Positions 1 through 64,000 of a stretch of DNA of 64,000 nucleotides are shown piece by piece. The stretch spans positions 124,001 through 188,000 of the forward strand of contig NZ_JAUSUH010000009.1 of the NCBI RefSeq assembly GCF_030813595.1, given 5' to 3'. Each line of letters starts with the position of its first letter. Position 1 is the stretch's first letter. Made by a program: the position numbers and the translations under genes. Under the pieces are notes generated by a model, which did not search any database, was not told where the DNA came from, and worked only from the letters and a program-made list of their open reading frames with translations. Source of the stretch: Ancylobacter vacuolatus (GTDB lineage: Bacteria > Pseudomonadota > Alphaproteobacteria > Rhizobiales > Xanthobacteraceae).

Positions 1-194
1 GTGGACTTGCCGCAGCCGGATTCCCCCACCAGCGCGAAGGTGGAGCCGCGCGTCACCTCGAACTCCACCTCCTCCACCGCGTGCACGGTGCGCCGACGGG
101 CGCCGGTGAGAAGCCGCTTGATGAGCGAGGGCGAGGCATCGAAGCGCACGGTGAGGCGGTCGACCGAGAGAAGGGTGTCCTTGCCACCGCTCAT
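1..194 (-). CDS. Oligopeptide/dipeptide-type ABC transporter ATP-binding protein (DppF/OppF class), 5' part only
   Basis: This is the N-terminal 64 residues of a second ATPase of the importer encoded by the next four genes; the rest lies beyond the window edge. Translation on the minus strand gives an N-terminal strand region, the link RRRTVHAVEEVEF typical of DppF-type ATPases, and a Walker A motif GESGCGKST right at the edge. Its ATG overlaps the stop of the preceding ATPase gene (ATGA), so the two are translationally coupled. It would energise import together with the DppD-like protein. The substrate is not readable from the sequence. Confidence 0.9.
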   Translation of the reverse strand, partial: MSGGKDTLLSVDRLTVRFDASPSLIKRLLTGARRRTVHAVEEVEFEVTRGSTFALVGESGCGKS

Positions 195-1171
195 GCCGCG
201 CTCCTCGCCACGGGGTCGGCCAGCCAGCAGGCGACCTCGGAGGCGCCGACAGTGAAGGTCGGGGGGCGCTCGCTGGCGCAGCGTACCAGCGCGCGCGGGC
301 AGCGCGGATGGAAGGCACAGCCCGGCACCGGCGCGTCCGGGCGTGGCATTGAGCCGGGAATCTGCGCCAGCTCCACATCCCGCCGGTGCAGGTCGGGGAT
401 CGAGGCCATCAGCCCGCGCGTATAGGGATGAGCGGCGGCGGCGAGCAGGCTGGCGGTCGGCCCGACCTCGACCAGCCGGCCGGCATACATCACCGCCACC
501 CGGTCGGCGACCTCGGCGATCACGCCCATATCGTGCGTCACCAGCATCACGGCGGTGCCGCGCTCGCGGCACATGGCGCGCAGCAGGTCGAGGATCTGCG
601 CCTGGATCGACACATCAAGCGCCGTGGTCGGCTCATCGGCGATGATGAGGCGCGGCTCGCAGCTGAAGGCGAGCGCCAGCACCACGCGCTGGCGCATGCC
701 ACCGGACATTTCGTGCGGGTAGCTCGCCAACCGCTCGCGCGGGGCGGGAATGCCGACCTCCGCCAGCAGCCGCGCAGCGCGCTCCACCGCCTCGGCCGGG
801 TTCAGGTCGAGATGGGTGCGGATGGTTTCGGTCAGCTGGTCGCCGATGGTCATCAGCGGGTCGAGGCTGGTCAGCGGGTCCTGGAACACGGCGGCGATCT
901 CCTTGCCGCGCAAGGCGCGCATCGCGTCCTCGTCCAGCGTGTCGATCCGCCGCCCGTCGAACAGGATACGCCCGCCGGCCTGCCGGGCCGGCCGCTCCAG
1001 CAGGCCGAGCACGGCGGTGCCGGTGACCGACTTGCCGGCGCCGGATTCACCGACGACACCAAGGATCTCGCCAGCGGCGATCTCGAACGACACATCATCG
1101 ATCGCGGTCATCGCTCGGCCGCGTCGGGCGATCTCGACCCGGAGGCCCTGAACCGAGAGAAGCGCGCTCAT
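191..1171 (-). CDS. Dpp/Opp-type ABC transporter ATP-binding protein (DppD class)
   Basis: A 326-aa cytoplasmic ATPase of a peptide/nickel-type importer. Walker A is GESGAGKS at about residues 41-48, the signature is MSGGMRQRV, and Walker B is [12 protein letters not shown]. The C-terminal oligopeptide-transporter extension is present, with the [10 protein letters not shown] cysteine motif seen in DppD/OppD proteins. I chose the ATG at 1171 because it overlaps the permease stop (ATGA) and begins directly before the conserved domain; a longer upstream frame only runs into the permease gene. It pairs with the partial ATPase at the window edge. Confidence 0.93.
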
Positions 1172-2100
1172 GAGGCGAGCTTCGGGTTGAGCGCGTCGCG
1201 CAGCCAGTCGCCAAAGATGTTCACCGACAGGGAGAGCAGTACCAGCAGCAGCCCGGGCAGCGCGCTGATCCACCAGTCGCCGGAGAACACGAACTCATTG
1301 CCGATCCGCACCAGCGAGCCGAGCGAGGGCTGGGTCGAGGGCAGGCCGACGCCGAGGAAGGACAGCGTCGATTCGGTCAGGATCGCCAGAGCGAGATTGA
1401 TGGTGGCGATCACCAGCACCGGGCCGAGCACATTGGGCAGGATATGGGAGATGAGGATGCGCGGCGTACTCACCCCGGTCACTTTCGCCGCCAGCACATA
1501 GTCGCGTCCGCGCTCCACCAGCACGAGGCCGCGCACCGTGCGGGCATACTGGACCCAGAACGAGGCGGCGATGGCGGCAATGAGGATAGGCACCGCCAGT
1601 TCGGCATGCAGCGCCGCCGGCATGGCGGTGCGCGCCACCCCGTCGATCAGCAGGGCGATCAGGATGGCGGGAAAGCTCAGCTGCACATCGGCCGCGCGCA
1701 TGATGAAGGCGTCGAGCACGCCACCGAAATAGCCGGCGATCAGCCCCAGCAGCACGCCGGCAAGGGCGGCGGCGGCGACACTGGCGAGGCCCACCACCAG
1801 CGAGGTGCGCAGCCCGTAGAGCATGGCCGAGAGCATGTCGCGGCCCTGCGGGTCGGTGCCGAGCAGATAGACATCACCGAACATCCCCTCGACGCAGGGC
1901 GGCAGGCGGGCATCGGCGGCATTGGCGGCGGCGGGATCGAAGGCGTCATACGGCGCCAGGACAGGCGCGCCCATCGCCGCGACCAGCAAAGCGAGGCCGA
2001 CCAGCGCGGCGAGGATCGCCACCGGCGAGCGGCGGAAGCGATAGGCGAGATCGCCCCGCCACCAATTACCCAGACTATGGCGAAGCGCGGCGAGGCTCAT
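1168..2100 (-). CDS. Dpp/Opp-type ABC transporter permease (DppC class)
   Basis: A 310-aa inner-membrane permease of the binding-protein-dependent transport family. It has an N-terminal cytoplasmic stretch with WRGDLAYRFRRSP, a first membrane segment, a periplasmic loop typical of DppC (YLLGTDPQGRDMLS), then five further membrane segments. The EAA loop (ERGRDYVLAAKVTG) docks the ATPases. The start ATG at 2100 overlaps the preceding permease stop (ATGA), so the operon is tightly coupled. Substrate specificity comes from the binding protein, which is not of an obvious dipeptide type. Confidence 0.93.
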   Translation of the reverse strand: MSLAALRHSLGNWWRGDLAYRFRRSPVAILAALVGLALLVAAMGAPVLAPYDAFDPAAANAADARLPPCVEGMFGDVYLLGTDPQGRDMLSAMLYGLRTSLVVGLASVAAAALAGVLLGLIAGYFGGVLDAFIMRAADVQLSFPAILIALLIDGVARTAMPAALHAELAVPILIAAIAASFWVQYARTVRGLVLVERGRDYVLAAKVTGVSTPRILISHILPNVLGPVLVIATINLALAILTESTLSFLGVGLPSTQPSLGSLVRIGNEFVFSGDWWISALPGLLLVLLSLSVNIFGDWLRDALNPKLAS

Positions 2101-3080
2101 GCCGTCCTCCTCACGCCGGCACCGGACCGCACGCGCGGGTCGATGGCGACATAGGCAAGGTCCACCGCCAGATTGATCACGGCGAAGCACAGGGCGATGA
2201 GCACGAGATAGGCGGCGAGCAGCGGCACATCGGCGAACTGGATCGCCTGGATCACCAGCAGCCCCAGCCCCGGCCACTGGAACACCGTCTCGACGATGAT
2301 GGAGAAGGCGAACACATTGCCGAACTGCAGCCCGATCATGGTCACCACAGGCACCAGCGTGTTGCGCAGCGCATGCCGGTACTGGATGGCGCGCGGCTTC
2401 AGCCCCCGCGCCCTCGCGAAGCGGATGAAGTCGGCGCGCATCACCTCCAGCATCTCCGCCCGCGCCAGCCGCAGGATCAGCGCCAGCTGGAACACGCCGA
2501 GCGTGACGGCGGGCAGCACCAGCGCCCGCAGGCCGCTTGTCGTGAGCAGCCCGGTGCTCCAGCCGCCGATCGCGACCACCTGGCCGCGCCCGAAGGAGGG
2601 CAGCCAGCCGAGCCAGACCGAGAAGAACAGGATCAGCGCGATGCCGATGAGAAAGGTCGGCAGCGCCACGCCGATCAGCGAGGCCGCCATCAGCGCCTGC
2701 GCTGCCCAGTGGTCGCGGTGGAGCGCCGTCCACACCCCCAGCGGCACGCCGAGGCCGGTGGCGATCAGCATGGAGATCAGCGCCAGCTCCAGCGTCGCCG
2801 GGAAGCGCTCGGCGATCAGCGTCGCCACGGGCTGGCCGAAACGGTAGGACATGCCGAAATCGCCGGTCAGCGCGTTGCCGACGAAGCGGGCGAACTGGAG
2901 GATGAAGGCATCGTCCAGCCCCAGCGCCGCGCGCATCGCCTCGCGGTCGGCGAGGCTGGCGCTCTGGCCGACCATGTTGTTGACGGGATCGCCGACATAG
3001 CGGAACAGCGCGAAGCTGACGAAGGCCGCGACGAGCAGCACGAGCACGGTCTGCCCGAGCCGTCCGAGAACGAAGCTCAT
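2097..3080 (-). CDS. Dpp/Opp-type ABC transporter permease (DppB class)
   Basis: A 327-aa permease with the usual DppB layout: an N-terminal membrane anchor, a periplasmic domain, then five membrane helices. The ATPase-docking loop contains EMLEVMRADFIRFARARGLKP-like residues. Length and order match the family. It is second in the five-gene operon, following the binding-protein gene by 23 bp and overlapping the next permease by 4 bp. Confidence 0.93.
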   Translation of the reverse strand: MSFVLGRLGQTVLVLLVAAFVSFALFRYVGDPVNNMVGQSASLADREAMRAALGLDDAFILQFARFVGNALTGDFGMSYRFGQPVATLIAERFPATLELALISMLIATGLGVPLGVWTALHRDHWAAQALMAASLIGVALPTFLIGIALILFFSVWLGWLPSFGRGQVVAIGGWSTGLLTTSGLRALVLPAVTLGVFQLALILRLARAEMLEVMRADFIRFARARGLKPRAIQYRHALRNTLVPVVTMIGLQFGNVFAFSIIVETVFQWPGLGLLVIQAIQFADVPLLAAYLVLIALCFAVINLAVDLAYVAIDPRVRSGAGVRRTA

Positions 3081-3103
3081 GTCGCGGCCTCCCTTTCAGA
3101 GCG

Positions 3104-4705
3104 TCAGTCGACGCTCACCCATTTCAGCTCGAGGCTGTCATCCGAGCGCTGCACCACGTTCACGCCCTTGCGCACGCCCCAGGCGAGGCCGGCCTGATGC
3201 ACCGGGATGTGGCCATAGTCCGCCTTGTCCAGCATCATCGCCTCGAAGATCATGGCGTTGCGCTTGGCCGGATCGACCTCGACCTCGATCTTCTGGGTCA
3301 GTTCGTCGACCTTGGGGTTGGAGTAGTTGCCGACATTGTAGGTGCCGACCTTCTCCACCGGCGTGTTCATCGTGTCCTGCAGCGTCGAATGGGCGTCGTA
3401 GCTCAGCGGCTGCCAGCCGATCATCGCGAAGGACGTATCGCGGGAGAGCACCTTCTCGAAGAATTTGGAGCGGGTCTGGGCGTTCAGCGTCACCTTCAGC
3501 CCGACACGTCCGAGCATGCCGACAATGGCCTGGCAGATGCGCTCGTCATTCACATAGCGGTCGTTGGAACAATCCATGGTGAAGGTGAAGCCGTTGGGAT
3601 AGCCCGCCTCGGCCAGCAGCTTCTTCGACGCTTCCGGGTCATAGGGCGCGGCGCGGTCGTCGAGCTTGGGGTCGTAGCCATTGATTCCCGGCGCGATCAT
3701 GGTGCCGGCGATGTGCGAGGTGCCGCCCATGATGCGGTCGCGGATCGCGTTCATGTCGATCGCCTGGTAGATCGCCTGACGGACACGCTTGTCCTTGAGG
3801 GGGTTCTTGCCTTTGGCGTCGGAGTTCTGCAGCTCGTCGCGGTGCTGGTCCATGGCGAGCATCATGGTGCGGAGCTCGGAGCCCTTGATCACCTTGGTGC
3901 CATCGTTGCCCTCGATGCGCGCCACGTCCTGCTGCGGCACCGGATAGACCATGTCGACCTCGCCCGAGAGCAGGGCGGCGACGCGGGTGGCGTCGGACTG
4001 GATCGGCGTGAACACGACCTTGTCGACATTGGAGCTTTTCTCGCCCCACCAGTTCGGGTTCGGCACCAGCTCGGTCTTCACCCCGGCCTGGCGCGAGGCG
4101 ATCATGAACGGGCCGGTGCCGTTGGCATTGGTGGACGCGAAGTTCTCGACCTTCGCCTTCACGCTCGCCGGCGCGGTGGCACCGTTCTTCTCCGCCCATG
4201 CCTTGCTCATGATGTAGGTGGAGGTGATCTGCACCGGCAGGATCGGGTTCGGCTTGGCCATGACCAGATCGACGGTGAGATCGTCGACCTTCTTGATGTC
4301 GGTCACCGAGGCGACCGTATAGGCCATGTCCGAGCCGTCCTTCTTCACCCGCTGCAGCGAGAAGACGACATCGTCGGCGGTGAGCGGCGTGCCATCGGCG
4401 AATTTGACGCCCTCGCGCAAATGGAAGCGCCACACATTCGGCTCCGGCTGTTCCCATGTGGTCGCCAGCGCCGGCACCAGTTCCAGCTTCTTGCCGCGCC
4501 CGACCAGCGGCTCATAGACCTGACCGAGCCAGGAGAGGGTGAAGGTCTCGGCCAACGCGTGCGGGTCGAGCGAGGCCGGATCGACCCGGTAGGCATAGCG
4601 GAAGGTCTTGCCCTCCTGCGCCTGCGCCGGAGCCGGGAACAGCACCGGCGCGGCGGCGAGGAAGGCAGCGGAAAGCGCGGTGGTCAGCAGAAGGGGCAAG
4701 CGCAT
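3104..4705 (-). CDS. ABC transporter substrate-binding protein, family 5 (SBP_bac_5)
   Basis: A 533-aa periplasmic solute receptor. Residues 1-30 form a Sec signal (MRLPLLLTTALS, then a cleavage region near APAQAQ). The mature part shows the family pattern LVPALATTWEQPEPNVWRF and LREGVKFADGTPLTADDVVFS. I chose the ATG at 4705 because AGGAG sits 8 nt upstream; an in-frame ATG at 4738 would put non-signal residues in front. It is first in the operon, so it is probably the most highly expressed. The family binds peptides, glutathione, nickel or glycosides, and the neighbours (amidohydrolase, amidase) hint at an amide or cyclic C-N compound. Confidence 0.93.
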   Translation of the reverse strand: MRLPLLLTTALSAAFLAAAPVLFPAPAQAQEGKTFRYAYRVDPASLDPHALAETFTLSWLGQVYEPLVGRGKKLELVPALATTWEQPEPNVWRFHLREGVKFADGTPLTADDVVFSLQRVKKDGSDMAYTVASVTDIKKVDDLTVDLVMAKPNPILPVQITSTYIMSKAWAEKNGATAPASVKAKVENFASTNANGTGPFMIASRQAGVKTELVPNPNWWGEKSSNVDKVVFTPIQSDATRVAALLSGEVDMVYPVPQQDVARIEGNDGTKVIKGSELRTMMLAMDQHRDELQNSDAKGKNPLKDKRVRQAIYQAIDMNAIRDRIMGGTSHIAGTMIAPGINGYDPKLDDRAAPYDPEASKKLLAEAGYPNGFTFTMDCSNDRYVNDERICQAIVGMLGRVGLKVTLNAQTRSKFFEKVLSRDTSFAMIGWQPLSYDAHSTLQDTMNTPVEKVGTYNVGNYSNPKVDELTQKIEVEVDPAKRNAMIFEAMMLDKADYGHIPVHQAGLAWGVRKGVNVVQRSDDSLELKWVSVD

Positions 4706-4998
4706 GACACGGCTCCTGGAAGGATTTTTTGCATTCATTATCGTGAGCCAAGTCTGCAGCAACTAAGTGGTCACTTAAATACCAAATAGTAGGCACGGCG
4801 CCGGAAGCGCGGTCAGGGCGCTGCCGCGCGGCGCGCCAGGCCCTGCACGATAACTATGCATTCTCGTTGATTTCAGAGCGCTCGTCCGGATTGACGGATG
4901 TCGGCGCTCAGGGCAAGACGAAGAATGAGGGGCGCGGCATGCACGCAGGTGAAGGCCACGCCCGGTGATCAACGTCGCTTTTGTCGGGTCATTTTTGA
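4706..4998. promoter_or_regulatory. Divergent promoter region between importer operon and racemase-like gene
   Basis: This 293-bp gap separates two divergent transcription units. It contains the GntR-type operator described separately at 4761-4780, which lies 56-75 bp upstream of the importer start codon in a relatively A+T-rich stretch (about 4725-4800). No other gene was found. No convincing -35/-10 pair could be singled out. Confidence 0.6.
4761..4780. promoter_or_regulatory. Candidate GntR (FadR subfamily) operator, copy 1
   Basis: AACTAAGTGGTCACTTAAAT has inverted arms TAAGTG/CACTTA with a 2-bp centre. A second copy, AACTAAGTAAACGCTTAATT, occurs at 6615-6634 before the amidohydrolase. 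The two share AACTAAGT at the left and CTTAA at the right. The size and symmetry suit a dimeric winged-helix regulator such as the GntR protein encoded at 5778. Binding itself is inferred. Confidence 0.6.
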
Positions 4999-5772
4999 AT
5001 GCAAAATGTCGTCCCCTACACCCGGCATCTCATCGGCATGCTCACGCCCTCGTCCAACACCGTGCTGGAGCCCTACACGGCGCGCATGCTGGAACCGCTG
5101 TTTCCCGGCGTCTCGGCGCATTTCGGCCGGTTCCGGGTGACGCGCATTGCCCTCGACGACAGCGCCTCCGACCAGTTCCGCCAGGAGCCCATTCTCGCCG
5201 CCGCCGAGCTGCTGGCGGATGCGCGCACCGATATCATCGCCTGGAACGGCACCTCGGCGAGCTGGCTCGGCTTCGACACCGACGCGCGTCTCTGCGCGGA
5301 AATCCAGGCCCGCACCGGCGTGCAGGCCACCAGCGCCATCCTCAGCCTCAACCGGCTGATCGCGGAGCGCGGCGTGAAGCGGCTCGGCCTGGTCACGCCC
5401 TATACCGGCGATGTCGGCGCGCGCATCGTCGCCAATTACGCGTCGATCGGCGTCGAAGTGGTGGCCGGCGCGCATGAGGGCCTGTCCGACAATTTCTCCT
5501 TCGCCGAAATCGACGAGGACCGCATCGGGCAGATGTGCACGGACGTCGCCGGCGCGGCACCGGATGCCATCGCCATTGTCTGCACCAATATGCGCGGTGC
5601 GCTGGTGGGGGCGCAGGTCGAGCGCGCGCTGGGCATTCCGGTGTTCGATTCCGTCAGCACCACGCTGTGGGGCTGCCTGCGGGCGATGGGCGTCCCCACC
5701 GCCCCGCTCACCCCCTTCGGCTCGCTCTTCGCCGGCCCGTCCGGGTCCGGCCTGGCGCTGGCCGGGGAGTGA
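4999..5772 (+). CDS. Asp/Glu racemase-superfamily enzyme (maleate isomerase / arylmalonate decarboxylase-like)
   Basis: A 257-aa cytoplasmic enzyme of the Asp/Glu racemase fold. The N-terminal motif LTPSSNTVLEP (residues 15-25) is that of maleate isomerases. The first active-site position, Cys in racemases and isomerases, reads NGTSAS here (Gly84-Thr85-Ser86), while the second Cys is kept (Cys195 in IVCTN). This one-cysteine pattern is what arylmalonate decarboxylase has, so decarboxylation or a one-base reaction is possible; the substrate is unknown. It is followed by the GntR gene after 5 bp. No strong ribosome-binding site supports the ATG at 4999, and the ATG at 5038 is an alternative. 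Confidence 0.8.
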   Translation: MQNVVPYTRHLIGMLTPSSNTVLEPYTARMLEPLFPGVSAHFGRFRVTRIALDDSASDQFRQEPILAAAELLADARTDIIAWNGTSASWLGFDTDARLCAEIQARTGVQATSAILSLNRLIAERGVKRLGLVTPYTGDVGARIVANYASIGVEVVAGAHEGLSDNFSFAEIDEDRIGQMCTDVAGAAPDAIAIVCTNMRGALVGAQVERALGIPVFDSVSTTLWGCLRAMGVPTAPLTPFGSLFAGPSGSGLALAGE

Positions 5773-5777
5773 GGGCG

Positions 5778-6443
5778 ATGGCCGCGCCGGCGCTGAGCGA
5801 GGCCGAAACCGGCACGCTGCACGAGCAGATCGTCAGCAAGCTGCGCGCCGTGCTGCTGAATGGCGAGCTGGCCGATGGCACGCGCATTCCCGAGGCCCAG
5901 CTGTGCCTGCGCTTCGGCATTTCCCGCACCCCGCTGCGCGAGGCGCTGAAGGTGCTCGCCGCCGAGGGCTTCATCGAGCTTCGGCCCAATCGCGGCTCCA
6001 TTGTCGCGCCGATCGATCCGGTCGAGGTGGGCCATCTGTTCGAGATGAAGGGCGCGCTTGAGCAGATGATCGGGCGCCTCGCGGCGGTGCGGGCCACGCC
6101 GGAGGACGCCGAACGGATCGAGCGGGCCCATGCCGCGCTCGGCCGGCCTGCCGACCCGGCGGCCTATACGGCTCTGAACCAGGATTTCCATCGCGCGCTG
6201 GCGGTGGCGACGCACAATCCCGTGCTGCTGCAGAGCTATGACAATCTGCAGAAACGGGTGCTGCGGCTGCGCTTTGTCGTCAACGAGAACCCGCAGCGCG
6301 TGCTTGAATCCTTCGGCGAGCATGAGGGCATCATGGTCGCCTTCCGCGCCCGCGCCCGTCTCGATCTCGCCGAGCGGCTGGAAGAGCATAACCGGCTCAC
6401 CGGCGAGGCGGTGATGCGCACGCTCAAGGGCGAGAGCGCCTGA
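5778..6443 (+). CDS. GntR-family transcriptional regulator, FadR/FCD subfamily
   Basis: A 221-aa regulator. Residues about 12-75 form the winged helix-turn-helix (FGISRTPLREALKVLAAEGF includes the recognition helix). The remaining all-helical FCD effector domain has the expected D, H and H ligands (for example NQDFHRAL and EHEGIM). It begins 5 bp after the racemase-like gene, so the two form one unit. Members respond to carboxylate or amide-type metabolites. The paired operators at 4761 and 6615 flank this gene and are its likely targets. I chose the ATG at 5778 over a longer frame because the conserved domain starts there. Confidence 0.92.
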   Translation: MAAPALSEAETGTLHEQIVSKLRAVLLNGELADGTRIPEAQLCLRFGISRTPLREALKVLAAEGFIELRPNRGSIVAPIDPVEVGHLFEMKGALEQMIGRLAAVRATPEDAERIERAHAALGRPADPAAYTALNQDFHRALAVATHNPVLLQSYDNLQKRVLRLRFVVNENPQRVLESFGEHEGIMVAFRARARLDLAERLEEHNRLTGEAVMRTLKGESA

Positions 6444-6762
6444 GTCACCCGCCGCTCCGGCGCGGGAGCGGCTTCCCGAGCGGATTCTAGGCACCCCCTG
6501 CCCGCGTGGCGCGCACGGCGCCCCGACTTTTGCGAAAACCCCTTCGGCAGCAGCATGTTGAATGGGCCAAGGATGGCCAATCAATCGGCTTTACCGCGCC
6601 CGCGCCCTGCCGCAAACTAAGTAAACGCTTAATTGCGTCGCTCTCGCGCCTTGTTCGCCCCGGGCCCGATGCGCGGCGCTGATGAGCGCGCCGACCGGCC
6701 CCGTTCCCGGCGCGCCGACTGAACCGCACGCCGCCCGCAACGCCGGCCGGAGGAGGCCCGCA
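6444..6762 (+). promoter_or_regulatory. Intergenic region upstream of the amidohydrolase operon
   Basis: These 319 bp hold no gene on either strand that I can support. The A+T-richer part at 6605-6645 carries the second GntR-type operator (6615-6634). The amidohydrolase ribosome-binding site GGAGGAGG lies at about 6749-6756. Confidence 0.6.
6615..6634. promoter_or_regulatory. Candidate GntR (FadR subfamily) operator, copy 2
   Basis: AACTAAGTAAACGCTTAATT matches the operator at 4761-4780 at both ends (AACTAAGT and CTTAA) with a different centre. It lies about 130-150 bp upstream of the amidohydrolase start. The arms here are TAAG/CTTA. Two copies placed before the importer and before the catabolic operon suggest joint control by the adjacent GntR protein. 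Confidence 0.6.
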
Positions 6763-7995
6763 ATGGACCTGATCGTAAGGAATGCCCGCCTTCCCGGCGC
6801 CCCCGACCGTACCGTCGATATCGGTATCAAAGCCGGGCGCATCGCGGTGATCGAGGCCGGTCTCGCCGCCGAGGGCGAGGAACTGGATGTCGGCGGGCGG
6901 CTGGTCTCGCCCGGCTTCATTGAGACCCATATCCATCTCGACAAATCCTGCATCCTCGACCGCTGCCAGTCGGTGCGCGGCGACCTGTCCGAGGCGATTG
7001 GCGAGGTGGCGAAGGCCAAGGCCGGCTTCACCCCGGAGGATGTCTATGCCCGGGCCAAGCGCACGCTGGAAAAATGCCTGCTGCAGGGCACCACCCATAT
7101 GCGGACCCAGCTGGAGGTGGACCCCGGCATCGGCCTGCGCGGGCTGGAGGGCGTGCGGGCGCTGATCGAGGAATATCGCTGGGCGATCGACATCGAGATC
7201 TGCGTCTTCCCGCAGGAAGGCCTGCTGAACAATCCGGGCACTGACGAGCTCATGGTCGCGGCGCTGAACAACGGCGCCCGCGTGGTCGGCGCCGCGCCCT
7301 ATACCGACAGCGACCCGCACGGCCAGATCGACCGGGTCTTCGAGCTGGCGCGCGAATTCGACGCCGATATCGACATGCATCTCGACTTCGGCCCGAGCGC
7401 CGACAATCTCGACCTCGACTATGTCTGCACGCTGGCGGATCGTTACCGCTGGGGCGGGCGCACCGCCATCGGCCATGTCACCAAACTGGCGGGGGCGAGC
7501 CCGGCTCGTTTCGAGGCGGCGGCCCGGCGGATGCGCGACGCCGGCGTGGCGCTCACCGTGCTGCCCTCCACCGACCTGTTCCTCATGGGTCGCGACTGTG
7601 ACTGCCACCAGTCGCGCGGCGTCACCCACACCCATAAGTTGCTGCATCACGGGGTGAACTGCTCGCTGTCGACCAACAATGTGCTCAACCCGTTCACACC
7701 GTTCGGCGACTGCTCCCTCGTCCGCATGGCCAACCTCAACGCCAATATCTGCCATATCGGCGCCGCCGCCGACATTCGCGAGTGCTTCAACATGATAACA
7801 GAGCGCTCGGCCCGGCTGATAAACGCTCCCGACTATGGCCTCGCTCCCGGCAAGGCGGCCGATTTCGTCGTGCTCGACTGCGCGCGGACCGAAGAAGCAG
7901 TGGCCGAGCTCGCCCCCGTCCTGTTCGCCTATAAGCGAGGCCGACGCACCCTGACGCGGCCCGCAGCAATGCTGCATCGCCCGCCGGCCCGCTGA
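6763..7995 (+). CDS. Amidohydrolase-superfamily enzyme (cytosine deaminase / AtzC-like)
   Basis: A 410-aa metal-dependent hydrolase. Metal ligands are visible: HIHLD (His56, His58), His206 in DMHLDFG, His238 in AIGHVTK, and Asp271 in LPSTDLF. HIHLDK and the MHLD motif are typical of the cytosine deaminase/N-isopropylammelide hydrolase branch, which hydrolyses exocyclic or ring C-N bonds. The C-terminal region (GLAPGKAADFVVLD) closes the composite beta domain. GGAGGAGG 7 nt upstream fixes the ATG. The amidase gene follows directly, consistent with stepwise hydrolysis of an N-containing ring or amide. The substrate is not known. Confidence 0.88.
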   Translation: MDLIVRNARLPGAPDRTVDIGIKAGRIAVIEAGLAAEGEELDVGGRLVSPGFIETHIHLDKSCILDRCQSVRGDLSEAIGEVAKAKAGFTPEDVYARAKRTLEKCLLQGTTHMRTQLEVDPGIGLRGLEGVRALIEEYRWAIDIEICVFPQEGLLNNPGTDELMVAALNNGARVVGAAPYTDSDPHGQIDRVFELAREFDADIDMHLDFGPSADNLDLDYVCTLADRYRWGGRTAIGHVTKLAGASPARFEAAARRMRDAGVALTVLPSTDLFLMGRDCDCHQSRGVTHTHKLLHHGVNCSLSTNNVLNPFTPFGDCSLVRMANLNANICHIGAAADIRECFNMITERSARLINAPDYGLAPGKAADFVVLDCARTEEAVAELAPVLFAYKRGRRTLTRPAAMLHRPPAR

Positions 7996-9231
7996 GTGAC
8001 ACGCATGCCCCCCGACGCCCACCCGCCCGCCGAGCCCTTCGGTGCGTTCTGCCAGGAGAACCATGTCGCCCACCCGGCCACCGGCGAAGGATCCCTGTCG
8101 GGGCTCAGCTTCGGCCTGAAGGACGTGTTCGACGTCGCCGGCAGCCGCACCGGCTTCGGCCATCCCGCCTGGCTCGCCACCCACCCCCCCGCCATGGTGA
8201 CGGCGGAGGCGGTGACGCGCCTGCTCGCCGCCGGCGCCGATCTGCGCGGCCGCACGCTGAGCGACGAGCTGTGCTACTCGATCTCGGGCGAGAATTTTCA
8301 CTACGGCATGCCGATCAACCCCGCCGCGCGCGACCGGCTGCCGGGCGGCTCCTCCAGCGGCTCGGCGGTGGCGGTGGCGGCCGGGCTGGTGGATTTCGCA
8401 ATTGGCACGGATTGCGGTGGCTCGGTGCGGGTGCCGGCGGCCTATTGCGGGCTGTTCGGCATGCGCCCGACCCATGGCCGCGTGTCCCTCGCCGGTGTCG
8501 CGCCGTTCGCGCCGCGCTTCGACACGGTTGGCTGGTTCGCCCGCGACGCCGCCCTGCTGAAGAAGATTGGCGTGGTGCTGCTCGGGAGCGCGCCGGAGCC
8601 CGCACCGCGCCCCGGCTTCTCCCGCCTCGTCGTCGCCACCGATGCGTTCGCGCGTTGCGATGCCAATGTCCGCGCCGTTCTCGATGACGGCGTGGCGCGG
8701 CTCGCGCGCCTCCTGCCGGCTCGCGGCGCGGCGCCGCTCAGCCCGCTCGGACTCGACCGCTGGCTGGACATTTTCCGCAGCGTGCAGGCCTTTGAAATCT
8801 GGCAGTCGCTCGGCGGCTGGATCGAGCGCGAGCGTCCCGGCTTTGGCGCCGGCGTCGGCCAGCGCCTCGCCGCCGCCGCCAAGGTCGGCGGAACGGAGGC
8901 GCAGGCCGCCCGGCAGCAGGCCGACACCATCGCCGGGGAACTGGACGCGACCATCGCAGACGCGCTCATCTGTCTGCCGACGACGCCGGGCCTGCCCCCC
9001 TTGCGCGCCACCGCCTCGGCCGAGATCGAGAATGCCTATCGGGCGCGCGCCATGCAGCTGCTGTGCCCGGCGGGGCTCGGCGGCCTGCCGCAGATCACCG
9101 TGCCGGTGGGAGCGGTGGATGGCGCGCCGGTGGGGCTGTCGATCCTGGCGCGAGGCGGCCGGGACATGGCATTGCTGGAGGTTGCAGCGCAGGCTTTCGC
9201 CGACCTGCCAAGCCCGCCGGAGAAACGATGA
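7996..9231 (+). CDS. Amidase-signature-family hydrolase
   Basis: A 411-aa enzyme with the amidase-signature triad: Lys42 in GLKDVFD, the cis-Ser region GGSSSGS (residues 117-123) and the nucleophile Ser143 in GTDCGGS. Family members hydrolyse amides, and some act on ring-opened intermediates such as biurets or carbamoyl compounds. The GTG start immediately abuts the amidohydrolase stop; an in-frame ATG nine bases later is equally possible. At the 3' end it overlaps the TetR gene by 4 bp. The order amidohydrolase-amidase implies sequential C-N bond cleavage. Confidence 0.88.
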   Translation: MTRMPPDAHPPAEPFGAFCQENHVAHPATGEGSLSGLSFGLKDVFDVAGSRTGFGHPAWLATHPPAMVTAEAVTRLLAAGADLRGRTLSDELCYSISGENFHYGMPINPAARDRLPGGSSSGSAVAVAAGLVDFAIGTDCGGSVRVPAAYCGLFGMRPTHGRVSLAGVAPFAPRFDTVGWFARDAALLKKIGVVLLGSAPEPAPRPGFSRLVVATDAFARCDANVRAVLDDGVARLARLLPARGAAPLSPLGLDRWLDIFRSVQAFEIWQSLGGWIERERPGFGAGVGQRLAAAAKVGGTEAQAARQQADTIAGELDATIADALICLPTTPGLPPLRATASAEIENAYRARAMQLLCPAGLGGLPQITVPVGAVDGAPVGLSILARGGRDMALLEVAAQAFADLPSPPEKR

Positions 9232-9920
9232 GTTCTGCCCCGTCCGAGAATGCCGCGCCCGAGAATGCCGCGCTGCCCCCCGCCCGCACGCCCGGCAAGC
9301 GCAACGCCGCCGCGACCCGCCAGCGCATTCTCGACGTGGCGTTGGCGGAATTCGCCGAGCATGGCTTCAGCGGCAGCCGCATCGAGCGCATCGCCGCCGG
9401 CGCCAGCGCCAATGTCGGCATGATCTACCATTATTTCGGCAACAAGGACGATCTGTACCTCGCGGCGCTGGAGGCCTCCTACAAGATCATCCGCGACCGC
9501 GAGCAGACGCTCGACATCGCCCATGCCGATCCCCGCCAGGCGCTGAAGGCCCTGGTCGAACTGACCTTCGATTTCCTCAGCACCGATCCGCATTTCGTGC
9601 GGCTGATCATGAACGAGAACCTGATGATGGGCCGCACCGCCCAGCGCTCGGCCACCATCCCGCATATGACGCGCCCGCTGCTGGAGCAGCTGCGCACCCT
9701 GCTGGCGCGCGGCCAGAAGGAGAAGATCTTCCACCGGGAGATGGACGCCGAGGACCTCTATATCTCGATCCTCGGCCTGTGCTTCATCCATGTGTCGAAC
9801 CGCTACACGCTCGGCAGCATGTTCCAGCACGATTTCGCCGCGCCCGACTGGCTGGCCCGGCGCAAGGCGATCGTGGTCGATGTGGTGACGCGCTCCATCG
9901 TCGCTACACCGGCCAGATAA
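9228..9920 (+). CDS. TetR/AcrR-family transcriptional regulator
   Basis: A 230-aa repressor-type protein. A basic N-terminal tail of about 25 residues precedes the helix-turn-helix (residues about 29-75, with NVGMIYHYFGNKDDLY as the recognition helix and following turn). The C-terminal ligand domain contains FVRLIMNENLMMG. The ATG overlaps the amidase stop (ATGA), so it is the last gene of that operon and probably autoregulates it or responds to the substrate. It resembles RutR-type regulators in general layout, but I cannot assign an orthologue. Confidence 0.9.
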   Translation: MSSAPSENAAPENAALPPARTPGKRNAAATRQRILDVALAEFAEHGFSGSRIERIAAGASANVGMIYHYFGNKDDLYLAALEASYKIIRDREQTLDIAHADPRQALKALVELTFDFLSTDPHFVRLIMNENLMMGRTAQRSATIPHMTRPLLEQLRTLLARGQKEKIFHREMDAEDLYISILGLCFIHVSNRYTLGSMFQHDFAAPDWLARRKAIVVDVVTRSIVATPAR

Positions 9921-10021
9921 CGCCGGGGCCGGCGGAGGACCGTGGCAACGGACATCACCCTGTCCCACCGCTTCGCGCGCCATGGCCTTCTCCACGATGT
10001 GAGCAATGATCTCGCGGCCGC
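9921..10021. other. Non-coding or degraded stretch
   Basis: Short stretch between the TetR gene and the decayed propeller ORF. All three minus-strand frames and the plus strand give only fragments with no start, no ribosome-binding site and no recognisable domain. It is probably part of the same decayed locus. Confidence 0.4.
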
Positions 10022-10984
10022 GCAGCGGAAGATGTCGGCGAAGTCGACATTGCGGGTGCCGAGATAGAGATGTAGCCCGGCGATCACCGGGATGGCGATG
10101 AAAAGCACCGCCGCAGCGGCGCCGGAGGGGGCGAAGGCGACGCCCATCGGCCGGCTCGGCTGCCCGTCCTCGCTGCAGATCACGACATGGACGAGGGCCG
10201 CCGCCTCGCCGCGACGCAGGGCGGCAAGGTCGAGGAAGCTGACGCTGTTGCCTTCCGCGCCGGTGCGCGGGCATTCCCGGTTGGCCACCACCGCCTGCGC
10301 GCCATCGGGGCTGGCGGCGATGCCGAAAGGTCCGCTCGGCACCGCCACGCGCGCCAGCGGCGGATGCCGCCCGCCCGCGAGCACATCGGCCAGCGCAAAC
10401 ACGCTGACCGTGCCGCTGCCGCCGTCGGCGGTCAGCACAAGGTCCGGCGCCCCGCGCGCAAGAGCGAGGCCGGCGGGGTTGGGAAAGCCGCCAAAGCCCT
10501 CATCCGGCGAGGGGTGCGGGCAGGGGTCGCCCGCATGGGGCATCTCGAAATTGTGCCGCAGCGCCGACGCTTCCAAGTCGATCACGCTGATCCGGTAGCC
10601 GCCATCCTCCAGCCCCGCGCCCTCGCCGGCCGCCGCCAGCACAGGGCGACCATCCGGCGCGACGACGCAGTCCACCGGGCCGAACGTGCCGGTCGCCAGC
10701 AGCAGAGCGGGCGCCGTCGCCTCCCCCGACAGTATCGCCCGCAGATCGAACAGTGCCACCGCGCCGGCATGGCCGTGCGGGCCCCCCTGAATCGCTTGCG
10801 GCGCGGTGGCCCCGGTATGGTTGACCACCAGCAGCCGATCGCGCGCCGGCAAGCCTGTGCCGTCCTCCCCCACAAGATCGGGGGTGACGCGGGGCCGCGC
10901 TACCACCGCCCGGTCCGTGTCATGGCAGGCGGGGTCAAGCGCCGCGTCGATGTCGACCACGGCGAGGCACGCATCCCAGCGGCC
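10022..10984 (-). pseudogene. Truncated beta-propeller (YncE-like) ORF fused to a permease-like hydrophobic segment
   Basis: The minus-strand frame shows beta-propeller features: GPVDCVVAPDGRPVLAA, GPFGIAASPDGAQAVVANR and SRPMGVAFAPSG are blade-type repeats. There is no credible start. The frame runs back into the AraC gene without an ATG, no signal peptide is present, and fewer blades than a full propeller are seen. After the last blade (about 10,105) the frame changes character to IAIPVIAGLHLYLGTRNVDF, which resembles the N-terminus of a FecCD-type permease, and then degenerates. I read this as the scar of a deletion next to the siderophore locus. A fast-evolving intact gene with a GTG start is the alternative. 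Confidence 0.5.
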
Positions 10985-11010
10985 GCTCCGGCAATCGGGG
11001 GAGCGTGGCC

Positions 11011-11901
11011 TCAGCTTCCCTGGGCGCGCCGCCAGGCGGCGGGGGTGGCACCGGTGAGGCGGCGGAAGCTGCGGGTCAGATGCGCCTGATCGGTAAAGCC
11101 GGTGGCGGAGGCGATCTGGGTGAGCGGCAGGTCGGAATCGGCGAGCAGCGCCTGCACCTTCCGCAGCCGCGCCTTCATGTGCCACTGATAAGGCGGCACC
11201 CCGGTCGCCGCCTTGAAGGCGTGGCTGAAATAGGACTGCGACAGGCCGGTCAGTTCCGCCAGTTCATGCAGCCGGATATTGCGTGAGCAATTGGCCTCGA
11301 TGAAATCGGTCACGCGCCGGAGCTGGCGCGGCGACAGCGTGGCGCGCGGGGCCTGCGCCCCCGGCGTGGGGCGGCCGAGGCGCAGCAGGTCGATGAACAG
11401 CGCCAGCGTCAGCCCGTCGCCATAGAGATCATGATGGCGGTCCGGGCCGGTGCATTCCTCGGCGATCAGCTGCGCCAGGGTGAAGAGGCGCGGGTCGAGG
11501 AAGTCCAACCGCGGCGTCGACAGCTGGTCGCCGGCGAGATCCTCGCCCAGCCGCTCGCTCAGCGTGGGCGCATGGAAATGCAGATCGAGATGCCGCACCC
11601 GTACCGGCTCGTCGATATGCGACCAGATCGGCATGTCGGCGGGCACGAAGCTCATCCGGTGCGGGACGCGCTGCACCGTGCGGGGGCTGCCATCGGCCGA
11701 GAGCTGCACATCCGAGCGCGCGCCCTCGCGCTCCAGCACCACGAACAGCCGGGCGTCGCGCGAGACATAGTGGCCACGCGCCCCCGCCGCGCAGGCGACA
11801 TGCCAGACATCGGCGATGATCCCGTTCCAGCGCCGCCAGTGCAGCTCATCCAGAAGGGTTATGCCCTCCACCGACGAGGTCATGCGAGGTTGGAATGTCA
11901 T
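11011..11901 (-). CDS. AraC-family transcriptional regulator of the siderophore locus
   Basis: A 296-aa regulator. An N-terminal cupin-like sensing region (RLFVVLEREGARSD) is followed by two helix-turn-helix motifs in the last 100 residues (LHELAELTGLSQSYFSHAF and LTQIASATGFTDQAHLTRSF). The variable GVPPYQWHMKARL linker is typical of the family. It is divergent from the TonB-dependent receptor, a frequent arrangement for activators that use a ferric siderophore as ligand. The start could also be the ATG seven codons in (11883). Confidence 0.9.
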   Translation of the reverse strand: MTFQPRMTSSVEGITLLDELHWRRWNGIIADVWHVACAAGARGHYVSRDARLFVVLEREGARSDVQLSADGSPRTVQRVPHRMSFVPADMPIWSHIDEPVRVRHLDLHFHAPTLSERLGEDLAGDQLSTPRLDFLDPRLFTLAQLIAEECTGPDRHHDLYGDGLTLALFIDLLRLGRPTPGAQAPRATLSPRQLRRVTDFIEANCSRNIRLHELAELTGLSQSYFSHAFKAATGVPPYQWHMKARLRKVQALLADSDLPLTQIASATGFTDQAHLTRSFRRLTGATPAAWRRAQGS

Positions 11902-12143
11902 CCTGCGTGCCGCTCGCCAAGATCAATGCGGGATTTCATAGCTTAGAATCAATATGAACTAGCACTTCGCCTTATTCTGGCGCCAAATCCATTCGATCAA
12001 CGCGCAATAGAAAACACGATCGTCCAAAACACAAGAGGATGCGACAAGAACGGCGGGATGTTCATTGATATGAAGCGGTGTTTCCTGGGGCCGGAGGGAA
12101 ACGCTTCTTTATAATTCATCTCAACTGTTTCAGAACGGGTAGC
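11902..12143. promoter_or_regulatory. Divergent regulatory region, AraC gene / TonB receptor
   Basis: A 242-bp stretch, clearly richer in A+T than its surroundings (especially 11,930-12,070), between divergent genes. It must contain both promoters and the AraC and iron-responsive sites. I could not identify a convincing Fur, RirA or Irr box by eye. Confidence 0.5.
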
Positions 12144-14279
12144 ATGATGCGCGAACGGCTGGGCCTCTCGATGGTATCGCTGCTGATGGGCAGCGCGGCG
12201 ATGATTGTTCCGGCCAGCCTGGCGCGGGCGCAGGACGGCGCGGCGGCGATCGAGCTCGAACAGATCGACATCCAGGGCCAGCGTACCGACGACACCGATG
12301 GCTATGTCGCTCGCACCAGCACCGCCGGCACCAAGACCAACACGCCGCTGATCGAGGTGCCGCAGTCGATCTCGGTGGTGACGCGCGACCAGATGGACGC
12401 CCGCGCCGTGCAGAATGTCGGCCAGGCGCTCGACTACACCGCCGGCGTCGTCTCCCAGCCCTTCGGCACCGACCCCCGCTTCGACAGCCCGATCATCCGC
12501 GGCTTCAAGGCCGATAACAGCATGTATCTCAACGGCCTGAAGCTGATGCGCCAGGCCGGCGTCACGGCGCTCGATCCCTATGGCATGGAGCGGATCGACG
12601 TGCTGCGCGGCCCGGCCTCGGTGCTCTATGGCCAGGGCAATCCCGGCGGCCTGATCGACTTCATCTCCAAGCGGCCAACCTTCACCAATTTCGGCGAGGT
12701 GCAGGCAGAATTTGGCAGCTTCGACCGCTACACCGGCCGTTTCGACATTGGCGGCGTGATCCCCGATCATGCCGATTTCGCCTATCGGTTCACCGGTCTC
12801 GCCCGCGACGGCGGCACCCAGACGGACTATGTCGACGATAACCGCCTGTTCTTCGCCCCGGCGCTGACCTGGCAGCCCTCCACCGACACCTCGCTCACCG
12901 TGCTGGCCAACATCCAGTACGACCAGTCGGGCACCCCGGTCGGGCTGCCGGTGCAGTACACGGTGGATGCCGATGGCGGCCTTCGCCTGCCGCGCAGCCT
13001 GTTCCTCGGCGATCCCGACTACGACAACTCCAACCGCACCTTCGGCAGCGTCGGCTACGAGTTCAAGCACCGCCTCAACGAGGCCTGGGAATTCCGCCAG
13101 AACACCCGTTATGCGGTGCTCGACTGGGATTATAACAGCCTCTACTACAGCGCGCTCAGCACCACCGATCCGCTGGTCGCCAATCGCGGCTCGTCGGAGA
13201 ATTCGGAAGACCAGCAGACCTTCAACGTCGACAGCCAGCTGCACGGAACGTTCGAGACCGGCCCGCTCAGCCATAAGGTGCTGATCGGCGTCGATTATCG
13301 CCGCTACAGCGAATCGAACGACACCGCCTTCGGCACCGCCTCGCCGATCAACATCCTGTTCCCGGTCTACAACCAGCCGGTCAGCGGCACGCCGTGGTAC
13401 ACGGCGGATGTCGACGGCACCATCTCCCAGACCGGCGTCTATGCACAGGACCAGATCCGCCTGCAGAACTGGCTGCTCACCGTCGGCCTGCGCCATGACT
13501 GGGCGACCACCGATTCGACCAGCCTGACCAATTTCGGCGACACCGCACAGGACCAGGACGACAGCGCCTTCACCGGCCGCGTCGGGCTGACCTATCTGTT
13601 CGACAACGGCATCGCCCCTTATTTCAACTACTCCACCTCCTTTGAGCCGGTCATCGGCAACATGCCGACCCAGCTCGGCGGGGCGGCGTTCCAGCCGATG
13701 CAGGGCGAGCAGGTGGAAGTGGGCGTGAAGTACCAGCCGGTCGGCTGGAACGGCTTCTTCACCCTCGCCGCCTATGACATCACCCAGTCCAATGTGGTGT
13801 CGACCGAGCTGATCGATGGCGTCAGCTATGAGACCCAGCTCGGCGAGGTGCGGGTGAAGGGCTTCGAGTTCACCGCCGTGGCCGGGCTGGCGGACGGGCT
13901 CAATTTGATCGCCAACTACACCTATATGAACGCCGAGATCACGCAGGGCGAATATGCCGGCAACCGCCCGGCCAACGTGCCCGAGAACATGGCCAATGTC
14001 TGGCTCGACTACACCATTCCCTCCGGCACCCTCGCCGGCTTCGGCTTTGGCGGCGGCGTGCGCTTTGTCGGCGACCGCTACGCGCTGGACGACAACAGCA
14101 TCTTCCTCTCCTCCAACACCCTGTTCGACGCCGCCATCCATTATGAGAAGGGGCCCTTCAAGGCCCAGCTCAATGTGAACAACATCGCCGACGAGACCTA
14201 TGTCGCCAGCTGCGGCTTCTTCGGCTGCTACTATGGCGATGGCCGCACCGTGGTCGGGACCCTCTCCTACAAATGGTAG
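12144..14279 (+). CDS. TonB-dependent ferric-siderophore receptor
   Basis: A 711-aa outer-membrane receptor. A signal peptide of about 30 residues ends near ASLARA-Q. The plug domain contains PLIEVPQSISVVTRDQM and YGMERIDVLRGPASVLYGQGNPGG-type residues, both hallmarks of siderophore receptors. A beta-barrel of about 550 residues follows, ending in an aromatic residue (GTLSYKW), as required for outer-membrane insertion. Its stop overlaps the ATPase gene by 7 bp. The ligand is unknown; the barrel region does not tell hydroxamate from catecholate. Two adjacent ATGs exist, and I used the first. Confidence 0.93.
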   Translation: MMRERLGLSMVSLLMGSAAMIVPASLARAQDGAAAIELEQIDIQGQRTDDTDGYVARTSTAGTKTNTPLIEVPQSISVVTRDQMDARAVQNVGQALDYTAGVVSQPFGTDPRFDSPIIRGFKADNSMYLNGLKLMRQAGVTALDPYGMERIDVLRGPASVLYGQGNPGGLIDFISKRPTFTNFGEVQAEFGSFDRYTGRFDIGGVIPDHADFAYRFTGLARDGGTQTDYVDDNRLFFAPALTWQPSTDTSLTVLANIQYDQSGTPVGLPVQYTVDADGGLRLPRSLFLGDPDYDNSNRTFGSVGYEFKHRLNEAWEFRQNTRYAVLDWDYNSLYYSALSTTDPLVANRGSSENSEDQQTFNVDSQLHGTFETGPLSHKVLIGVDYRRYSESNDTAFGTASPINILFPVYNQPVSGTPWYTADVDGTISQTGVYAQDQIRLQNWLLTVGLRHDWATTDSTSLTNFGDTAQDQDDSAFTGRVGLTYLFDNGIAPYFNYSTSFEPVIGNMPTQLGGAAFQPMQGEQVEVGVKYQPVGWNGFFTLAAYDITQSNVVSTELIDGVSYETQLGEVRVKGFEFTAVAGLADGLNLIANYTYMNAEITQGEYAGNRPANVPENMANVWLDYTIPSGTLAGFGFGGGVRFVGDRYALDDNSIFLSSNTLFDAAIHYEKGPFKAQLNVNNIADETYVASCGFFGCYYGDGRTVVGTLSYKW

Positions 14280-15100
14280 AGCGGGCGCACCCAGCGCCGG
14301 CCGGCGCGCACTGGTCCCTGCGCGGGGCGGCCTTCACGCTCGGCGAGCGGGCGATCCTTGAGCCCCTGACGCTCGACCTGCCGGCCGGGCGCGTCTATGG
14401 GCTGATCGGCCCGAACGGTTCCGGCAAGAGCACGCTGCTGAAGATGATGGCGCGCCAGCTCGCCCCCAGCGGCGGGGAACTGCGCTTCGACGGCCGCCCG
14501 CTCGGCGCCTGGGCCGGGCGCGCCTTCGCCCGGGAAGTCGCCTATATGCCGCAGTTCATGCCGGCTTCCGACGGCATGAATGTGCGCGAGCTGGTCAGCC
14601 TCGGCCGCTACCCCTGGCATGGCGCGCTCGGCCGCTTCAGCGCCGAAGACGCGGCGCGGGTGGAGGCGGCGATCCAGCGCACCGGGCTCGCCGCCTTTCG
14701 CGAGCGCGCGGTGGACAGCCTGTCCGGCGGCGAGCGCCAGCGCGCCTGGCTGGCGCTGATGCTGGCGCAGGGGGCGCGCTGCCTGCTGCTCGACGAGCCG
14801 ACCTCGGCGCTCGACATCGCCCATCAGATGGAGGTGCTCGCCATCCTGCGCGAATTGGGCGGCGAGGCCACCGGCGGGCCGGGGCAGCAAGGCGCCATGA
14901 CCGTCATCGTCATCCTGCACGACATCAACCTCGCCGCGCGCACCTGCGACGCGCTGCTGGCGCTGCGCGGCGGCCGGCTCATCGCCCATGGGCCGTGCCA
15001 TGAGATCATGGAGCCGGAGCGGCTGCGCGCGATCTATGGGCTCGACATGGGCGTGATGGCGCACCCGGTCAGCGGCACGCCGATGAGCTATGTGCTGTGA
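14273..15100 (+). CDS. fhuC: Ferric-siderophore ABC transporter ATP-binding protein
   Basis: A 275-aa ATPase of the FepC/FhuC class. Walker A is GPNGSGKST (residues 46-54), the signature is LSGGERQRAWLALML, and Walker B is CLLLDEPTSALD followed by ILHDINLAAR. The motif SLGRYPWHG is characteristic of FhuC. It overlaps both the receptor gene and the next gene, so it belongs to one transcript. It powers transfer of the siderophore across the inner membrane through the FhuB-like permease. The symbol reflects class, not proven substrate. Confidence 0.9.
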   Translation: MVERAHPAPAGAHWSLRGAAFTLGERAILEPLTLDLPAGRVYGLIGPNGSGKSTLLKMMARQLAPSGGELRFDGRPLGAWAGRAFAREVAYMPQFMPASDGMNVRELVSLGRYPWHGALGRFSAEDAARVEAAIQRTGLAAFRERAVDSLSGGERQRAWLALMLAQGARCLLLDEPTSALDIAHQMEVLAILRELGGEATGGPGQQGAMTVIVILHDINLAARTCDALLALRGGRLIAHGPCHEIMEPERLRAIYGLDMGVMAHPVSGTPMSYVL

Positions 15101-16005
15101 GATCAGGACCGGGCCTCAGCCGCCGCGCCCTGCTCGCGGCCCCACTGGCGCTCGCCGCACCGGGCGCGCGCGCCGAATCTGCCGCGCTGCGGGTCGCCAC
15201 CGTCGACTGGGCGCTGCTGGAAACACTTCTCGGCATGGGGATCACGCCGGTGGCGGCGGCCGAGCTGGTGCTGTTCCGCCAGGTGGCGGTCGAGCCGCCG
15301 GTGCCGCCTTCCGTGATCGATATCGGCCTGCGCGGCGCGCCGAATTTCGAGGCGCTGAGGCTGGCGCGTCCCGACCTCATCTTCAGCTCGAACTACTATG
15401 CCGAGATGGAGCCGACGCTGCGCCTCATCGCCCCGGTCGAGACCCTCTCGATCTACCGCACCGGCGACCCGCCCTTCGCGCGCGCCGAGGCGGCGGCGGC
15501 GCGGATCGGCGCGCTGACCGGGCGGGAGGAGGCCGCCGGCGCGCTGATCGCCCGCGTCAACGCGCAGATCGACGCCGAGCGTGGCGACCTCGCACGCCAT
15601 GCCGGCCGGCCGGTGCTGGTGCTCAATCTCGGCGATTCCAGACATTTCCGCGTCTTCGGCGCCGACAGCCTGTTCGGCGAGGTGCTGGTCCGCCTCGGCC
15701 TCGCCAATGCGTGGGGCGACCGCACCTCCTACGCCGCCTCCGCCCCGATCGGACTGGAGGCGCTGGCGCGTTTTCCCGAGGCCTTCCTCGTCATCCTGCG
15801 CCCGGTGCCGCCGGATGCGGCGCGGGTGCTGTCGACGAGCGCGCTGTGGAACGCGCTGCCCAATGTCCGCGACCATCGCCTCGCCGTGCTTGACAGCGTC
15901 GATCCGTTCGGCGGCCTGCCGACCGCCGCGCGCTTCGCCCGGCTGCTGAGCGCGGCGCTGCGGGCCGAGGGCGACGCCGCCCGGCAAGGGGGAAGCCTTG
16001 GCTGA
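15097..16005 (+). CDS. fhuD: Ferric-siderophore ABC transporter periplasmic binding protein (FhuD class)
   Basis: A 302-aa binding protein. The GTG start is part of the GTGA overlap with the ATPase stop. The N-terminus has LSRRALLAAPLALAAPGARA, a twin-arginine-like signal, as in many FhuD proteins. The mature part has the type III binding-protein pattern (VATVDWALLETLLGMGITPVA, then RPDLIFSSNYYAEM). It delivers the siderophore to the FhuB-like permease encoded next. Confidence 0.88.
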   Translation: MRSGPGLSRRALLAAPLALAAPGARAESAALRVATVDWALLETLLGMGITPVAAAELVLFRQVAVEPPVPPSVIDIGLRGAPNFEALRLARPDLIFSSNYYAEMEPTLRLIAPVETLSIYRTGDPPFARAEAAAARIGALTGREEAAGALIARVNAQIDAERGDLARHAGRPVLVLNLGDSRHFRVFGADSLFGEVLVRLGLANAWGDRTSYAASAPIGLEALARFPEAFLVILRPVPPDAARVLSTSALWNALPNVRDHRLAVLDSVDPFGGLPTAARFARLLSAALRAEGDAARQGGSLG

Positions 16006-17986
16006 GCTGACGCTTACCCGCCCCGCCCGCCTGCGCCCGCTCCAGGCCGGGCTGGCGCTCGCCCTGTTCGGCACGGTTCTGTTCGCGCTGGTGCTGGCCC
16101 GCCAGCCGGCGCTGGAGGGACCGGACGCCACGGCGTTGGAACAGCTGCTGCTCTGGCACAGCCTGCTGCCGCGCGCCGCGACGGCGCTGCTGGCAGGGGC
16201 GGCGCTGGGGCTTTCCGGCGCCCTGCTGCAGCGCGTGCTGCGCAACCCGATCGCCGATCCCTCGACGCTGGGCATCGCCGCCGGCGCCCAGCTGGCGCTG
16301 ACGCTCGCCATCGCCTTCGCCCCGGCGCTGCTCGCCTTCTCCCGCGAAGGCACCGCCTTTGCCGGTGGCATCCTTGCCGTGGCGCTGGTTCTGGCGATGA
16401 GCTGGCGGCGCGGCTTCGAGCCGGTCACGGTCGTCGTCGCCGGCATGACGCTCTCGCTCATGGCGGGGGCGATGAGCGCGGCGCTGATCCTGGCGCGCGG
16501 GGACTATGTGTTCTCGCTGTTCATCTGGGGCGCCGGCGCGCTGCACCAGCAGAACTGGCAGCCGGCGCTGCTGATCGGCACGCGGCTGGCGCTCGGCGCC
16601 GGCGCCGCCTTGCTGCTGCTGCGCCCGCTGGAGCTGATGATGCTGGACGATGCCGCCGCCCGCAGCCTCGGCATGGCGGTGCAGGGCATGCGACTTGCCA
16701 TCATCGCGCTCGCCGTCTGGCTGGCGGCCAGCGTCGTCTCCCAGGTGGGCGTGATCGGCTTTGTCGGCCTCGCCGCCCCCGCTTTCGCCCGCCTTGGCGG
16801 CGCGCGCCGGCCAGGCGCCGTGCTGCTCGCCGCGCCGCTGATCGGGGCGCTGATGCTGTGGATCACCGACAGCCTGGTGCAGCTGACGGCCAGCGGCGGC
16901 GGTGATCTCATTCCCACCGGCGCGGCGGTCGGCCTGCTCGGCGGGCCGCTGCTGCTCTGGCTGCTGCCGCGGCTGCCGGCCTCCGCACCGCAACCGCTTA
17001 GGGCCACCGGCCACGCCCGGCGCCTGCGCCGGCCCGGCCGGGCCCTGGCCCTGCTGGCGGCCGGAGCGACGCTCATCGCCATCCTCGCGCTGCTGGCCGG
17101 GCGCGACCTCGAAGGCTGGGCGCTCACCACCGGCCCGCTTCTGGCGGAGCTGGCGGTGTTCCGTATCCCGCGCATCGTCGCGGCGGCGGCGGCGGGCGGG
17201 CTGCTCGGGGCGGCGGGGGCGATCATGCAGCGGCTCACCGGCAATCCGCTGGCCGGGCCGGAAGTGCTGGGGGTGAGCGCCGGCGCCGGGGTCGGCCTCG
17301 CACTCGCGCTCACCCTCTCGCCCGCGCCGAGCGCCGCCCTGCTGCTCGCCGCCAGCGCCGGCGGGGCGCTCGGGGCGCTCGCTCTGGTGCTGCTGATGGC
17401 GGCCTGGACCGGATTCGCGGCGGAACGGCTGCTGCTGTGCGGCATCGCCCTCGGCTGCACCGGGTTCGCTCTGCTCTCCGCCGTCTTCGCCGCCGGCGGG
17501 CCCGGCAGCTTCCGGCTGCTGGCCTGGATGTCCGGCTCCACCGACAGGGTCGGCGCCAATGAGGCCTGGATGCTCGCGGCCGCCGCGCTGGTGCTGCTGC
17601 TGCCCGTTGCCGTTCTCGGCCGCTGGCTGGAGATCCTGCCGCTCGGTGCGGGGGTGAGCGCGGCGCTCGGCGTGCCGGTCGGCGCCAGCCAGCTCGCCCT
17701 CACCTTGCTGGCGGCGCTGATGACCGGGGTGGCGGCGTTCTTCGTCGGCCCGCTGAGCCTCGTCGGGCTGATCGGCCCGCATCTGGCGCGCCTCACCGGC
17801 TTCGCCTCGGGACGATCCTTCGTCTTCGCCTCGGCGCTGATCGGCGCGGGGGTGCTGCTGCTCGCCGACTGGCTGGCCCGCATGCTGGCCTTTCCCTATC
17901 AGCTGCCCACCGGCCTGCTCGCGGCGCTGGTCGGCGGGCCCTACCTCATCTGGCTTCTGCAACGGGGAGGAGGCCGGCATGGCTGA
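15998..17986 (+). CDS. fhuB: Ferric-siderophore ABC transporter double permease (FhuB type)
   Basis: A 662-aa inner-membrane protein made of two FecCD-type halves. Each half has about ten hydrophobic helices and the conserved segment QRVLRNPIADPSTLGI (first half) or QRLTGNPLAGPEVLGV (second half). Fusion of both halves is the FhuB architecture. I chose a TTG start at 15998: AAGGGGG lies 6-8 nt upstream, and the codon overlaps the end of the binding-protein gene. Most downstream candidate starts would remove the first helix. Confidence 0.92.
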   Translation: MAELTLTRPARLRPLQAGLALALFGTVLFALVLARQPALEGPDATALEQLLLWHSLLPRAATALLAGAALGLSGALLQRVLRNPIADPSTLGIAAGAQLALTLAIAFAPALLAFSREGTAFAGGILAVALVLAMSWRRGFEPVTVVVAGMTLSLMAGAMSAALILARGDYVFSLFIWGAGALHQQNWQPALLIGTRLALGAGAALLLLRPLELMMLDDAAARSLGMAVQGMRLAIIALAVWLAASVVSQVGVIGFVGLAAPAFARLGGARRPGAVLLAAPLIGALMLWITDSLVQLTASGGGDLIPTGAAVGLLGGPLLLWLLPRLPASAPQPLRATGHARRLRRPGRALALLAAGATLIAILALLAGRDLEGWALTTGPLLAELAVFRIPRIVAAAAAGGLLGAAGAIMQRLTGNPLAGPEVLGVSAGAGVGLALALTLSPAPSAALLLAASAGGALGALALVLLMAAWTGFAAERLLLCGIALGCTGFALLSAVFAAGGPGSFRLLAWMSGSTDRVGANEAWMLAAAALVLLLPVAVLGRWLEILPLGAGVSAALGVPVGASQLALTLLAALMTGVAAFFVGPLSLVGLIGPHLARLTGFASGRSFVFASALIGAGVLLLADWLARMLAFPYQLPTGLLAALVGGPYLIWLLQRGGGRHG

Positions 17987-19058
17987 CCCATTCACCGCTT
18001 CTGCGCACATACCCTGCGCGGCGCCGGCGGAGCTGCTGGCCCTTCTGTGCGACCGGCTGGAACCGGAGGCGACCCGCCACCGTTCGCCCGGCACCGCCCG
18101 GCTGGAGAACTGGTGCGGCAAGGTCGATCTCGCGGTCGAGGCGGCCGGCTGTCTCTCCCTGCGCGCCCGCAGCGACCGCGAGGACCGGCTGGCGGTGCTC
18201 AAGATGCAGCTGGCCGAGCACATCCATGCGGCGACGGCCGGTACCGTCGCCGCCTTCGCCTGGGAAGGCCATGGCGCGGGCAATCCCTGCCTGCCCTATT
18301 TCCGCGAGATGCGTGTCGCCCGGACCCGGCAGCTCACTCCCCTGATGCGCCGCGTGGTGCTGGAAGGCGACGCCGCGCATTTCGCCACTGGCGGGCTGCA
18401 TGTGCGGGTGCTCATTCCCCCGACCGGCCGCGATCCGGTCTGGCCCCATGCCGCGCCGGACGGGCGCACGATCTGGCCCACCGGCGCGGACGCACTGACG
18501 CCGCGCGTCTACACGGTGCGGGAGGTGGATCTGGCCCGGTGCGAAATCGCGCTCGACGTGATGCAGCACCCCGGCATCGCCACGCCGGGGGCGGACTGGT
18601 CCCGTCAGGCCCGTGCCGGCGACCGGGTCGGCCTGCTCGGGCCCGGCGGCGCCGGCCTGCCGCCGGCCCGCTGGTACCTGCTCGCGGGGGACGAGACCGC
18701 GCTGCCGGCCATCGCCCGCATGGTTGCCGCGCTGCCCGCCAATGCCGAGGCCGTGATCCGGCTGGAAGTGGCGGATGCGCGCGAGCAGCAGCCCCTGCCT
18801 TCCCTCGCCCGGCTCGACGTGCAATGGCTGCACCGCGACGGCGCCGCCCCCGGCACGGGCGATCAGCTGGAACGGGCGGTGCGGGCGCTCGCCTTTCCGC
18901 GGGACGTGGAGAACGTTCATGTGTGGGCGGGCTGCGAGCAGAAGACGGCGCGGGCGCTTCGCCGGCTCATCACCGGCGAGCGCGGCCTCGCCAAACGCCG
19001 ATGCGCCATCGCCGCCTATTGGCGGCTGGGCCATCCCGGTATCGATCTGGCCGATTGA
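17979..19058 (+). CDS. Siderophore-interacting protein with N-terminal DUF2218-like domain
   Basis: A 359-aa cytoplasmic flavoprotein that should reduce the imported ferric siderophore and release iron. Residues 1 to about 95 match the DUF2218 type (TARLENWCGKVDL, LKMQLAEHI). The FAD-binding domain follows from about 108, with RVYTVREVD as the flavin-binding R-x-Y-[TS] motif. The C-terminal NAD(P)H-binding part ends with VHVWAGCEQKTARALRR. The start overlaps the permease gene by 8 bp. DUF2218 also occurs as a stand-alone protein, so this is a domain fusion. Confidence 0.9.
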   Translation: MADPFTASAHIPCAAPAELLALLCDRLEPEATRHRSPGTARLENWCGKVDLAVEAAGCLSLRARSDREDRLAVLKMQLAEHIHAATAGTVAAFAWEGHGAGNPCLPYFREMRVARTRQLTPLMRRVVLEGDAAHFATGGLHVRVLIPPTGRDPVWPHAAPDGRTIWPTGADALTPRVYTVREVDLARCEIALDVMQHPGIATPGADWSRQARAGDRVGLLGPGGAGLPPARWYLLAGDETALPAIARMVAALPANAEAVIRLEVADAREQQPLPSLARLDVQWLHRDGAAPGTGDQLERAVRALAFPRDVENVHVWAGCEQKTARALRRLITGERGLAKRRCAIAAYWRLGHPGIDLAD

Positions 19059-19079
19059 GGCCGCTATAAGCGATCCATC

Positions 19080-20819
19080 ATGCAGCTCATCCGGCCGTTC
19101 CTGACCTATTACGCCCCCTATAAGGGGCTGTTCATGCTCGATTTTTCCTGCGCGGTGCTGTCCGGCCTGCTGGAGCTGGGCTTCCCGCTGGCGGTGAAGC
19201 TGTTTATTGACCACCTGCTGCCGGGGCAGGACTGGCACCTCATCGTCTGGGCGGCGGTGGGGCTGCTGGTGATCTACCTGCTCAATGCGGCGCTGATGGC
19301 CATCGTCACCTATTGGGGCCACATGCTCGGCATCAATATCGAGACCGAGATGCGCCGGCGCGCCTTCGATCATGTGCAGAAGCTATCCTTCTCCTATTTC
19401 GACAACCACAAGACCGGCCATCTCGTCGCCCGCCTCACCAAGGATCTGGAGGAGATCGGCGAGGTCGCCCATCACGGCCCCGAGGACGTGTTCATAGCCG
19501 TGATGACCTTCGTCGGCGCCTTCTTGGTGATGCTGAGCGTGAATGTCCACCTTGCCCTGCTCACCGCCATCATCGTGCCCGCCAGCGCCCTCATCACCAC
19601 CCGCTACGGGCGGCGGATGACGGCGAATTTCCGTGCGCTGTTCGGCCGGGTCGGCGCCTTCAACGCCCGCATCGAGGAGAATATCGGCGGCATCCGCGTG
19701 GTGCAGTCCTTCGCCAATGAGGAGCATGAAAGCCGGCTTTTCGCGGTGGAGAATGCGCATTACCGCAGCACCAAGCTGGAAGCCTACCGGCTGCTGGCGG
19801 CCAATGCCTCGCTGTCCTATCTCGGCATGCGGCTCACGCAGGTCATCATCATGCTGGCCGGCACCTGGTTCGTGCTGCGCGGCGAACTCAGCAATGGCGG
19901 CTTTGTCGGCTTCCTGCTGCTGGTCGGGGTGTTCTTCCGGCCGCTGGAGAAGATCGCGGCTGTCATGGAAGTCTACCCCAAGGGCATTGCCGGCCTGCGC
20001 TCCTATCTCGACTTCCTCGCCACCAAGCCGGATGTCGCCGATCGCCCCGGCGCGATCGAGCTGGCCGGCGTCAAGGGCGCCATCCGCTATGAGGGCGTGC
20101 GCTTTGCCTATGGCCCTGCGGCGCCGGTGCTGAACGGGATCGACCTCGACATACGCGCTGGCGAGAGCGTCGCCTTTGTCGGCCCCTCAGGCGCCGGCAA
20201 GACCACGCTGTGCTCGCTGCTGCCACGCTTCTACGACGTCACCGGTGGGCGCATCAGCATAGACGGGCACGATATACGCGATGTGCGCCTCGACTCGCTG
20301 CGCCGGAACATCGGCATCGTCCAGCAGGACGTGTTCCTGTTCGGCGGCACCATTCGCGAGAACATCGCCTATGGCCGGCTCGACGCCAGCGAGGCCGCGA
20401 TCCTGGAGGCGGCGCGCCGGGCGCAGCTCGACGGCCTGCTCGCCGAGCTGCCGCTCGGGCTCGACACGGTGATCGGCGAGCGCGGGGTGAAGCTCTCGGG
20501 CGGGCAGAAGCAGCGGCTCGCCATCGCCCGCATGTTCCTGAAGGATCCGCCCATCCTCATTCTCGACGAGGCGACCTCGGCGCTGGACAGCGAGACCGAG
20601 TGGGAGATCCAGCGCGCCCTGGCGGCGCTCTCGGTCGGGCGCACCACGCTGATCATCGCCCACCGCCTGTCGACCATCCGCACCGCCGACCGCATCGTCG
20701 TCGTCACCCGTGACGGTGTCGCCGAGCAGGGCAATCATGCCGAACTGGTGGCGCGGGGCGGCCTCTACGCCCGCATGGTGCGGACCCAGTTCGCCGAGGC
20801 GGACCGCATCCCGGCGTGA
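19080..20819 (+). CDS. ABC exporter-type transporter, fused permease and ATPase
   Basis: A 579-aa half-transporter. Six membrane helices span residues about 15-300, and the ATPase domain starts near 335. Walker A is GPSGAGKTT, the Q-loop region is IVQQDVFLFGG, the signature is LSGGQKQRLAIARM, and Walker B is ILILDEATSALDS. It lies 21 bp after the siderophore-interacting protein gene in the same direction. It may export apo-siderophore, or import or handle ferric siderophore like IrtAB/YbtPQ-type exporters-turned-importers. As only one half is encoded, it should act as a homodimer. Confidence 0.88.
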   Translation: MQLIRPFLTYYAPYKGLFMLDFSCAVLSGLLELGFPLAVKLFIDHLLPGQDWHLIVWAAVGLLVIYLLNAALMAIVTYWGHMLGINIETEMRRRAFDHVQKLSFSYFDNHKTGHLVARLTKDLEEIGEVAHHGPEDVFIAVMTFVGAFLVMLSVNVHLALLTAIIVPASALITTRYGRRMTANFRALFGRVGAFNARIEENIGGIRVVQSFANEEHESRLFAVENAHYRSTKLEAYRLLAANASLSYLGMRLTQVIIMLAGTWFVLRGELSNGGFVGFLLLVGVFFRPLEKIAAVMEVYPKGIAGLRSYLDFLATKPDVADRPGAIELAGVKGAIRYEGVRFAYGPAAPVLNGIDLDIRAGESVAFVGPSGAGKTTLCSLLPRFYDVTGGRISIDGHDIRDVRLDSLRRNIGIVQQDVFLFGGTIRENIAYGRLDASEAAILEAARRAQLDGLLAELPLGLDTVIGERGVKLSGGQKQRLAIARMFLKDPPILILDEATSALDSETEWEIQRALAALSVGRTTLIIAHRLSTIRTADRIVVVTRDGVAEQGNHAELVARGGLYARMVRTQFAEADRIPA

Positions 20820-21033
20820 GCTGCGCCGGCCAGGCTGCCGGCTCGCTCCACTTTCTTTCCAAATAGCCGGAACCTTCCCGCGGCAGAAATGTTTATGGGC
20901 GCCGGGGAAATGCGTCCTGCGCGGAATGAGCGGCGCTGCAGGTGCGCCAGCACCTGACGCGGCGGACGTCACGGCATCTGGCGGGTCGGCGGCACGCAGC
21001 CTCGCAGCGTCTTTTCAGGGGAGTGAGGGCAGC
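20820..21033 (+). promoter_or_regulatory. Intergenic region before the hybrid kinase
   Basis: A 214-bp gap. A GCCGGC/GCCGGC hairpin at 20825-20842 (loop CAGGCT) followed by a pyrimidine-rich stretch may end the siderophore operon, but there is no clean U-tract. The kinase reading frame is open through this gap, so a longer protein starting at the ATG at 20926 cannot be excluded. Confidence 0.4.
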
Positions 21034-24158
<3,125 letters not shown>

Positions 24159-24162
<4 letters not shown>

Positions 24163-25043
24163 CGGGCCTCGCCAGCGTGATGGGCCACACGAGTGTCAGC
24201 GAGAAGATCGAGCTCGACCTGCTGGTGGAAGCGATCCATCGCCGCTACCACTATGATTTCCGCTCCTATTCGCGCTCCTCGCTGAGCCGCCGGGCCGAGC
24301 TGCTGCGCCAGCGTCTGCACTGCGACACGCTCTCGCATGTGCAGGCGCGCCTGCTGCGCGAGCCCGAGCTGCTGCCGCTCATGATCGAGTGCCTCACCGT
24401 GCAGGTGAGCGAGATGTTCCGCGATCCCGCCTATTTCCGCGCCCTGCGCGAGCAGGTGATCCCGCATCTGCGCACCTTCCCCTCGCTCAAAGTGTGGGTG
24501 GCGGGGTGCAGCGCCGGCGAGGAGCTGTATTCGCTGGCGATCCTGTTCCGCGAGGAGGGGCTGGAAGCGCGCACCATGTTCTACGCCACCGACACCAACC
24601 CGGTGGCACTGGCCCGGGCCGAGCTCGGCATTTTCGATCTCGACCGCATCCCCCTGTTCACCGAGAACCACCGCAAGGCTGGCGGGCATTCCTCGCTCTC
24701 GGACTACTACACCGCCGCCTATGGCGGGGCGGTGTTCGACAAGTCGCTGCGCGCGCGCACCGTGTTCGCCGAGCACAGCCTCGCCTCCGACCAGGTGTTT
24801 TCCGAAATGCACCTGATCTCCTGCCGCAACGTGCTGATCTATTTCGATTCGAACCTGCAGGACCGGGCGCTGGGCCTGTTCCGGGACTCGCTGACGCGCG
24901 GCGGCTTTCTCGGTCTCGGCATGAATGAGAGCCTGCGCTTTTCCGAGCACGCCGACGCCTTCGCCTCCTTCGCCCCCGATGAGCGCATCTATCGCCGGCT
25001 GGCGATGGTGGCGCAGATGGAGACCCGCCATGGCGTCGCCTGA
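24159..25043 (+). CDS. CheR-type protein-glutamate methyltransferase
   Basis: A 294-aa SAM-dependent methyltransferase of the CheR class. The N-terminal helical domain contains RRYHYDFRSYSRSSLSRR. The SAM site is VWVAGCSAGEELYSLAI, and the late motif is SCRNVLIYFD. There are no chemoreceptor, CheA or CheB genes nearby. The gene sits between two multi-domain kinases and overlaps both, so it probably modifies or tunes this signalling unit rather than flagellar chemotaxis. The start overlaps the kinase stop (ATGA). Confidence 0.88.
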
Positions 25044-26901
25044 GCCGGTGAAGTTCCTCCTGGTCGACGACATCGACGAGAATCTGCGCGCACTGGAGGC
25101 GCTGCTGCGCCGCGACGGGCTGGCGCTGTACAAGGCCCGCTCCGGCATCGAGGCGCTGGAACTGCTGCTGGAGCATGATTTCGCCCTCGCTCTGCTCGAC
25201 GTGCAGATGCCTGACATGGATGGCTTTGAGCTGGCCGAGATGATGCGCGGCACCGGGCGCACCCGCCGCGTGCCGATCATCTTCGTCACCGCCGCCGCCA
25301 CCGATGAGGGCCGCCGCTTCAAGGGCTACGAGGCCGGCGCGGTCGACTTCATCTACAAGCCGATCGACCCGCTCATCCTGAAGAGCAAGGCGGACGTGTT
25401 CTTCTCCATCGCCCGCCAGCATGAGCAGCTGGCCCTGCAGAAGGACGCGCTCGCCAAAGCAGCAGCCGAGCTGAGCGGCGCGCTCGACCGGCTTCAGGCC
25501 CACACCGACAATTCGCCGCTCGCCATCGTCGAGTTCGATCCCGACATGCGGCTGCTCGGCTGGTCGAAGGGCGCCGAGCGCATGTTTGGCTGGACCGCGC
25601 CGGAGATGATCGGCCATCCGCTGGCCGATCTCGGCTGGATGCCGGACAGCTGCATCGCCGATATGGTCGCGCTGTTCTCCGCCTCGATGGCCGACACCTC
25701 GCACCAGCGCGGGCACGACACGGTGCGCTGCCGCGCCCGCGACGGCAGCATGCTCGACTGCGAATGGTACAGCTCGGTGCTGCGCCGCCCGGACGGCACG
25801 CCGGTGTCGCTGAGCGTGCAGATCCTCGACATCACCGATCGCCGCCGCGCCGAGGAAACCCAGCTGCTGCTCATCGGCGAGCTGAACCACCGGGTGAAGA
25901 ACACGCTGGCCAGCGTGCAAGCCATCGCCACCCAGACCCTGCGCTACACCCGCAACCCCGACCAGTTCTCCGCCACCTTTTCCGGCCGCATCCAGGCGCT
26001 GGCGCGCGCCCATGGCATGCTGAGCGACCGCACCTGGCAGGGCGCCGACCTGATGGACCTCGTGCGCGACCAGCTGCGGCTCGGCACGATTGACCCCGCG
26101 CGCCTGCAGGCCAGCGGCCCCCGGGTGCAGCTGCTGCCGCAGCCGGCGCTGCGCCTCGCACTGATCCTGCACGAGCTGGCGACCAATGCGCTCAAATATG
26201 GCGCCTTTTCCCGGCCCGCCGGCCGGGTCGTGCTGGAATGGTCGGTGGAAGGCGAGCAACTGCAGCTGCGCTGGCAGGAAAGCGGCGGTCCGCCGGTGCA
26301 GGCGCCGCTGAAGCGCGGCTTCGGCTCGACCCTCATCGACAGCAGCATGAAATCGGATGGCGGCACCGCCACCGTCTCCTTCCGCAGCGACGGCGTGGTC
26401 TGGGACCTCGCCATGAAGCTCGACGGCCCTGCCGCCCCGGGCGCCGAGCGGACGGGCAGGCTGGCCGCCGCGCCGGCACTGGCACCGGCGCGCGAGGCGC
26501 AGGCGCTCGATGGCTGCCGCCTTCTGGTGGTCGAGGACGAGGCATTGGTCGCGCTCGAACTCATCGCGGTGCTGGAGGATGCCGGCGCCACAGTGTGCGG
26601 CCCGGCCCGTACTGTCGAGGAAGCGCTTGAGATGATCGAGGCCGAGAGCTTCGACGCCGCCCTGCTCGACGGCAATCTGCACGGCAAGCCGGTGGATGCG
26701 GTGGCCGCCGCGCTGACCCGGCGGGGCCTCCGCTTCGCCTTCGTCAGCGGCTATGGCCGGGAAAACCTCCCGGCCGCCTTCGCCCACGCTCCTGTCATCG
26801 GCAAGCCCTTCACCCCGCACCAGCTGGTGGAGATCGCCGGCAGCCTGACGCGGCGGGAGGAGAACGTCGTCGCCTTCCCCGCCGCCGCCGTGCCGCGCTG
26901 A
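25030..26901 (+). CDS. REC-PAS-HWE histidine kinase-REC protein
   Basis: A 623-aa cytoplasmic protein. It has an N-terminal receiver (Asp57 in LLDVQMPDMDG), a PAS domain (about 155-275), an HWE-family kinase core with His287 in ELNHRVKNTLAS, a compact ATPase part (HELATNALKYGA), and the family W-x-E in RWQES (Trp415, Glu417). A C-terminal receiver follows (Asp547). HWE kinases are largely alphaproteobacterial and often act in general-stress or light signalling. The gene overlaps cheR by 14 bp. The upstream kinase may phosphorylate its N-terminal receiver (inference). Confidence 0.88.
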   Translation: MASPEPVKFLLVDDIDENLRALEALLRRDGLALYKARSGIEALELLLEHDFALALLDVQMPDMDGFELAEMMRGTGRTRRVPIIFVTAAATDEGRRFKGYEAGAVDFIYKPIDPLILKSKADVFFSIARQHEQLALQKDALAKAAAELSGALDRLQAHTDNSPLAIVEFDPDMRLLGWSKGAERMFGWTAPEMIGHPLADLGWMPDSCIADMVALFSASMADTSHQRGHDTVRCRARDGSMLDCEWYSSVLRRPDGTPVSLSVQILDITDRRRAEETQLLLIGELNHRVKNTLASVQAIATQTLRYTRNPDQFSATFSGRIQALARAHGMLSDRTWQGADLMDLVRDQLRLGTIDPARLQASGPRVQLLPQPALRLALILHELATNALKYGAFSRPAGRVVLEWSVEGEQLQLRWQESGGPPVQAPLKRGFGSTLIDSSMKSDGGTATVSFRSDGVVWDLAMKLDGPAAPGAERTGRLAAAPALAPAREAQALDGCRLLVVEDEALVALELIAVLEDAGATVCGPARTVEEALEMIEAESFDAALLDGNLHGKPVDAVAAALTRRGLRFAFVSGYGRENLPAAFAHAPVIGKPFTPHQLVEIAGSLTRREENVVAFPAAAVPR

Positions 26902-26911
26902 CCGGTCACTT

Positions 26912-27835
26912 TTAGCCGGCGAACTGGGCGAGCACGCTTTTGTCGACCTTGCAGATATAGGTGTATTTCGGGTTCACCACCTGGGTGCAGCGCGCCTCGG
27001 CGATCTGGCCGAGCAGCATGTAGCCCTCCGCCGCCGGGATGCCGTACGCGTCTTCCAGCCAGTAGATCATCTCCTGGAAGGCAATCCGCATCGCGTCCTC
27101 CAGCGGGCGGGCGCAGCCGAGCGTGCAGATATGGGTCGGCGTCTCGATGCGGGGATGACTGAGCCGGGCCGGCGCCTCTTCCAGCGTCACCCGCACGGTG
27201 AGCGTGGCGGCGATCTCGATCGCGCCCATGCCATTGGCCTCGCCATCGCCCTGCAGCGCGTGGCAATCGCCAAGGAAGAGATGGGCGCCGTCATGGTTCA
27301 CCCGGAACATCACCGTGTTGCCGGGGGTAATCTCCTGCACGTCGAGATTGCCGCCATGGGTGCCGTTGTCCACCGTGAGCACACCGCCATGCACCGGGGC
27401 GACGCCGGCGACGCCGATCATCGGGCGCACCGGCAGCTTCACCTTGTCGCTCCAGTGGACGATGCCGTCCTTCACCTCGACGACATGGGTGCGCATGCCG
27501 AACTCCTTCTGCCGCACCCAGTCCGGAAACATGCCGATGCCCGGCCACAGCGCGGTGAAGCCGAGCGTGTCGAGCTCCATGCCGAGGATTTCAAGCTTCA
27601 GCATGTCGCCGCGCTTGGCGCCCTTGACCTCGATCGGTCCGGTGGCGCCATTGACGAAGGGCAGCGACACATCCGCCTCGGTCAGCTGCTGGCCGAGATG
27701 GCGGATGGTGCCGTCATTGGCGTTGATGGCGCACTCCACCACGAAGGTCTCGCCGGGCGAGACTGCGGCGACGAAGGCATCATTGGCCGACAGGGCGTAT
27801 TTGATGTTGCCGGCCTTGCTGACACGCTGGTTCAT
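26912..27835 (-). CDS. Acetamidase/formamidase family protein (FmdA type), copy 1
   Basis: A 307-aa enzyme that should hydrolyse formamide, acetamide or a similar short amide to ammonia and the acid. The family landmarks are GGNLDVQEITPGNTVMF, HLFLGDCHALQGDGE and NPKYTYIC near the C-terminus. I chose the ATG at 27835 because AAAGGAG lies 5 nt upstream. It is the last gene of a minus-strand unit with a NitT/TauT-type importer, which probably supplies its substrate. A second, more distant copy is at 50,995. Confidence 0.88.
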   Translation of the reverse strand: MNQRVSKAGNIKYALSANDAFVAAVSPGETFVVECAINANDGTIRHLGQQLTEADVSLPFVNGATGPIEVKGAKRGDMLKLEILGMELDTLGFTALWPGIGMFPDWVRQKEFGMRTHVVEVKDGIVHWSDKVKLPVRPMIGVAGVAPVHGGVLTVDNGTHGGNLDVQEITPGNTVMFRVNHDGAHLFLGDCHALQGDGEANGMGAIEIAATLTVRVTLEEAPARLSHPRIETPTHICTLGCARPLEDAMRIAFQEMIYWLEDAYGIPAAEGYMLLGQIAEARCTQVVNPKYTYICKVDKSVLAQFAG

Positions 27836-27876
27836 GGTCACTCCTTTGGGCACGGGCGCGGCAGGTCGAAACGCGC

Positions 27877-28743
27877 TCAGCCGAGGCGACGCCAGGGCAT
27901 GAGCAGCTTTTCCACCTTGCCGACGATGAAGGTGAGGACGAGGGCGAGCGCGATGGTGGCGACCAGCGCGGCGAACACCTTGGGGATGATGTAGAGCGAG
28001 CCGGCCTTGAAAATGGCATGGCCGAGCCCTTCCGAGGACGACATGAACTCGCCGACGATGGCGCCGATCAGCGCGAAGCCGACGGTGAGCTTGAAGCCGG
28101 CGAAGATATCGGTCAGCGAGGCCGGCACCACCAGCTTGCGGAAGATCTGGAACTTCGAGGCGCCGAGCGTCCGCATCAAATTGATCTGGTCGGCATCGAC
28201 CCCGACCGCGCCCTTATAGGACGTCACCAGCGCGACGATGACCACGGAGAGCGTCGACATGGCGATCTTCGAGGTGAGGCCGGTGCCGAACCAGATGATG
28301 ATGATCGGCGCCAGCGCGATGATCGGGATCGAGCCGAGCGCGATGACGAAGGGCTCGATCACCCGCGAGACGAAGCGCGAATACCACAGCGACAGGCCGA
28401 TCAGCGTGCCGATGACATTGCCGACCAGGAAGCCGAGCAGCGTCTCCACCCCGGTGACATAGGTGTCGCGCCACAGGCTGCCATCGCTCGCCATGGTGAG
28501 GAGAAAGCCGGCTATGGCCGAGGGCGAGCCGAACATGAAGGCCGCCTGCTTGTCGAAGGCGGTCATGTACTCCCAGAAGGCGATGAAGGCCGCCAGCAGC
28601 GCGATCTGGCTTGCCAGCACCAGCAGGCTCGCGCACAGGCGGGCCCGCCTGTGCGCGGCGAGGCGCCGAGCGGCGGCGTTTTCTGCGGCCGAGTCGATGC
28701 CAGCGTCGGCGACGGCGCGGGGCGGGAGGGGGGAACCGTTCAT
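27877..28743 (-). CDS. ABC transporter permease, NitT/TauT (SsuC/TauC) family
   Basis: A 288-aa inner-membrane permease with about six helices. The ATPase-docking segment GVDADQINLMRTLGASKFQIFRKL is typical of the nitrate/sulfonate/taurine family. An unusually Ala/Arg-rich cytoplasmic tail of about 35 residues precedes the first helix. It is third in an operon of binding protein, ATPase, permease and amidase. The substrate is unknown, but the terminal amidase suggests a short-chain amide or related compound. Confidence 0.9.
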   Translation of the reverse strand: MNGSPLPPRAVADAGIDSAAENAAARRLAAHRRARLCASLLVLASQIALLAAFIAFWEYMTAFDKQAAFMFGSPSAIAGFLLTMASDGSLWRDTYVTGVETLLGFLVGNVIGTLIGLSLWYSRFVSRVIEPFVIALGSIPIIALAPIIIIWFGTGLTSKIAMSTLSVVIVALVTSYKGAVGVDADQINLMRTLGASKFQIFRKLVVPASLTDIFAGFKLTVGFALIGAIVGEFMSSSEGLGHAIFKAGSLYIIPKVFAALVATIALALVLTFIVGKVEKLLMPWRRLG

Positions 28744-28753
28744 CGCGTTCCTC

Positions 28754-29581
28754 CTAGTTCCGCGTCACGTCGAGATCGGCCCAGATGCGCCTGACGTAAT
28801 CGACGAAGCCGGCGCTCTCGCGGGCGGCGATCATGTCGGTGCGCTCGGTGCCGAGCGCGATGTCGTAGATCGCCTTCACCCGCGTCGGGCGTTTGCTCAG
28901 CACGATCACCCGGTCGGCGATGGAGACCGCCTCCTCGATGTCATGGGTGATGAGCAGCACCGAGCGCCGGCTCTCGCGCACCAGCTTGGCGGTGTCGCTC
29001 TCGATCAGCAGCTTGGTCTGGAAGTCGAGCGCGGCGAAGGGCTCGTCGAGCAGCAGCACGTCCGGCTCGTTCACCAGCGTGCGGGCCAGCGCCACGCGCT
29101 GGCGCATGCCGCCCGATAGCGTTGTGGGGTAATGGTCGGCAAAGCCGTGCAGGCCGAGCTGGTCGAGCATGACATGGGCACGCTCCTCCGCCTCGGAAAG
29201 GCTCACCCCGCGTATCTCCAGCCCCAGCATCACATTGCGCAGCGCCGTGCGCCAGGGCAGCAGCAGGTCCTTCTGCAGCATGTAGCCGACGCCGGCGGGC
29301 TGGCCGGACATTTCCCGGCCGAACCAACTCACGCGGCCGGAATCGGGGGCGATGAGGCCGCACAGCGTGTTGAGCAACGTGGTCTTGCCGCAGCCCGAGG
29401 GGCCGACAATGGCGACGATCTCGCCCTCGTTCAGGGTCAGCGACAAGTCGCCGATGACGGGCACCACCCGCCCATCGGCGTCGAAGCTCTTGGCCACATG
29501 CGCGACCACGAGGGGCGGCGCGCCGGCTTGCGCCGGGGGGCGCGCCCCTGCCGCGATGGCGGGGGAAACCACCGCGCTCAC
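28754..29581 (-). CDS. ABC transporter ATP-binding protein, NitT/TauT family
   Basis: A 275-aa ATPase. Walker A is GPSGCGKTT, the Q-loop region is GYMLQKDLLLPWRTALRNV (the LLPW motif is characteristic of this family), the signature is [14 protein letters not shown], and Walker B is VLLLDEPFAALD. The start is a GTG overlapping the binding-protein stop (GTGA); a longer frame has no support. It works with the permease and binding protein encoded on either side. Confidence 0.9.
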   Translation of the reverse strand: MSAVVSPAIAAGARPPAQAGAPPLVVAHVAKSFDADGRVVPVIGDLSLTLNEGEIVAIVGPSGCGKTTLLNTLCGLIAPDSGRVSWFGREMSGQPAGVGYMLQKDLLLPWRTALRNVMLGLEIRGVSLSEAEERAHVMLDQLGLHGFADHYPTTLSGGMRQRVALARTLVNEPDVLLLDEPFAALDFQTKLLIESDTAKLVRESRRSVLLITHDIEEAVSIADRVIVLSKRPTRVKAIYDIALGTERTDMIAARESAGFVDYVRRIWADLDVTRN

Positions 29582-30600
29582 CCGAGCTGCTTGACGGCCT
29601 TGTCGGCGAAGGAGTTGTCGATGATCTGGTCGAAGCTCACCGTGCCCTTGATGTTGCCGAGGTAGAGCTGCATGTCCATCAGGTTCTTCCACTGGTCGGG
29701 CTTGGTGACGACCGACTGCGCCGGGATGAGATATTTCAGCTCGGCGTCGATCGCCTTGTCGACCACCTCGCCCGGCAGATCGGGGAATTCGAGCCGCGCC
29801 ACCTTCTTGGCGAAGGCCGGGTCGGCATAGGTCTTGCGCGAGGCTTCCTCGAACGCCGTCACCAGCGCCTGCACCATTTCCGGGTCCTTGGCGATGGTGC
29901 TGGGCAGCACCATGATGCCGGTGTTGCAGAACGGGCCGATATAGTTCGAGAAGTCGAACACCACCTTGGAGCCCTGCGCCTCGGCGGCGGCGACGCTCGG
30001 CTGGTAGGCCACCGCCATGTCGGCCTGTCCCGCCAGCATGGCGCCGATCTCGGTGCCGGGGCTCACCGGAACGATGGTCACATCGGTGCCGAGCTTCAGC
30101 CCGGCCTGCTCGACCATGCGCTTGGTGACGGAATAATTGGTGTTCGGCTCCGGCGAGGTGACAACCTTCTTGCCCTTGAGGTCCTTCGGGTCGGTGAAGG
30201 GCTCCATGGTCTTCGACACGCCGAAATAATGCGCCCGCTGCACCACCGTGCCGACGACGACGCCGGGGCCGCCATTCTCGCGCGAGATCTGCGCCATGGT
30301 GGCGTCGCCAATGGCGAAATCGGCCGACCCGCCGAGCACGGCGGCGAAGGTCTGGGTGTCGCCGCCGGCGGCCGAGACCTTCATGTCGAGCCCGTGCTTG
30401 GCGAAGATGCCGTCATGCATGCCGACATAGAGGTTGATGTAACCGAGATTGTGCACCGCCTCGCTGAAATTCACCGTCTTCAGCGTCGCCCCCGTGGCGC
30501 GGGTGGCGATATAGGGCATGGCGACGAGGCCGCCGGCCGCTGCCATGGAGGTCTTGAGGAAATTGCGACGGTCGACGCCGTTGCGGAAAATGTTCGACAT
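29578..30600 (-). CDS. ABC transporter substrate-binding protein, NitT/TauT family
   Basis: A 340-aa periplasmic receptor. The N-terminus DRRNFLKTSMAAAGGL is a twin-arginine signal, with cleavage near ATGA. The mature part has the NMT1/SsuA-like pattern NLGYINLYVGMHDGIFAKHGL. I chose the ATG at 30600 because GGAGAG lies 7 nt upstream; the frame continues 170 codons further without homology. It is the first gene of the four-gene operon and is divergent from the amiC-like gene at 30,968. Confidence 0.9.
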   Translation of the reverse strand: MSNIFRNGVDRRNFLKTSMAAAGGLVAMPYIATRATGATLKTVNFSEAVHNLGYINLYVGMHDGIFAKHGLDMKVSAAGGDTQTFAAVLGGSADFAIGDATMAQISRENGGPGVVVGTVVQRAHYFGVSKTMEPFTDPKDLKGKKVVTSPEPNTNYSVTKRMVEQAGLKLGTDVTIVPVSPGTEIGAMLAGQADMAVAYQPSVAAAEAQGSKVVFDFSNYIGPFCNTGIMVLPSTIAKDPEMVQALVTAFEEASRKTYADPAFAKKVARLEFPDLPGEVVDKAIDAELKYLIPAQSVVTKPDQWKNLMDMQLYLGNIKGTVSFDQIIDNSFADKAVKQLG

Positions 30601-30967
30601 GTGCGCTCTCCGGTTCCCGAAATAGTCGAGAGATTGGCACCATGAGAAATCTCCCCCTGTTTTCAGACAAGGCGAAATAGAGCGCAGCTTTCGGCCGTTG
30701 CCAGACGCCGGGCGGACGACATCTGAATAATGACGCTTTTGACACCTCGCCTGACCAATCCTTGTGAGCGGCGTGCTCACCGCGCCGGCTTGGCGCCGAG
30801 TATTTTTGCGCGCCGCCCGGCGTAATGTCATTTTTGCCAGATTGGCCGCCCGATATATCAGCATCCTGCCCGGCCGCGCGCCGCGCGGACTTGACCTGCT
30901 GGCTGCGCGCGCGCCAAAACGGGCCAGCTCGGCGTCGCCGGGAAAACAGGGCACAGGGCAGGCGCCG
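30601..30967. promoter_or_regulatory. Divergent regulatory region between NitT/TauT operon and amiC1
   Basis: A 367-bp gap with no supported gene. On the plus strand a TTGACA lies at 30739-30744 without a clear -10. It is followed by an inverted repeat GTGAGC-GGCGT-GCTCAC (30764-30780), and then GCGCC-GGCTT-GGCGC with a short T run (ATTTTTG, about 30801-30808). This could be a weaker version of the terminator leaders found before the nitrilase and amiC2. The plus-strand amiC1 frame is open through part of the gap, so the amiC1 start is uncertain. Confidence 0.4.
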
Positions 30968-32125
30968 GTGACGAGTCTCGGCAGCGTAGAGAACGGTTCC
31001 GGCACGTCGGGCACGCCCTGGCGGGTCGGCGTGCTGTTCTCCCGCAAGGGGCATATGCGCGAGCCGGAGACCGAGCATTTCCGCGGCACGGCGCTCGCCA
31101 TCGAGGAGATCAACCTCGCGGGGGGCGTGCTCGGCCGGCCGATCGAGCCGGTGTGCTACGACCCGGAATCGAGCCCGGAACTCTATCGCCGCTACGCCGA
31201 GCGGCTGCTGACCGAGGACGGCATCAGCACCATTTTCGGCTGCTGCACTTCCTCCTGCCGCAAGGCGATCCTCGCCACGGTGGAACGGCGCAACGCGCTG
31301 CTCTGGTACCCCTCGCTCTATGAGGGCTTCGAATATTCGCCGAACGTCATCTATACCGGCGCGGCACCGAACCAGAACAGCCTGCAGCTCGCCCGCCATC
31401 TGCTGTCCCGCTTCGGGCCGCGCTTCTATCTAGTCGGCTCGGACTACATCTATCCCCGCGAATCCAACCGCATCATGCGCGACCTCGTCTCGCGCGAGGG
31501 CGGCGAGGTGGTGGCGGAAACCTATGTGCCGGAACAGCCGCACGAGGACCAGATTCGCCGCGTGGTGGAAGATATCCGCCGCCGCGCCCCCTCGGTGGTG
31601 TTCTCCACCGTGGTCGGCCAGGGCGCGCATCTGCTCTACCGGCTGTTCCGCGAGGCGGGGCTTGACCCGCGCACGCTGCCGATCGCCAGCCTCACCATGT
31701 CGGAGGGCGAGATCCGCGCCATCGGGCCGGAACTCTGCGTCGGCCACATCACCTCGGCGCCCTATTTCTCCACCGTCGACACCCCGGCCAATCGCCGCTT
31801 CGTCGCGGCCTACCGCGCCCGTTTCGGCCGCGACGCGGCGGTGACGATGTATGCCGAGGCCGCCTATTTCCAGATCCACCTGTTCGCCGATGCGCTCAAG
31901 CGGGCGAAGTCGCTCGACACCCAGCGCCTGGTCGACGCCGCGCTCGGCACCGAATATGACGCGCCGCAGGGCCGCATCCGCATCGACCCGGACAACAACC
32001 ACACCTATCTCCTGCCGCGCATCGGCATGGTGAACGAGCATGGCGATTTCGACGTGGTGTGGGAGGCCAAGGCGCCGGTGAAGCCCGACCCCTATCTCGT
32101 CGACCACATCTATGACCATGCGTGA
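30968..32125 (+). CDS. amiC: AmiC-like amide sensor (periplasmic-binding-protein fold, cytoplasmic), copy 1
   Basis: A 385-aa protein of the AmiC/UrtA-like branch of type I binding proteins, without a signal peptide, as expected for a cytoplasmic sensor that holds AmiR inactive until an amide binds. Motifs include VGVLFSRKG, IFGCCTSSCRKA and LLWYPSLYEGFE. The latter is shared with AmiC and with the copy at 43,972. The GTG at 30968 is my best start, just ahead of the conserved domain, but no strong ribosome-binding site decides it. The amiR-like gene follows after 33 bp. Confidence 0.85.
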   Translation: MTSLGSVENGSGTSGTPWRVGVLFSRKGHMREPETEHFRGTALAIEEINLAGGVLGRPIEPVCYDPESSPELYRRYAERLLTEDGISTIFGCCTSSCRKAILATVERRNALLWYPSLYEGFEYSPNVIYTGAAPNQNSLQLARHLLSRFGPRFYLVGSDYIYPRESNRIMRDLVSREGGEVVAETYVPEQPHEDQIRRVVEDIRRRAPSVVFSTVVGQGAHLLYRLFREAGLDPRTLPIASLTMSEGEIRAIGPELCVGHITSAPYFSTVDTPANRRFVAAYRARFGRDAAVTMYAEAAYFQIHLFADALKRAKSLDTQRLVDAALGTEYDAPQGRIRIDPDNNHTYLLPRIGMVNEHGDFDVVWEAKAPVKPDPYLVDHIYDHA

Positions 32126-32158
32126 GCCGGCCCGCCAGACGGCGCGGAGGCGGCCGGC

Positions 32159-32773
32159 ATGAGCGCCTCGCAGCTCATCCAGAACCTGCGCAATACCCGC
32201 GTCGCCGTGGTGCACCCGCGCGACCAGGACGGCGACGACCTCGTGCGCCAGCTCCAGCGCATCGGCTGCCAGGTGCAGGTGGTGTGGCCCCCGCCCTCGC
32301 AGCTGCCGCTTCCCCTCGACGCGGTGTTCTTCCTGCTCGACCGCGACACCCGCAGCTCCATGCCGTGGCGGATGGCGGACCTCGCCATCGCCCATATCGC
32401 CATTGTCGACTACGAGAACCCGACCGTGCTGAAGGCGCTGCTGGATTCCAGCGCCCATGGCGTGCTGGTGCGCCCGATCCGTGCCTCCGGTGTGCTCTCC
32501 AGCCTCGTCCTGGCGCTCTCGCAGCGCGGCTATGAGGGGCGGCTGCTGGCCAAGATCACCAAGCTGGAAGACACGCTGCGCACCCGCCGCGACGTCGAAA
32601 AGGCGACGCGGCTCTTGATGGGCCTGCGCAATCTTTCCGAGGACGACGCCTACCAGTTCCTGCGCAAGCAGGCGACCGCCAAGCGGGTACCGATCGGCAC
32701 CATTGCCGGCTCGATCATCAATGCCCATGCGATGCTGGCCGAGCTCGACCGCGACGGCGAGCCGGACAAGTAA
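32159..32773 (+). CDS. amiR: AmiR-like ANTAR-domain antiterminator, copy 1
   Basis: A 204-aa protein with AmiR architecture: a receiver-like domain that lacks a normal phosphoacceptor pocket (residues about 12-125), a coiled coil, and a C-terminal ANTAR three-helix RNA-binding domain (KATRLLMGLRNLSEDDAYQFLRK). ANTAR proteins bind hexaloop hairpins in leader RNA and prevent termination. Such a leader lies directly downstream (32,868-32,962), before the nitrilase gene. AmiC1 should be its ligand-dependent inhibitor. Confidence 0.88.
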   Translation: MSASQLIQNLRNTRVAVVHPRDQDGDDLVRQLQRIGCQVQVVWPPPSQLPLPLDAVFFLLDRDTRSSMPWRMADLAIAHIAIVDYENPTVLKALLDSSAHGVLVRPIRASGVLSSLVLALSQRGYEGRLLAKITKLEDTLRTRRDVEKATRLLMGLRNLSEDDAYQFLRKQATAKRVPIGTIAGSIINAHAMLAELDRDGEPDK

Positions 32774-32780
32774 GCCTTCC

Positions 32781-32797
32781 TGCCTAACTCCTAGGCA
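32781..32797 (+). other. Hairpin after amiR1
   Basis: TGCCTA-ACTCC-TAGGCA forms a 6-bp perfect stem just after the amiR stop. There is no U-tract behind it, so it is more likely an RNA 3'-end stabiliser or pause than a complete terminator. Confidence 0.35.
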
Positions 32798-32831
32798 AAT
32801 GCGACTGTGCCCTTAACGCGTGCATTGGCGC

Positions 32832-32860
32832 TTGACAGGACCCCGGCGCTGCGCTTCCAT
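32832..32860 (+). promoter_or_regulatory. Candidate sigma70-type promoter of the nitrilase/transporter operon
   Basis: TTGACA (32832-32837) is followed after exactly 17 bp by TTCCAT (32855-32860). The -35 is perfect and the -10 is poor. A transcript starting about 8 nt later would begin with the hexaloop hairpins and terminator of the ANTAR leader. Confidence 0.45.
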
Positions 32861-32867
32861 AGGTCCA

Positions 32868-32962
32868 ACGCTTCGTGAGCGTGGCGGCAGCGTTGCCGCT
32901 CAACATCCAGGCTATGCAGCCCTCGATGGTGCCGGAAGGCACTGCCGGGGGCTTTTTGTTTT
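32868..32962 (+). promoter_or_regulatory. ANTAR (AmiR) antitermination leader with intrinsic terminator
   Basis: The leader has three hairpins in order. ACGCT-TCGTG-AGCGT is at 32868-32882. GGCGGC-AGCGTT-GCCGCT is at 32883-32900; its six-base loop has A at position 1 and G at position 4, the ANTAR-recognition rule. A long stem at 32919-32952 has a GGAA loop, 14 pairs with one mismatch, and is followed by TTTTTGTTTT. The last is a strong intrinsic terminator only about 40 bp before the nitrilase start. AmiR binding to the hexaloop would let transcription read through. The first loop has five bases and breaks the rule. Confidence 0.65.
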
Positions 32963-33003
32963 CACGCCGCGGGCCGCCGCGGCGATCGCAGAGGTGTGCC
33001 TCC

Positions 33004-33873
33004 ATGCCGGTCTCCAGCCTTGTCCGCGTCGCCTGCATCCAGATGGAGCCGCGCTTCGGCGACACCCGCGCCAATGTCGCCCATTCGCTTGGTCTCATCT
33101 CCCGCGCGGCGGACGACGGCGCCAAGCTGGTCGTGCTGCCGGAACTCGCCAATACCGGCTACGTGTTCGAAACCCGCGAGGAAGCCTTCGGCCTCGCCGA
33201 GACCATTCCCGACGGACCGACCTGCGCCGCGTGGATGAAGATCGCCAATGAGCGCGGCCTGCACATCGTCGCCGGCATCACCGAGCGCGAGGGCACGTCG
33301 CTCTACAACAGCGCTGTGGTGATCGGCCCCGACGGCCATATCGGCACCTATCGCAAGATGCATCTGTGGGGCAACGAGAACCTGTTCTTCGAGCCCGGCA
33401 ATAACGGCTTCCCGGTGTTCCAGACCCCACTGGGGCGGATCGGCGTCGCCATCTGCTACGATGGCTGGTTCCCCGAGACCTACCGGCTGCAGGCGCTGCA
33501 GGGCGCGGACATCGTCTGCGTGCCGACCAACTGGGTGCCGATCCCCGGCCAGATGGAAGGCCGCGAGGCGATGGCCAACATCCTCGCCATGGCCGCCGCC
33601 CATTCCAATTCGCTCTACATCGCCTGCGCCGACCGCATCGGCACCGAGCGTGGCCAGCCCTTCGAGGGCCAGAGCCTCATCCTCAGCTACACCGGCTGGC
33701 CCGAAGCCGGCCCGGCCAGCCGCACCGGCGAGGAGATCGTCTCGGCCGAAATCGACCTCGGCGCCGCCCGCCGCGCCCGCAACTGGAACGACTTCAACCA
33801 GGTGCTGCGCGACCGGCGCACCGATGTCTATGCCGAGATGCTCGGCTCCGACATTTCCCGGGGCTGGTACTGA
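33004..33873 (+). CDS. Nitrilase/amidohydrolase superfamily (C-N hydrolase), single domain
   Basis: A 289-aa enzyme with the Glu-Lys-Cys triad: Glu47 in VLPELANTGY, Lys118 in YRKMHL and Cys151 in AICYDGWFPE. The length is that of aliphatic amidases and N-carbamoyl hydrolases; the exact substrate cannot be told. I chose the ATG at 33004 because AGAGGTG sits 8-14 nt upstream and the catalytic domain starts there. The gene directly follows the ANTAR leader, and the transporter binding protein follows after 57 bp. It is therefore likely induced by the amide or nitrile that AmiC1 senses. Confidence 0.9.
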   Translation: MPVSSLVRVACIQMEPRFGDTRANVAHSLGLISRAADDGAKLVVLPELANTGYVFETREEAFGLAETIPDGPTCAAWMKIANERGLHIVAGITEREGTSLYNSAVVIGPDGHIGTYRKMHLWGNENLFFEPGNNGFPVFQTPLGRIGVAICYDGWFPETYRLQALQGADIVCVPTNWVPIPGQMEGREAMANILAMAAAHSNSLYIACADRIGTERGQPFEGQSLILSYTGWPEAGPASRTGEEIVSAEIDLGAARRARNWNDFNQVLRDRRTDVYAEMLGSDISRGWY

Positions 33874-33930
33874 CCGGCCCCCGCTCCGCCCTCCACCCCA
33901 ACAAGAACCGCAACCTTCCGGAGAAAGCCT

Positions 33931-35085
33931 ATGTCCCGTAGCTCCCTGCTGATGGCCGGCGTGTTCGCCGCCGGCCTGCTCGCCGGCCCGGCGCTCGCCG
34001 CCGACACCATCACCATCGGCATTCCCGTCGGCCTGTCCGGCGCCAATTCCGTGGTCGCGCCTTCCGTCGTCCAGTCCGCCGAACTGGCGGTGGAAGAGAT
34101 CAACGCCAAGGGCGGCATCCTCGGCAAGAAGGTGGTGCTCGAAGTCGCCGACGACGCCTCCGGCGCGGCCGGCGCGCAGAAGGCCTTCGATTCGCTGATC
34201 TTCCAGAAGAAGGTCGATGCGCTGATCTCGATGGAGACCTCGGCCGCCCGCAATGCCGGCCTGCCGATCGTCAATCGCGGCAAGGTGCCCTACATCTACA
34301 CCTCGTTCTATGAGGGCCGCTCCTGCAGCCCCTACATGTTCGTGAACGCCTGGGTGCCCGACCAGCAGGTCGCCCCCATCGTCGACTTCTTCAACAAGGA
34401 AGGCGCCAAGACCTATTTCCTGATCGGCTCCGACTACGCCTTCGGGCGCGGCATGCTGGCCTTCACGAAGGAGTACATCGAGAAGACCGGCGGCAAGATC
34501 GTCGGCGACGAATACGCCCCGATGGACGCCACCGACTGGACCGCCATCCTCTCCAAGGTGAAGGCGGCCAATCCCGACGCCATCATCACCTCCACCGCCG
34601 GCGGCGCGCCGAACGTGACGCTCACCAAGCAGCTGCGCGCGGCGGGCATCAAGTCGCTCTATGGCAACCTCGCCGTGGATGAAGGCACCGCCAAGTCCAT
34701 GGGCCCGGATGCCGAGGGCATCTACATCGCCGGCTCCTACTTCACCAATATCGACACCCCCGCCAACAAGGCCTTCCTCGCCGCGATGGAGAAGAAGTTC
34801 GGCAAGGATCTGAAGACGCCGAACGACCTCTCCGTGCCGGAATATGAAGCCGTCTATGCCTACAAGGCCGCCGTCGAGAAGGCCGGCACGACGGAGGCCG
34901 CCAAGGTGATCCCGGCGCTGGCCGAAGTCGCGGTGGAAGGCCCGCGCGGCACCATCATCATGAACAAGCAGCGCCATGCGCCGCTCACCATGTATCTCGG
35001 CCAGGTGAAGGGCGACGGCTCGGTGAGCATCATCTCCACCTTCAAGGACGTCGATCCCGGCGAGCAGTGCCCGAAGCTGAAGTGA
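33931..35085 (+). CDS. HAAT-type ABC transporter substrate-binding protein, cluster 1
   Basis: A 384-aa periplasmic receptor of the branched-chain-amino-acid/urea/amide class. The Sec signal MSRSSLLMAGVFAAGLLAG is cleaved near ALAADT. The mature pattern includes GIPVGLSGANSVVAPSVVQS and NAKGGILGKKV. Residues in SMETSAARNAG and TSFYEGRSCSPYMF lie at the expected ligand site. CCGGAGAAAG precedes the ATG. It is separated from its permease gene by a repeat-containing gap of 288 bp. Confidence 0.9.
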   Translation: MSRSSLLMAGVFAAGLLAGPALAADTITIGIPVGLSGANSVVAPSVVQSAELAVEEINAKGGILGKKVVLEVADDASGAAGAQKAFDSLIFQKKVDALISMETSAARNAGLPIVNRGKVPYIYTSFYEGRSCSPYMFVNAWVPDQQVAPIVDFFNKEGAKTYFLIGSDYAFGRGMLAFTKEYIEKTGGKIVGDEYAPMDATDWTAILSKVKAANPDAIITSTAGGAPNVTLTKQLRAAGIKSLYGNLAVDEGTAKSMGPDAEGIYIAGSYFTNIDTPANKAFLAAMEKKFGKDLKTPNDLSVPEYEAVYAYKAAVEKAGTTEAAKVIPALAEVAVEGPRGTIIMNKQRHAPLTMYLGQVKGDGSVSIISTFKDVDPGEQCPKLK

Positions 35086-35373
35086 GCCCATCCGCGTGAA
35101 CCACCCGCCTCTCGCCATCGCCACGAGGCGGGTGCGACGTGCGGGGTGAGGGACCTCGGCTTCCGTGCCTGGCCCGCCGGGGCGCCTCACCCCCTCTCTC
35201 TCCCCCCGCGGGGAGAGGGAGCCTCGCGGCGGCGCCGTGTCACACTTACCGGCGGGATGGCGCGATACTTGCGACCCGCCTTGCGACGTCATCCTGCGGC
35301 GCCCGGCAAAGCCGGGTTTTGCGGGATGACGTGGCTCTCGACCCGCCGTGCCTCAAACCCCAAAGGACTTCAC
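35086..35373 (+). repeat. Intergenic hairpin repeats between binding protein and permease genes, cluster 1
   Basis: Two elements lie here. At about 35188-35220, CTCTCCCC and GGGGAGAG form an inverted repeat (the widespread REP-like type, also at 47,048 and 47,135). At 35286-35332 a larger inverted repeat has outer arms ACGTCATCC/GGATGACGT, enclosing CCCGGC-AAA-GCCGGG followed by TTTT, which looks like a weak terminator. The ribosome-binding site AAAGGA of the permease is at about 35362. Such elements often protect the upstream mRNA and reduce downstream expression. Confidence 0.7.
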
Positions 35374-36210
35374 ATGATCGGCCAGACGCTGGACATCGTG
35401 ACCACCGCCGCCATCCTCTATGCGGTGGCGACCGGGCTGCTGCTCGTGTTCGGCGTCATGAAGATCATCAATTTCGCCCATGGGGGGCTGATGACGCTGG
35501 GCGGCTATGCCGCGCTTCTCACCACCCAGGCCGGGCTGAACCCCTGGCTGGCCATTCCCGCCGCCGCGCTGTTCGGCGGCGTGGTCGGCATGGCGATCGA
35601 ACGCTTCGTCGTCCGCCCGCTCTATAACCGCCCGCTCGACGCCATCCTCGCCACCTGGGGCCTGTCGATCATCATCGGCCAGCTGATCACCATCGCCTTC
35701 GGCCGCGGCGTGCAGTTCGCGGAATCGCCGCTGAACGGCACGCTCGATCTGTGGGGCGAGAGCTATTCCGCCTACCGCCTCGCTTTGGTCGGCATCGCCG
35801 CCGTGCTCGGCATCGGGCTGACCGCGCTGCTTCAGGGCACGCGGCTGGGGCTGGAGACCCGCGCCGTCATCATGAACGAGGATCTGGCGCGCGGGCTCGG
35901 CATCAATAGCGGGCTGGTGCGCTTCCTCACCTTCACTCTCGGCTCGGCGCTGGCGGGCGTGGCCGGCGCGCTGATCACGCCGCTGTCGAGCGTCGATCCT
36001 TCCATGGGCGTGCCCTGGCTGGTCAACGCCTTCATGCTGGTGCTGGTGTCAGGCGCCTCGCTGGTCAGCCTGCTGTTCGCCTGCCTGGTGCTGGGCGGGG
36101 CGCAGGTGCTGGTCGCCACCCATTTCAGCCCGGTACTCGGAGGCCTGACCATCGCCGTGCTCGCCGCCATCATTCTGCGCATCCGGCCTCAGGGGTTCGC
36201 CCGTGACTGA
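35374..36210 (+). CDS. HAAT-type ABC transporter permease (LivH/UrtB class), cluster 1
   Basis: A 278-aa inner-membrane protein with about eight helices. Conserved segments are GVMKIINFAHGGLMTLGGYAA and RPLDAILATWGLSIII, both typical of LivH/UrtB/FmdE proteins. I chose the ATG at 35374 because AAAGGA lies 6 nt upstream; the longer open frame is repeat DNA. The next gene overlaps the stop by 8 bp. Confidence 0.9.
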   Translation: MIGQTLDIVTTAAILYAVATGLLLVFGVMKIINFAHGGLMTLGGYAALLTTQAGLNPWLAIPAAALFGGVVGMAIERFVVRPLYNRPLDAILATWGLSIIIGQLITIAFGRGVQFAESPLNGTLDLWGESYSAYRLALVGIAAVLGIGLTALLQGTRLGLETRAVIMNEDLARGLGINSGLVRFLTFTLGSALAGVAGALITPLSSVDPSMGVPWLVNAFMLVLVSGASLVSLLFACLVLGGAQVLVATHFSPVLGGLTIAVLAAIILRIRPQGFARD

Positions 36211-38032
36211 AGCGCGCCGCCTTTCCCTCATCCTCGCCGTTTCCTTCGCCGCGCTGGCGGCGATCTTCGCCGGCCCCTATCTGCTCGACACCTATTCGGT
36301 GAACGTGCTCACCCGCTCGCTGCTCTATGCGGCGGTGGCGCTGACGGTGGACCTGCTCTGGGGCTTCCTCGGCATCCTCACCTTCGGCCAGTCGGTGTTC
36401 TTCGCCTGCGGCGCCTATGCGGCGGGCCTCGTCTTCACCCATATGGATTTTTCCACTTCCAACGCCTTCCTGGCGCTGGGGCTGGGGGTCGGCGGCGCGC
36501 TGCTGGTCGCCGCCATCGTCGGCTGGCTCGCCTTCTGGCACGGCGCCTCGGCGCTCTATGCCTCGGTGATCACCCTGGTGCTGCCGATCGTGGCGACGCA
36601 GCTGCTCTATTCCGGCGGCACCTTCACCGGCTCGTCCAGCGGCCTGTCGGGCTTCATGAGCTTCGACCTGTCGATGGAGGCGTGGTTCTGGCTGTCGGGC
36701 AGCTTCCTCGTCGGGGTAACGACGCTCGCCTACATCTTCGTCAAGAGCGATGCCGGCCGCCTGCTGGTCGCCGTGCGCGAGAACGAGCAGCGCTGCAAAT
36801 ATCTCGGCCTCGACACGTCGCGGCTGAAGATCCTCGTTTATCTCGCCTGCGCCGCCATCGCCGCCATCGCCGGCTATATCTATGCCGGCTATGCCATGGT
36901 GGTGGCGCCGGAACTCGCCGGCTTCGTCTTCGGCACCGAGCTCGTCATCTGGACCGCGCTGGGCGGGCGCGGCACGCTGCTCGGCCCGGTGTTCGGCGCG
37001 CTGATCGTCGATTACGAGAGCGCCCAGCTCGCCGGCGATTATCCCTTCGTCTGGCAGCTCATCATCGGCACGCTGTTCGTGCTTGTGATCGTCGCCTTTC
37101 CGCGCGGCCTGCTGCCTGTGGTGTTCGACCTTCCCCGCAAGCTGCTCGGCCTCTTCCGCCCGCGCGTGCCGACGCCGGCCGCCAGCGTGACGCTCTCCAC
37201 CCTCGACCCCGCCGACACCCAAGGGGTCGAGCCGGGCGAAGGGCCGGCGCTCACGGTTGCCGGCGTGGTCAAGCGCTTCGGCAGCCTCACCGTGCTGGAG
37301 GGCATCGATTTCGAGGCCCGCGCCGGCGAACTCGTCAGCCTGGTCGGCCCCAATGGCGCCGGCAAGACCACGCTGATGCGCTGCATCGCCGATGGCGCCG
37401 AGCGCACCGCCGGCCGCATCGCCGTCAATGGCTACGATATCGGCCGCAAGCCGCCGGAGGCCTGCGTCGCGCTCGGCGTCGGCCGCAAGTTCCAGATGGC
37501 CAATGTGTTCGAGACGCTCACCGTCGCGCAATGCCTGCAGATCGCCCGGGTGCGCCATGCCCGCCCCTCGCTCTGGCGCCGCGCGCAGGACCTGCCCCTG
37601 CCGGAAGCGGCGATGCATGTGCTGGCGACCACCGGGCTCGACAAGCAGCTTTCCACCCCCGCGCATCTGCTCTCGCACGGCATGAAGCAGGCGCTGGAAC
37701 TCTCCATGGTGCTGGCGCTGGAGCCGCGCGTGCTGCTGCTGGACGAGCCCACCGCCGGCCTCACCAAGACCGAGCGGATGCAGATCGGCGCCATATTGAT
37801 CGACCTCGCGAAGAAGCAGGGTCTGTGCGTGCTGCTGGTCGAGCATGATCTCGATTTCGTGCGCGAGATTTCCTCGCGCGTCATCGTGCTGCACCAGGGC
37901 CGCATCGTGCTCGACGGCTCGGTGGAAGAAGTGGTCGCCTCCGAACTCGTCAAGCAGGTCTATGCCGGTTCCGGCCATGCCGGCATCGACCACGAGACGG
38001 CCCCCTCCCCCCACACGGAGCTGCCGGCATGA
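36203..38032 (+). CDS. Fused HAAT-type permease and ATPase (LivM/UrtC plus LivG/UrtD)
   Basis: A 609-aa two-domain protein. Residues 1 to about 320 form a LivM/UrtC-type permease (LWGFLGILTFGQSVFFACGAY, LGGRGTLLGPVFGALIVD). After a linker of about 30 residues an ATPase of the LivG/UrtD type follows (Walker A GPNGAGKTT, VGRKFQMANVFETLTV, signature LLSHGMKQALELSM, Walker B LLLDEPTAGL). The signature has SHGMK instead of SGGQ, as in UrtD-like ATPases. The GTG start overlaps the preceding stop. In cluster 2 the same two functions are encoded by separate genes. Confidence 0.9.
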   Translation: MTEARRLSLILAVSFAALAAIFAGPYLLDTYSVNVLTRSLLYAAVALTVDLLWGFLGILTFGQSVFFACGAYAAGLVFTHMDFSTSNAFLALGLGVGGALLVAAIVGWLAFWHGASALYASVITLVLPIVATQLLYSGGTFTGSSSGLSGFMSFDLSMEAWFWLSGSFLVGVTTLAYIFVKSDAGRLLVAVRENEQRCKYLGLDTSRLKILVYLACAAIAAIAGYIYAGYAMVVAPELAGFVFGTELVIWTALGGRGTLLGPVFGALIVDYESAQLAGDYPFVWQLIIGTLFVLVIVAFPRGLLPVVFDLPRKLLGLFRPRVPTPAASVTLSTLDPADTQGVEPGEGPALTVAGVVKRFGSLTVLEGIDFEARAGELVSLVGPNGAGKTTLMRCIADGAERTAGRIAVNGYDIGRKPPEACVALGVGRKFQMANVFETLTVAQCLQIARVRHARPSLWRRAQDLPLPEAAMHVLATTGLDKQLSTPAHLLSHGMKQALELSMVLALEPRVLLLDEPTAGLTKTERMQIGAILIDLAKKQGLCVLLVEHDLDFVREISSRVIVLHQGRIVLDGSVEEVVASELVKQVYAGSGHAGIDHETAPSPHTELPA

Positions 38033-38727
38033 GCATCCTCGCTGTCGACAACCTCTCCAGCGGCTATGCCGGCGCCGTGGTGCTGCGCGAGGTGAGCCTT
38101 GCGCTCGCGCCGGGCGAAATCCTCGCCGTGCTCGGCAAGAACGGCATGGGCAAGTCCACCTTGCTCAAAGCGGTGATGGGCTTCCTGCCGAAAATGACCG
38201 GCAGCGTGGCCATATCCGGCAACGAGGCAACGCGGCTGCCCCCGCACCGCGTCGCCCGCCTCGGTGTGGGCTATGTCGCGCAGGAAAAGGCGCTGTTCCA
38301 GGACATGAGCGTGGAGGAGAACCTGCGCCTCGCCGTGCGCCGGCCGGATTTTGAAGCCGCCCTGGCCGAGGTGGAAGCCTCCTTCCCCTTCCTGCTGCAA
38401 CGCCTCAAGCAGCGCGCCGGCACGCTGTCCGGCGGCGAGCAGAAGATGCTGCTGATGGCCCGCTCGCTGGCGACGGGGGCGAAGCTGCTGCTGGTCGACG
38501 AGATCACGGAAGGGTTGCAGCCCTCGGTCATCGACCGGCTCGCCGGGGTCATCCGCAGCGCCCGCGACCGGCACGGCACCACCATGCTCTTGGTCGAGCA
38601 GCATCTGCCCTTCGCTTTGGCGGTGGCCGACCGCTGGGCGGTGCTGGATCGCGGCGAAATCGCCGAGACGGGCGCCTCCACCGAGCCGGATTCCCGTGCG
38701 AGGGTGCTGAAACACTTAAGCGTGTGA
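38029..38727 (+). CDS. HAAT-type ABC transporter ATP-binding protein (LivF/UrtE class), cluster 1
   Basis: A 232-aa ATPase. Walker A is GKNGMGKST, the signature is LSGGEQKMLLMARSL, and Walker B is LLLVDEITEGLQP. The start overlaps the fused permease-ATPase gene (ATGA). It is the second nucleotide-binding subunit of the importer. A DUF1028 gene follows after 10 bp, probably in the same transcript. Confidence 0.9.
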   Translation: MSILAVDNLSSGYAGAVVLREVSLALAPGEILAVLGKNGMGKSTLLKAVMGFLPKMTGSVAISGNEATRLPPHRVARLGVGYVAQEKALFQDMSVEENLRLAVRRPDFEAALAEVEASFPFLLQRLKQRAGTLSGGEQKMLLMARSLATGAKLLLVDEITEGLQPSVIDRLAGVIRSARDRHGTTMLLVEQHLPFALAVADRWAVLDRGEIAETGASTEPDSRARVLKHLSV

Positions 38728-38737
38728 GGCCAGATTC

Positions 38738-39469
38738 ATGACCTTCTCCATCGTCGCCCGCTGCTCAACCAGCGGCCTCTTCGGCGTCGCGGTGGCCACG
38801 GCTGTGCCCGCCGTCGGCTCCATGTGCCCGTTCACCCGGGCGAAGGTGGGCGCCGCCTCGACCCAGTCCTGGGTCAATCCCTATCTGGCGCTGGGCGTGC
38901 TGGAGGCCATTGCCGGCGGGCAAGGCGCCCGTGCGGCGGTTGATGCGGCGCTGGCGGAGGATGAGGCGCGCGCGCTGCGCCAGATCGGCGTGGTGGATCA
39001 CGCGGGCGAGGCCAGCGCCTTCACCGGCGCGGACTGCACGCCCTGGTGCGGGCAGGAAGTCGGCGAGGGGTTTGCCGTGCAGGGCAACATGCTCACCGGG
39101 CCCGAGGTGATCGCCAGCATGGCGAGCGCCTTCCGCGCCAGCGACGGCCAGCCGCTCGACGAGCGGCTGATGCGGGCGATGGAAGCGGGGGACCGAGCGG
39201 GCGGCGACAAGCGCGGCCGGCAATCGGCCAGTTTGCGGGTGCAGGGCGCGGAAGAGTATTGCGCGCTCGATCTGCGCGTCGATGAACATCCCCAGCCCGT
39301 CGCCGAGCTGCGGCGGGTGCTGGAGATCGCCCGGCTGCAACTCGTGCCCTTCGTCGAAGGCATGCCCCGGCGCGGCATTGCGGCCGGCCCGGCGCCGGAG
39401 GCCGTGACGTCGATGCTGGCGCTCGCCCCGCCGCAACGGCCGGGCGGTGGTGGCAGCGGGCCGGGCTGA
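38738..39469 (+). CDS. DUF1028 family protein (putative Ntn-type hydrolase)
   Basis: A 243-aa protein with the DUF1028 pattern: MTFSIVARCSTSGLFGVAVAT at the N-terminus, then VGAASTQSWVNPYLA, GEGFAVQGNMLTG and YCALDLRVDEHP. The family is predicted to have an N-terminal-nucleophile hydrolase-like fold, and members often sit beside peptide or amide transporters. The last 40 residues are Pro/Gly-rich. As the last gene of the amide cluster 1 operon it could act on the imported compound; its real function is unknown. Confidence 0.8.
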   Translation: MTFSIVARCSTSGLFGVAVATAVPAVGSMCPFTRAKVGAASTQSWVNPYLALGVLEAIAGGQGARAAVDAALAEDEARALRQIGVVDHAGEASAFTGADCTPWCGQEVGEGFAVQGNMLTGPEVIASMASAFRASDGQPLDERLMRAMEAGDRAGGDKRGRQSASLRVQGAEEYCALDLRVDEHPQPVAELRRVLEIARLQLVPFVEGMPRRGIAAGPAPEAVTSMLALAPPQRPGGGGSGPG

Positions 39470-39488
39470 GCGCGCTCCCATGAAAAAT

Positions 39489-39511
39489 GGCGGCCCCCTG
39501 CGGGACCGCCA
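39489..39511. terminator. Hairpin between convergent DUF1028 and small secreted-protein genes
   Basis: GGCGGCCCC-TGC-GGGACCGCC is a GC-rich hairpin located between two convergent genes, flanked by AAAAAT on one side and ATCGTTTC on the other. It can serve as a terminator for both directions. Confidence 0.55.
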
Positions 39512-39546
39512 TCGTTTCATCGCACGCCCTCAGGAGAGGGCCGCAC

Positions 39547-39864
39547 TCAGTCGGTGCTGCGCGCGTTCTGCTCGATCTGGTTGGCGATGTAGGGCTCGAC
39601 GCCCTGGGTGTTCGGGCTACCCATCGGGGCCGCGTTGCGCCCCTCATACATGGTGGCGGCGTTGCGCCCCTCATACATGGTACCCTGGCCCTGCTGCGAC
39701 CAGCCCTCATGGCGCGGCGCGGCATGGTTCTGGGTCTGGTTGGTCTGCGGCGACCAGCCGGAATTCTGGCCGATGATCGGACGGTTGGTGTCGGCAAGAG
39801 CGGGGCCGACAAACGCAGCCGCGAGAACAGCACCCAGCATCGGAATGGAAACAGTCTTCTTCAT
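39547..39864 (-). CDS. Small secreted protein with internal repeat
   Basis: A 105-aa protein with a clear Sec signal (MKKTVSIPMLGAVLAAAFVG, cleavage after ALA). The mature part is about 80 residues, rich in Asn, Gln, Gly and Pro. It contains two tandem copies of a nine-residue unit TMYEGRNAA (DNA repeat near 39,645-39,680). It has no cysteine and no known domain. AAAGGATG precedes the ATG at 39864 by about 6 nt. It is probably an unstructured exported protein of unknown role. Confidence 0.75.
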   Translation of the reverse strand: MKKTVSIPMLGAVLAAAFVGPALADTNRPIIGQNSGWSPQTNQTQNHAAPRHEGWSQQGQGTMYEGRNAATMYEGRNAAPMGSPNTQGVEPYIANQIEQNARSTD

Positions 39865-40135
39865 AATAACATCCTTTGAACAGAGCGACACTTTGGCACA
39901 TTAGTCAGCGCGCAAACACGTCACGTCTATTGTTTCAACTCTCATTCACCTCACCGCATCACATCTGCGCAGCCGGTGAATCTGCCAGGACAACGTGCGC
40001 CCCGCGCCATTGTTTCCACTCGACGGGCGCTTCTCGATCGCAATAGCGTGATGCGCCGCAACTCATCTGCGCCGCGGCGCAGCATACTGGCGGTTCCTGG
40101 CGGTTCGAGCCGTGACCGGGAAGAGAGGCGGAACC
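39865..40135. other. Intergenic region upstream of the small secreted protein and downstream of betC
   Basis: A 271-bp gap. It should hold the promoter of the small secreted-protein gene (moderately A+T-rich at 39,865-39,960) and the end of the betC transcript. I see no gene and no clear terminator. Confidence 0.4.
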
Positions 40136-41650
40136 TTATTCGCCGCGCGGAAAGCGCTGGCCGTCTTCCAGCACGTTCAGGTCCATATGGTTGCGCATAT
40201 AGCGCTCCGAGGCCTTCTGCAGCGGCTGGAAATCCCAGGGGTAATAGGCGCCGTTGCGCAGCGCCTCATACACCACATGGCGCCGCGCCTGGCTGGCGCG
40301 CACCTCGGCGTCGAAGCGGGCGAGGTCCCAGCGGGCATTCATCGCCGCCGTCATGCGCGCCATCACCCCGGCGCAGGCCGGATCCTGCGCGCGGTTGATG
40401 CGTTCCTGCGGGTCGTCGTCGAGATGGGTGAGGATCGGCGGGTCGAGTTCGCACAGGATCAGCTTCCACGGCCCGTCGCGCAGCGCCACCAGCGGGGCAT
40501 AGGAGCCTTCCGCCGCATATTCCATCGGCACTGGGCTGCGCTCGCCGCGCCCCTGCGCGGGGCCAACCAGGCTCTCGCCATCGGTCCAGGGCATCACCCC
40601 ACCAAGGTCGAGCCCGACGAGTTCCGCCAAAGTCGGCAGCACGTCGAGGGTTGAGGCCGCGCGGTCGATGCGGCCGGCGGGAAGGCCGGGCGCGGCAAAC
40701 ATCAGCGGCACCCGCGCCGAGCCCTCCAGGAAGTTCATCTTGAACCACAGGCCGCGCTCGCCCAGCATGTCGCCATGGTCGGAAACGAAGACGACAATCG
40801 TGCCGTCGCTTAGCCGGCAACGTTCCAGCACGTCGAGCAGTTCGCCGATCTTCTCGTCGATATAGGAGATGTTGGCGAAATAGGCCCGGCGCGCGCGGCG
40901 CACATCCTCCGGCGTCACGGCACTGGCGGCATGGTCGCTCGCCAGCATCAGGCGCTGCGCGTGCGGGTCCTGCTGCGCGAACGGGATCGGCGGCACCACA
41001 GGGTCCAGCGCCGGGCAGTCCGCATAGAGGTCCCAGAAGCGCTTGCGGGCGACATAGGGGTCGTGCGGGTGGGTGAAGCTCACGGTGAGGCACCAGGGCC
41101 GGGCATCGTGCCCGCGCGCGAGATCGTAGAGCTTGCGGGTGGCGTGATAGGCCACCTCGTCGTCATATTCGAGCTGGTTGGTGATCTCGGCCACCCCCGC
41201 GCCGGTGACGGAACCCAGATTGTGGTACCACCAATCGATGCGCTCGCCCGGCTTGGTATAGTCCGGTGTCCAGCCGAAATCGGCGGGATAGATATCCGTG
41301 GTCAGCCGTTCCTCATAGCCGTGCAACTGGTCCGGCCCGACAAAGTGCATCTTGCCCGACAGCGCGGTGTGGTAGCCGGCGCGGCGCAGATGGTGGGCGA
41401 AGGTCGGGATATCAGAGGTGAACTCGGCGGCATTGTCATAGACCCGCGTGCGGCTGGGCAGCTGGCCGGACATGAAGGAGGCCCGTGCCGGCGCGCAGAG
41501 CGGGCTCGCCGTATAGGTGTTGGAAAAGCGCACCGAGCGCGCCGCCAGCGCCTTGAGATGCGGCGCGTGCAGGAAATCGGCCGGCCCGTCGGGAAACAGC
41601 GTCCCGTTCAGCTGGTCGACCATCAGGATGAGGATGTTCGGGCGCGTCAT
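40136..41650 (-). CDS. betC: Choline-sulfatase
   Basis: A 504-aa cytoplasmic type I sulfatase that hydrolyses choline-O-sulfate to choline and sulfate. Metal ligands are in NILILMVDQLNG and VFVSDHGDMLGERG. The residue converted to formylglycine is Cys52 in SPLCAPARASF (C-x-P-x-R). The C-terminal part contains the BetC-typical YEALRNGAYYPWDFQPLQ. It is followed by the choline-binding-protein gene in the opposite order of transcription (choX is upstream) and by a LysR gene, the usual choline-O-sulfate module. Confidence 0.93.
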   Translation of the reverse strand: MTRPNILILMVDQLNGTLFPDGPADFLHAPHLKALAARSVRFSNTYTASPLCAPARASFMSGQLPSRTRVYDNAAEFTSDIPTFAHHLRRAGYHTALSGKMHFVGPDQLHGYEERLTTDIYPADFGWTPDYTKPGERIDWWYHNLGSVTGAGVAEITNQLEYDDEVAYHATRKLYDLARGHDARPWCLTVSFTHPHDPYVARKRFWDLYADCPALDPVVPPIPFAQQDPHAQRLMLASDHAASAVTPEDVRRARRAYFANISYIDEKIGELLDVLERCRLSDGTIVVFVSDHGDMLGERGLWFKMNFLEGSARVPLMFAAPGLPAGRIDRAASTLDVLPTLAELVGLDLGGVMPWTDGESLVGPAQGRGERSPVPMEYAAEGSYAPLVALRDGPWKLILCELDPPILTHLDDDPQERINRAQDPACAGVMARMTAAMNARWDLARFDAEVRASQARRHVVYEALRNGAYYPWDFQPLQKASERYMRNHMDLNVLEDGQRFPRGE

Positions 41651-41739
41651 GGCACGTTCCAGGCGGCAGGCGGAGTGTCGAGGTCAGGACGAGGCGGGCG
41701 CAGGCCGGCAGCGGTCGCCGCCGGCCTCGCCGCAAGGGC

Positions 41740-42684
41740 TCACAGGCCGAGCGAGGCCTTCACCGCCGGCAGGCCGGGCTTGCCGTCCAAGGTGGTCACG
41801 CCGTCGAGCCAGGGGCCGAGCGCGGCCGGATTGGCCTTGATCCAGGCCTTGGCGGCGGCCTCGGGGGTCTGCCCGTCATCGAGGATCTTGCCCATCATGG
41901 CGTTCTCGGTCGCGAGGTCGAACGTCAGCTGCTTGAAGAAGGTCGCCGCGTTCGGGCACTGCGTGGCCCAGCCGGCGCGGGCGAGGGTGCGCACATCCGC
42001 GCCGCCGAAATTAGCACCGAAATAGGCGTCGCCACCGGAGAGATAGGTGAGGTCGAAGGTCTCGTTCATCGGGTGCGGCGCCCAGGCGAGGAAGACGATC
42101 CAGTTCTTGCCGTTCTGCGAGCGCTTCACCTGCGCCAGCATGGCCTGCTCGCCCGATTCCACCACCTTCCAGCCCTTCAGGCCGAAATCATTGGCCTCGA
42201 TCATCTTCAGCATGTTCTGGTTGGCCGGCGCGCCGGGCTCGATGCCGTAGATCTTGCTGTCGAACTTGTCGGCGTTGGCGGCCAGGTCCTTGAAGTCCTT
42301 CACCCCCGCCTCGGCGACATAGTTCGGCACGGCGAGGGTGAACTTGGCGCCTTCGAGATTGGTGGCGAGCACGTCCACCGCCTTCGCCTCGTTCAGCGCG
42401 TCGATGAATTTCTGCTGCGCCGGCATCCAGTTGCCGAGGAAGACGTCGACATTGCCGTTCTTCATCGATTCATAGCCGATCGGCACCGAGAGCGTCTTCA
42501 CGTCCTGGGTGTAGCCGAGACCACCCAGCAGCACGCCGGCAATGGCATTGGTGGACGTGATGTCGGTCCAGCCGGGGTCCGACATGCGGATGGTCTTGCA
42601 GGCGGGCGCGTCGGCCGCCGCCGCGGGGCCGGCCAGGAGAAGCAGCGAAAGGGCCGAAGCGGCCAGCACGGTACGGGTCATCAT
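41740..42684 (-). CDS. choX: Choline ABC transporter substrate-binding protein
   Basis: A 314-aa periplasmic receptor of the OpuAC/ChoX class. The signal peptide (MMTRTVLAASALSLLLLAG) is cleaved near AAADA. The mature protein starts with CKTIRMSDPGWTDITSTNA. Trp39, Trp86 (LGNWMP) and Trp201 (LAWAPHP) are in the positions expected for the aromatic cage around choline. The permease and ATPase (choW, choV) are not in this window. It is the first gene of the choX-betC unit, divergent from the LysR regulator. Confidence 0.9.
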   Translation of the reverse strand: MMTRTVLAASALSLLLLAGPAAAADAPACKTIRMSDPGWTDITSTNAIAGVLLGGLGYTQDVKTLSVPIGYESMKNGNVDVFLGNWMPAQQKFIDALNEAKAVDVLATNLEGAKFTLAVPNYVAEAGVKDFKDLAANADKFDSKIYGIEPGAPANQNMLKMIEANDFGLKGWKVVESGEQAMLAQVKRSQNGKNWIVFLAWAPHPMNETFDLTYLSGGDAYFGANFGGADVRTLARAGWATQCPNAATFFKQLTFDLATENAMMGKILDDGQTPEAAAKAWIKANPAALGPWLDGVTTLDGKPGLPAVKASLGL

Positions 42685-42833
42685 GAGACACCTCTGGAAG
42701 GGGATGAGACGCGTGAAATGTGCAAGGAGCCGCCTTGTGAGACCGGCCGCTTCCTTGCCTCCCGCACATCAGGCGGTTAAATGCTTTGGCCTGTGAAGCC
42801 GGATATTTTCGATGAAAGACATAAGCTGGCTCT

Positions 42834-43763
42834 ATGTCTGAACGCGCTCTCGACCTTGGCTGGATCCGCGTGTTCGAGGCGGTCGGGCGGCTCGGTTCGA
42901 TCACAGGCGCCGCCCGCGCGCTCGGCCTGTCGCAGCCGGCGGTGAGCTATGTGGTGCGCGAGCTGGAAACCCAGCTCGGCACGCCGCTTCTGGTGCGCGG
43001 CCATCGCGGCAGCGCGCTCACCCCGGCGGGCGAGGTGCTGCACCGCGCCGCCCGGGCGGCGGCCGGCGAGATCGACAATGCCGCCCGCGCGGTGCGGCGC
43101 CTCAGCCGGCGGCCGGTGGTGCGGCTGTTCACCGATTACGGTTTCGCCTCGTTCTGGATGATGCCGCGCGTCGCCGCCTTCCGGCAGGTACACCCGGAGA
43201 CCGACGTGCACATCATCGCCTCCGCCGGCGCCGATCACGGCCTCGACGGGGCGGAGGATGTCGCCGTGCTGTTCGGCGCCCGGCGGGACTTTCCGCCCGA
43301 GAGCGTGCAACTGGTCGAGGAACGGATCTGGCCGGTGTGCAGCCCCGGCTTCGCCGCCCGTCACGGCCTCGGGCAGGACCCGGCGCGCATTGGCAACCTG
43401 CCGCTGCTGCATCTGGAAAGCACGCCGCATCCGCGCTGGTTCGGCTGGAGCGACTGGTTCGCCGCCATGGGGCTGGCGCGCGGGCCGGCGGGAAGCGATC
43501 TCAGCCTCAACACCTATGGCCTTGTGGTGCAGGCGGCGATGGCCGACCAGGGGGTGGCGCTGGGCTGGGCCGGGCTGATCGACGGGGCGCTGGCGGACGG
43601 CACGCTGGTGGCGGTCGGCCCGTCGCTGGCACGCCGCGAGACCGGCTATTGGCTGGCGCCGGGCGCCACCCTGTCCGAGCCGGCGCGCGATCTTATCGCC
43701 TGGATTCTCGGCGAGGCGCGCGCAGGCTCCACAGGCGGGCCCGCGCGTGAAAAAGGTTCTTGA
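42834..43763 (+). CDS. LysR-family regulator of choline-O-sulfate use
   Basis: A 309-aa regulator. The N-terminal helix-turn-helix lies at residues about 10-66 (SITGAARALGLSQPAVSYVVRELE), and the effector domain follows (VVRLFTDYGFASFWMMPRVAAF). The position divergent from choX-betC is conserved for the choline-sulfate operon activator, so that role is likely. The 149-bp gap to choX should contain the LysR binding site. Its 3' end carries a TTGACA that may serve the next operon. Confidence 0.88.
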   Translation: MSERALDLGWIRVFEAVGRLGSITGAARALGLSQPAVSYVVRELETQLGTPLLVRGHRGSALTPAGEVLHRAARAAAGEIDNAARAVRRLSRRPVVRLFTDYGFASFWMMPRVAAFRQVHPETDVHIIASAGADHGLDGAEDVAVLFGARRDFPPESVQLVEERIWPVCSPGFAARHGLGQDPARIGNLPLLHLESTPHPRWFGWSDWFAAMGLARGPAGSDLSLNTYGLVVQAAMADQGVALGWAGLIDGALADGTLVAVGPSLARRETGYWLAPGATLSEPARDLIAWILGEARAGSTGGPAREKGS

Positions 43764-43971
43764 CAAGAAGGTGACTTCACGCGAGCCTAAGAAACGAGCG
43801 ACGGGCAAAGCTGCCCATTGTCGCGGCACTTTCGGACAACATTTCCAACGACGGCGTTTTCGCGCTGCTGGTTGGTGGCAACGACGCCCACGGCCTGACG
43901 GCCGGCGGGCGTTTTTTGTTTTGGGCTTCGGCCCGCAATCGTTTGGGCCCTAGGCCCGGTTGGAGCAAGGC
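43760..43971 (+). promoter_or_regulatory. ANTAR (AmiR) antitermination leader of the amiC2 operon
   Basis: A TTGACA (43760-43765) overlaps the LysR stop; the -10 is unclear (CCTAAG at about 43786). At 43798-43824 is the hairpin GCGAC-GGGC-AAAGCT-GCCC-(ATT)-GTCGC. Its hexaloop has A at position 1 and G at position 4, as ANTAR proteins require. A strong intrinsic terminator follows at 43884-43912 (ACGCCC/GGGCGT and CGGCC/GGCCG arms, loop TGAC) with TTTTTTGTTTT. It lies just before the amiC2 start. AmiR would thus control its own operon by antitermination. Confidence 0.65.
43884..43920 (+). terminator. Intrinsic terminator in the amiC2 leader
   Basis: An 11-bp GC-rich stem with an A/GC internal loop and the tetraloop TGAC is followed by TTTTTTGTTTT. 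It sits 52 bp upstream of the amiC2 start codon, so without antitermination the whole operon should be silent. Confidence 0.8.
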
Positions 43972-45120
43972 GTGTCGAAGCCCGTCCGCATAGGCGTCAT
44001 GTTCTCGACCACGGGGCCCTACAGCGTGGTCGCGCGCTCGATGCTGAACGGCGCCCTGCTGGCGGTGGCGGAACGTCCGGCACCGGGCCTCGCCATCGAG
44101 CCTGTCGTGGTCAATCCCGGCGGCGAGCTTGGCCGCTACGCCGCGCTGAGCCGCGACCTGCTGCATGACGGCATCCGCCATGTCGTGGGCTGCTACACCT
44201 CGTCCAGCCGCAAGGAAGTCATTCCCTGCTTCGAGAAGCATGACGGGCTGCTCTGGTACCCCTCGCATTATGAGGGCTTCGAGAGCTCCAACAATGTCAT
44301 CTACACCGGTGCCTCGCCGAACCAGCATGTGCTGCCGCTCGTCGACCACGCGCTGGCGACGCTCGGCTCCTCCGCCTTCTGCGTCGGCTCCAACTATATC
44401 TGGGCGTGGGAGAACACCCGCATCTTCCGCGAGGCGATGACCGCGCGCGGCGCCCGGGTGCTGGCCGAGCGCTATGTGCCGGTGGGCGACACCGAGATCG
44501 ACCAGGTGGTCGAGGCGATCCTGGAGGCGCGGCCCGCCTTCGTGTTCAACAATTTGATCGGCACCAGCAACTACGCCTTCTTCCGCGCCTTCCGCGCCGC
44601 CTGCGCCGCGCGCGGCATCGACCAGCGCACGGCCTTCCCGGTGGTCAGCTGCACCCTCTCCGAGCCGGAGCTGGAGGAGATCGGCCAGGAGGCGGTGGAC
44701 GGGCATCTCTCCTCCTCGGTCTATTTCTCCTCGCTCGCCTCCCCCGCCAACGCCGCCTTCACCCGCTTCTATGGCGAGACCTTCCCCGACGGCCCCACCA
44801 GCTCGGCCGATGCGGAAGCCTCCTATATCGCGATGAAGCTGCTGATCCTCTCGCTGGCCGAGGCCGGCACCGACGATGTCGAGGCGGTGAAGGAAGCCGC
44901 CACCCGCCAGCATCTGCTCGCCCCGCAGGGCGAGGTGCGGATCGACCCGCAGACCCTGCACGCCTATCTCACGCCACGAATCGGGATTTCAAATGCGCAG
45001 GCGCGCTTCGACATTCTCGTCGAGGCGCCCGGCCCGGTGCGCCCGGACCCCTATCTCGTCCAGTCCTCGCCGCGCTATGCGGTCGCTGCCCGCAACTCTT
45101 CACTGAGAGTGGTAAAGTGA
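43972..45120 (+). CDS. AmiC-like amide sensor (periplasmic-binding-protein fold, cytoplasmic), copy 2
   Basis: A 382-aa protein of the AmiC branch without a signal peptide. Shared motifs with copy 1 are VGCYTSSSRKEV, LLWYPSHYEGFE, VIYTGASPNQ and the end DPYLVQSSPRYAV. The GTG at 43972 has GGAG 7 nt upstream; a TTG four codons earlier is less likely. It should bind the inducing amide and release the AmiR-like protein encoded next (1-nt overlap). The two AmiC copies are clearly diverged, so they probably sense different ligands. Confidence 0.85.
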   Translation: MSKPVRIGVMFSTTGPYSVVARSMLNGALLAVAERPAPGLAIEPVVVNPGGELGRYAALSRDLLHDGIRHVVGCYTSSSRKEVIPCFEKHDGLLWYPSHYEGFESSNNVIYTGASPNQHVLPLVDHALATLGSSAFCVGSNYIWAWENTRIFREAMTARGARVLAERYVPVGDTEIDQVVEAILEARPAFVFNNLIGTSNYAFFRAFRAACAARGIDQRTAFPVVSCTLSEPELEEIGQEAVDGHLSSSVYFSSLASPANAAFTRFYGETFPDGPTSSADAEASYIAMKLLILSLAEAGTDDVEAVKEAATRQHLLAPQGEVRIDPQTLHAYLTPRIGISNAQARFDILVEAPGPVRPDPYLVQSSPRYAVAARNSSLRVVK

Positions 45121-45776
45121 TGGCACCTCGGCTGCTGCAGAACTTCAATGGCGGGCGGGCGCACATCGTCACGTCCAGCCTCACCGCGGTGGAAGCGCTG
45201 GAAAAGACGCTCGGCAAGCTCGGCGTCACCGCGGTCTATCCCGAACTGGTGGACGGGCGGGCGCAGATCGACCTCGCCAGCCTTCAGCCCGAGCGCGACA
45301 TCCTGTTCATCGATGGCGATCTCGACAACCCGGTGGCGCTGGACACCGACGCCGGCGCCCATCATCCCCCCGTTCCGGTGATCGGCCTGGTCGGGGTGGA
45401 AGCGCCCAGCCGGCTGAAGCACCTGATCCAGCTCGGCGCCTCGGCGTTCCTGCGCAAGCCGGTGCAGGGCGGCGCCGTCTACACCGCGCTGTTCCTCGGC
45501 ATCAACCAGTTCCTGTTGCGCGGCGACCTTCGGGCGCGGCTCGACGACATGGATCGCCGCCGGCGTGGCCGCCGCGCGGTGGTGAAGTCCATCATCGCCC
45601 GCATGGCCGAGGCGGGCGTCGATGACGACGAGGCCTATGAATGGCTTCGGCGCGAAAGCATGCGCTCGCGGCAGACCCTCGAGGCCTATTGCGAGGCGTT
45701 CCTGACGGCGAGGGCTGGCCCCCTCGATGAACCGATGCAGCTCCGCCCGGCGGAGCCACGCGCGGAAAGAAGATAA
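45120..45776 (+). CDS. AmiR-like ANTAR-domain antiterminator, copy 2
   Basis: A 218-aa protein: a degenerate receiver-like domain (about 12-125; LFIDGDLDNPV and VIGLVGVEAPSRLKHLIQLGASAFLRKPV), a coiled coil (RARLDDMDRRRRGRR) and a C-terminal ANTAR domain (VVKSIIARMAEAGVDDDEAYEWLRRES). The ATG overlaps the amiC2 stop by one base; a GTG one codon earlier is possible. It should bind the hexaloop leader at 43,798 and possibly the one at 32,883. Confidence 0.87.
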   Translation: MAPRLLQNFNGGRAHIVTSSLTAVEALEKTLGKLGVTAVYPELVDGRAQIDLASLQPERDILFIDGDLDNPVALDTDAGAHHPPVPVIGLVGVEAPSRLKHLIQLGASAFLRKPVQGGAVYTALFLGINQFLLRGDLRARLDDMDRRRRGRRAVVKSIIARMAEAGVDDDEAYEWLRRESMRSRQTLEAYCEAFLTARAGPLDEPMQLRPAEPRAERR

Positions 45777-45795
45777 CCTTTCACAGGAGAAGAAA

Positions 45796-47034
45796 ATGAA
45801 CGGAAAGACCATGCGGGGGCTGCGTGCCGCAGCCCTCACGGGAACGCTTTTGCTCAGCGTCGCCCACGCTTTCGCCGCCGATCCGATCAAGCTCGGCGTG
45901 CTTGAAGACCAGTCCGGCGACTTCGCCGCCGCGACCATCGGCAAGGTGCACGCCATCCAGCTCGCCGCCGAGGAGATCAACAAGGCCGGCGGCATCGATG
46001 GCCGCCCGCTCGAACTGGTGATCTACGACACCCAGTCCGACAACACCCGCTACCAGGAATTCATGCGCCGCGTGCTGCAGCGCGACAAGGTCGACGTGGT
46101 GTTCGCCGGCTTCTCCTCCGCCTCGCGCGAGGCCTACCGCCCGATCGTCAACCAGTTCGACGGCCTCGCCTTCTACAACAACCAGTATGAAGGCGGCGTC
46201 TGCGACGCCAACATGATCGTCACCGGCGCGGTGCCCGAGCAGCAGTTCTCGACCCTCATCCCGTACCTCATGGAGAAGTACGGCAAGAAGGTCTACACAC
46301 TCGCCGCCGACTATAATTTCGGCCAGATCTCGGCCGAATGGGTGCGCAACATCGTCAAGGAGAATGGCGGCGAAATGGTCGGCGAGGATTTCATCCCGCT
46401 CGGCGTGTCGCAGTTCTCGCAGAACATCCAGAACATCCAGAAGGCCAAGCCCGACTTCGTGGTGACGCTGCTGGTCGGCACCGCGCAGGCCTCCTATTAC
46501 GAGCAGGCCGCCTCCGCCAACGTCAACCTGCCGATGGCCTCCTCGGTCAATGTCGGTCAGGGCTATGAGCACAAGCGCTTCAAGCCGCCATCGCTCAAGG
46601 ACATGTACGTCACCACCAACTACATCGAGGAAGTCGACACCCCGGCCTCGAAGGACTTCTTCGCTAAGTTCAAGGCCAAGTTCCCGGACGAGCCCTATGT
46701 GAACCAGGAAGCCGAGAACTCCTATCTCGCCGTCTATCTCTACAAGCAGATGGTGGAGCGGGCGAAGTCGACCAAGCGCGACGACCTGCGCAAGGAGATC
46801 GCCAAGGGCGATGTCTGCATGGACGCGCCCGAGGGCAAGGTCTGCCTCGACCCGAAGAGCCAGCACATGTCGCACACCATCTATCTCGCCAAGGTCGGCG
46901 CGGATCACTCCATCACCTTCCCGAAGGTGTGGGAGGGCATCAAGCCGTACTGGCTGGGCGAAGCCGGCTGCGACCTGACCAAGAGCGACCCGAGCGCGCA
47001 GTACACGCCCTCCAACCCGCCGCCGAAGAACTGA
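45796..47034 (+). CDS. urtA: Urea/short-chain-amide ABC transporter substrate-binding protein (UrtA-like)
   Basis: A 412-aa periplasmic receptor. The signal peptide (MRGLRAAALTGTLLLSVAHAF) is cleaved near FAADP. The length and the motifs VLEDQSGDFAAATIGKVHAIQLA, YNNQYEGGVCDANM and FGQISAEWVRNIV fit the UrtA/FmdD branch. AGGAGA stands 5 nt before the ATG at 45796. The neighbouring formamidase and nitrilase argue for an amide or urea analogue as ligand, so the urt symbol gives class only. A 496-bp repeat-filled gap separates it from its permease gene. Confidence 0.85.
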   Translation: MNGKTMRGLRAAALTGTLLLSVAHAFAADPIKLGVLEDQSGDFAAATIGKVHAIQLAAEEINKAGGIDGRPLELVIYDTQSDNTRYQEFMRRVLQRDKVDVVFAGFSSASREAYRPIVNQFDGLAFYNNQYEGGVCDANMIVTGAVPEQQFSTLIPYLMEKYGKKVYTLAADYNFGQISAEWVRNIVKENGGEMVGEDFIPLGVSQFSQNIQNIQKAKPDFVVTLLVGTAQASYYEQAASANVNLPMASSVNVGQGYEHKRFKPPSLKDMYVTTNYIEEVDTPASKDFFAKFKAKFPDEPYVNQEAENSYLAVYLYKQMVERAKSTKRDDLRKEIAKGDVCMDAPEGKVCLDPKSQHMSHTIYLAKVGADHSITFPKVWEGIKPYWLGEAGCDLTKSDPSAQYTPSNPPPKN

Positions 47035-47260
47035 TCGGTCGACCACTCCCTCTCCCCGGCGGGGAGAGGGTTGGGGTGAGGGGGCTTGGCAGGGTTCTGC
47101 AAAGAGCCCCTCACCGACCCGCTGCGCGGGCCACCTCTCCCCAGCGGGGAGAGGGAACAGAAAGCTCACCCACCCGGCTGCCGCCCTGTCCCCCTCGGCG
47201 GCACCCGAAGGCATCGCCCCGGCCCGACCCCCCAGCTTGGCCGGGGCGATCGCCTGATCG

Positions 47261-47300
47261 GTAAAGACGACTTCAGTAAAGACGACTTCAGTAAAGACGT
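47261..47300 (+). repeat. 15-bp tandem repeat
   Basis: The unit GTAAAGACGACTTCA occurs at 47261-47275 and 47276-47290, followed by a partial third copy from 47291 that diverges after GTAAAGACG. Copies are identical, pointing to recent slippage-type duplication. Confidence 0.85.
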
Positions 47301-47310
47301 CCTGCACGAA

Positions 47311-47413
47311 CGGCGTCATCCCGAGGTGACGCATCAACGGCGTCATCCTGAGGTGACGCATCAACGGCGTCATCCCGAGGTGACGCATCAACGGCGTCAT
47401 CCCGAGGCGCCGG
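47311..47413 (+). repeat. 27-bp tandem repeat (three full copies and one partial)
   Basis: The unit CGGCGTCATCCCGAGGTGAC plus GCATCAA repeats at 47311, 47338 and 47365 (one C/T change in the second copy), with a partial fourth from 47392. The core CGTCATCCCGAGG is a widespread alphaproteobacterial intergenic repeat element. There are no variable spacers, so it is not CRISPR. Confidence 0.85.
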
Positions 47414-47530
47414 CCGACAGGCCGGCCTCGAAGGAGGCTCACCCGGACGGCCCTCCTTCGAGGCGCGGCTTCCGCGCATCTCAGGATGATGCCGTCCTCT
47501 CGAAGCGAAAGATCAAGGGCCCCACCGCAC

Positions 47531-48403
47531 ATGGATGTCGGAACACTCGCCTTCTCCGCGCTCTACCAGTTCGGCGATGCCTTCGCCTTTCTGGTGCTGT
47601 CCGCCTGCGGCCTCGCCGTCATCTTCGGCATGATGGGCGTGATCAACCTGGCGCATGGCGAATTCATCATGTGCGGGGCCTATGTCACCGTCTCGGCCGC
47701 CCATGCCGGCGTGCCGCTGCCGCTCGCCATCCTCATCGGCGCCCTCGCCTCGGCGGCGGTCGGGGCGCTGGTGGAGATCCTCATCATCCGCCATCTCTAT
47801 GACCGCCCGCTCGACACCATCGTCGCCACCTGGGGCCTCAGCCTCATCTTCACCCAGGGCACGCTGATCGTGCTCGGCTCCACCATGGCCGGGGTGGGCA
47901 CGCCCTTCGGCAGCTTCACCGTCGGCGATTATTCCTATTCGCTCTATCGCCTCGTGCTGTGCGGCATGGCGGTGGTGGTGATCGCCGGGCTCTACGCGCT
48001 GTTCAACTGGACGCGCTTTGGCGTCATGGCCCGCGCCACCATCCAGGTGCCGCACATGGCAGCCGCGCTCGGCATCGACACCCGGCTCGTCTACAGCCTC
48101 ACCTTCGCGCTCGGCGCCGGCCTCGCCGGCCTTGCGGGCGGGCTCTACGCCCCGACCATGACGCTGGTGCCGACCATGGGCACCACCTTCATCATGGAAG
48201 CCTTCGTCACCGTGGTGGTCGGCGGCGCCGATGTGTTCCTCGGCACCGCCCCGGCGGCGGCGATTCTCGCCGTGGTCAAGGCGAGCATGACCTCCTGGTA
48301 CGGCCAGCTGGCCGGGCAGATCGGCCTGCTGATGGCTGTCATCATCGTCATCCGGGTGCTGCCGCGCGGCATCTCCGGCTTCCTCCTGCGCGAGCGGGCC
48401 TGA
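47531..48403 (+). CDS. urtB: Urea/amide ABC transporter permease (UrtB-like)
   Basis: A 290-aa inner-membrane protein with about eight helices. The conserved elements are GMMGVINLAHGEFIMCGAYV, RPLDTIVATWGLSLIFTQ and VVVGGADVFLGTAPAA. I chose the ATG at 47531, with AAGGG about 12 nt upstream; the frame continues upstream into repeat DNA without homology. It forms the membrane pore with the UrtC-like permease encoded 21 bp downstream. Confidence 0.88.
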   Translation: MDVGTLAFSALYQFGDAFAFLVLSACGLAVIFGMMGVINLAHGEFIMCGAYVTVSAAHAGVPLPLAILIGALASAAVGALVEILIIRHLYDRPLDTIVATWGLSLIFTQGTLIVLGSTMAGVGTPFGSFTVGDYSYSLYRLVLCGMAVVVIAGLYALFNWTRFGVMARATIQVPHMAAALGIDTRLVYSLTFALGAGLAGLAGGLYAPTMTLVPTMGTTFIMEAFVTVVVGGADVFLGTAPAAAILAVVKASMTSWYGQLAGQIGLLMAVIIVIRVLPRGISGFLLRERA

Positions 48404-48424
48404 TCCCGGACACGGAAAACTGAC

Positions 48425-49501
48425 ATGAACGCGCTCTCACGTTTCTTCGCCCGCCTCGAAGGCCCGCAGACGCTGGGCCGGGGCCCCGGTTTCTGGATCG
48501 GCTTCCTTATCGTGCTGGCCGGCGCCTGCGCCTACCCGCTGTTCTCGGACGGCTACACGGTCGGCAACACGGTATATTTCTTCACCTGGATCTTCATGGC
48601 GCTCGGCCTGTCCCTGATCTGGGGCTATGGCGGCGCGCTCAGCTTCGGCCAGACGGCGTTCTTCGGCATTGCCGGCTATGCCTATGGCATCCTCACCATC
48701 AATTTCGGCGCCGCCTATGGCTTCACCTTCGTCGCGCTGCTGTTCGCGGTGGCAATCGCCGCGCTGTTCGCGGCATTGCTGGGCTACTTCCTGTTCTTCG
48801 GCCGCATCTCCGGCGTGTTCCTCGGCATCGTGACGCTGTCGGTGACGCTGGTGCTGGAGCGCTTCATGGCGCAGACGGCGGGCCCGGAATGGAAGATCGG
48901 CGCCGCCCGGCTGAACGGCTTCAACGGCATGAGCAACATGCCCCCGCTCACCGTGCCCTGGCCCGGCGGCGACATCGTGCTGTTCCCCGACGTGCAGCTT
49001 TATTACGTCGTGCTCGGCATGCTGGTGCTGGTGTATCTGGGCCTGCGCATCCTGGTGAACTCGCCCTTCGGCAATGTGCTCGTCGCCATCCGCGAGAACC
49101 CGGAGCGGGCGGAAATGCTGGGCTACGACATCCGTAAATACCAGCTCGGCACCTTCGTCATCGGCGCGGCGCTCGCGGGTCTCTCGGGCGTGCTCTACAC
49201 CAGCTGGGGCCAGTACATCACGCCCTCCTCCATGGGCATGACCGCCGCCGCCCTGCCCATCGTCTGGGTCGCGGTCGGCGGGCGCTCGGACCTCACCACG
49301 ACGCTGGTCGGCACCATCACCGTGCTCGCCGTGTTCCAGGCGCTCACCATCCATGGCAGCCAATATGCGCTTGTGGTGATGGGCGTCATGCTGGTGCTCA
49401 CCGTGCTGCTGGCGCCGCGCGGCCTCATCTATGCGCTGGCGCGGCTCCTTGCCCGCCCCTTCTCCAAACGCGCCTCCAACGGCCAGCCGGGAGACGCCTG
49501 A
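48425..49501 (+). CDS. urtC: Urea/amide ABC transporter permease (UrtC-like)
   Basis: A 358-aa permease with about ten hydrophobic segments. Conserved stretches are IWGYGGALSFGQTAFFGIAGYAY, RENPERAEMLGYDIRKYQL and WVAVGGRSDLTTTLVG. The stop overlaps the next ATG by one base. In cluster 1 the equivalent domain is fused to its ATPase; here it is separate. Confidence 0.88.
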   Translation: MNALSRFFARLEGPQTLGRGPGFWIGFLIVLAGACAYPLFSDGYTVGNTVYFFTWIFMALGLSLIWGYGGALSFGQTAFFGIAGYAYGILTINFGAAYGFTFVALLFAVAIAALFAALLGYFLFFGRISGVFLGIVTLSVTLVLERFMAQTAGPEWKIGAARLNGFNGMSNMPPLTVPWPGGDIVLFPDVQLYYVVLGMLVLVYLGLRILVNSPFGNVLVAIRENPERAEMLGYDIRKYQLGTFVIGAALAGLSGVLYTSWGQYITPSSMGMTAAALPIVWVAVGGRSDLTTTLVGTITVLAVFQALTIHGSQYALVVMGVMLVLTVLLAPRGLIYALARLLARPFSKRASNGQPGDA

Positions 49502-50256
49502 TGCCGATGCTCCAGACGATAGGCCTCAACAAGCGCTTCGGCGGGCTGCACGTCACTAACAATGTCGACCTGACGCTTCAGGCCGGCGAGGTGCACTGCC
49601 TCATCGGGCCGAACGGCGCCGGCAAGTCGACCCTGTTCCGGCTGATCCTCGGCGAGCATCTGCCGAGCAGCGGCGCCATCCTGTTCGGCGGCGAGGACAT
49701 CACCAGCCTCAAGCCGTTCCAGCGCATCCGTCGCGGCATGAGCGTGAAGTTCCAGGTGCCCGGCATCTTCAAGGCGCTCAGCGTGCGGCAGAACCTCGAA
49801 ATCGCGATGCAGCACCATTACCCGCCGGCGGCGCTGGGCGAGGAGATCGACAAGCTGCTCGCCTTCCTCAACCTCACCGCCGACGCGAAGCGTCTGGCCG
49901 GCAATCTCTCGCACGGCCAGAAGCAGTGGCTGGAAATCGGCATGGCGGTCAGCCTCAAGCCGCGCCTGCTGCTGCTCGACGAGCCCACCGCCGGCATGTC
50001 GCCGGAGGAAACCCATGCCACCGGCGAAATGGTCAAGCGGCTCAATGCGCAGGGCATGACCGTGCTGGCGGTGGAGCACGACATGGCCTTTGTCCGCCAG
50101 GTGGCGCAGCAGGTCACGGTGCTGCATCTGGGCAAGGTGTTCGCGCAAGGCTCGATCGACGAGATCGTCGCCAATGAGGACGTCGCCGCCATCTATCTCG
50201 GCCAGACCACGGCACATGAAACCGCTCACGAGCCGGCGGGAGGCCCCCATGCGTAA
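49501..50256 (+). CDS. urtD: Urea/amide ABC transporter ATP-binding protein (UrtD-like)
   Basis: A 251-aa ATPase. Walker A is GPNGAGKST, and the motif GMSVKFQVPGIFKALSV precedes the modified signature NLSHGQKQWLEIGMA, a trademark of UrtD. Walker B is LLLLDEPTAGMSP. It starts within the stop of urtC and overlaps urtE by 8 bp, so translation is coupled along the operon. Confidence 0.9.
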   Translation: MPMLQTIGLNKRFGGLHVTNNVDLTLQAGEVHCLIGPNGAGKSTLFRLILGEHLPSSGAILFGGEDITSLKPFQRIRRGMSVKFQVPGIFKALSVRQNLEIAMQHHYPPAALGEEIDKLLAFLNLTADAKRLAGNLSHGQKQWLEIGMAVSLKPRLLLLDEPTAGMSPEETHATGEMVKRLNAQGMTVLAVEHDMAFVRQVAQQVTVLHLGKVFAQGSIDEIVANEDVAAIYLGQTTAHETAHEPAGGPHA

Positions 50257-50962
50257 GGAAGTCATGCTCTCCACCCTTGGCCTGCGCGCCGGCTATGGCG
50301 GCAAGCCGGTGCTGCAGGGCCTCGATATCGAGGTGCGCCAGGGCGAGATCGTCGCCGTGATCGGCCGCAACGGGGTGGGCAAGTCCACGCTGATGAAGAG
50401 CCTGATCGGCCTCGTGCCGGCGATGGAAGGCTCCATCGTCTTCGGCGACAAGCCGGTGGAACATCTCTCCGCCTTCAGGCGGGCGCGGCTCGGCATCGGC
50501 TATGTGCCGCAGGGCCGCGACGTGTTCCCCCGCCTCACGGTGGGCGAGAACATCGCGGTCGGCGGCATGCGCACGGGGCGCGTCACCGAGGCGGACCGCG
50601 AGCGCGTGCTCGGCTATTTCCCCATCCTGCGCGAGCGCTGGAGCCAGCGCGCCGGCACCCTGTCCGGCGGCCAGCAGCAGCAGCTCGCCATCGGCCGGGT
50701 GCTGGTGGCCAATCCGCAGCTCATCCTGCTCGACGAGCCCTCCGAGGGCATCCAGCCCAACATCGTGCAGGACATCGCCCGCATCATGGTGCAGCTGAAC
50801 AAGGATACCGGCGTCACCGTCGTGCTGGTCGAGCAGAACATCGACATGATCCGGGCGATGGCCCAGCGCTGCTATGTCATGGACAAGGGCCGCGTCGTCG
50901 CCGAACTCACGCGCGAGGGGCTCGCCGATGGCGAGGCCATGCGCCGTCACCTCGCCGTCTGA
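50249..50962 (+). CDS. urtE: Urea/amide ABC transporter ATP-binding protein (UrtE-like)
   Basis: A 237-aa ATPase. Walker A is GRNGVGKST, the signature is LSGGQQQQLAIGRVL, and Walker B is LILLDEPSEGIQPN. I chose the ATG at 50249 because GGGAGG lies 4-6 nt upstream. It completes the importer with the UrtD-like subunit. The formamidase gene follows after 32 bp. Confidence 0.9.
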   Translation: MRKEVMLSTLGLRAGYGGKPVLQGLDIEVRQGEIVAVIGRNGVGKSTLMKSLIGLVPAMEGSIVFGDKPVEHLSAFRRARLGIGYVPQGRDVFPRLTVGENIAVGGMRTGRVTEADRERVLGYFPILRERWSQRAGTLSGGQQQQLAIGRVLVANPQLILLDEPSEGIQPNIVQDIARIMVQLNKDTGVTVVLVEQNIDMIRAMAQRCYVMDKGRVVAELTREGLADGEAMRRHLAV

Positions 50963-50994
50963 ACGGACAGCCAGCAATTCCCAAGGAGAACATC

Positions 50995-51987
50995 ATGTCC
51001 TGGCTCGAGAATTCCCTCATGGCACGCAAAGGCCTCGCCAAAGGCCAGGCGGGCGCCACCCACTCCCTCACCGAGGCGGAGCAGGGCAAGTACCACTATG
51101 TCTACGGCCCCTATGTCGACCCGGTGCTGCGGGTCGACCCCGGCGCTGTCGTGGCGGCGGAGACGCATGACGCCTTCGAGGGGGCGATCAAGCACGAGAC
51201 CGACAACCCGCTCGAAATCCTGAACTTCCCCTATCTCAACCCGCAGAACGGCCCGATCTTCGTCAATGGCGCGGAAAAGGGCGACACGCTCGCGGTCTAC
51301 ATCAAGAACATCGTGCCGCGCGGCCCGCAGCCGGTGGGCACCACGCTGATCATGCCCGATTTCGGCGGGCTGGTGCCGACCAAGGACACGGCGATGCTGA
51401 ACGCGCCGCTGCCGGTCAAGGTGAAGAAGCTGCACGTGGATGCCGAAACCGGCACCAAGTGGAGCGACAAGATCACCCTGCCCTATGTGCCCTTCATCGG
51501 CACCATCGGCACCTCGCCGGAGATCGAGGCCATCACCTCGCTGCAGCCGGATTATTACGGCGGCAACATGGACCTGCCGGATGTCGGCATCGGCGCGGTC
51601 ATCTATCTCCCGGTGAACATTGCCGGCGGCCTGCTCTATCTCGGCGACTGCCACGCCACCCAGGGCGATGGCGAATTGTGCGGCGTCGCTTTGGAGCACC
51701 CCACCGTCACCACCATCCAGATCGACCTGATCAAGGGCTGGACCATCCACACGCCGCGGCTGGAGACGGAAGAGTTCATCATGTCCATCGGCTCGACCCG
51801 GCCGATGGAAGACGCCACCCGCATGGCCTATCGCGACCTCATCCGCTGGATGGCGTCCGACTACGGCTTCGACGAGATCGAGGCCTACATGCTGCTCACC
51901 CAGTGCGGCCGCGTGCGGCTCGGCAACATGGTGGACCCGAAATACACGATGGGCGCCTCGATCCTGAAGTCCTACCTCACGGCCTGA
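50995..51987 (+). CDS. fmdA: Acetamidase/formamidase family protein (FmdA type), copy 2
   Basis: A 330-aa amidase that should release ammonia from formamide or acetamide. Motifs: ETHDAFEGAIKHETDNP, GGNMDLPDVGIGAVIYLPV, LYLGDCHATQGDGELCG and NMVDPKYTMGAS. CAAGGAGA stands before the ATG. Placed directly behind the UrtA-E-like importer and before the nitrilase-type gene, it resembles the fmd operon logic of importer plus formamidase in methylotrophs. It shares only the core motifs with copy 1 at 26,912. Confidence 0.9.
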   Translation: MSWLENSLMARKGLAKGQAGATHSLTEAEQGKYHYVYGPYVDPVLRVDPGAVVAAETHDAFEGAIKHETDNPLEILNFPYLNPQNGPIFVNGAEKGDTLAVYIKNIVPRGPQPVGTTLIMPDFGGLVPTKDTAMLNAPLPVKVKKLHVDAETGTKWSDKITLPYVPFIGTIGTSPEIEAITSLQPDYYGGNMDLPDVGIGAVIYLPVNIAGGLLYLGDCHATQGDGELCGVALEHPTVTTIQIDLIKGWTIHTPRLETEEFIMSIGSTRPMEDATRMAYRDLIRWMASDYGFDEIEAYMLLTQCGRVRLGNMVDPKYTMGASILKSYLTA

Positions 51988-51998
51988 GCCCGGCCCCA

Positions 51999-52031
51999 CC
52001 GTCATGGCCGGGACAGCCCCGGCCATGACGG
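51999..52031. repeat. Perfect 14-bp inverted repeat between fmdA and the tandem nitrilase gene
   Basis: CCGTCATGGCCGGG and CCCGGCCATGACGG are perfectly complementary around the loop ACAGC. There is no U-tract, so it is a REP-type hairpin rather than a classical terminator. It may separate fmdA expression from that of the next gene. Confidence 0.8.
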
Positions 52032-52127
52032 CCTGACACCGAAACACCCGCCATCCGAGCGACATTCCCGGGCCCGCCGCCGCAACCGGCCGGGCGCCGA
52101 ACGCTCCTCCTTGCCCGGAGACCTGCC

Positions 52128-53846
52128 ATGACCACGACGCTGAAGGTCGCAACCGTCCAGTTCGAGCCGACCATGTTCGAGAAGGAGCGCAACCTCGCCC
52201 GCCTCGAAGCGCTGGTCACGGAGGCCGCGCAGGACGGCGCGAAACTGATCGTCACCCCGGAAATGGGCACGACGGGCTATTGCTGGTTCGACCGCGCCGA
52301 GGTCGCGCCCTTCGTCGAGCCGATCCCCGGCCCGACCACGGAGCGCTTCGCGGCGCTTGCCCGCGAAAAGGGCTGCCACATCGTCATCGGCATGCCGGAG
52401 GTCGATCCCGCCACCAACCTCTATTACAATTCCGCCGTGCTCATCGGGCCGGAGGGCGTGGTCGGCACCCACCGCAAGACCCACCCCTATATCGCCGAGC
52501 CGAAATGGTCGGCGCCGGGCGATCGGGGCCACGCCGTTTTCGACACGCCGCTCGGCCGCATCGCCCTGCTCGTGTGCATGGACATCCATTTTGTCGAGAC
52601 CGCGCGCCTGGTCGGGCTCGGCGGCGCCGACATCATCTGCCACATCTCCAACTGGCTGGCCGAGCGTACCCCCGCGCCCTACTGGATCACCCGCGCGGTG
52701 GAGAACAGCTGCTACCTCATCGAATCCAACCGCTGGGGGCTGGAGCGCACCGTGCAGTTCTCCGGCGGCAGCTGCGTCATCGGTCCGGACGGCGCCATCG
52801 AGGCGGTGATCGATACCGGCGACGGCGTCGCCTGCGTCGAGATCGACCTGGAGCGCGCCCGCGCCCGCCGCATGCTCGGCGAACCGGTGTTCGAGCAGCG
52901 CCGGCCGGAACTCTATATGGAGCTGCCGACCACCACCTTCGCTTGGAACCCGCTGGACTTCTTCAGCCTCTATGGCCACCGCCCGCTGCCCAAGGGAAGG
53001 CGCTCGCAGGTGGCGGTGGCGCAGTTCGCCCCCACCGGCGACGTAAACGCCAATCTCGACCGGATCGAGGAGCTGGCCAAGGCCGCGAAGGCCGACCGGG
53101 CGGAACTCGTCGTCTTCCCCGAGCGCGCGATCACCGGGCTCGACGCGCCGGCCGCCGTGCCGGTGGAGGGCGAGGCGGTGGCGCGCCTCATCGCCATCGC
53201 CACCCGCCACGGCCTGCACCTCGCCGCCGGCCTCGCCGAGGAGGAGGGCGGCAGCCTCTATAACAGCGCCGTGCTGGTGGGGCCGCAGGGGGTGATCGGG
53301 CGCTACCGCAAGACCCATCTCGACGCCTCCGACCATAATTGGGCGAGCCCGGGCGATGAATGGGGCGTGTTCGACACCAAGTTCGGCCGCATCGGCCTCA
53401 TCATCGGCCATGACGCCGCCTTCCCCGAGGCCGGGCGCGTGCTGGCGCTGCGCGGCTGCGACCTCATCCTTTGTCCGGCGGCGCTGCGCGGGGCGCTCAC
53501 CTCAGCCCATGCCGGCACGGCGATCGCCCAGAACTACCCGATCCCAACCGGCGCCGATCCGCATCACTGGCATTTGATGCGGGCGCGCGCCGGCGAGAAC
53601 AATGTCCATCTCGCCTTCGCCAATGTGCTGGATGAAGCCTCCGGCTATGGCGGCAAGAGCGGCGTGTTTGGGCCGGATACCTTCGAGTTCCCCCGCCGCG
53701 AGGCCATTCTCGGGGCCGGCGAAGGGGTCGTCACCGCGGAGATCGACACCACCAATCTCGATACGCCCTACCCCACAAATGTGGTGCGGCGGAAGGATCT
53801 GGTGACGATGCGCCTGCCCCATCACTATGTGCCGCTGATCGGCTGA
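52128..53846 (+). CDS. Tandem nitrilase-family protein, two C-N hydrolase domains, second lacking the catalytic Cys
   Basis: A 572-aa protein with two complete nitrilase folds. Domain 1 (about 4-275) has Glu45 (TPEMGTTGY), Lys117 (HRKTHPY) and Cys150 (LLVCMDIHFVE), a full triad. Domain 2 (about 292-572) has Glu332 (FPERAITG) and Lys395 (YRKTHLD), but the nucleophile position reads IIGHDAAFPE, with Gly427 in place of Cys. Domain 2 is therefore probably non-catalytic and may serve assembly or regulation, since nitrilases form dimers and spirals. It is the last gene of the amide cluster, preceded by CCCGGAGA about 10 nt before the ATG. Confidence 0.9.
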   Translation: MTTTLKVATVQFEPTMFEKERNLARLEALVTEAAQDGAKLIVTPEMGTTGYCWFDRAEVAPFVEPIPGPTTERFAALAREKGCHIVIGMPEVDPATNLYYNSAVLIGPEGVVGTHRKTHPYIAEPKWSAPGDRGHAVFDTPLGRIALLVCMDIHFVETARLVGLGGADIICHISNWLAERTPAPYWITRAVENSCYLIESNRWGLERTVQFSGGSCVIGPDGAIEAVIDTGDGVACVEIDLERARARRMLGEPVFEQRRPELYMELPTTTFAWNPLDFFSLYGHRPLPKGRRSQVAVAQFAPTGDVNANLDRIEELAKAAKADRAELVVFPERAITGLDAPAAVPVEGEAVARLIAIATRHGLHLAAGLAEEEGGSLYNSAVLVGPQGVIGRYRKTHLDASDHNWASPGDEWGVFDTKFGRIGLIIGHDAAFPEAGRVLALRGCDLILCPAALRGALTSAHAGTAIAQNYPIPTGADPHHWHLMRARAGENNVHLAFANVLDEASGYGGKSGVFGPDTFEFPRREAILGAGEGVVTAEIDTTNLDTPYPTNVVRRKDLVTMRLPHHYVPLIG

Positions 53847-53867
53847 AGGCCCGCGCCTCATCCACAA

Positions 53868-53896
53868 GCCACGCCGCACGGGTCGTGCGGCGTGGC
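53868..53896. terminator. Hairpin after the tandem nitrilase gene
   Basis: GCCACGCCGCAC-GGGTC-GTGCGGCGTGGC is a perfect 12-bp stem followed by CTTCGCC. It is a likely transcription end for the amide operon, though the U-tract is poor. Confidence 0.5.
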
Positions 53897-53954
53897 CTTC
53901 GCCCGCGTGAGTGAATATGGTCTCGCCTTCCTCTCAAGCGATTCCGTGTTCCGC

Positions 53955-56321
53955 ATGACCGATAAAAGCACCCTCGCCGCCGCCATCGCCCGCCAGATCG
54001 CGCAGACGATCGCGCAGGAGATCGGCGCGCGCCCGCAGCAGGCGGAAGCCGCCATCGCCCTGCTCGACGAGGGCGCCACCGTCCCCTTCATCGCGCGCTA
54101 CCGCAAGGAAGCGACCGGCGGGCTGGACGACACCCAGCTGCGCCTGCTCGGCGAGCGGCTGATCTATCTGCGCGAGCTGGAAGCCCGGCGCACCGCCATT
54201 CTCGAGTCCATCCGCCAGCAGGAAAAGCTGACCCCGGAGCTGGAAGCCTCGCTCGCCGCTGCCGTCACCAAGGCGGAGCTGGAGGACATCTACCTCCCCT
54301 TCAAGCCCAAGCGCCGCAACCGGGCGGAGATCGCCCGCGAGCGTGGCCTCGGGCCGCTGGCCGACGCCATTCTGGCCCAGCGCGCCGCCGTGCCGGCCGA
54401 GCTGGCAGCCGCCTTTCTCACGGAAGAAGTGGCGGATGTGAAGGCGGCGCTGGAAGGCGCGCGCGACATCGTCGCCGAGCAATTCGCGCAGAATGCCGAG
54501 TTGCTGGGCCGGCTGCGCGGGCACCTGCGGCAGAACGCCAATCTCCGCGCCCGCGTGGTCGAGGGCAAGCAGGAGGAAGGCGCCAAGTTCTCCGACTATT
54601 TCGACCATGTCGAGCGCTGGGCCAACGCCCCCAGCCACCGCGCCCTCGCCATGCTGCGCGGGCGCAACGAGGATGTGCTGGCGCTGGAGATCGAGGTCGA
54701 CATGGACGACCCCCGCCCGCTGAAGCCGGTGGTGCGGATGATCGCCGAGGCCTACGCCATCGGCGACAAGCTGCCCGGCGATGCCTGGCTGATGGAGGTC
54801 GCCGGCTGGACCTGGCGGGTCAAGCTCTCGCTGCACCTCTCGCTCGACCTGATGACCGAGCTGCGGATGCGCGCGGAGAAGGAGGCGATCGACGTCTTCG
54901 CCCGCAACCTCAAGGACCTGCTGCTCACCGCCCCGGCCGGCTCGCGCACCACGATGGGGCTCGATCCCGGCATCCGCACCGGCGTCAAGGTGGCTGTCGT
55001 GGACGGCACCGGCAAGCTGCTCGCGACCTCGACCGTCTATCCCTTCCAGCCGAAGAACGATGTGCGCGGCACGCAGGCCGAATTGGCCCGCCTCATCCGC
55101 GCGCATGGCGTCGATCTCATCGCCATCGGCAATGGCACGGGCAGCCGCGAGACCGAGAAGCTGGTGGCCGAGCTGCTGGCCGCCCTCCCCGCCTCCGAGA
55201 CCGGCTCCAAGCCGCTCAAGGTGGTGGTGTCGGAAGCCGGCGCCTCGGTCTATTCCGCCTCGGCGCTGGCGGCGGCGGAATTTCCCGGCCTCGACGTGTC
55301 GCTGCGCGGCGCCGTCTCCATCGCCCGCCGGCTGCAGGACCCGCTGGCGGAACTCGTCAAGATCGACCCGAAGTCGATCGGCGTCGGCCAGTACCAGCAC
55401 GATGTCGACCAGTATCACCTCGCCCGTGCGCTCGACGCGGTGGTGGAGGATGCGGTGAACGCGGTCGGCGTCGATCTCAACACCGCCTCCGCCTCGCTGC
55501 TGGCGCGGGTGTCGGGGCTCGGCACCGCGCTCGCCGAGGCCGTCGTCGCCCATCGCGACGCCAACGGTCCCTTCGCCAGCCGCAAGCAGCTGAAGGATGT
55601 CGCCCGGCTCGGGCCGCGCACCTTCGAGCAATGCGCGGGATTTTTGCGCATCCGCGACGGCAATGAGCCGCTCGACGCCTCCGCCGTGCACCCGGAAGCC
55701 TATGGCGTGGCCCGCAAGATCGTTAGCGCCTGCGGGCGCGACCTGCGCAGCCTGATGGGCGACAGCGCGGCGCTGTCCGGCCTCAACCCCGCCGCCTTCG
55801 TCGATGAGCGTTTCGGCCTGCCCACGGTGCGCGACATCATCGCCGAGCTCGACAAGCCCGGCCGCGACCCGCGCCCGGCCTTCAAGACCGCCACCTTCGC
55901 CGACGGCATCGACGACATGAAGGACCTCAAGCCCGGCATGGAGCTGGAGGGCACGGTCACCAACGTCGCCGCTTTCGGCGCCTTTGTGGATATCGGCGTG
56001 CATCAGGACGGGCTGGTGCATGTCTCCCAGCTCGCCGACCGCTTCATCAAGGACGCGCATGAGGTGGTGAAAGTCGGCGATGTAGTGAAGGTGCGGGTGC
56101 TGGAGATCGACATCAAGCGCAAGCGCATCTCGCTCTCCATGCGCCGCGACGCCGGGGCTTCCGCGCCCCAGCGTGGCCCGGGCGAGAGCCGCGCGAACCA
56201 GCCCCGCGAGGCGCCGCAGCCCCCGCGCACGCCCAATTCCCGCCCGCCGGCCCGCGAGCCGCAAAAGGCGCCGCAGGGCGCCCTCGGCGCGGCACTGATG
56301 GACGCCTTCAAGCGGCGGTGA
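53955..56321 (+). CDS. tex: RNA-binding transcription accessory protein Tex
   Basis: A 788-aa protein of full Tex length. In order: an N-terminal helical region ([19 protein letters not shown]), an RNase H-like YqgF domain ([21 protein letters not shown]), helix-hairpin-helix repeats ([16 protein letters not shown]) and a C-terminal S1 RNA-binding domain ([21 protein letters not shown]). It ends in a Pro/Arg-rich tail. Tex interacts with RNA polymerase and RNA during stress and transcription elongation. I chose the ATG at 53955 because the family starts there; an earlier in-frame start adds 21 unmatched residues. It is a housekeeping gene at the border of the amide cluster. Confidence 0.95.
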
Positions 56322-56377
56322 GGCACCGCCTTGCCGCTCAGGCGGCGGTGAGGCACCGCCTTGCCGCTCAGGCGGCG
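56312..56377. repeat. Tandem 30-bp repeat spanning both convergent stop codons
   Basis: The 30-bp unit at 56312-56341 is repeated exactly at 56342-56371, with a 6-bp start of a third copy. Each unit contains the hairpin GGCGGTG-AGG-CACCGCC. The first copy includes the tex stop (56319-56321) and the second the stop of the convergent permease gene (56368-56370). The stacked hairpins probably end transcription from both sides. Confidence 0.85.
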
Positions 56378-57609
56378 ATCAGCGCGATCCAGCCGGCCGC
56401 CATCGCCATGCAGGCGAGGGTGACCGGCACGCCGGCGCGGGCGAACTCGCCGAAGGAAATCTTCACCCCGCAGGCCGCCGCCTGTTCCACCACGATGATG
56501 CCGGCGAGGCTGCCGAACACGATGAGGTTGCTGGAAAAGCCGGTGCCCAGCGCCAGCGCCGCGCCCAGCGCCTCGGCATCCGCGCCGGGGGTGAGAAAGG
56601 GAATGAGCAGCATCACGGCGGGGTTGTTGCCGACGATATTGCTCAGCGCGCCACCCACGAGATAGAGCGCCAGCGGATCGTCGAGGTTCAGCCCGGTGGC
56701 GCGCAGCCCGCCCAGCAGTTCCTGCGGCAGGCCGGTGGCCGCCATCGCCGCATTGACCACGAACAGCCCCATGATCAGCAGCAGCAGGTCGCCATCGACA
56801 TGGGCGAGCAGGTCGCGCGAGGCGATCTGCCGGTTGATCAGCAGCACGCCGGCGGCGCCGACCGCGATCAATTCGCGCGGCCAGTCGCTGAAGATGAAGG
56901 CCGCCACCACGAGGAGCGTCACCACCCCCGCCTTCGCCGTCTCCACCCGGTTGAGCGGCACCGGAGGCGGCGCCGCGTCCAGCGCCCGCGGCCCGGTGCC
57001 CTGCGGCAGCGTCCAGCGGCCGCGATAGATCAGCGCCACGATCCCCCACACCAGCGGCAGCGAGGCCAGCGCCGGCAGGCCGGCAATGGCGAGAAAGCCG
57101 TTGAAGGACAGGCCGAGCTGCTGGGCGGCGATCATGTTCTGCGGCGAGCCGATCAGCGTGCCGGCCGAGCCGGTATTGGCGGCGAAGCAGAAGGCCAGCA
57201 GAAACGGCACCGGGTTGAGCCCGCGCGCCAGGGTCAGCGACACCAGCAGCGGCGTCATCGCCACCACCACCACATCATTGGTCAGCAGCGCCGAGAGCCC
57301 GCCGCCGACGCCGACCAGCACCGCCAGCAGCACCGGCGCGCTCACCGGCAGCAGCGCCACGCGCTCGGCGGTCCAGGCATAGAAGCCGGAGACGACGAAG
57401 GCGGACGACACCACCATCAGCCCGAACAGCATGCCGACGCTGGCATAGTCGATCGAATCCCATGCCGCCTTCGGGCTGATGCCGCCGGCCACCATCACCG
57501 CCAGCGCCCCCACCAGTGCGGCGCCGGTGCGGTCCACCATGAAGCCCGGCAGCTTGCCGAATCCCATGGCGACATAGACGAGAAGGAAGATGAGAAGGGT
57601 CAGGGCCAT
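56368..57609 (-). CDS. ArsB/NhaD-type ion transporter (SLC13-like permease)
   Basis: A 413-aa inner-membrane protein with about eleven helices of the ion-transporter superfamily. Typical segments are MVDRTGAALVGALAVMVAGG (also in ArsB, P protein and NhaD), LTNDVVVVAMTPLLV and ANTGSAGTLIGSPQNMIAA. It could move arsenite, a dicarboxylate or Na+/H+; no neighbouring gene helps to decide. I chose the ATG at 57609 because the first helix starts there. The gene is convergent with tex. Confidence 0.82.
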   Translation of the reverse strand: MALTLLIFLLVYVAMGFGKLPGFMVDRTGAALVGALAVMVAGGISPKAAWDSIDYASVGMLFGLMVVSSAFVVSGFYAWTAERVALLPVSAPVLLAVLVGVGGGLSALLTNDVVVVAMTPLLVSLTLARGLNPVPFLLAFCFAANTGSAGTLIGSPQNMIAAQQLGLSFNGFLAIAGLPALASLPLVWGIVALIYRGRWTLPQGTGPRALDAAPPPVPLNRVETAKAGVVTLLVVAAFIFSDWPRELIAVGAAGVLLINRQIASRDLLAHVDGDLLLLIMGLFVVNAAMAATGLPQELLGGLRATGLNLDDPLALYLVGGALSNIVGNNPAVMLLIPFLTPGADAEALGAALALGTGFSSNLIVFGSLAGIIVVEQAAACGVKISFGEFARAGVPVTLACMAMAAGWIALIAA

Positions 57610-57736
57610 GGCGGTCGCGGTTCCCGGCGCGGCGGAGGGCGCGGATCGCCGGAGGCGGCGATGCGTGAACGCCAACGCTTAGGCAACGGGGCGCGCGAGG
57701 GCAAGACGTCCGGCGTCCGGCACCCGCCGCCTGCGC

Positions 57737-58807
57737 TCAGCGCTCGCGCGGCGCGTCCGGCGTGATCAGCCGCTTTGCATAGACCGCCGCCATGGCCGGC
57801 ACCTGCCAGGGCGCCCGCAGGATCCGCCGCCCGCCATGGCTGAAGAAGGACTGCGCCGCCCGCACCGTGTAGTGCCAGCGCGGAGACCCTGCGAAGCGCT
57901 CCAGCCTCCGCAAATGCGTCGGCTCGGCCGGCAATGGGTTGGGTAGGCCGAAATAGGCCTCGGTGACGGTGAGCAGGCCCCGCACCGACCGTTCCCATCC
58001 GGCCTGCCTCACCCGCGCGACAAAGGCGGCAGGCACGGTGCCGGCAAAATCATCATGGACACGCTGGACGAGATCGAGGGCCTTCACCAGCGGGGTTTCG
58101 GCAATGCCCAGCCACCACCCGTCGGGGTCGGTGCATTGCGGCAGCGAGCACAGCAGCCGCGCCAGCGGGTCGAGCCGGCCGATCCGCAGCCCCTCCCAGT
58201 CCAGCCATTCCACGCCCTGCGCCGCCTCATCGTCGGACAGCAGGGTTTCATAAGGCGCCACGACGCTGTGGTGTAGCTCCACCCGCGCCATCTCGTCGGG
58301 ATGGAAGAAGGGCGGGTAATGCCTCTGGCTCTCCACCGGCCCGTCCGAGACGTAGCCGAGGCTCCGGAGCACCGCCATCGCCCCGCGCTGCGCACTCTCT
58401 TCCGGCAACCAGACGTCGAGGTCCATCATCTGGCGCCCGGCGGCCGGGCCCTGTGGCGGCAGCAGCGTGAGCGCCCCCTTGAGCCAGACCGGCTGGAGCC
58501 CTGCCGCGTTGAGCGCCGCGCTCAGCGTCCGCATCTGCCGCCGGAAGCCCTCATTGCGCTCGGTGTTCCACGCCGCCACCGCCGCGAGCAGCTCGGCCAG
58601 TTCCGGATCGACCCGGTCGACGAGCCCGTGACGGGCGAGCGCGACGGACAGAACGGGAATGAGGCGGTGCTTGTCGGCCTGGGCGAGGAGCGCCTGCCAG
58701 GGCGGCGTCTCCGGCCAGTCCGCCAGCAGCGATTCGCGGGTGGAGAAGGGCGAGACGAGGGCGCAGAGCAGGCGCAGGCCTTGAAGGGCGGAGTTACGGC
58801 TCGGCAT
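57737..58807 (-). CDS. Nucleotidyltransferase-fold family protein (NTP_transf_5 type)
   Basis: A 356-aa protein. Helical N-terminal and C-terminal parts surround the nucleotidyltransferase core LKGALTLLPPQGP (Lys110-Gly111) and RQMMDLDVWL (Asp129, Asp131), followed by VELHHSVV. The same family is found in lasso-peptide clusters beside HPr-kinase-like proteins, where a member transfers sugar to a phosphorylated peptide C-terminus. The start ATG has GAGGGG 6 nt upstream. It is divergent from the five small peptide genes and, 1.7 kb further, the PqqD/HPr-kinase-like gene, so it is probably part of the same system. Confidence 0.8.
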   Translation of the reverse strand: MPSRNSALQGLRLLCALVSPFSTRESLLADWPETPPWQALLAQADKHRLIPVLSVALARHGLVDRVDPELAELLAAVAAWNTERNEGFRRQMRTLSAALNAAGLQPVWLKGALTLLPPQGPAAGRQMMDLDVWLPEESAQRGAMAVLRSLGYVSDGPVESQRHYPPFFHPDEMARVELHHSVVAPYETLLSDDEAAQGVEWLDWEGLRIGRLDPLARLLCSLPQCTDPDGWWLGIAETPLVKALDLVQRVHDDFAGTVPAAFVARVRQAGWERSVRGLLTVTEAYFGLPNPLPAEPTHLRRLERFAGSPRWHYTVRAAQSFFSHGGRRILRAPWQVPAMAAVYAKRLITPDAPRER

Positions 58808-59090
58808 GGCGACCCCTCGACTGGCGCTGGTGGCAGGTGGCCGTCGTCGGCCTGCGACACCCCGGCCAACGCTATGGAAGCCCGCGGACCGGGCAAGCAC
58901 GCGCGCGCGGCAGGAGTACACATAAGCCATGCGCAGCAGCAGCACGTGCCACATAATACGCTGGTGCCATAGGACCTTTAGCCGTAAATTGAAACTACTC
59001 TTGATCGAAATCGCAGATGGGGAATGCCTCGGGCACGCGCGTGGCGGCCCTTTGCCTCTCCGTCCCCTTCCCCTCACCGACGAGACGACC
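58808..59090. promoter_or_regulatory. Divergent promoter region of the small-peptide system
   Basis: A 283-bp gap between the nucleotidyltransferase-like gene and the first small peptide gene. The A+T-rich part at 58,940-59,015 probably has promoters for both directions. I could not identify clear -35/-10 hexamers. No further gene is supported. Confidence 0.45.
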
Positions 59091-59240
59091 ATGCCCCCCT
59101 CCCTGCCCGAGCCGGAAAAGACGCCCGCCACGGATGAGCGTCGCCGCGACGCCTTGCGCCGCCTCGGCCGGGGCGCTGCCTATGCCCTGCCGGCGACGCT
59201 GGCGGTGATGACGATGGGCCGGGCCGTCGCCCTCAGTTGA
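59091..59240 (+). CDS. Small peptide, member 1 of five tandem paralogues
   Basis: A 49-aa protein. An acidic/Pro-rich N-terminus is followed by the shared core DERRRDALRRLGRGAAYALP, then ATLAVMTMGR and the end AVALS. The core pattern RRRxALxxLGxxAxYxxPxT is conserved in all five members. It ends in Ser, like members 2 and 5. There is no known domain. It is the first gene of the row and has a weak ribosome-binding site (GACGAGACG). A role as substrate of the downstream kinase fusion is inference. Confidence 0.75.
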   Translation: MPPSLPEPEKTPATDERRRDALRRLGRGAAYALPATLAVMTMGRAVALS

Positions 59241-59325
59241 CGCGCGGTCGGCGGAGGTGCATTTTTACCCCTCCAGTCTTGGCCGCGCGTGCATCGGCCT
59301 TGGCTCAGCGAGACGAGGGGGCGCC

Positions 59326-59502
59326 ATGGCGACTGATCGCGAATCGACGACCGAGCGGGACGCTCCCGCTACCCGCCCTGCGCTGGAAGGGGCTGAGCTG
59401 CGCCGGCGCGCGGCACTGGTCAGGCTCGGCCGGGTCGCCGCCTACAGCGTTCCCACCACGGTGGGCCTGATGATGATGTCCCGGTCCGCCCGGGCAAGCT
59501 GA
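59326..59502 (+). CDS. Small peptide, member 2 of five tandem paralogues
   Basis: A 58-aa protein with a polar N-terminal half of about 24 residues (many Thr, Glu, Asp, Pro), then LRRRAALVRLGRVAAYSVPT, TVGLMMMSR and the end SARAS. GAGGGGG stands 5 nt before the ATG at 59326, the best ribosome-binding site of the series; an earlier in-frame ATG at 59257 lacks one. It ends in Ser. Confidence 0.8.
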   Translation: MATDRESTTERDAPATRPALEGAELRRRAALVRLGRVAAYSVPTTVGLMMMSRSARAS

Positions 59503-59568
59503 CCGCCCCAGCATCGCTGACAACACAATTCTGCCCCGCTTTTCACCACCCCTTCGGAACGACCGCGC

Positions 59569-59751
59569 ATGACACACTCTGACGACAGCCACCCCGAGAC
59601 GCAGGCCCCGTCGGCAAACCCGGCGCCGCACGAGCCCGTCGACAGCCGCCGGCGCGCGGCGCTGGCGAAGCTGGGCAAGACGGCCGCCTATGCGGTACCC
59701 GCCACGGTGAGCCTGATGGCGATGAGCCGCTCGGCCCGCGCCTGCAATTGA
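59569..59751 (+). CDS. Small peptide, member 3 of five tandem paralogues
   Basis: A 60-aa protein: a polar, Pro/His/Asp-rich N-terminus, then SRRRAALAKLGKTAAYAVPA and TVSLMAMSRSARACN. It is nearly identical in the C-terminal 33 residues to member 4 but differs in the N-terminus, showing recent duplication with fast N-terminal divergence. It ends in Cys-Asn. GGAAC lies before the ATG. Confidence 0.82.
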   Translation: MTHSDDSHPETQAPSANPAPHEPVDSRRRAALAKLGKTAAYAVPATVSLMAMSRSARACN

Positions 59752-59820
59752 CCGGCGGCCCCGGGAACCCGGCGCCGCCTTCCGCCTCGCCCTCGCCCCA
59801 CCGCTTCCGGGAAACCCCGC

Positions 59821-60012
59821 ATGACCCGTTCTGACGACGTTGCCGATGATGCACCGGCCACGGCGACCCTCCCGGTCTCCGCTCCGCAGCCCGGCGAGAC
59901 GGTCGACAGCCGCCGGCGCGCGGCGCTGGCGAAGCTCGGCCGCACGGCCGTCTACGCGGTGCCCGCCACGGTGAGCCTGATGGCGATGACCCGTTCCGCC
60001 CGCGCCTGTTGA
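59821..60012 (+). CDS. Small peptide, member 4 of five tandem paralogues
   Basis: A 63-aa protein, the longest of the set. The N-terminal 30 residues are acidic and Ala/Pro-rich, followed by SRRRAALAKLGRTAVYAVPA and TVSLMAMTRSARAC. It ends in a free Cys. GGGAAA lies upstream of the ATG. It shares about 90 percent of the last 33 residues with member 3. Confidence 0.82.
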   Translation: MTRSDDVADDAPATATLPVSAPQPGETVDSRRRAALAKLGRTAVYAVPATVSLMAMTRSARAC

Positions 60013-60156
60013 TCGCTTCGCCTTCGGCGCCGGGGCGCCCAACGTCCCGGCGGCTCCCGAATTGGAAAGGGTGCTACAGTGACGCCTGCCTTAGGGGCCG
60101 CTTTACAGATGGGTGTTCCGCCTCGGGAGGCGGCGACCGATCGTTCGGAGTAACCA

Positions 60157-60315
60157 ATGTCCGCCGAAGAAGACGCCCGCCCCATCAAGACGCCCGCGCC
60201 GATAGCCGATGAACGCCGGCGCGCCGCGCTGCGCAAGCTCGGCACGGTCGCGGCCTATGGCGTGCCGGTGACGCTCAGCCTGATGTCGATCAAGCGCGCG
60301 GCGGCGGACAGCTAG
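60157..60315 (+). CDS. Small peptide, member 5 of five tandem paralogues
   Basis: A 52-aa protein: MSAEEDARPIKTPAPIADE, then RRRAALRKLGTVAAYGVPVT, LSLMSIKR and the end AAADS. CGGAG stands 7 nt before the ATG. It is the most diverged of the later members but keeps the core, and ends in Ser. It lies closest to the PqqD/HPr-kinase-like gene (203 bp). Confidence 0.78.
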   Translation: MSAEEDARPIKTPAPIADERRRAALRKLGTVAAYGVPVTLSLMSIKRAAADS

Positions 60316-60426
60316 CGGCGCGGCCCGATCTGATCTGATCGCCCTCTTCTTCTCAGACGGGCAACAGTCTCTCCAGCGCTTTATGCTGACCGGTTGATGT
60401 CCTGCCAGAGCGGAAGGCGCCGCAAG

Positions 60427-60522
60427 ATGGCTCCAGAACCCGCCGCCTTGTCAGCGGACACTTCAGTGCCACAGGCGCCGGGCGCCCGAGGCTGCAACTT
60501 GCCTGGTGACGGCTCGCCATGA
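60427..60522 (+). CDS. Possible 31-aa ORF coupled to the kinase gene
   Basis: A short frame starts with ATG at 60427, about 9 nt after GGAAGG. It encodes a Pro/Ala/Gly-rich peptide with one Cys and overlaps the kinase start (ATGA). It lacks the RRRxAL core of the five small peptides. It could be a translational-coupling leader or chance. Confidence 0.25.
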   Translation: MAPEPAALSADTSVPQAPGARGCNLPGDGSP

Positions 60523-61844
60523 CGGACATCGCTTTCCCCGAGACGACCGGCACCGACGCCGGTACCCGCAGTGCCGAGCCGCGCTTCTATTTCCGCGTGC
60601 TGGACGACGTGCTCTTTGTCTTCGACAAGGACCGCGACATGGCGCACGCGCTCAATGCCTCAGCCGCCCGGCTGTTCCTCACTTTGCCTGGCGCCTTCCT
60701 CACCCCCACCGCCCTCGGCGAGGCCTCCGGGCTCGGCGCGCAGGATCTGCGCGATTGCCTCACTGCATGGGAGGCTTTCGGCTGGATCGAGAGCGACGGC
60801 GCCGGGCAGGTGCGGTTGCGGGACGCGAGGACGCCCCGGCTGGACGAGGCGCGCGCGGCTGGCCTCGCCCCGGCCGGCGACGAGCGTCTGATTGACAGTT
60901 ACCAGGTCCGGCTGGCCGGCTCATCCGTCGCGTTCCGCTTGTTCATCGGCGGCGGAGGGCCGGACGGCCCCGGCGGGGCGGCGGCGCTGGACGACCTGTC
61001 GGTTTTCGACGACCCGTCCGATCCCGATGGCTTCGCCGCCCGGCTGGCGAGCGGGCGGCGCATGGTCGGCTTCTTCGGCGGCTTTCTCGATCCCGCCCCG
61101 GAACGTCATCCCCCTCTCGCCACCATCGACCTGGTGGTGACGCCGGACGGTTTCCTGCTGCGCGCCGGCCCGCGCCGCCTGTCCACCGAGAAGGTGGCGG
61201 TGGCGGTCGGCAAGGTGCGGCTCTGGCTGCTCGATCTCGTCTATCGCGCGCCGCACCCTTCCGTCTTCGTCCACGGCGCGGCGCTCGCCACAACGGCTGG
61301 CGCGGTGGTGATGGCCGGCGTGTCCGGCGCCGGCAAGAGCACGCTTTCCGCCTATCTGGTCACGCGCGGCTGGCGCTTCGGCACCGATGATTCCCTCGCC
61401 CTCGGCTTTCGTGACGGCGAGGCGGTGGTGCTGCCCTGCCCCGGCGCGATCAATGTCAAACCGGGGAGCACTCCCACCCTGCTGCCCTTCCACCCGCAGC
61501 TGGCGGCGCTGCCGCTGATCGGCGTCGGCGAGAAGCGCGGGCGCTATCTGCCGGTGCCGTCCGAGCAGCACATCGGACCCGGGGGGGGCGAGAACCATGT
61601 CCGCTGCTTCATTTTCCCCCGCTTCAAGGCGGGCTCGCCGACGCGGGTTTCGGCGCTCTCGCCCGCGCAGGCGCTGCTCGCACTGATGGAAGCGGAGTTC
61701 GATCTCGCCGAAGAGGCCGACGCCGCCGAATTCGACGCCTTCTTCGACACGCTGGAACGGCTGCCGCGCTACGCCATCGTCTATAGCGACCTCGTCGAGA
61801 TGGAAGCCGTGCTGCGCCGGCTGGTGGCGGGCCAGAGCGCCTGA
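60519..61844 (+). CDS. PqqD-like / HPr-kinase-like fusion protein
   Basis: A 441-aa protein. Residues about 20-100 resemble a PqqD-type peptide-binding domain (FYFRVLDDVLFVFDKDRD, ALNASAARLFLTL, then LRDCLTAWEAFGWIE). Residues about 235-430 are an HPr-kinase-like domain with VHGAAL (His252), Walker A GVSGAGKST (267-275, Lys273) and FGTDDSLAL (Asp290, Asp291). In lasso-peptide clusters such kinases phosphorylate the peptide C-terminus. Fusion to a PqqD-like domain suggests that it both binds and modifies the upstream small peptides. The start follows no strong ribosome-binding site. Confidence 0.8.
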   Translation: MTDIAFPETTGTDAGTRSAEPRFYFRVLDDVLFVFDKDRDMAHALNASAARLFLTLPGAFLTPTALGEASGLGAQDLRDCLTAWEAFGWIESDGAGQVRLRDARTPRLDEARAAGLAPAGDERLIDSYQVRLAGSSVAFRLFIGGGGPDGPGGAAALDDLSVFDDPSDPDGFAARLASGRRMVGFFGGFLDPAPERHPPLATIDLVVTPDGFLLRAGPRRLSTEKVAVAVGKVRLWLLDLVYRAPHPSVFVHGAALATTAGAVVMAGVSGAGKSTLSAYLVTRGWRFGTDDSLALGFRDGEAVVLPCPGAINVKPGSTPTLLPFHPQLAALPLIGVGEKRGRYLPVPSEQHIGPGGGENHVRCFIFPRFKAGSPTRVSALSPAQALLALMEAEFDLAEEADAAEFDAFFDTLERLPRYAIVYSDLVEMEAVLRRLVAGQSA

Positions 61845-61874
61845 GACCGGCCTGAGACCCGGCCGGCCGGCGCA

Positions 61875-62855
61875 TCACAGCGCCGGCAGGCGCCCGCCCA
61901 GCTCCTCCTCGATATAGGCGTCGAGGATCGCCGCGAAATCCACGTCGCCGACAAAACCGAGCCCGCGCGCCCGTGCCGCATCGAAGCGCTGCGGCCAGCT
62001 GCCGACCACGCGCGCCACGGTGGCATCGGGCGCGTGGCGGATCAGCCCGGCCACGCGCTCCCCCGCCCGCGCGCGCAGCGCCGCGATCTGCTCGCCCACC
62101 GTGACCGAGACGCCCGGCATGTTGAGGCTGCGGCGGGCACTGAGCGGGGCGGTGTCGAGGCTGGCGGCATGGAGGAGATAGGACACGGCGGCGCGCGGCG
62201 AGGCGATCCACACCCGCATCGCCTCCTCCACCGGCAGCACGGCTTCCTCACCCTTCAGCGGCTCGCGCATGATCGAGGAGAGGAATCCCGACAGCGCCGC
62301 ATTCGGCCGGCCGGGGCGCACGCACACGGTGGGCAGGCGCAGCGCCAGCCCGTCGATGAAGCCCCGCCGGCTGTAATCGGCCAGCAGCAGCTCCACCATC
62401 GCCTTCTGCACGCCATAGGAGGAGGAGGGCGCGCAGAGATAATCGTCGTCGACCACCTCCGGGCACGGCGCGCCGAACACGGCGAGCGAGGAGGCGAAGA
62501 CCACGCGCGGCCGATAGTCCGGCAGCGCGCGGATCGCCTCGAAAAGCGCCCGCGTGCCGTCGAGATTGACCCGGTAGCCCTCCTCGAACCGCGCCTCCGC
62601 CTCGCCGGAGACGATGGAGGCGAGGTGGAAGATCACCTCCGGCCGCCCCGCCACCAGCGCCGCGGCGGCACCGGGGGCGGCATAGTCGCCGGTGTGGCAC
62701 TCCACCGCGAAGGGCAGCGGCGACGCAGGCGCGGGGTCGACCACGTCGTGCAGCACGGCGGTCGTCACCGGCGCCCCGCCGAGCCCTTCCACGGCAAGGC
62801 GGGCGAGCAGTTTGCGGCCGAGCATGCCGGCGGCACCGAGGATCAGGATCTTCAT
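61875..62855 (-). CDS. denD: D-erythronate dehydrogenase-like NAD-dependent epimerase/dehydratase
   Basis: A 326-aa extended short-chain dehydrogenase. The Rossmann motif is ILILGAAGMLGRKL, the active site is SSYGVQKAMVE (Tyr-x-x-x-Lys), with the upstream ASSLAVFG Ser. The length and these motifs fit DenD, which oxidises D-erythronate (or a related C4 sugar acid) at C2. The pdxA2 gene 33 bp upstream in the same operon supports a C4-acid pathway; the matching kinase (DtnK/OtnK) is not in the window. The gene is convergent with the kinase fusion. Confidence 0.85.
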   Translation of the reverse strand: MKILILGAAGMLGRKLLARLAVEGLGGAPVTTAVLHDVVDPAPASPLPFAVECHTGDYAAPGAAAALVAGRPEVIFHLASIVSGEAEARFEEGYRVNLDGTRALFEAIRALPDYRPRVVFASSLAVFGAPCPEVVDDDYLCAPSSSYGVQKAMVELLLADYSRRGFIDGLALRLPTVCVRPGRPNAALSGFLSSIMREPLKGEEAVLPVEEAMRVWIASPRAAVSYLLHAASLDTAPLSARRSLNMPGVSVTVGEQIAALRARAGERVAGLIRHAPDATVARVVGSWPQRFDAARARGLGFVGDVDFAAILDAYIEEELGGRLPAL

Positions 62856-62888
62856 CGACCGGTCTCCGTTCAGGACGCCTCGGTTTTA

Positions 62889-63896
62889 TCAGGCGGCCGG
62901 CGCCGCGTCCCGGCGCGCCCGCGCCATGCGGCAGGCGACATCGAACGCCGCCTGAATGGCGCCCCAGCCGGCCTCGCCCTTGCCATAGCGATCGAAAGCG
63001 GTGCCATGGGCGGGCGTCGCGATCGGGATCGGCATGCCGCCATGCACGGTGACGCCGCGCGAGAAGCCCATCAGCTTCATCGCGATCTGCCCCTGGTCGT
63101 GATACATGGTGACGATGGCGTCGAGCTCGTCCTTCTTCAGGAACAGCGTATCGGCGGGGAACAGGCCGAGCACCGGCAGCCCCTGCGCCCGCGCCGCCTC
63201 CATGGCCGGGGCGATGACGTCGATCTCCTCGCGACCGAAGCTGCCATTGTCGCCGGCATGTGGGTTGAGCCCGCACAAAGCGATGCGCGGCGCACTCACG
63301 CCCACCCGCACCAGCGTCGAGTGAATGAGCCGGATCGCGCCGACGATCCGTTCCTCGGTCAGCAGCCCCGCCACATCCTTCAGCGGCACATGGCTGGTAA
63401 CGCGGCTGGTCCACAGCCCGTCCAGCGCGTTCAGTTCGCCATAGGGGCCGTTGGGCTGCAGCATCTCGGCAAACCAGTGGGTCTCGTCGGGATGGCCGAG
63501 CCCGCCCAGATGCAGCGAATGCTTGTTCAGCGGGGCGAAGCACACCGCATCGGTCACGCCGGCCGTGGTGTACTCGATGGCGCGGCGCAGCGTGTCCATG
63601 GCGTAGCGCCCGCCATTGGCGGTGGAGACGGCGCGCTCGAACGGCGCTTCGCCCCGGCCGCGATAATCCACCAGGACAGGCACGCCGGGGGTGAATTCCG
63701 GGCGCTCAGGGTCCGACGCCAGCGCATAGTCGAAGCGGGCGCCGCAGATCCGCATGGCTTCTTCCAGCTCGTCGCGGTCGGCGACGAGGAGAATGTCGGC
63801 GGCAGCGCGGTTCGGCGCATGGGCGAGCAGGCGGACGACGAGTTCGGCGCCAATGCCGGCGGGGTCGCCCGGGGCGATAGCGATGCGGGGGATCAT
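62889..63896 (-). CDS. pdxA2: PdxA2-type 4-phospho-threonate/erythronate dehydrogenase
   Basis: A 335-aa protein of the PdxA family. Motifs: APGDPAGIGAELV, TSHVPLKDVAGLL (metal-binding His), GLNPHAGDNGSFGREE and TMYHDQGQIAMKLMGF. In this denD context it is more likely the PdxA2 enzyme of D-threonate/D-erythronate catabolism than the vitamin B6 enzyme. AGGAGA stands 6 nt before the ATG at 63896. It is flanked upstream by the end of another gene in the same direction. Confidence 0.88.
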   Translation of the reverse strand: MIPRIAIAPGDPAGIGAELVVRLLAHAPNRAAADILLVADRDELEEAMRICGARFDYALASDPERPEFTPGVPVLVDYRGRGEAPFERAVSTANGGRYAMDTLRRAIEYTTAGVTDAVCFAPLNKHSLHLGGLGHPDETHWFAEMLQPNGPYGELNALDGLWTSRVTSHVPLKDVAGLLTEERIVGAIRLIHSTLVRVGVSAPRIALCGLNPHAGDNGSFGREEIDVIAPAMEAARAQGLPVLGLFPADTLFLKKDELDAIVTMYHDQGQIAMKLMGFSRGVTVHGGMPIPIATPAHGTAFDRYGKGEAGWGAIQAAFDVACRMARARRDAAPAA

Positions 63897-63924
63897 GGGT
63901 GTCTCCTGGGATGTCGGCAAAGGG

Positions 63925-64000
63925 TCAAGCCACCGCGGGAGCGGGCGTGCCGAAGAACGCCGAATCCTGCAGGCGGCGCAGCGCCAGCAATTCGGAGCCC
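63925..64000 (-). CDS. 3' end of an unidentified gene
   Basis: The last 24 codons of a minus-strand frame end with LLALRRLQDSAFFGTPAPAVA and a stop, 28 bp before the pdxA2 start. It is probably the preceding gene of the denD-pdxA2 operon. Too little is present to name it. Confidence 0.6.
   Translation of the reverse strand, partial: GSELLALRRLQDSAFFGTPAPAVA

Follow-up and report, generated by a model that had tools for sequence, protein, structure and literature searches.

The window, a 64,000-nucleotide stretch of the Ancylobacter vacuolatus genome, contains a unit (57622..61874) that is filled by a nucleotidyltransferase (NTase) gene, five peptide genes, and a kinase gene. Every part that the original prediction named for this region was recovered at the same position. 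The NTase-fold protein (57737..58807, minus strand, 356 aa) matches PF14907 (NTP_transf_5) with E = 4.6e-28, is divergent from the peptides as predicted, and has a KG...DLD motif, read from the sequence, that we take to be catalytic. Five putative precursor peptides follow on the plus strand: p1 (59091..59240, 49 aa, ending AVALS), p2 (59326..59502, 58 aa, ending ARAS), p3 (59569..59751, 60 aa, ending ARACN), p4 (59821..60012, 63 aa, ending ARAC), and p5 (60157..60315, 52 aa, ending AADS). All five share the previously noted motif RRRxALxxLGxxAxYxxPxT, and their N-termini are indeed variable and polar. The last gene, also on the plus strand, encodes a 441-aa kinase related to HprK (60519..61844), with a PqqD-like domain, of the type termed an RRE, predicted at its N-terminus.

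Searching the whole genome with a peptide profile (A1), which was built partly from the five window peptides, returned these five genes and nothing else at E<=1e-3; thus, they are not chance reading frames. One weaker match elsewhere in the genome (E = 0.003) has a stop inside. Uncorrected pN/pS values of the peptides against three relatives were 0.40, 0.46, and 0.51, all below 1, and fell to 0.34, 0.29, and 0.39 in the same relatives when counted from the RR motif onward. The ortholog pairs were assigned by hand; p3 lacked a partner in A. aquaticus, as did p1 and p3 in G827.

The peptides also share a conserved spacing at their C-terminal end. Among 29 peptides from the genus, which are related rather than independent sequences and exclude a single distant leader from G821 (E = 9e-3), 28 have Ser (22) or Cys (6) exactly 15 residues past the YxxP proline (P+15), the exception being an Arg. 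In the window this residue is Ser in p1, p2, and p5, and Cys in p3 and p4. Tyr occupies P-3 in 25 of the 29, and 24 end at the P+15 position, with the others running 1-3 residues further; the variable part of these peptides is N-terminal. The linear polyphosphorylated peptides (LPPs) of Bacillota, published in May 2026, have the consensus YxxPxVLxHQxIxFETxxS, in which Ser3 is the mapped phosphosite of the kinase LppK (PMC13381572, seen in part). By our own count, the distance from Pro to Ser in the printed consensus is the same as that to P+15. The Ser (or Cys) at P+15 is thus a likely acceptor residue. Taken together, the P+15 spacing and the termination of most peptides at this position make them look like LPP-type precursors cut down to a leader plus an acceptor residue, in a system where RRE and kinase form one protein. 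Neither this residue nor the resemblance to the YxxP leader of lasso peptides and LPPs formed part of the original prediction.

The kinase had been described as a fusion of a PqqD-like domain and an HPr-kinase-like domain. The latter part is borne out: residues 245-435 match TIGR04352 (HprK_rel_A) with E = 8e-23, albeit at 80.9 bits against a cut-off of 200, and the kinase has an HprK/PEPCK fold. The residues of the His-Lys-Asp-Asp motif that is required in lasso kinases (PMC9266682, seen in part) are H252, the P-loop K273, D290, and D291; the first three are invariant in 12 aligned sequences, the window's included, and the second Asp is nearly so. Direct profile evidence for the PqqD-like part, by contrast, failed. 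Neither Pfam nor NCBIfam profiles matched PqqD in the N-terminal domain of the window protein, profiles of this domain and its close relatives found no PqqD among PDB sequences, and hhalign against PqqD gave a probability of 6%. TIGR04353 did not match the domain either, its 16.3-bit match lying instead at residues 379-415, and a Bosea homologue scored 22.7 bits, below the 35-bit cut-off. However, the colinear homologue at locus L080 passes Pfam PqqD (E = 1.1e-8), and an AF2 model of residues 20-107 (60576..60839, plus strand) has a b3a3 topology with a pLDDT of 87.5. Its best match among PDB structures is the lasso RRE TbiB1 with bound leader (TM 0.60, E 5e-3), a modest fold match: nothing in the PDB fold search reached E<=1e-3, and many winged-helix domains rank behind TbiB1. 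A wider alignment (A8) matched TbiB1 at 2e-9; we set this result aside as biased because A8 contains discrete PqqD rows. We regard the domain as PqqD/RRE-like on the strength of the homologue and the predicted fold.

The unit behaves as a present/absent block within the genus. In G818 it is replaced by ~230 bp between flanks that are 91.1% and 90.5% identical, which marks an empty site. Peptides were found in seven of 30 genus genomes, at 3-6 copies per carrier, and the same seven have the full-length fused kinase and the NTase at that locus, one of the NTases (in G022) being a remnant. Despite this decay the kinase and peptides persist in G022, where one peptide lacks RR and lies inside a 579-aa frame. 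No leader peptidase, exporter, or immunity gene was recognised inside the unit, and ten further overlapping ORFs within it have no Pfam family match at E<=1. These absences would suit a regulatory role in which the peptides are small membrane proteins that are switched by phosphorylation of their Ser/Cys tail, with no natural product involved, and HprK homologues classically regulate through Ser phosphorylation. Nevertheless, we judge such a switch improbable, for multiple copies, patchy presence, and an RRE-like domain are probably more typical of RiPP modules.

The kinase, the NTase, and the YxxP leader recall the tailoring part of lasso peptide clusters, and the locus could be what remains of such a cluster after loss of the B and C enzymes. 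As the original prediction held, neither enzyme adjoins the module where we searched. A search of 31 genomes for the B2 protease (PF13471) gave matches in six, all of them on contigs other than the module's except in G103, where the distance is ~1 Mb; three of the seven carriers (G000, G022, and G103) were in this search, and none has PF13471 near the module. In all seven carriers, Asn-synthase/macrolactam cyclase matches (PF00733) either fall outside the module contig, which in G098 is only 8.6 kb, or are separated from the module by no less than about 370 kb. Together with the Pfam search of ORFs within the unit, these results led us to reject an overlooked lasso cluster at the locus. Matches to PF13471, HprK-like, and PF00733 models do occur together on C17 of G000, a lasso-type locus elsewhere in that genome. 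Decay from a lasso cluster would account for the shared tailoring enzymes and leader, for lasso-type loci elsewhere in the genome, and for the eroded NTase of G022. We nonetheless consider it very unlikely: the peptides are multiplied, with pN/pS below 1, both lasso enzymes are distant as just described, and kinase-leader loci with no PF13471 alongside also occur in other families and orders.

Outside the genus, the association between leader and kinase loosens. Matches in the order sample came from 22 genomes besides the own genome, with 29 loci read; 14 genomes retain a match with profile A5, and 11 of these have a kinase within 5 kb, an adjacency that is partly circular because A5 contains peptides of those loci. 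The class sample comprised 28 genomes: 18 that were read, nine with weak matches (E 0.0014-0.009) that were left unread, and the own genome. A kinase lies within 5 kb of the leader peptide in ten of the 18, a set that includes three genomes judged to be false positives (G478, G705, and G661), while eight of the 18 lack an adjoining kinase; in G549 the leader is present, with no TIGR04352 match at E<=1e-5. Strict peptide-kinase adjacency everywhere is therefore contradicted by loci of both samples. The expectation that the three components form a set thus holds inside the genus, where all seven peptide genomes have both enzyme genes (one NTase as a remnant), but farther away some leaders have no kinase next to them.

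In a different explanation, the peptides would serve as Tat/Sec-like export signals or be tiny exported proteins, and the kinase and NTase would act ahead of export, decorating the mature part where it begins. The twin arginine, short hydrophobic stretch, and AxA would then be a signal peptide, with the mature part shrunk to one or two residues in the window. In keeping with this, RR is nearly invariant and AxA common, relatives give weak TIGR02811/TIGR01409 matches, and the peptide profile also matches two long frames (L176 and L181) that resemble Tat substrates by eye. Proteins beside the loci of the HPr-rel-A system likewise have longer bodies after AxA. The window peptides, however, match no TAT model at E<=1, a signal without cargo would be purposeless for export, and the conserved Y/FxxP and exact P+15 spacing are not known from Tat signals. 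On balance, we regard a purely export-related role as doubtful, if worth keeping in view; leader and signal may also be one and the same, so that both readings hold. A universal rule placing Ser/Cys right after AxA was rejected: although 28 of 29 genus peptides have the residue at P+15, only 24 of 54 distant leaders have one within three residues of AxA. The 54 come from 67 rows, of which 13 were without AxA; the genus loci, L080 (a duplicate of L042), and the false or partial L050, L067, L070, L176, L181, L198, and L199 had been removed beforehand.

NCBIfam names an HPr-rel-A system, comprising a TIGR04352 kinase and a TIGR04353 PqqD chaperone and found with PF14907, that shares a homologous kinase, a PqqD-type domain, and an NTase with the window. 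Eight of ten genomes over the TIGR04352 cut-off were fetched and read, and a regex search found an ORF with an RR...P...AxA leader adjoining seven of the eight loci, the exception being L196. The two systems differ in that the window kinase reaches 80.9 of the required 200 bits, TIGR04353 has no match over its cut-off, and the domains are fused; moreover, the HPr-rel-A neighbour proteins (frames of 86-245 aa) carry bodies past the leader, whereas the window peptides have almost none. No peptide model for HPr-rel-A systems turned up in the profile libraries searched.

The closest parallel in logic is the LPP system, as described in the part of PMC13381572 that we saw. Both have an HprK-like kinase, an RRE, a YxxP leader, an acceptor Ser at P+15, and an NTP transferase (PF14907 in the window), and neither needs a lasso cyclase; LPP clusters encode one to three precursors, and the carriers here 3-6. 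The differences are that LPP clusters encode a discrete rather than fused RRE, and an SpI-type signal peptidase and MsbA-like transporter, neither of which was recognised within this unit. LPP precursors have a conserved N-terminus and a variable C-terminal core, whereas here the N-termini vary and almost nothing follows the acceptor; Cys can replace the acceptor Ser here; and the hosts are Alphaproteobacteria, not Bacillota. Four Firmicutes-type loci scanned for LPP-type precursors yielded no LPP, and one of them (L088) has a paeninodin-like precursor, with WxxP and a C-terminal Ser, beside the kinase. Lasso tailoring offers a second parallel. In the paeninodin and pseudomycoidin systems (PadeK/ThcoK/SyanK and PsmN), PadeK phosphorylates the C-terminal Ser and PsmN is reported to install hexoses on phospho-Ser (PMC9266682, seen in part), and a His-Lys-Asp-Asp kinase, C-terminal Ser, and NTase are shared with the window, as are a YxxP-type leader and RRE (PMC10368454 and PMC13381572, each seen in part). 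Unlike lasso peptides, the locus has no B2 protease, macrolactam cyclase, or ring-forming core. The module had been put forward as undescribed. This needs qualification, since very similar logic has been published for LPPs and an "HPr-rel-A system PqqD family peptide chaperone" is an existing NCBIfam name.

Given the gene set, its co-inheritance, the low pN/pS, the RRE-like predicted fold, the kinase catalytic residues, and the conserved acceptor spacing established here, we favor a RiPP-type phosphopeptide module (probability about 0.68), in which RRE-guided phosphorylation at P+15 would be followed by action of the NTase, akin to LPPs and to paeninodin-like lasso tailoring. In this module, the kinase's own RRE domain would bind the RRxxLxxLGxxAxYxxP leader, and the HprK domain would phosphorylate Ser, perhaps also Cys, at P+15, which is at or very near the end of the peptide. 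The phosphate might then receive a nucleotidyl or sugar group from the PF14907 protein, much as PsmN reportedly installs hexoses in pseudomycoidin. The original proposal was that a lasso tailoring set operates here without lasso enzymes: the PqqD-like domain would bind the small proteins, which would be phosphorylated and might undergo further modification. The sequence comparisons partly support it.

The peptides seem to consist of hardly anything beyond a docking tag with Ser/Cys at its end, and they are encoded beside a kinase and an NTase, which suggests that a single end residue is decorated. More speculatively, and with rather low odds, they could be carriers: leader-only scaffolds whose product is one modified Ser/Cys (phospho-, nucleotidyl-, or glycosyl-), released at AxA or left as a decorated tail. 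If so, paralogues ending in Ser and paralogues ending in Cys would be retained together to make two related products. The peptides also represent a candidate substrate family for the kinase/PqqD/NTase systems called HPr-rel-A, with one leader motif linking those systems to LPP and lasso chemistry. Since the likely acceptor sits at or close to the end of the Ancylobacter peptides, the modification site is directly testable, and these peptides would be compact substrates for the enzymology of peptide-guided phosphorylation.

The genes that the original prediction had grouped were confirmed where it placed them: a divergent nucleotidyltransferase (NTase, PF14907; 57737-58807, minus strand), five small peptides (p1 to p5; 59091-60315, plus strand; 49, 58, 60, 63 and 52 aa, respectively) and a fused RRE-HprK-like kinase (60519-61844, plus strand). 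A common core, RR..L..LG..A.Y..P.T, is present in an alignment of the five window peptides with five peptides from relatives. No Pfam or NCBIfam model fits the window peptides, nor those of eight relatives, weak sub-threshold matches aside, and a profile built from the peptides and run on their own genome gave matches at E<=1e-3 at the module locus only. Uncorrected pN/pS values for the window peptides were 0.40, 0.46 and 0.51 in comparisons with genome G829, A. aquaticus (G103) and genome G827, respectively; from the RR motif onward they were 0.34, 0.29 and 0.39, and for the N-terminal linker 0.50, 0.65 and 0.58.

Within the genus, the peptides occur in 7/30 genomes (5, 4, 6, 3, 5, 3 and 3 copies, 29 in all), and at that locus all seven also have the fused kinase in full length and a match to the NTase. 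In A. polymorphus (G022), only residues 262-333 of the NTase are left, as a remnant at locus L063 9375-9781, with kinase and peptides retained; among the three peptides there, RR is missing from one, and in one the acceptor position holds Arg instead of Ser/Cys. In an eighth genome, G821, one distant leader-like peptide (E=9e-3) adjoins a kinase/NTase pair that is itself distant. All seven carriers share a permease flank, and an SDR/PdxA-like flank could be observed in the window and, among the six relatives, in three. In genome G818, the two flanks are separated by 245 bp that hold no module gene. Thus, window positions 57622-61874 are a block of NTase, peptides and kinase that is gained or lost together. 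Ten other ORFs overlapping this block have no Pfam family match.

The HprK_rel_A match covers residues 245-435 of the fusion protein, whose structural model (pLDDT 81.9, pTM 0.81) is similar to PEPCK (best E 2e-6) and HPr kinase (best E 2e-4). Across an alignment of 12 sequences, H252, K273 and D290 never vary and D291 hardly does; these are the same His-Lys-Asp-Asp residues that PMC9266682 reports as essential in lasso kinases. The N-terminal domain had been described as PqqD-like. PqqD is not recognised there by sequence, but the description is well supported on another basis, because the predicted fold is RRE-like, with b3a3 order, and because the corresponding domain of a Bosea homologue (L080), 35% identical to that of the window, passes Pfam PqqD (1.1e-8). 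Foldseek matched the predicted domain best to TbiB1, a lasso RRE in complex with its leader (TM 0.60, E 5e-3), and next to winged-helix proteins of a general kind. Two other kinases have a PqqD-like stretch fused to the C-terminus rather than the N-terminus (L058 10483-11688, Pfam PqqD E=1.6e-12; L047 1796-3115, judged by eye).

To locate a candidate acceptor, Ser and Cys were counted in the 29 genus peptides relative to the conserved proline of YxxP, which has Tyr three residues ahead of it in 25/29. The fifteenth residue after this proline (P+15) is Ser or Cys in 28/29 peptides (22 Ser, 6 Cys; the exception is Arg), and no other position goes beyond 15/29. P+15 is the last residue in 24 of the 29, and the remaining peptides run on for 1-3 residues. 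In PMC13381572, the linear polyphosphorylated peptides (LPP) of Bacillota have the consensus YxxPxVLxHQxIxFETxxS, whose Ser also falls at P+15 by our own count on the printed consensus, and LppK phosphorylation is mapped to Ser3, i.e. this consensus Ser. Two lasso papers place YxxPxL at -17 to -12 in Bradymonadales lasso precursors (PMC10368454) and give a C-terminal Ser as the substrate residue of PadeK (PMC9266682). Most window peptides thus combine the LPP spacing with the C-terminal position of the PadeK type; two of the five have Cys instead of Ser at the acceptor position.

Our preferred reading, to which we give roughly two chances in three, is a phosphorylation module of LPP-like type, guided by an RRE and acting on leaders in which the acceptor is the last residue or very nearly so. 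We assign it to neither the LPP nor the lasso systems, because defining features of both were looked for at the locus and not found: the discrete RRE, SpI, transporter and C-terminal core of the former, and the B2 and C enzymes of the latter. The literature searched, which left supplements and most subscription journals outside its scope, described no proteobacterial version and no core-less precursors, and it yielded no paper on HPr-rel-A, on an HprK-related kinase together with PqqD, or on HPr kinase in connection with RRE-Finder. For HprK together with RiPP, PMC13381572 alone was relevant by its title and abstract start; a term search of its main text found none of the words Proteobacteria, Pseudomonadota and Alphaproteobacteria, and "kinase" is absent from the main text of the RRE surveys PMC7470986 and PMC12710340.

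Where searched, the lasso enzymes lie away from the module. B2 (PF13471) gave matches in 6/31 genomes, each on a different contig or, in A. aquaticus, ~1 Mb off; this set includes three of the seven genus carriers, and short contigs limit the test. C (PF00733) was found in 34/35 genomes, as expected for a family with housekeeping members; every copy in the seven genus carriers either sits on a different contig from the module or is separated from it by no less than about 370 kb. Asn-synthase-family (PF00733) genes also lie about 6 kb (G423:C25:88833-90008) and 9.5 kb (G815:C50:23536-24537) from orphan leaders. The window's own genome has PF13471 matches at C3:197314, C7:90926 and C17:4408, with an HprK-like match alongside on contigs C7 and C17 and PF00733 also on C17; this gene content makes it probable that the genome has a lasso-type locus distinct from the module. 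The C17 B2 match is split across two overlapping pieces.

Across the class, a 21-row leader profile matched 28/385 genomes at E<=0.01. Among 23 loci examined from 18 of these genomes, a kinase lies within 5 kb of a leader in 10/18 genomes; others, including G024, G549, G557 and G514, have no kinase within the stretch examined around the leader, and G815 has several scattered leaders, one of them beside a kinase. Leaders of distant members often run on into a Gly/Asn-rich or Cys-containing tail. Six loci (L171, L172, L173, L184, L185 and L187) have leaders of the type RRxFLxxCGKFAxxTPPxVxLML followed by Gly/Asn-rich tails, e.g. GNNGFGNGGGDGVPGNSG; a kinase lies next to some of them, and the stretch examined around others has none. 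Seven (L060 9617-11389) and three (L061 9673-10395) tandem leader peptides, with ends of QVANGSGV or similar, lie near an HprK-like protein in which inspection by eye shows no fused PqqD domain.

The kinase family of the HPr-rel-A system, TIGR04352, scored over cut-off in 10 genomes. Of the loci examined in eight of them, 7/8 have next to the kinase an ORF that carries an RR...P...AxA leader, and all seven of these ORFs have Ser or Thr at P+14; the five that were scanned gave no above-cut-off match to any Pfam or NCBIfam family. TIGR04352 systems at L190, L193, L194, L195 and L197 adjoin frames of 186-245 aa that join an RR...P...A[WL]A leader to a Cys-containing body, and for those at L190, L193, L194 and L197 no Pfam or NCBIfam match was obtained at E<=0.1. 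The recurrence of the leader ORF, with Ser or Thr at P+14, suggests a single substrate class common to HPr-rel-A systems; the window would hold a form of it that is trimmed at the acceptor.
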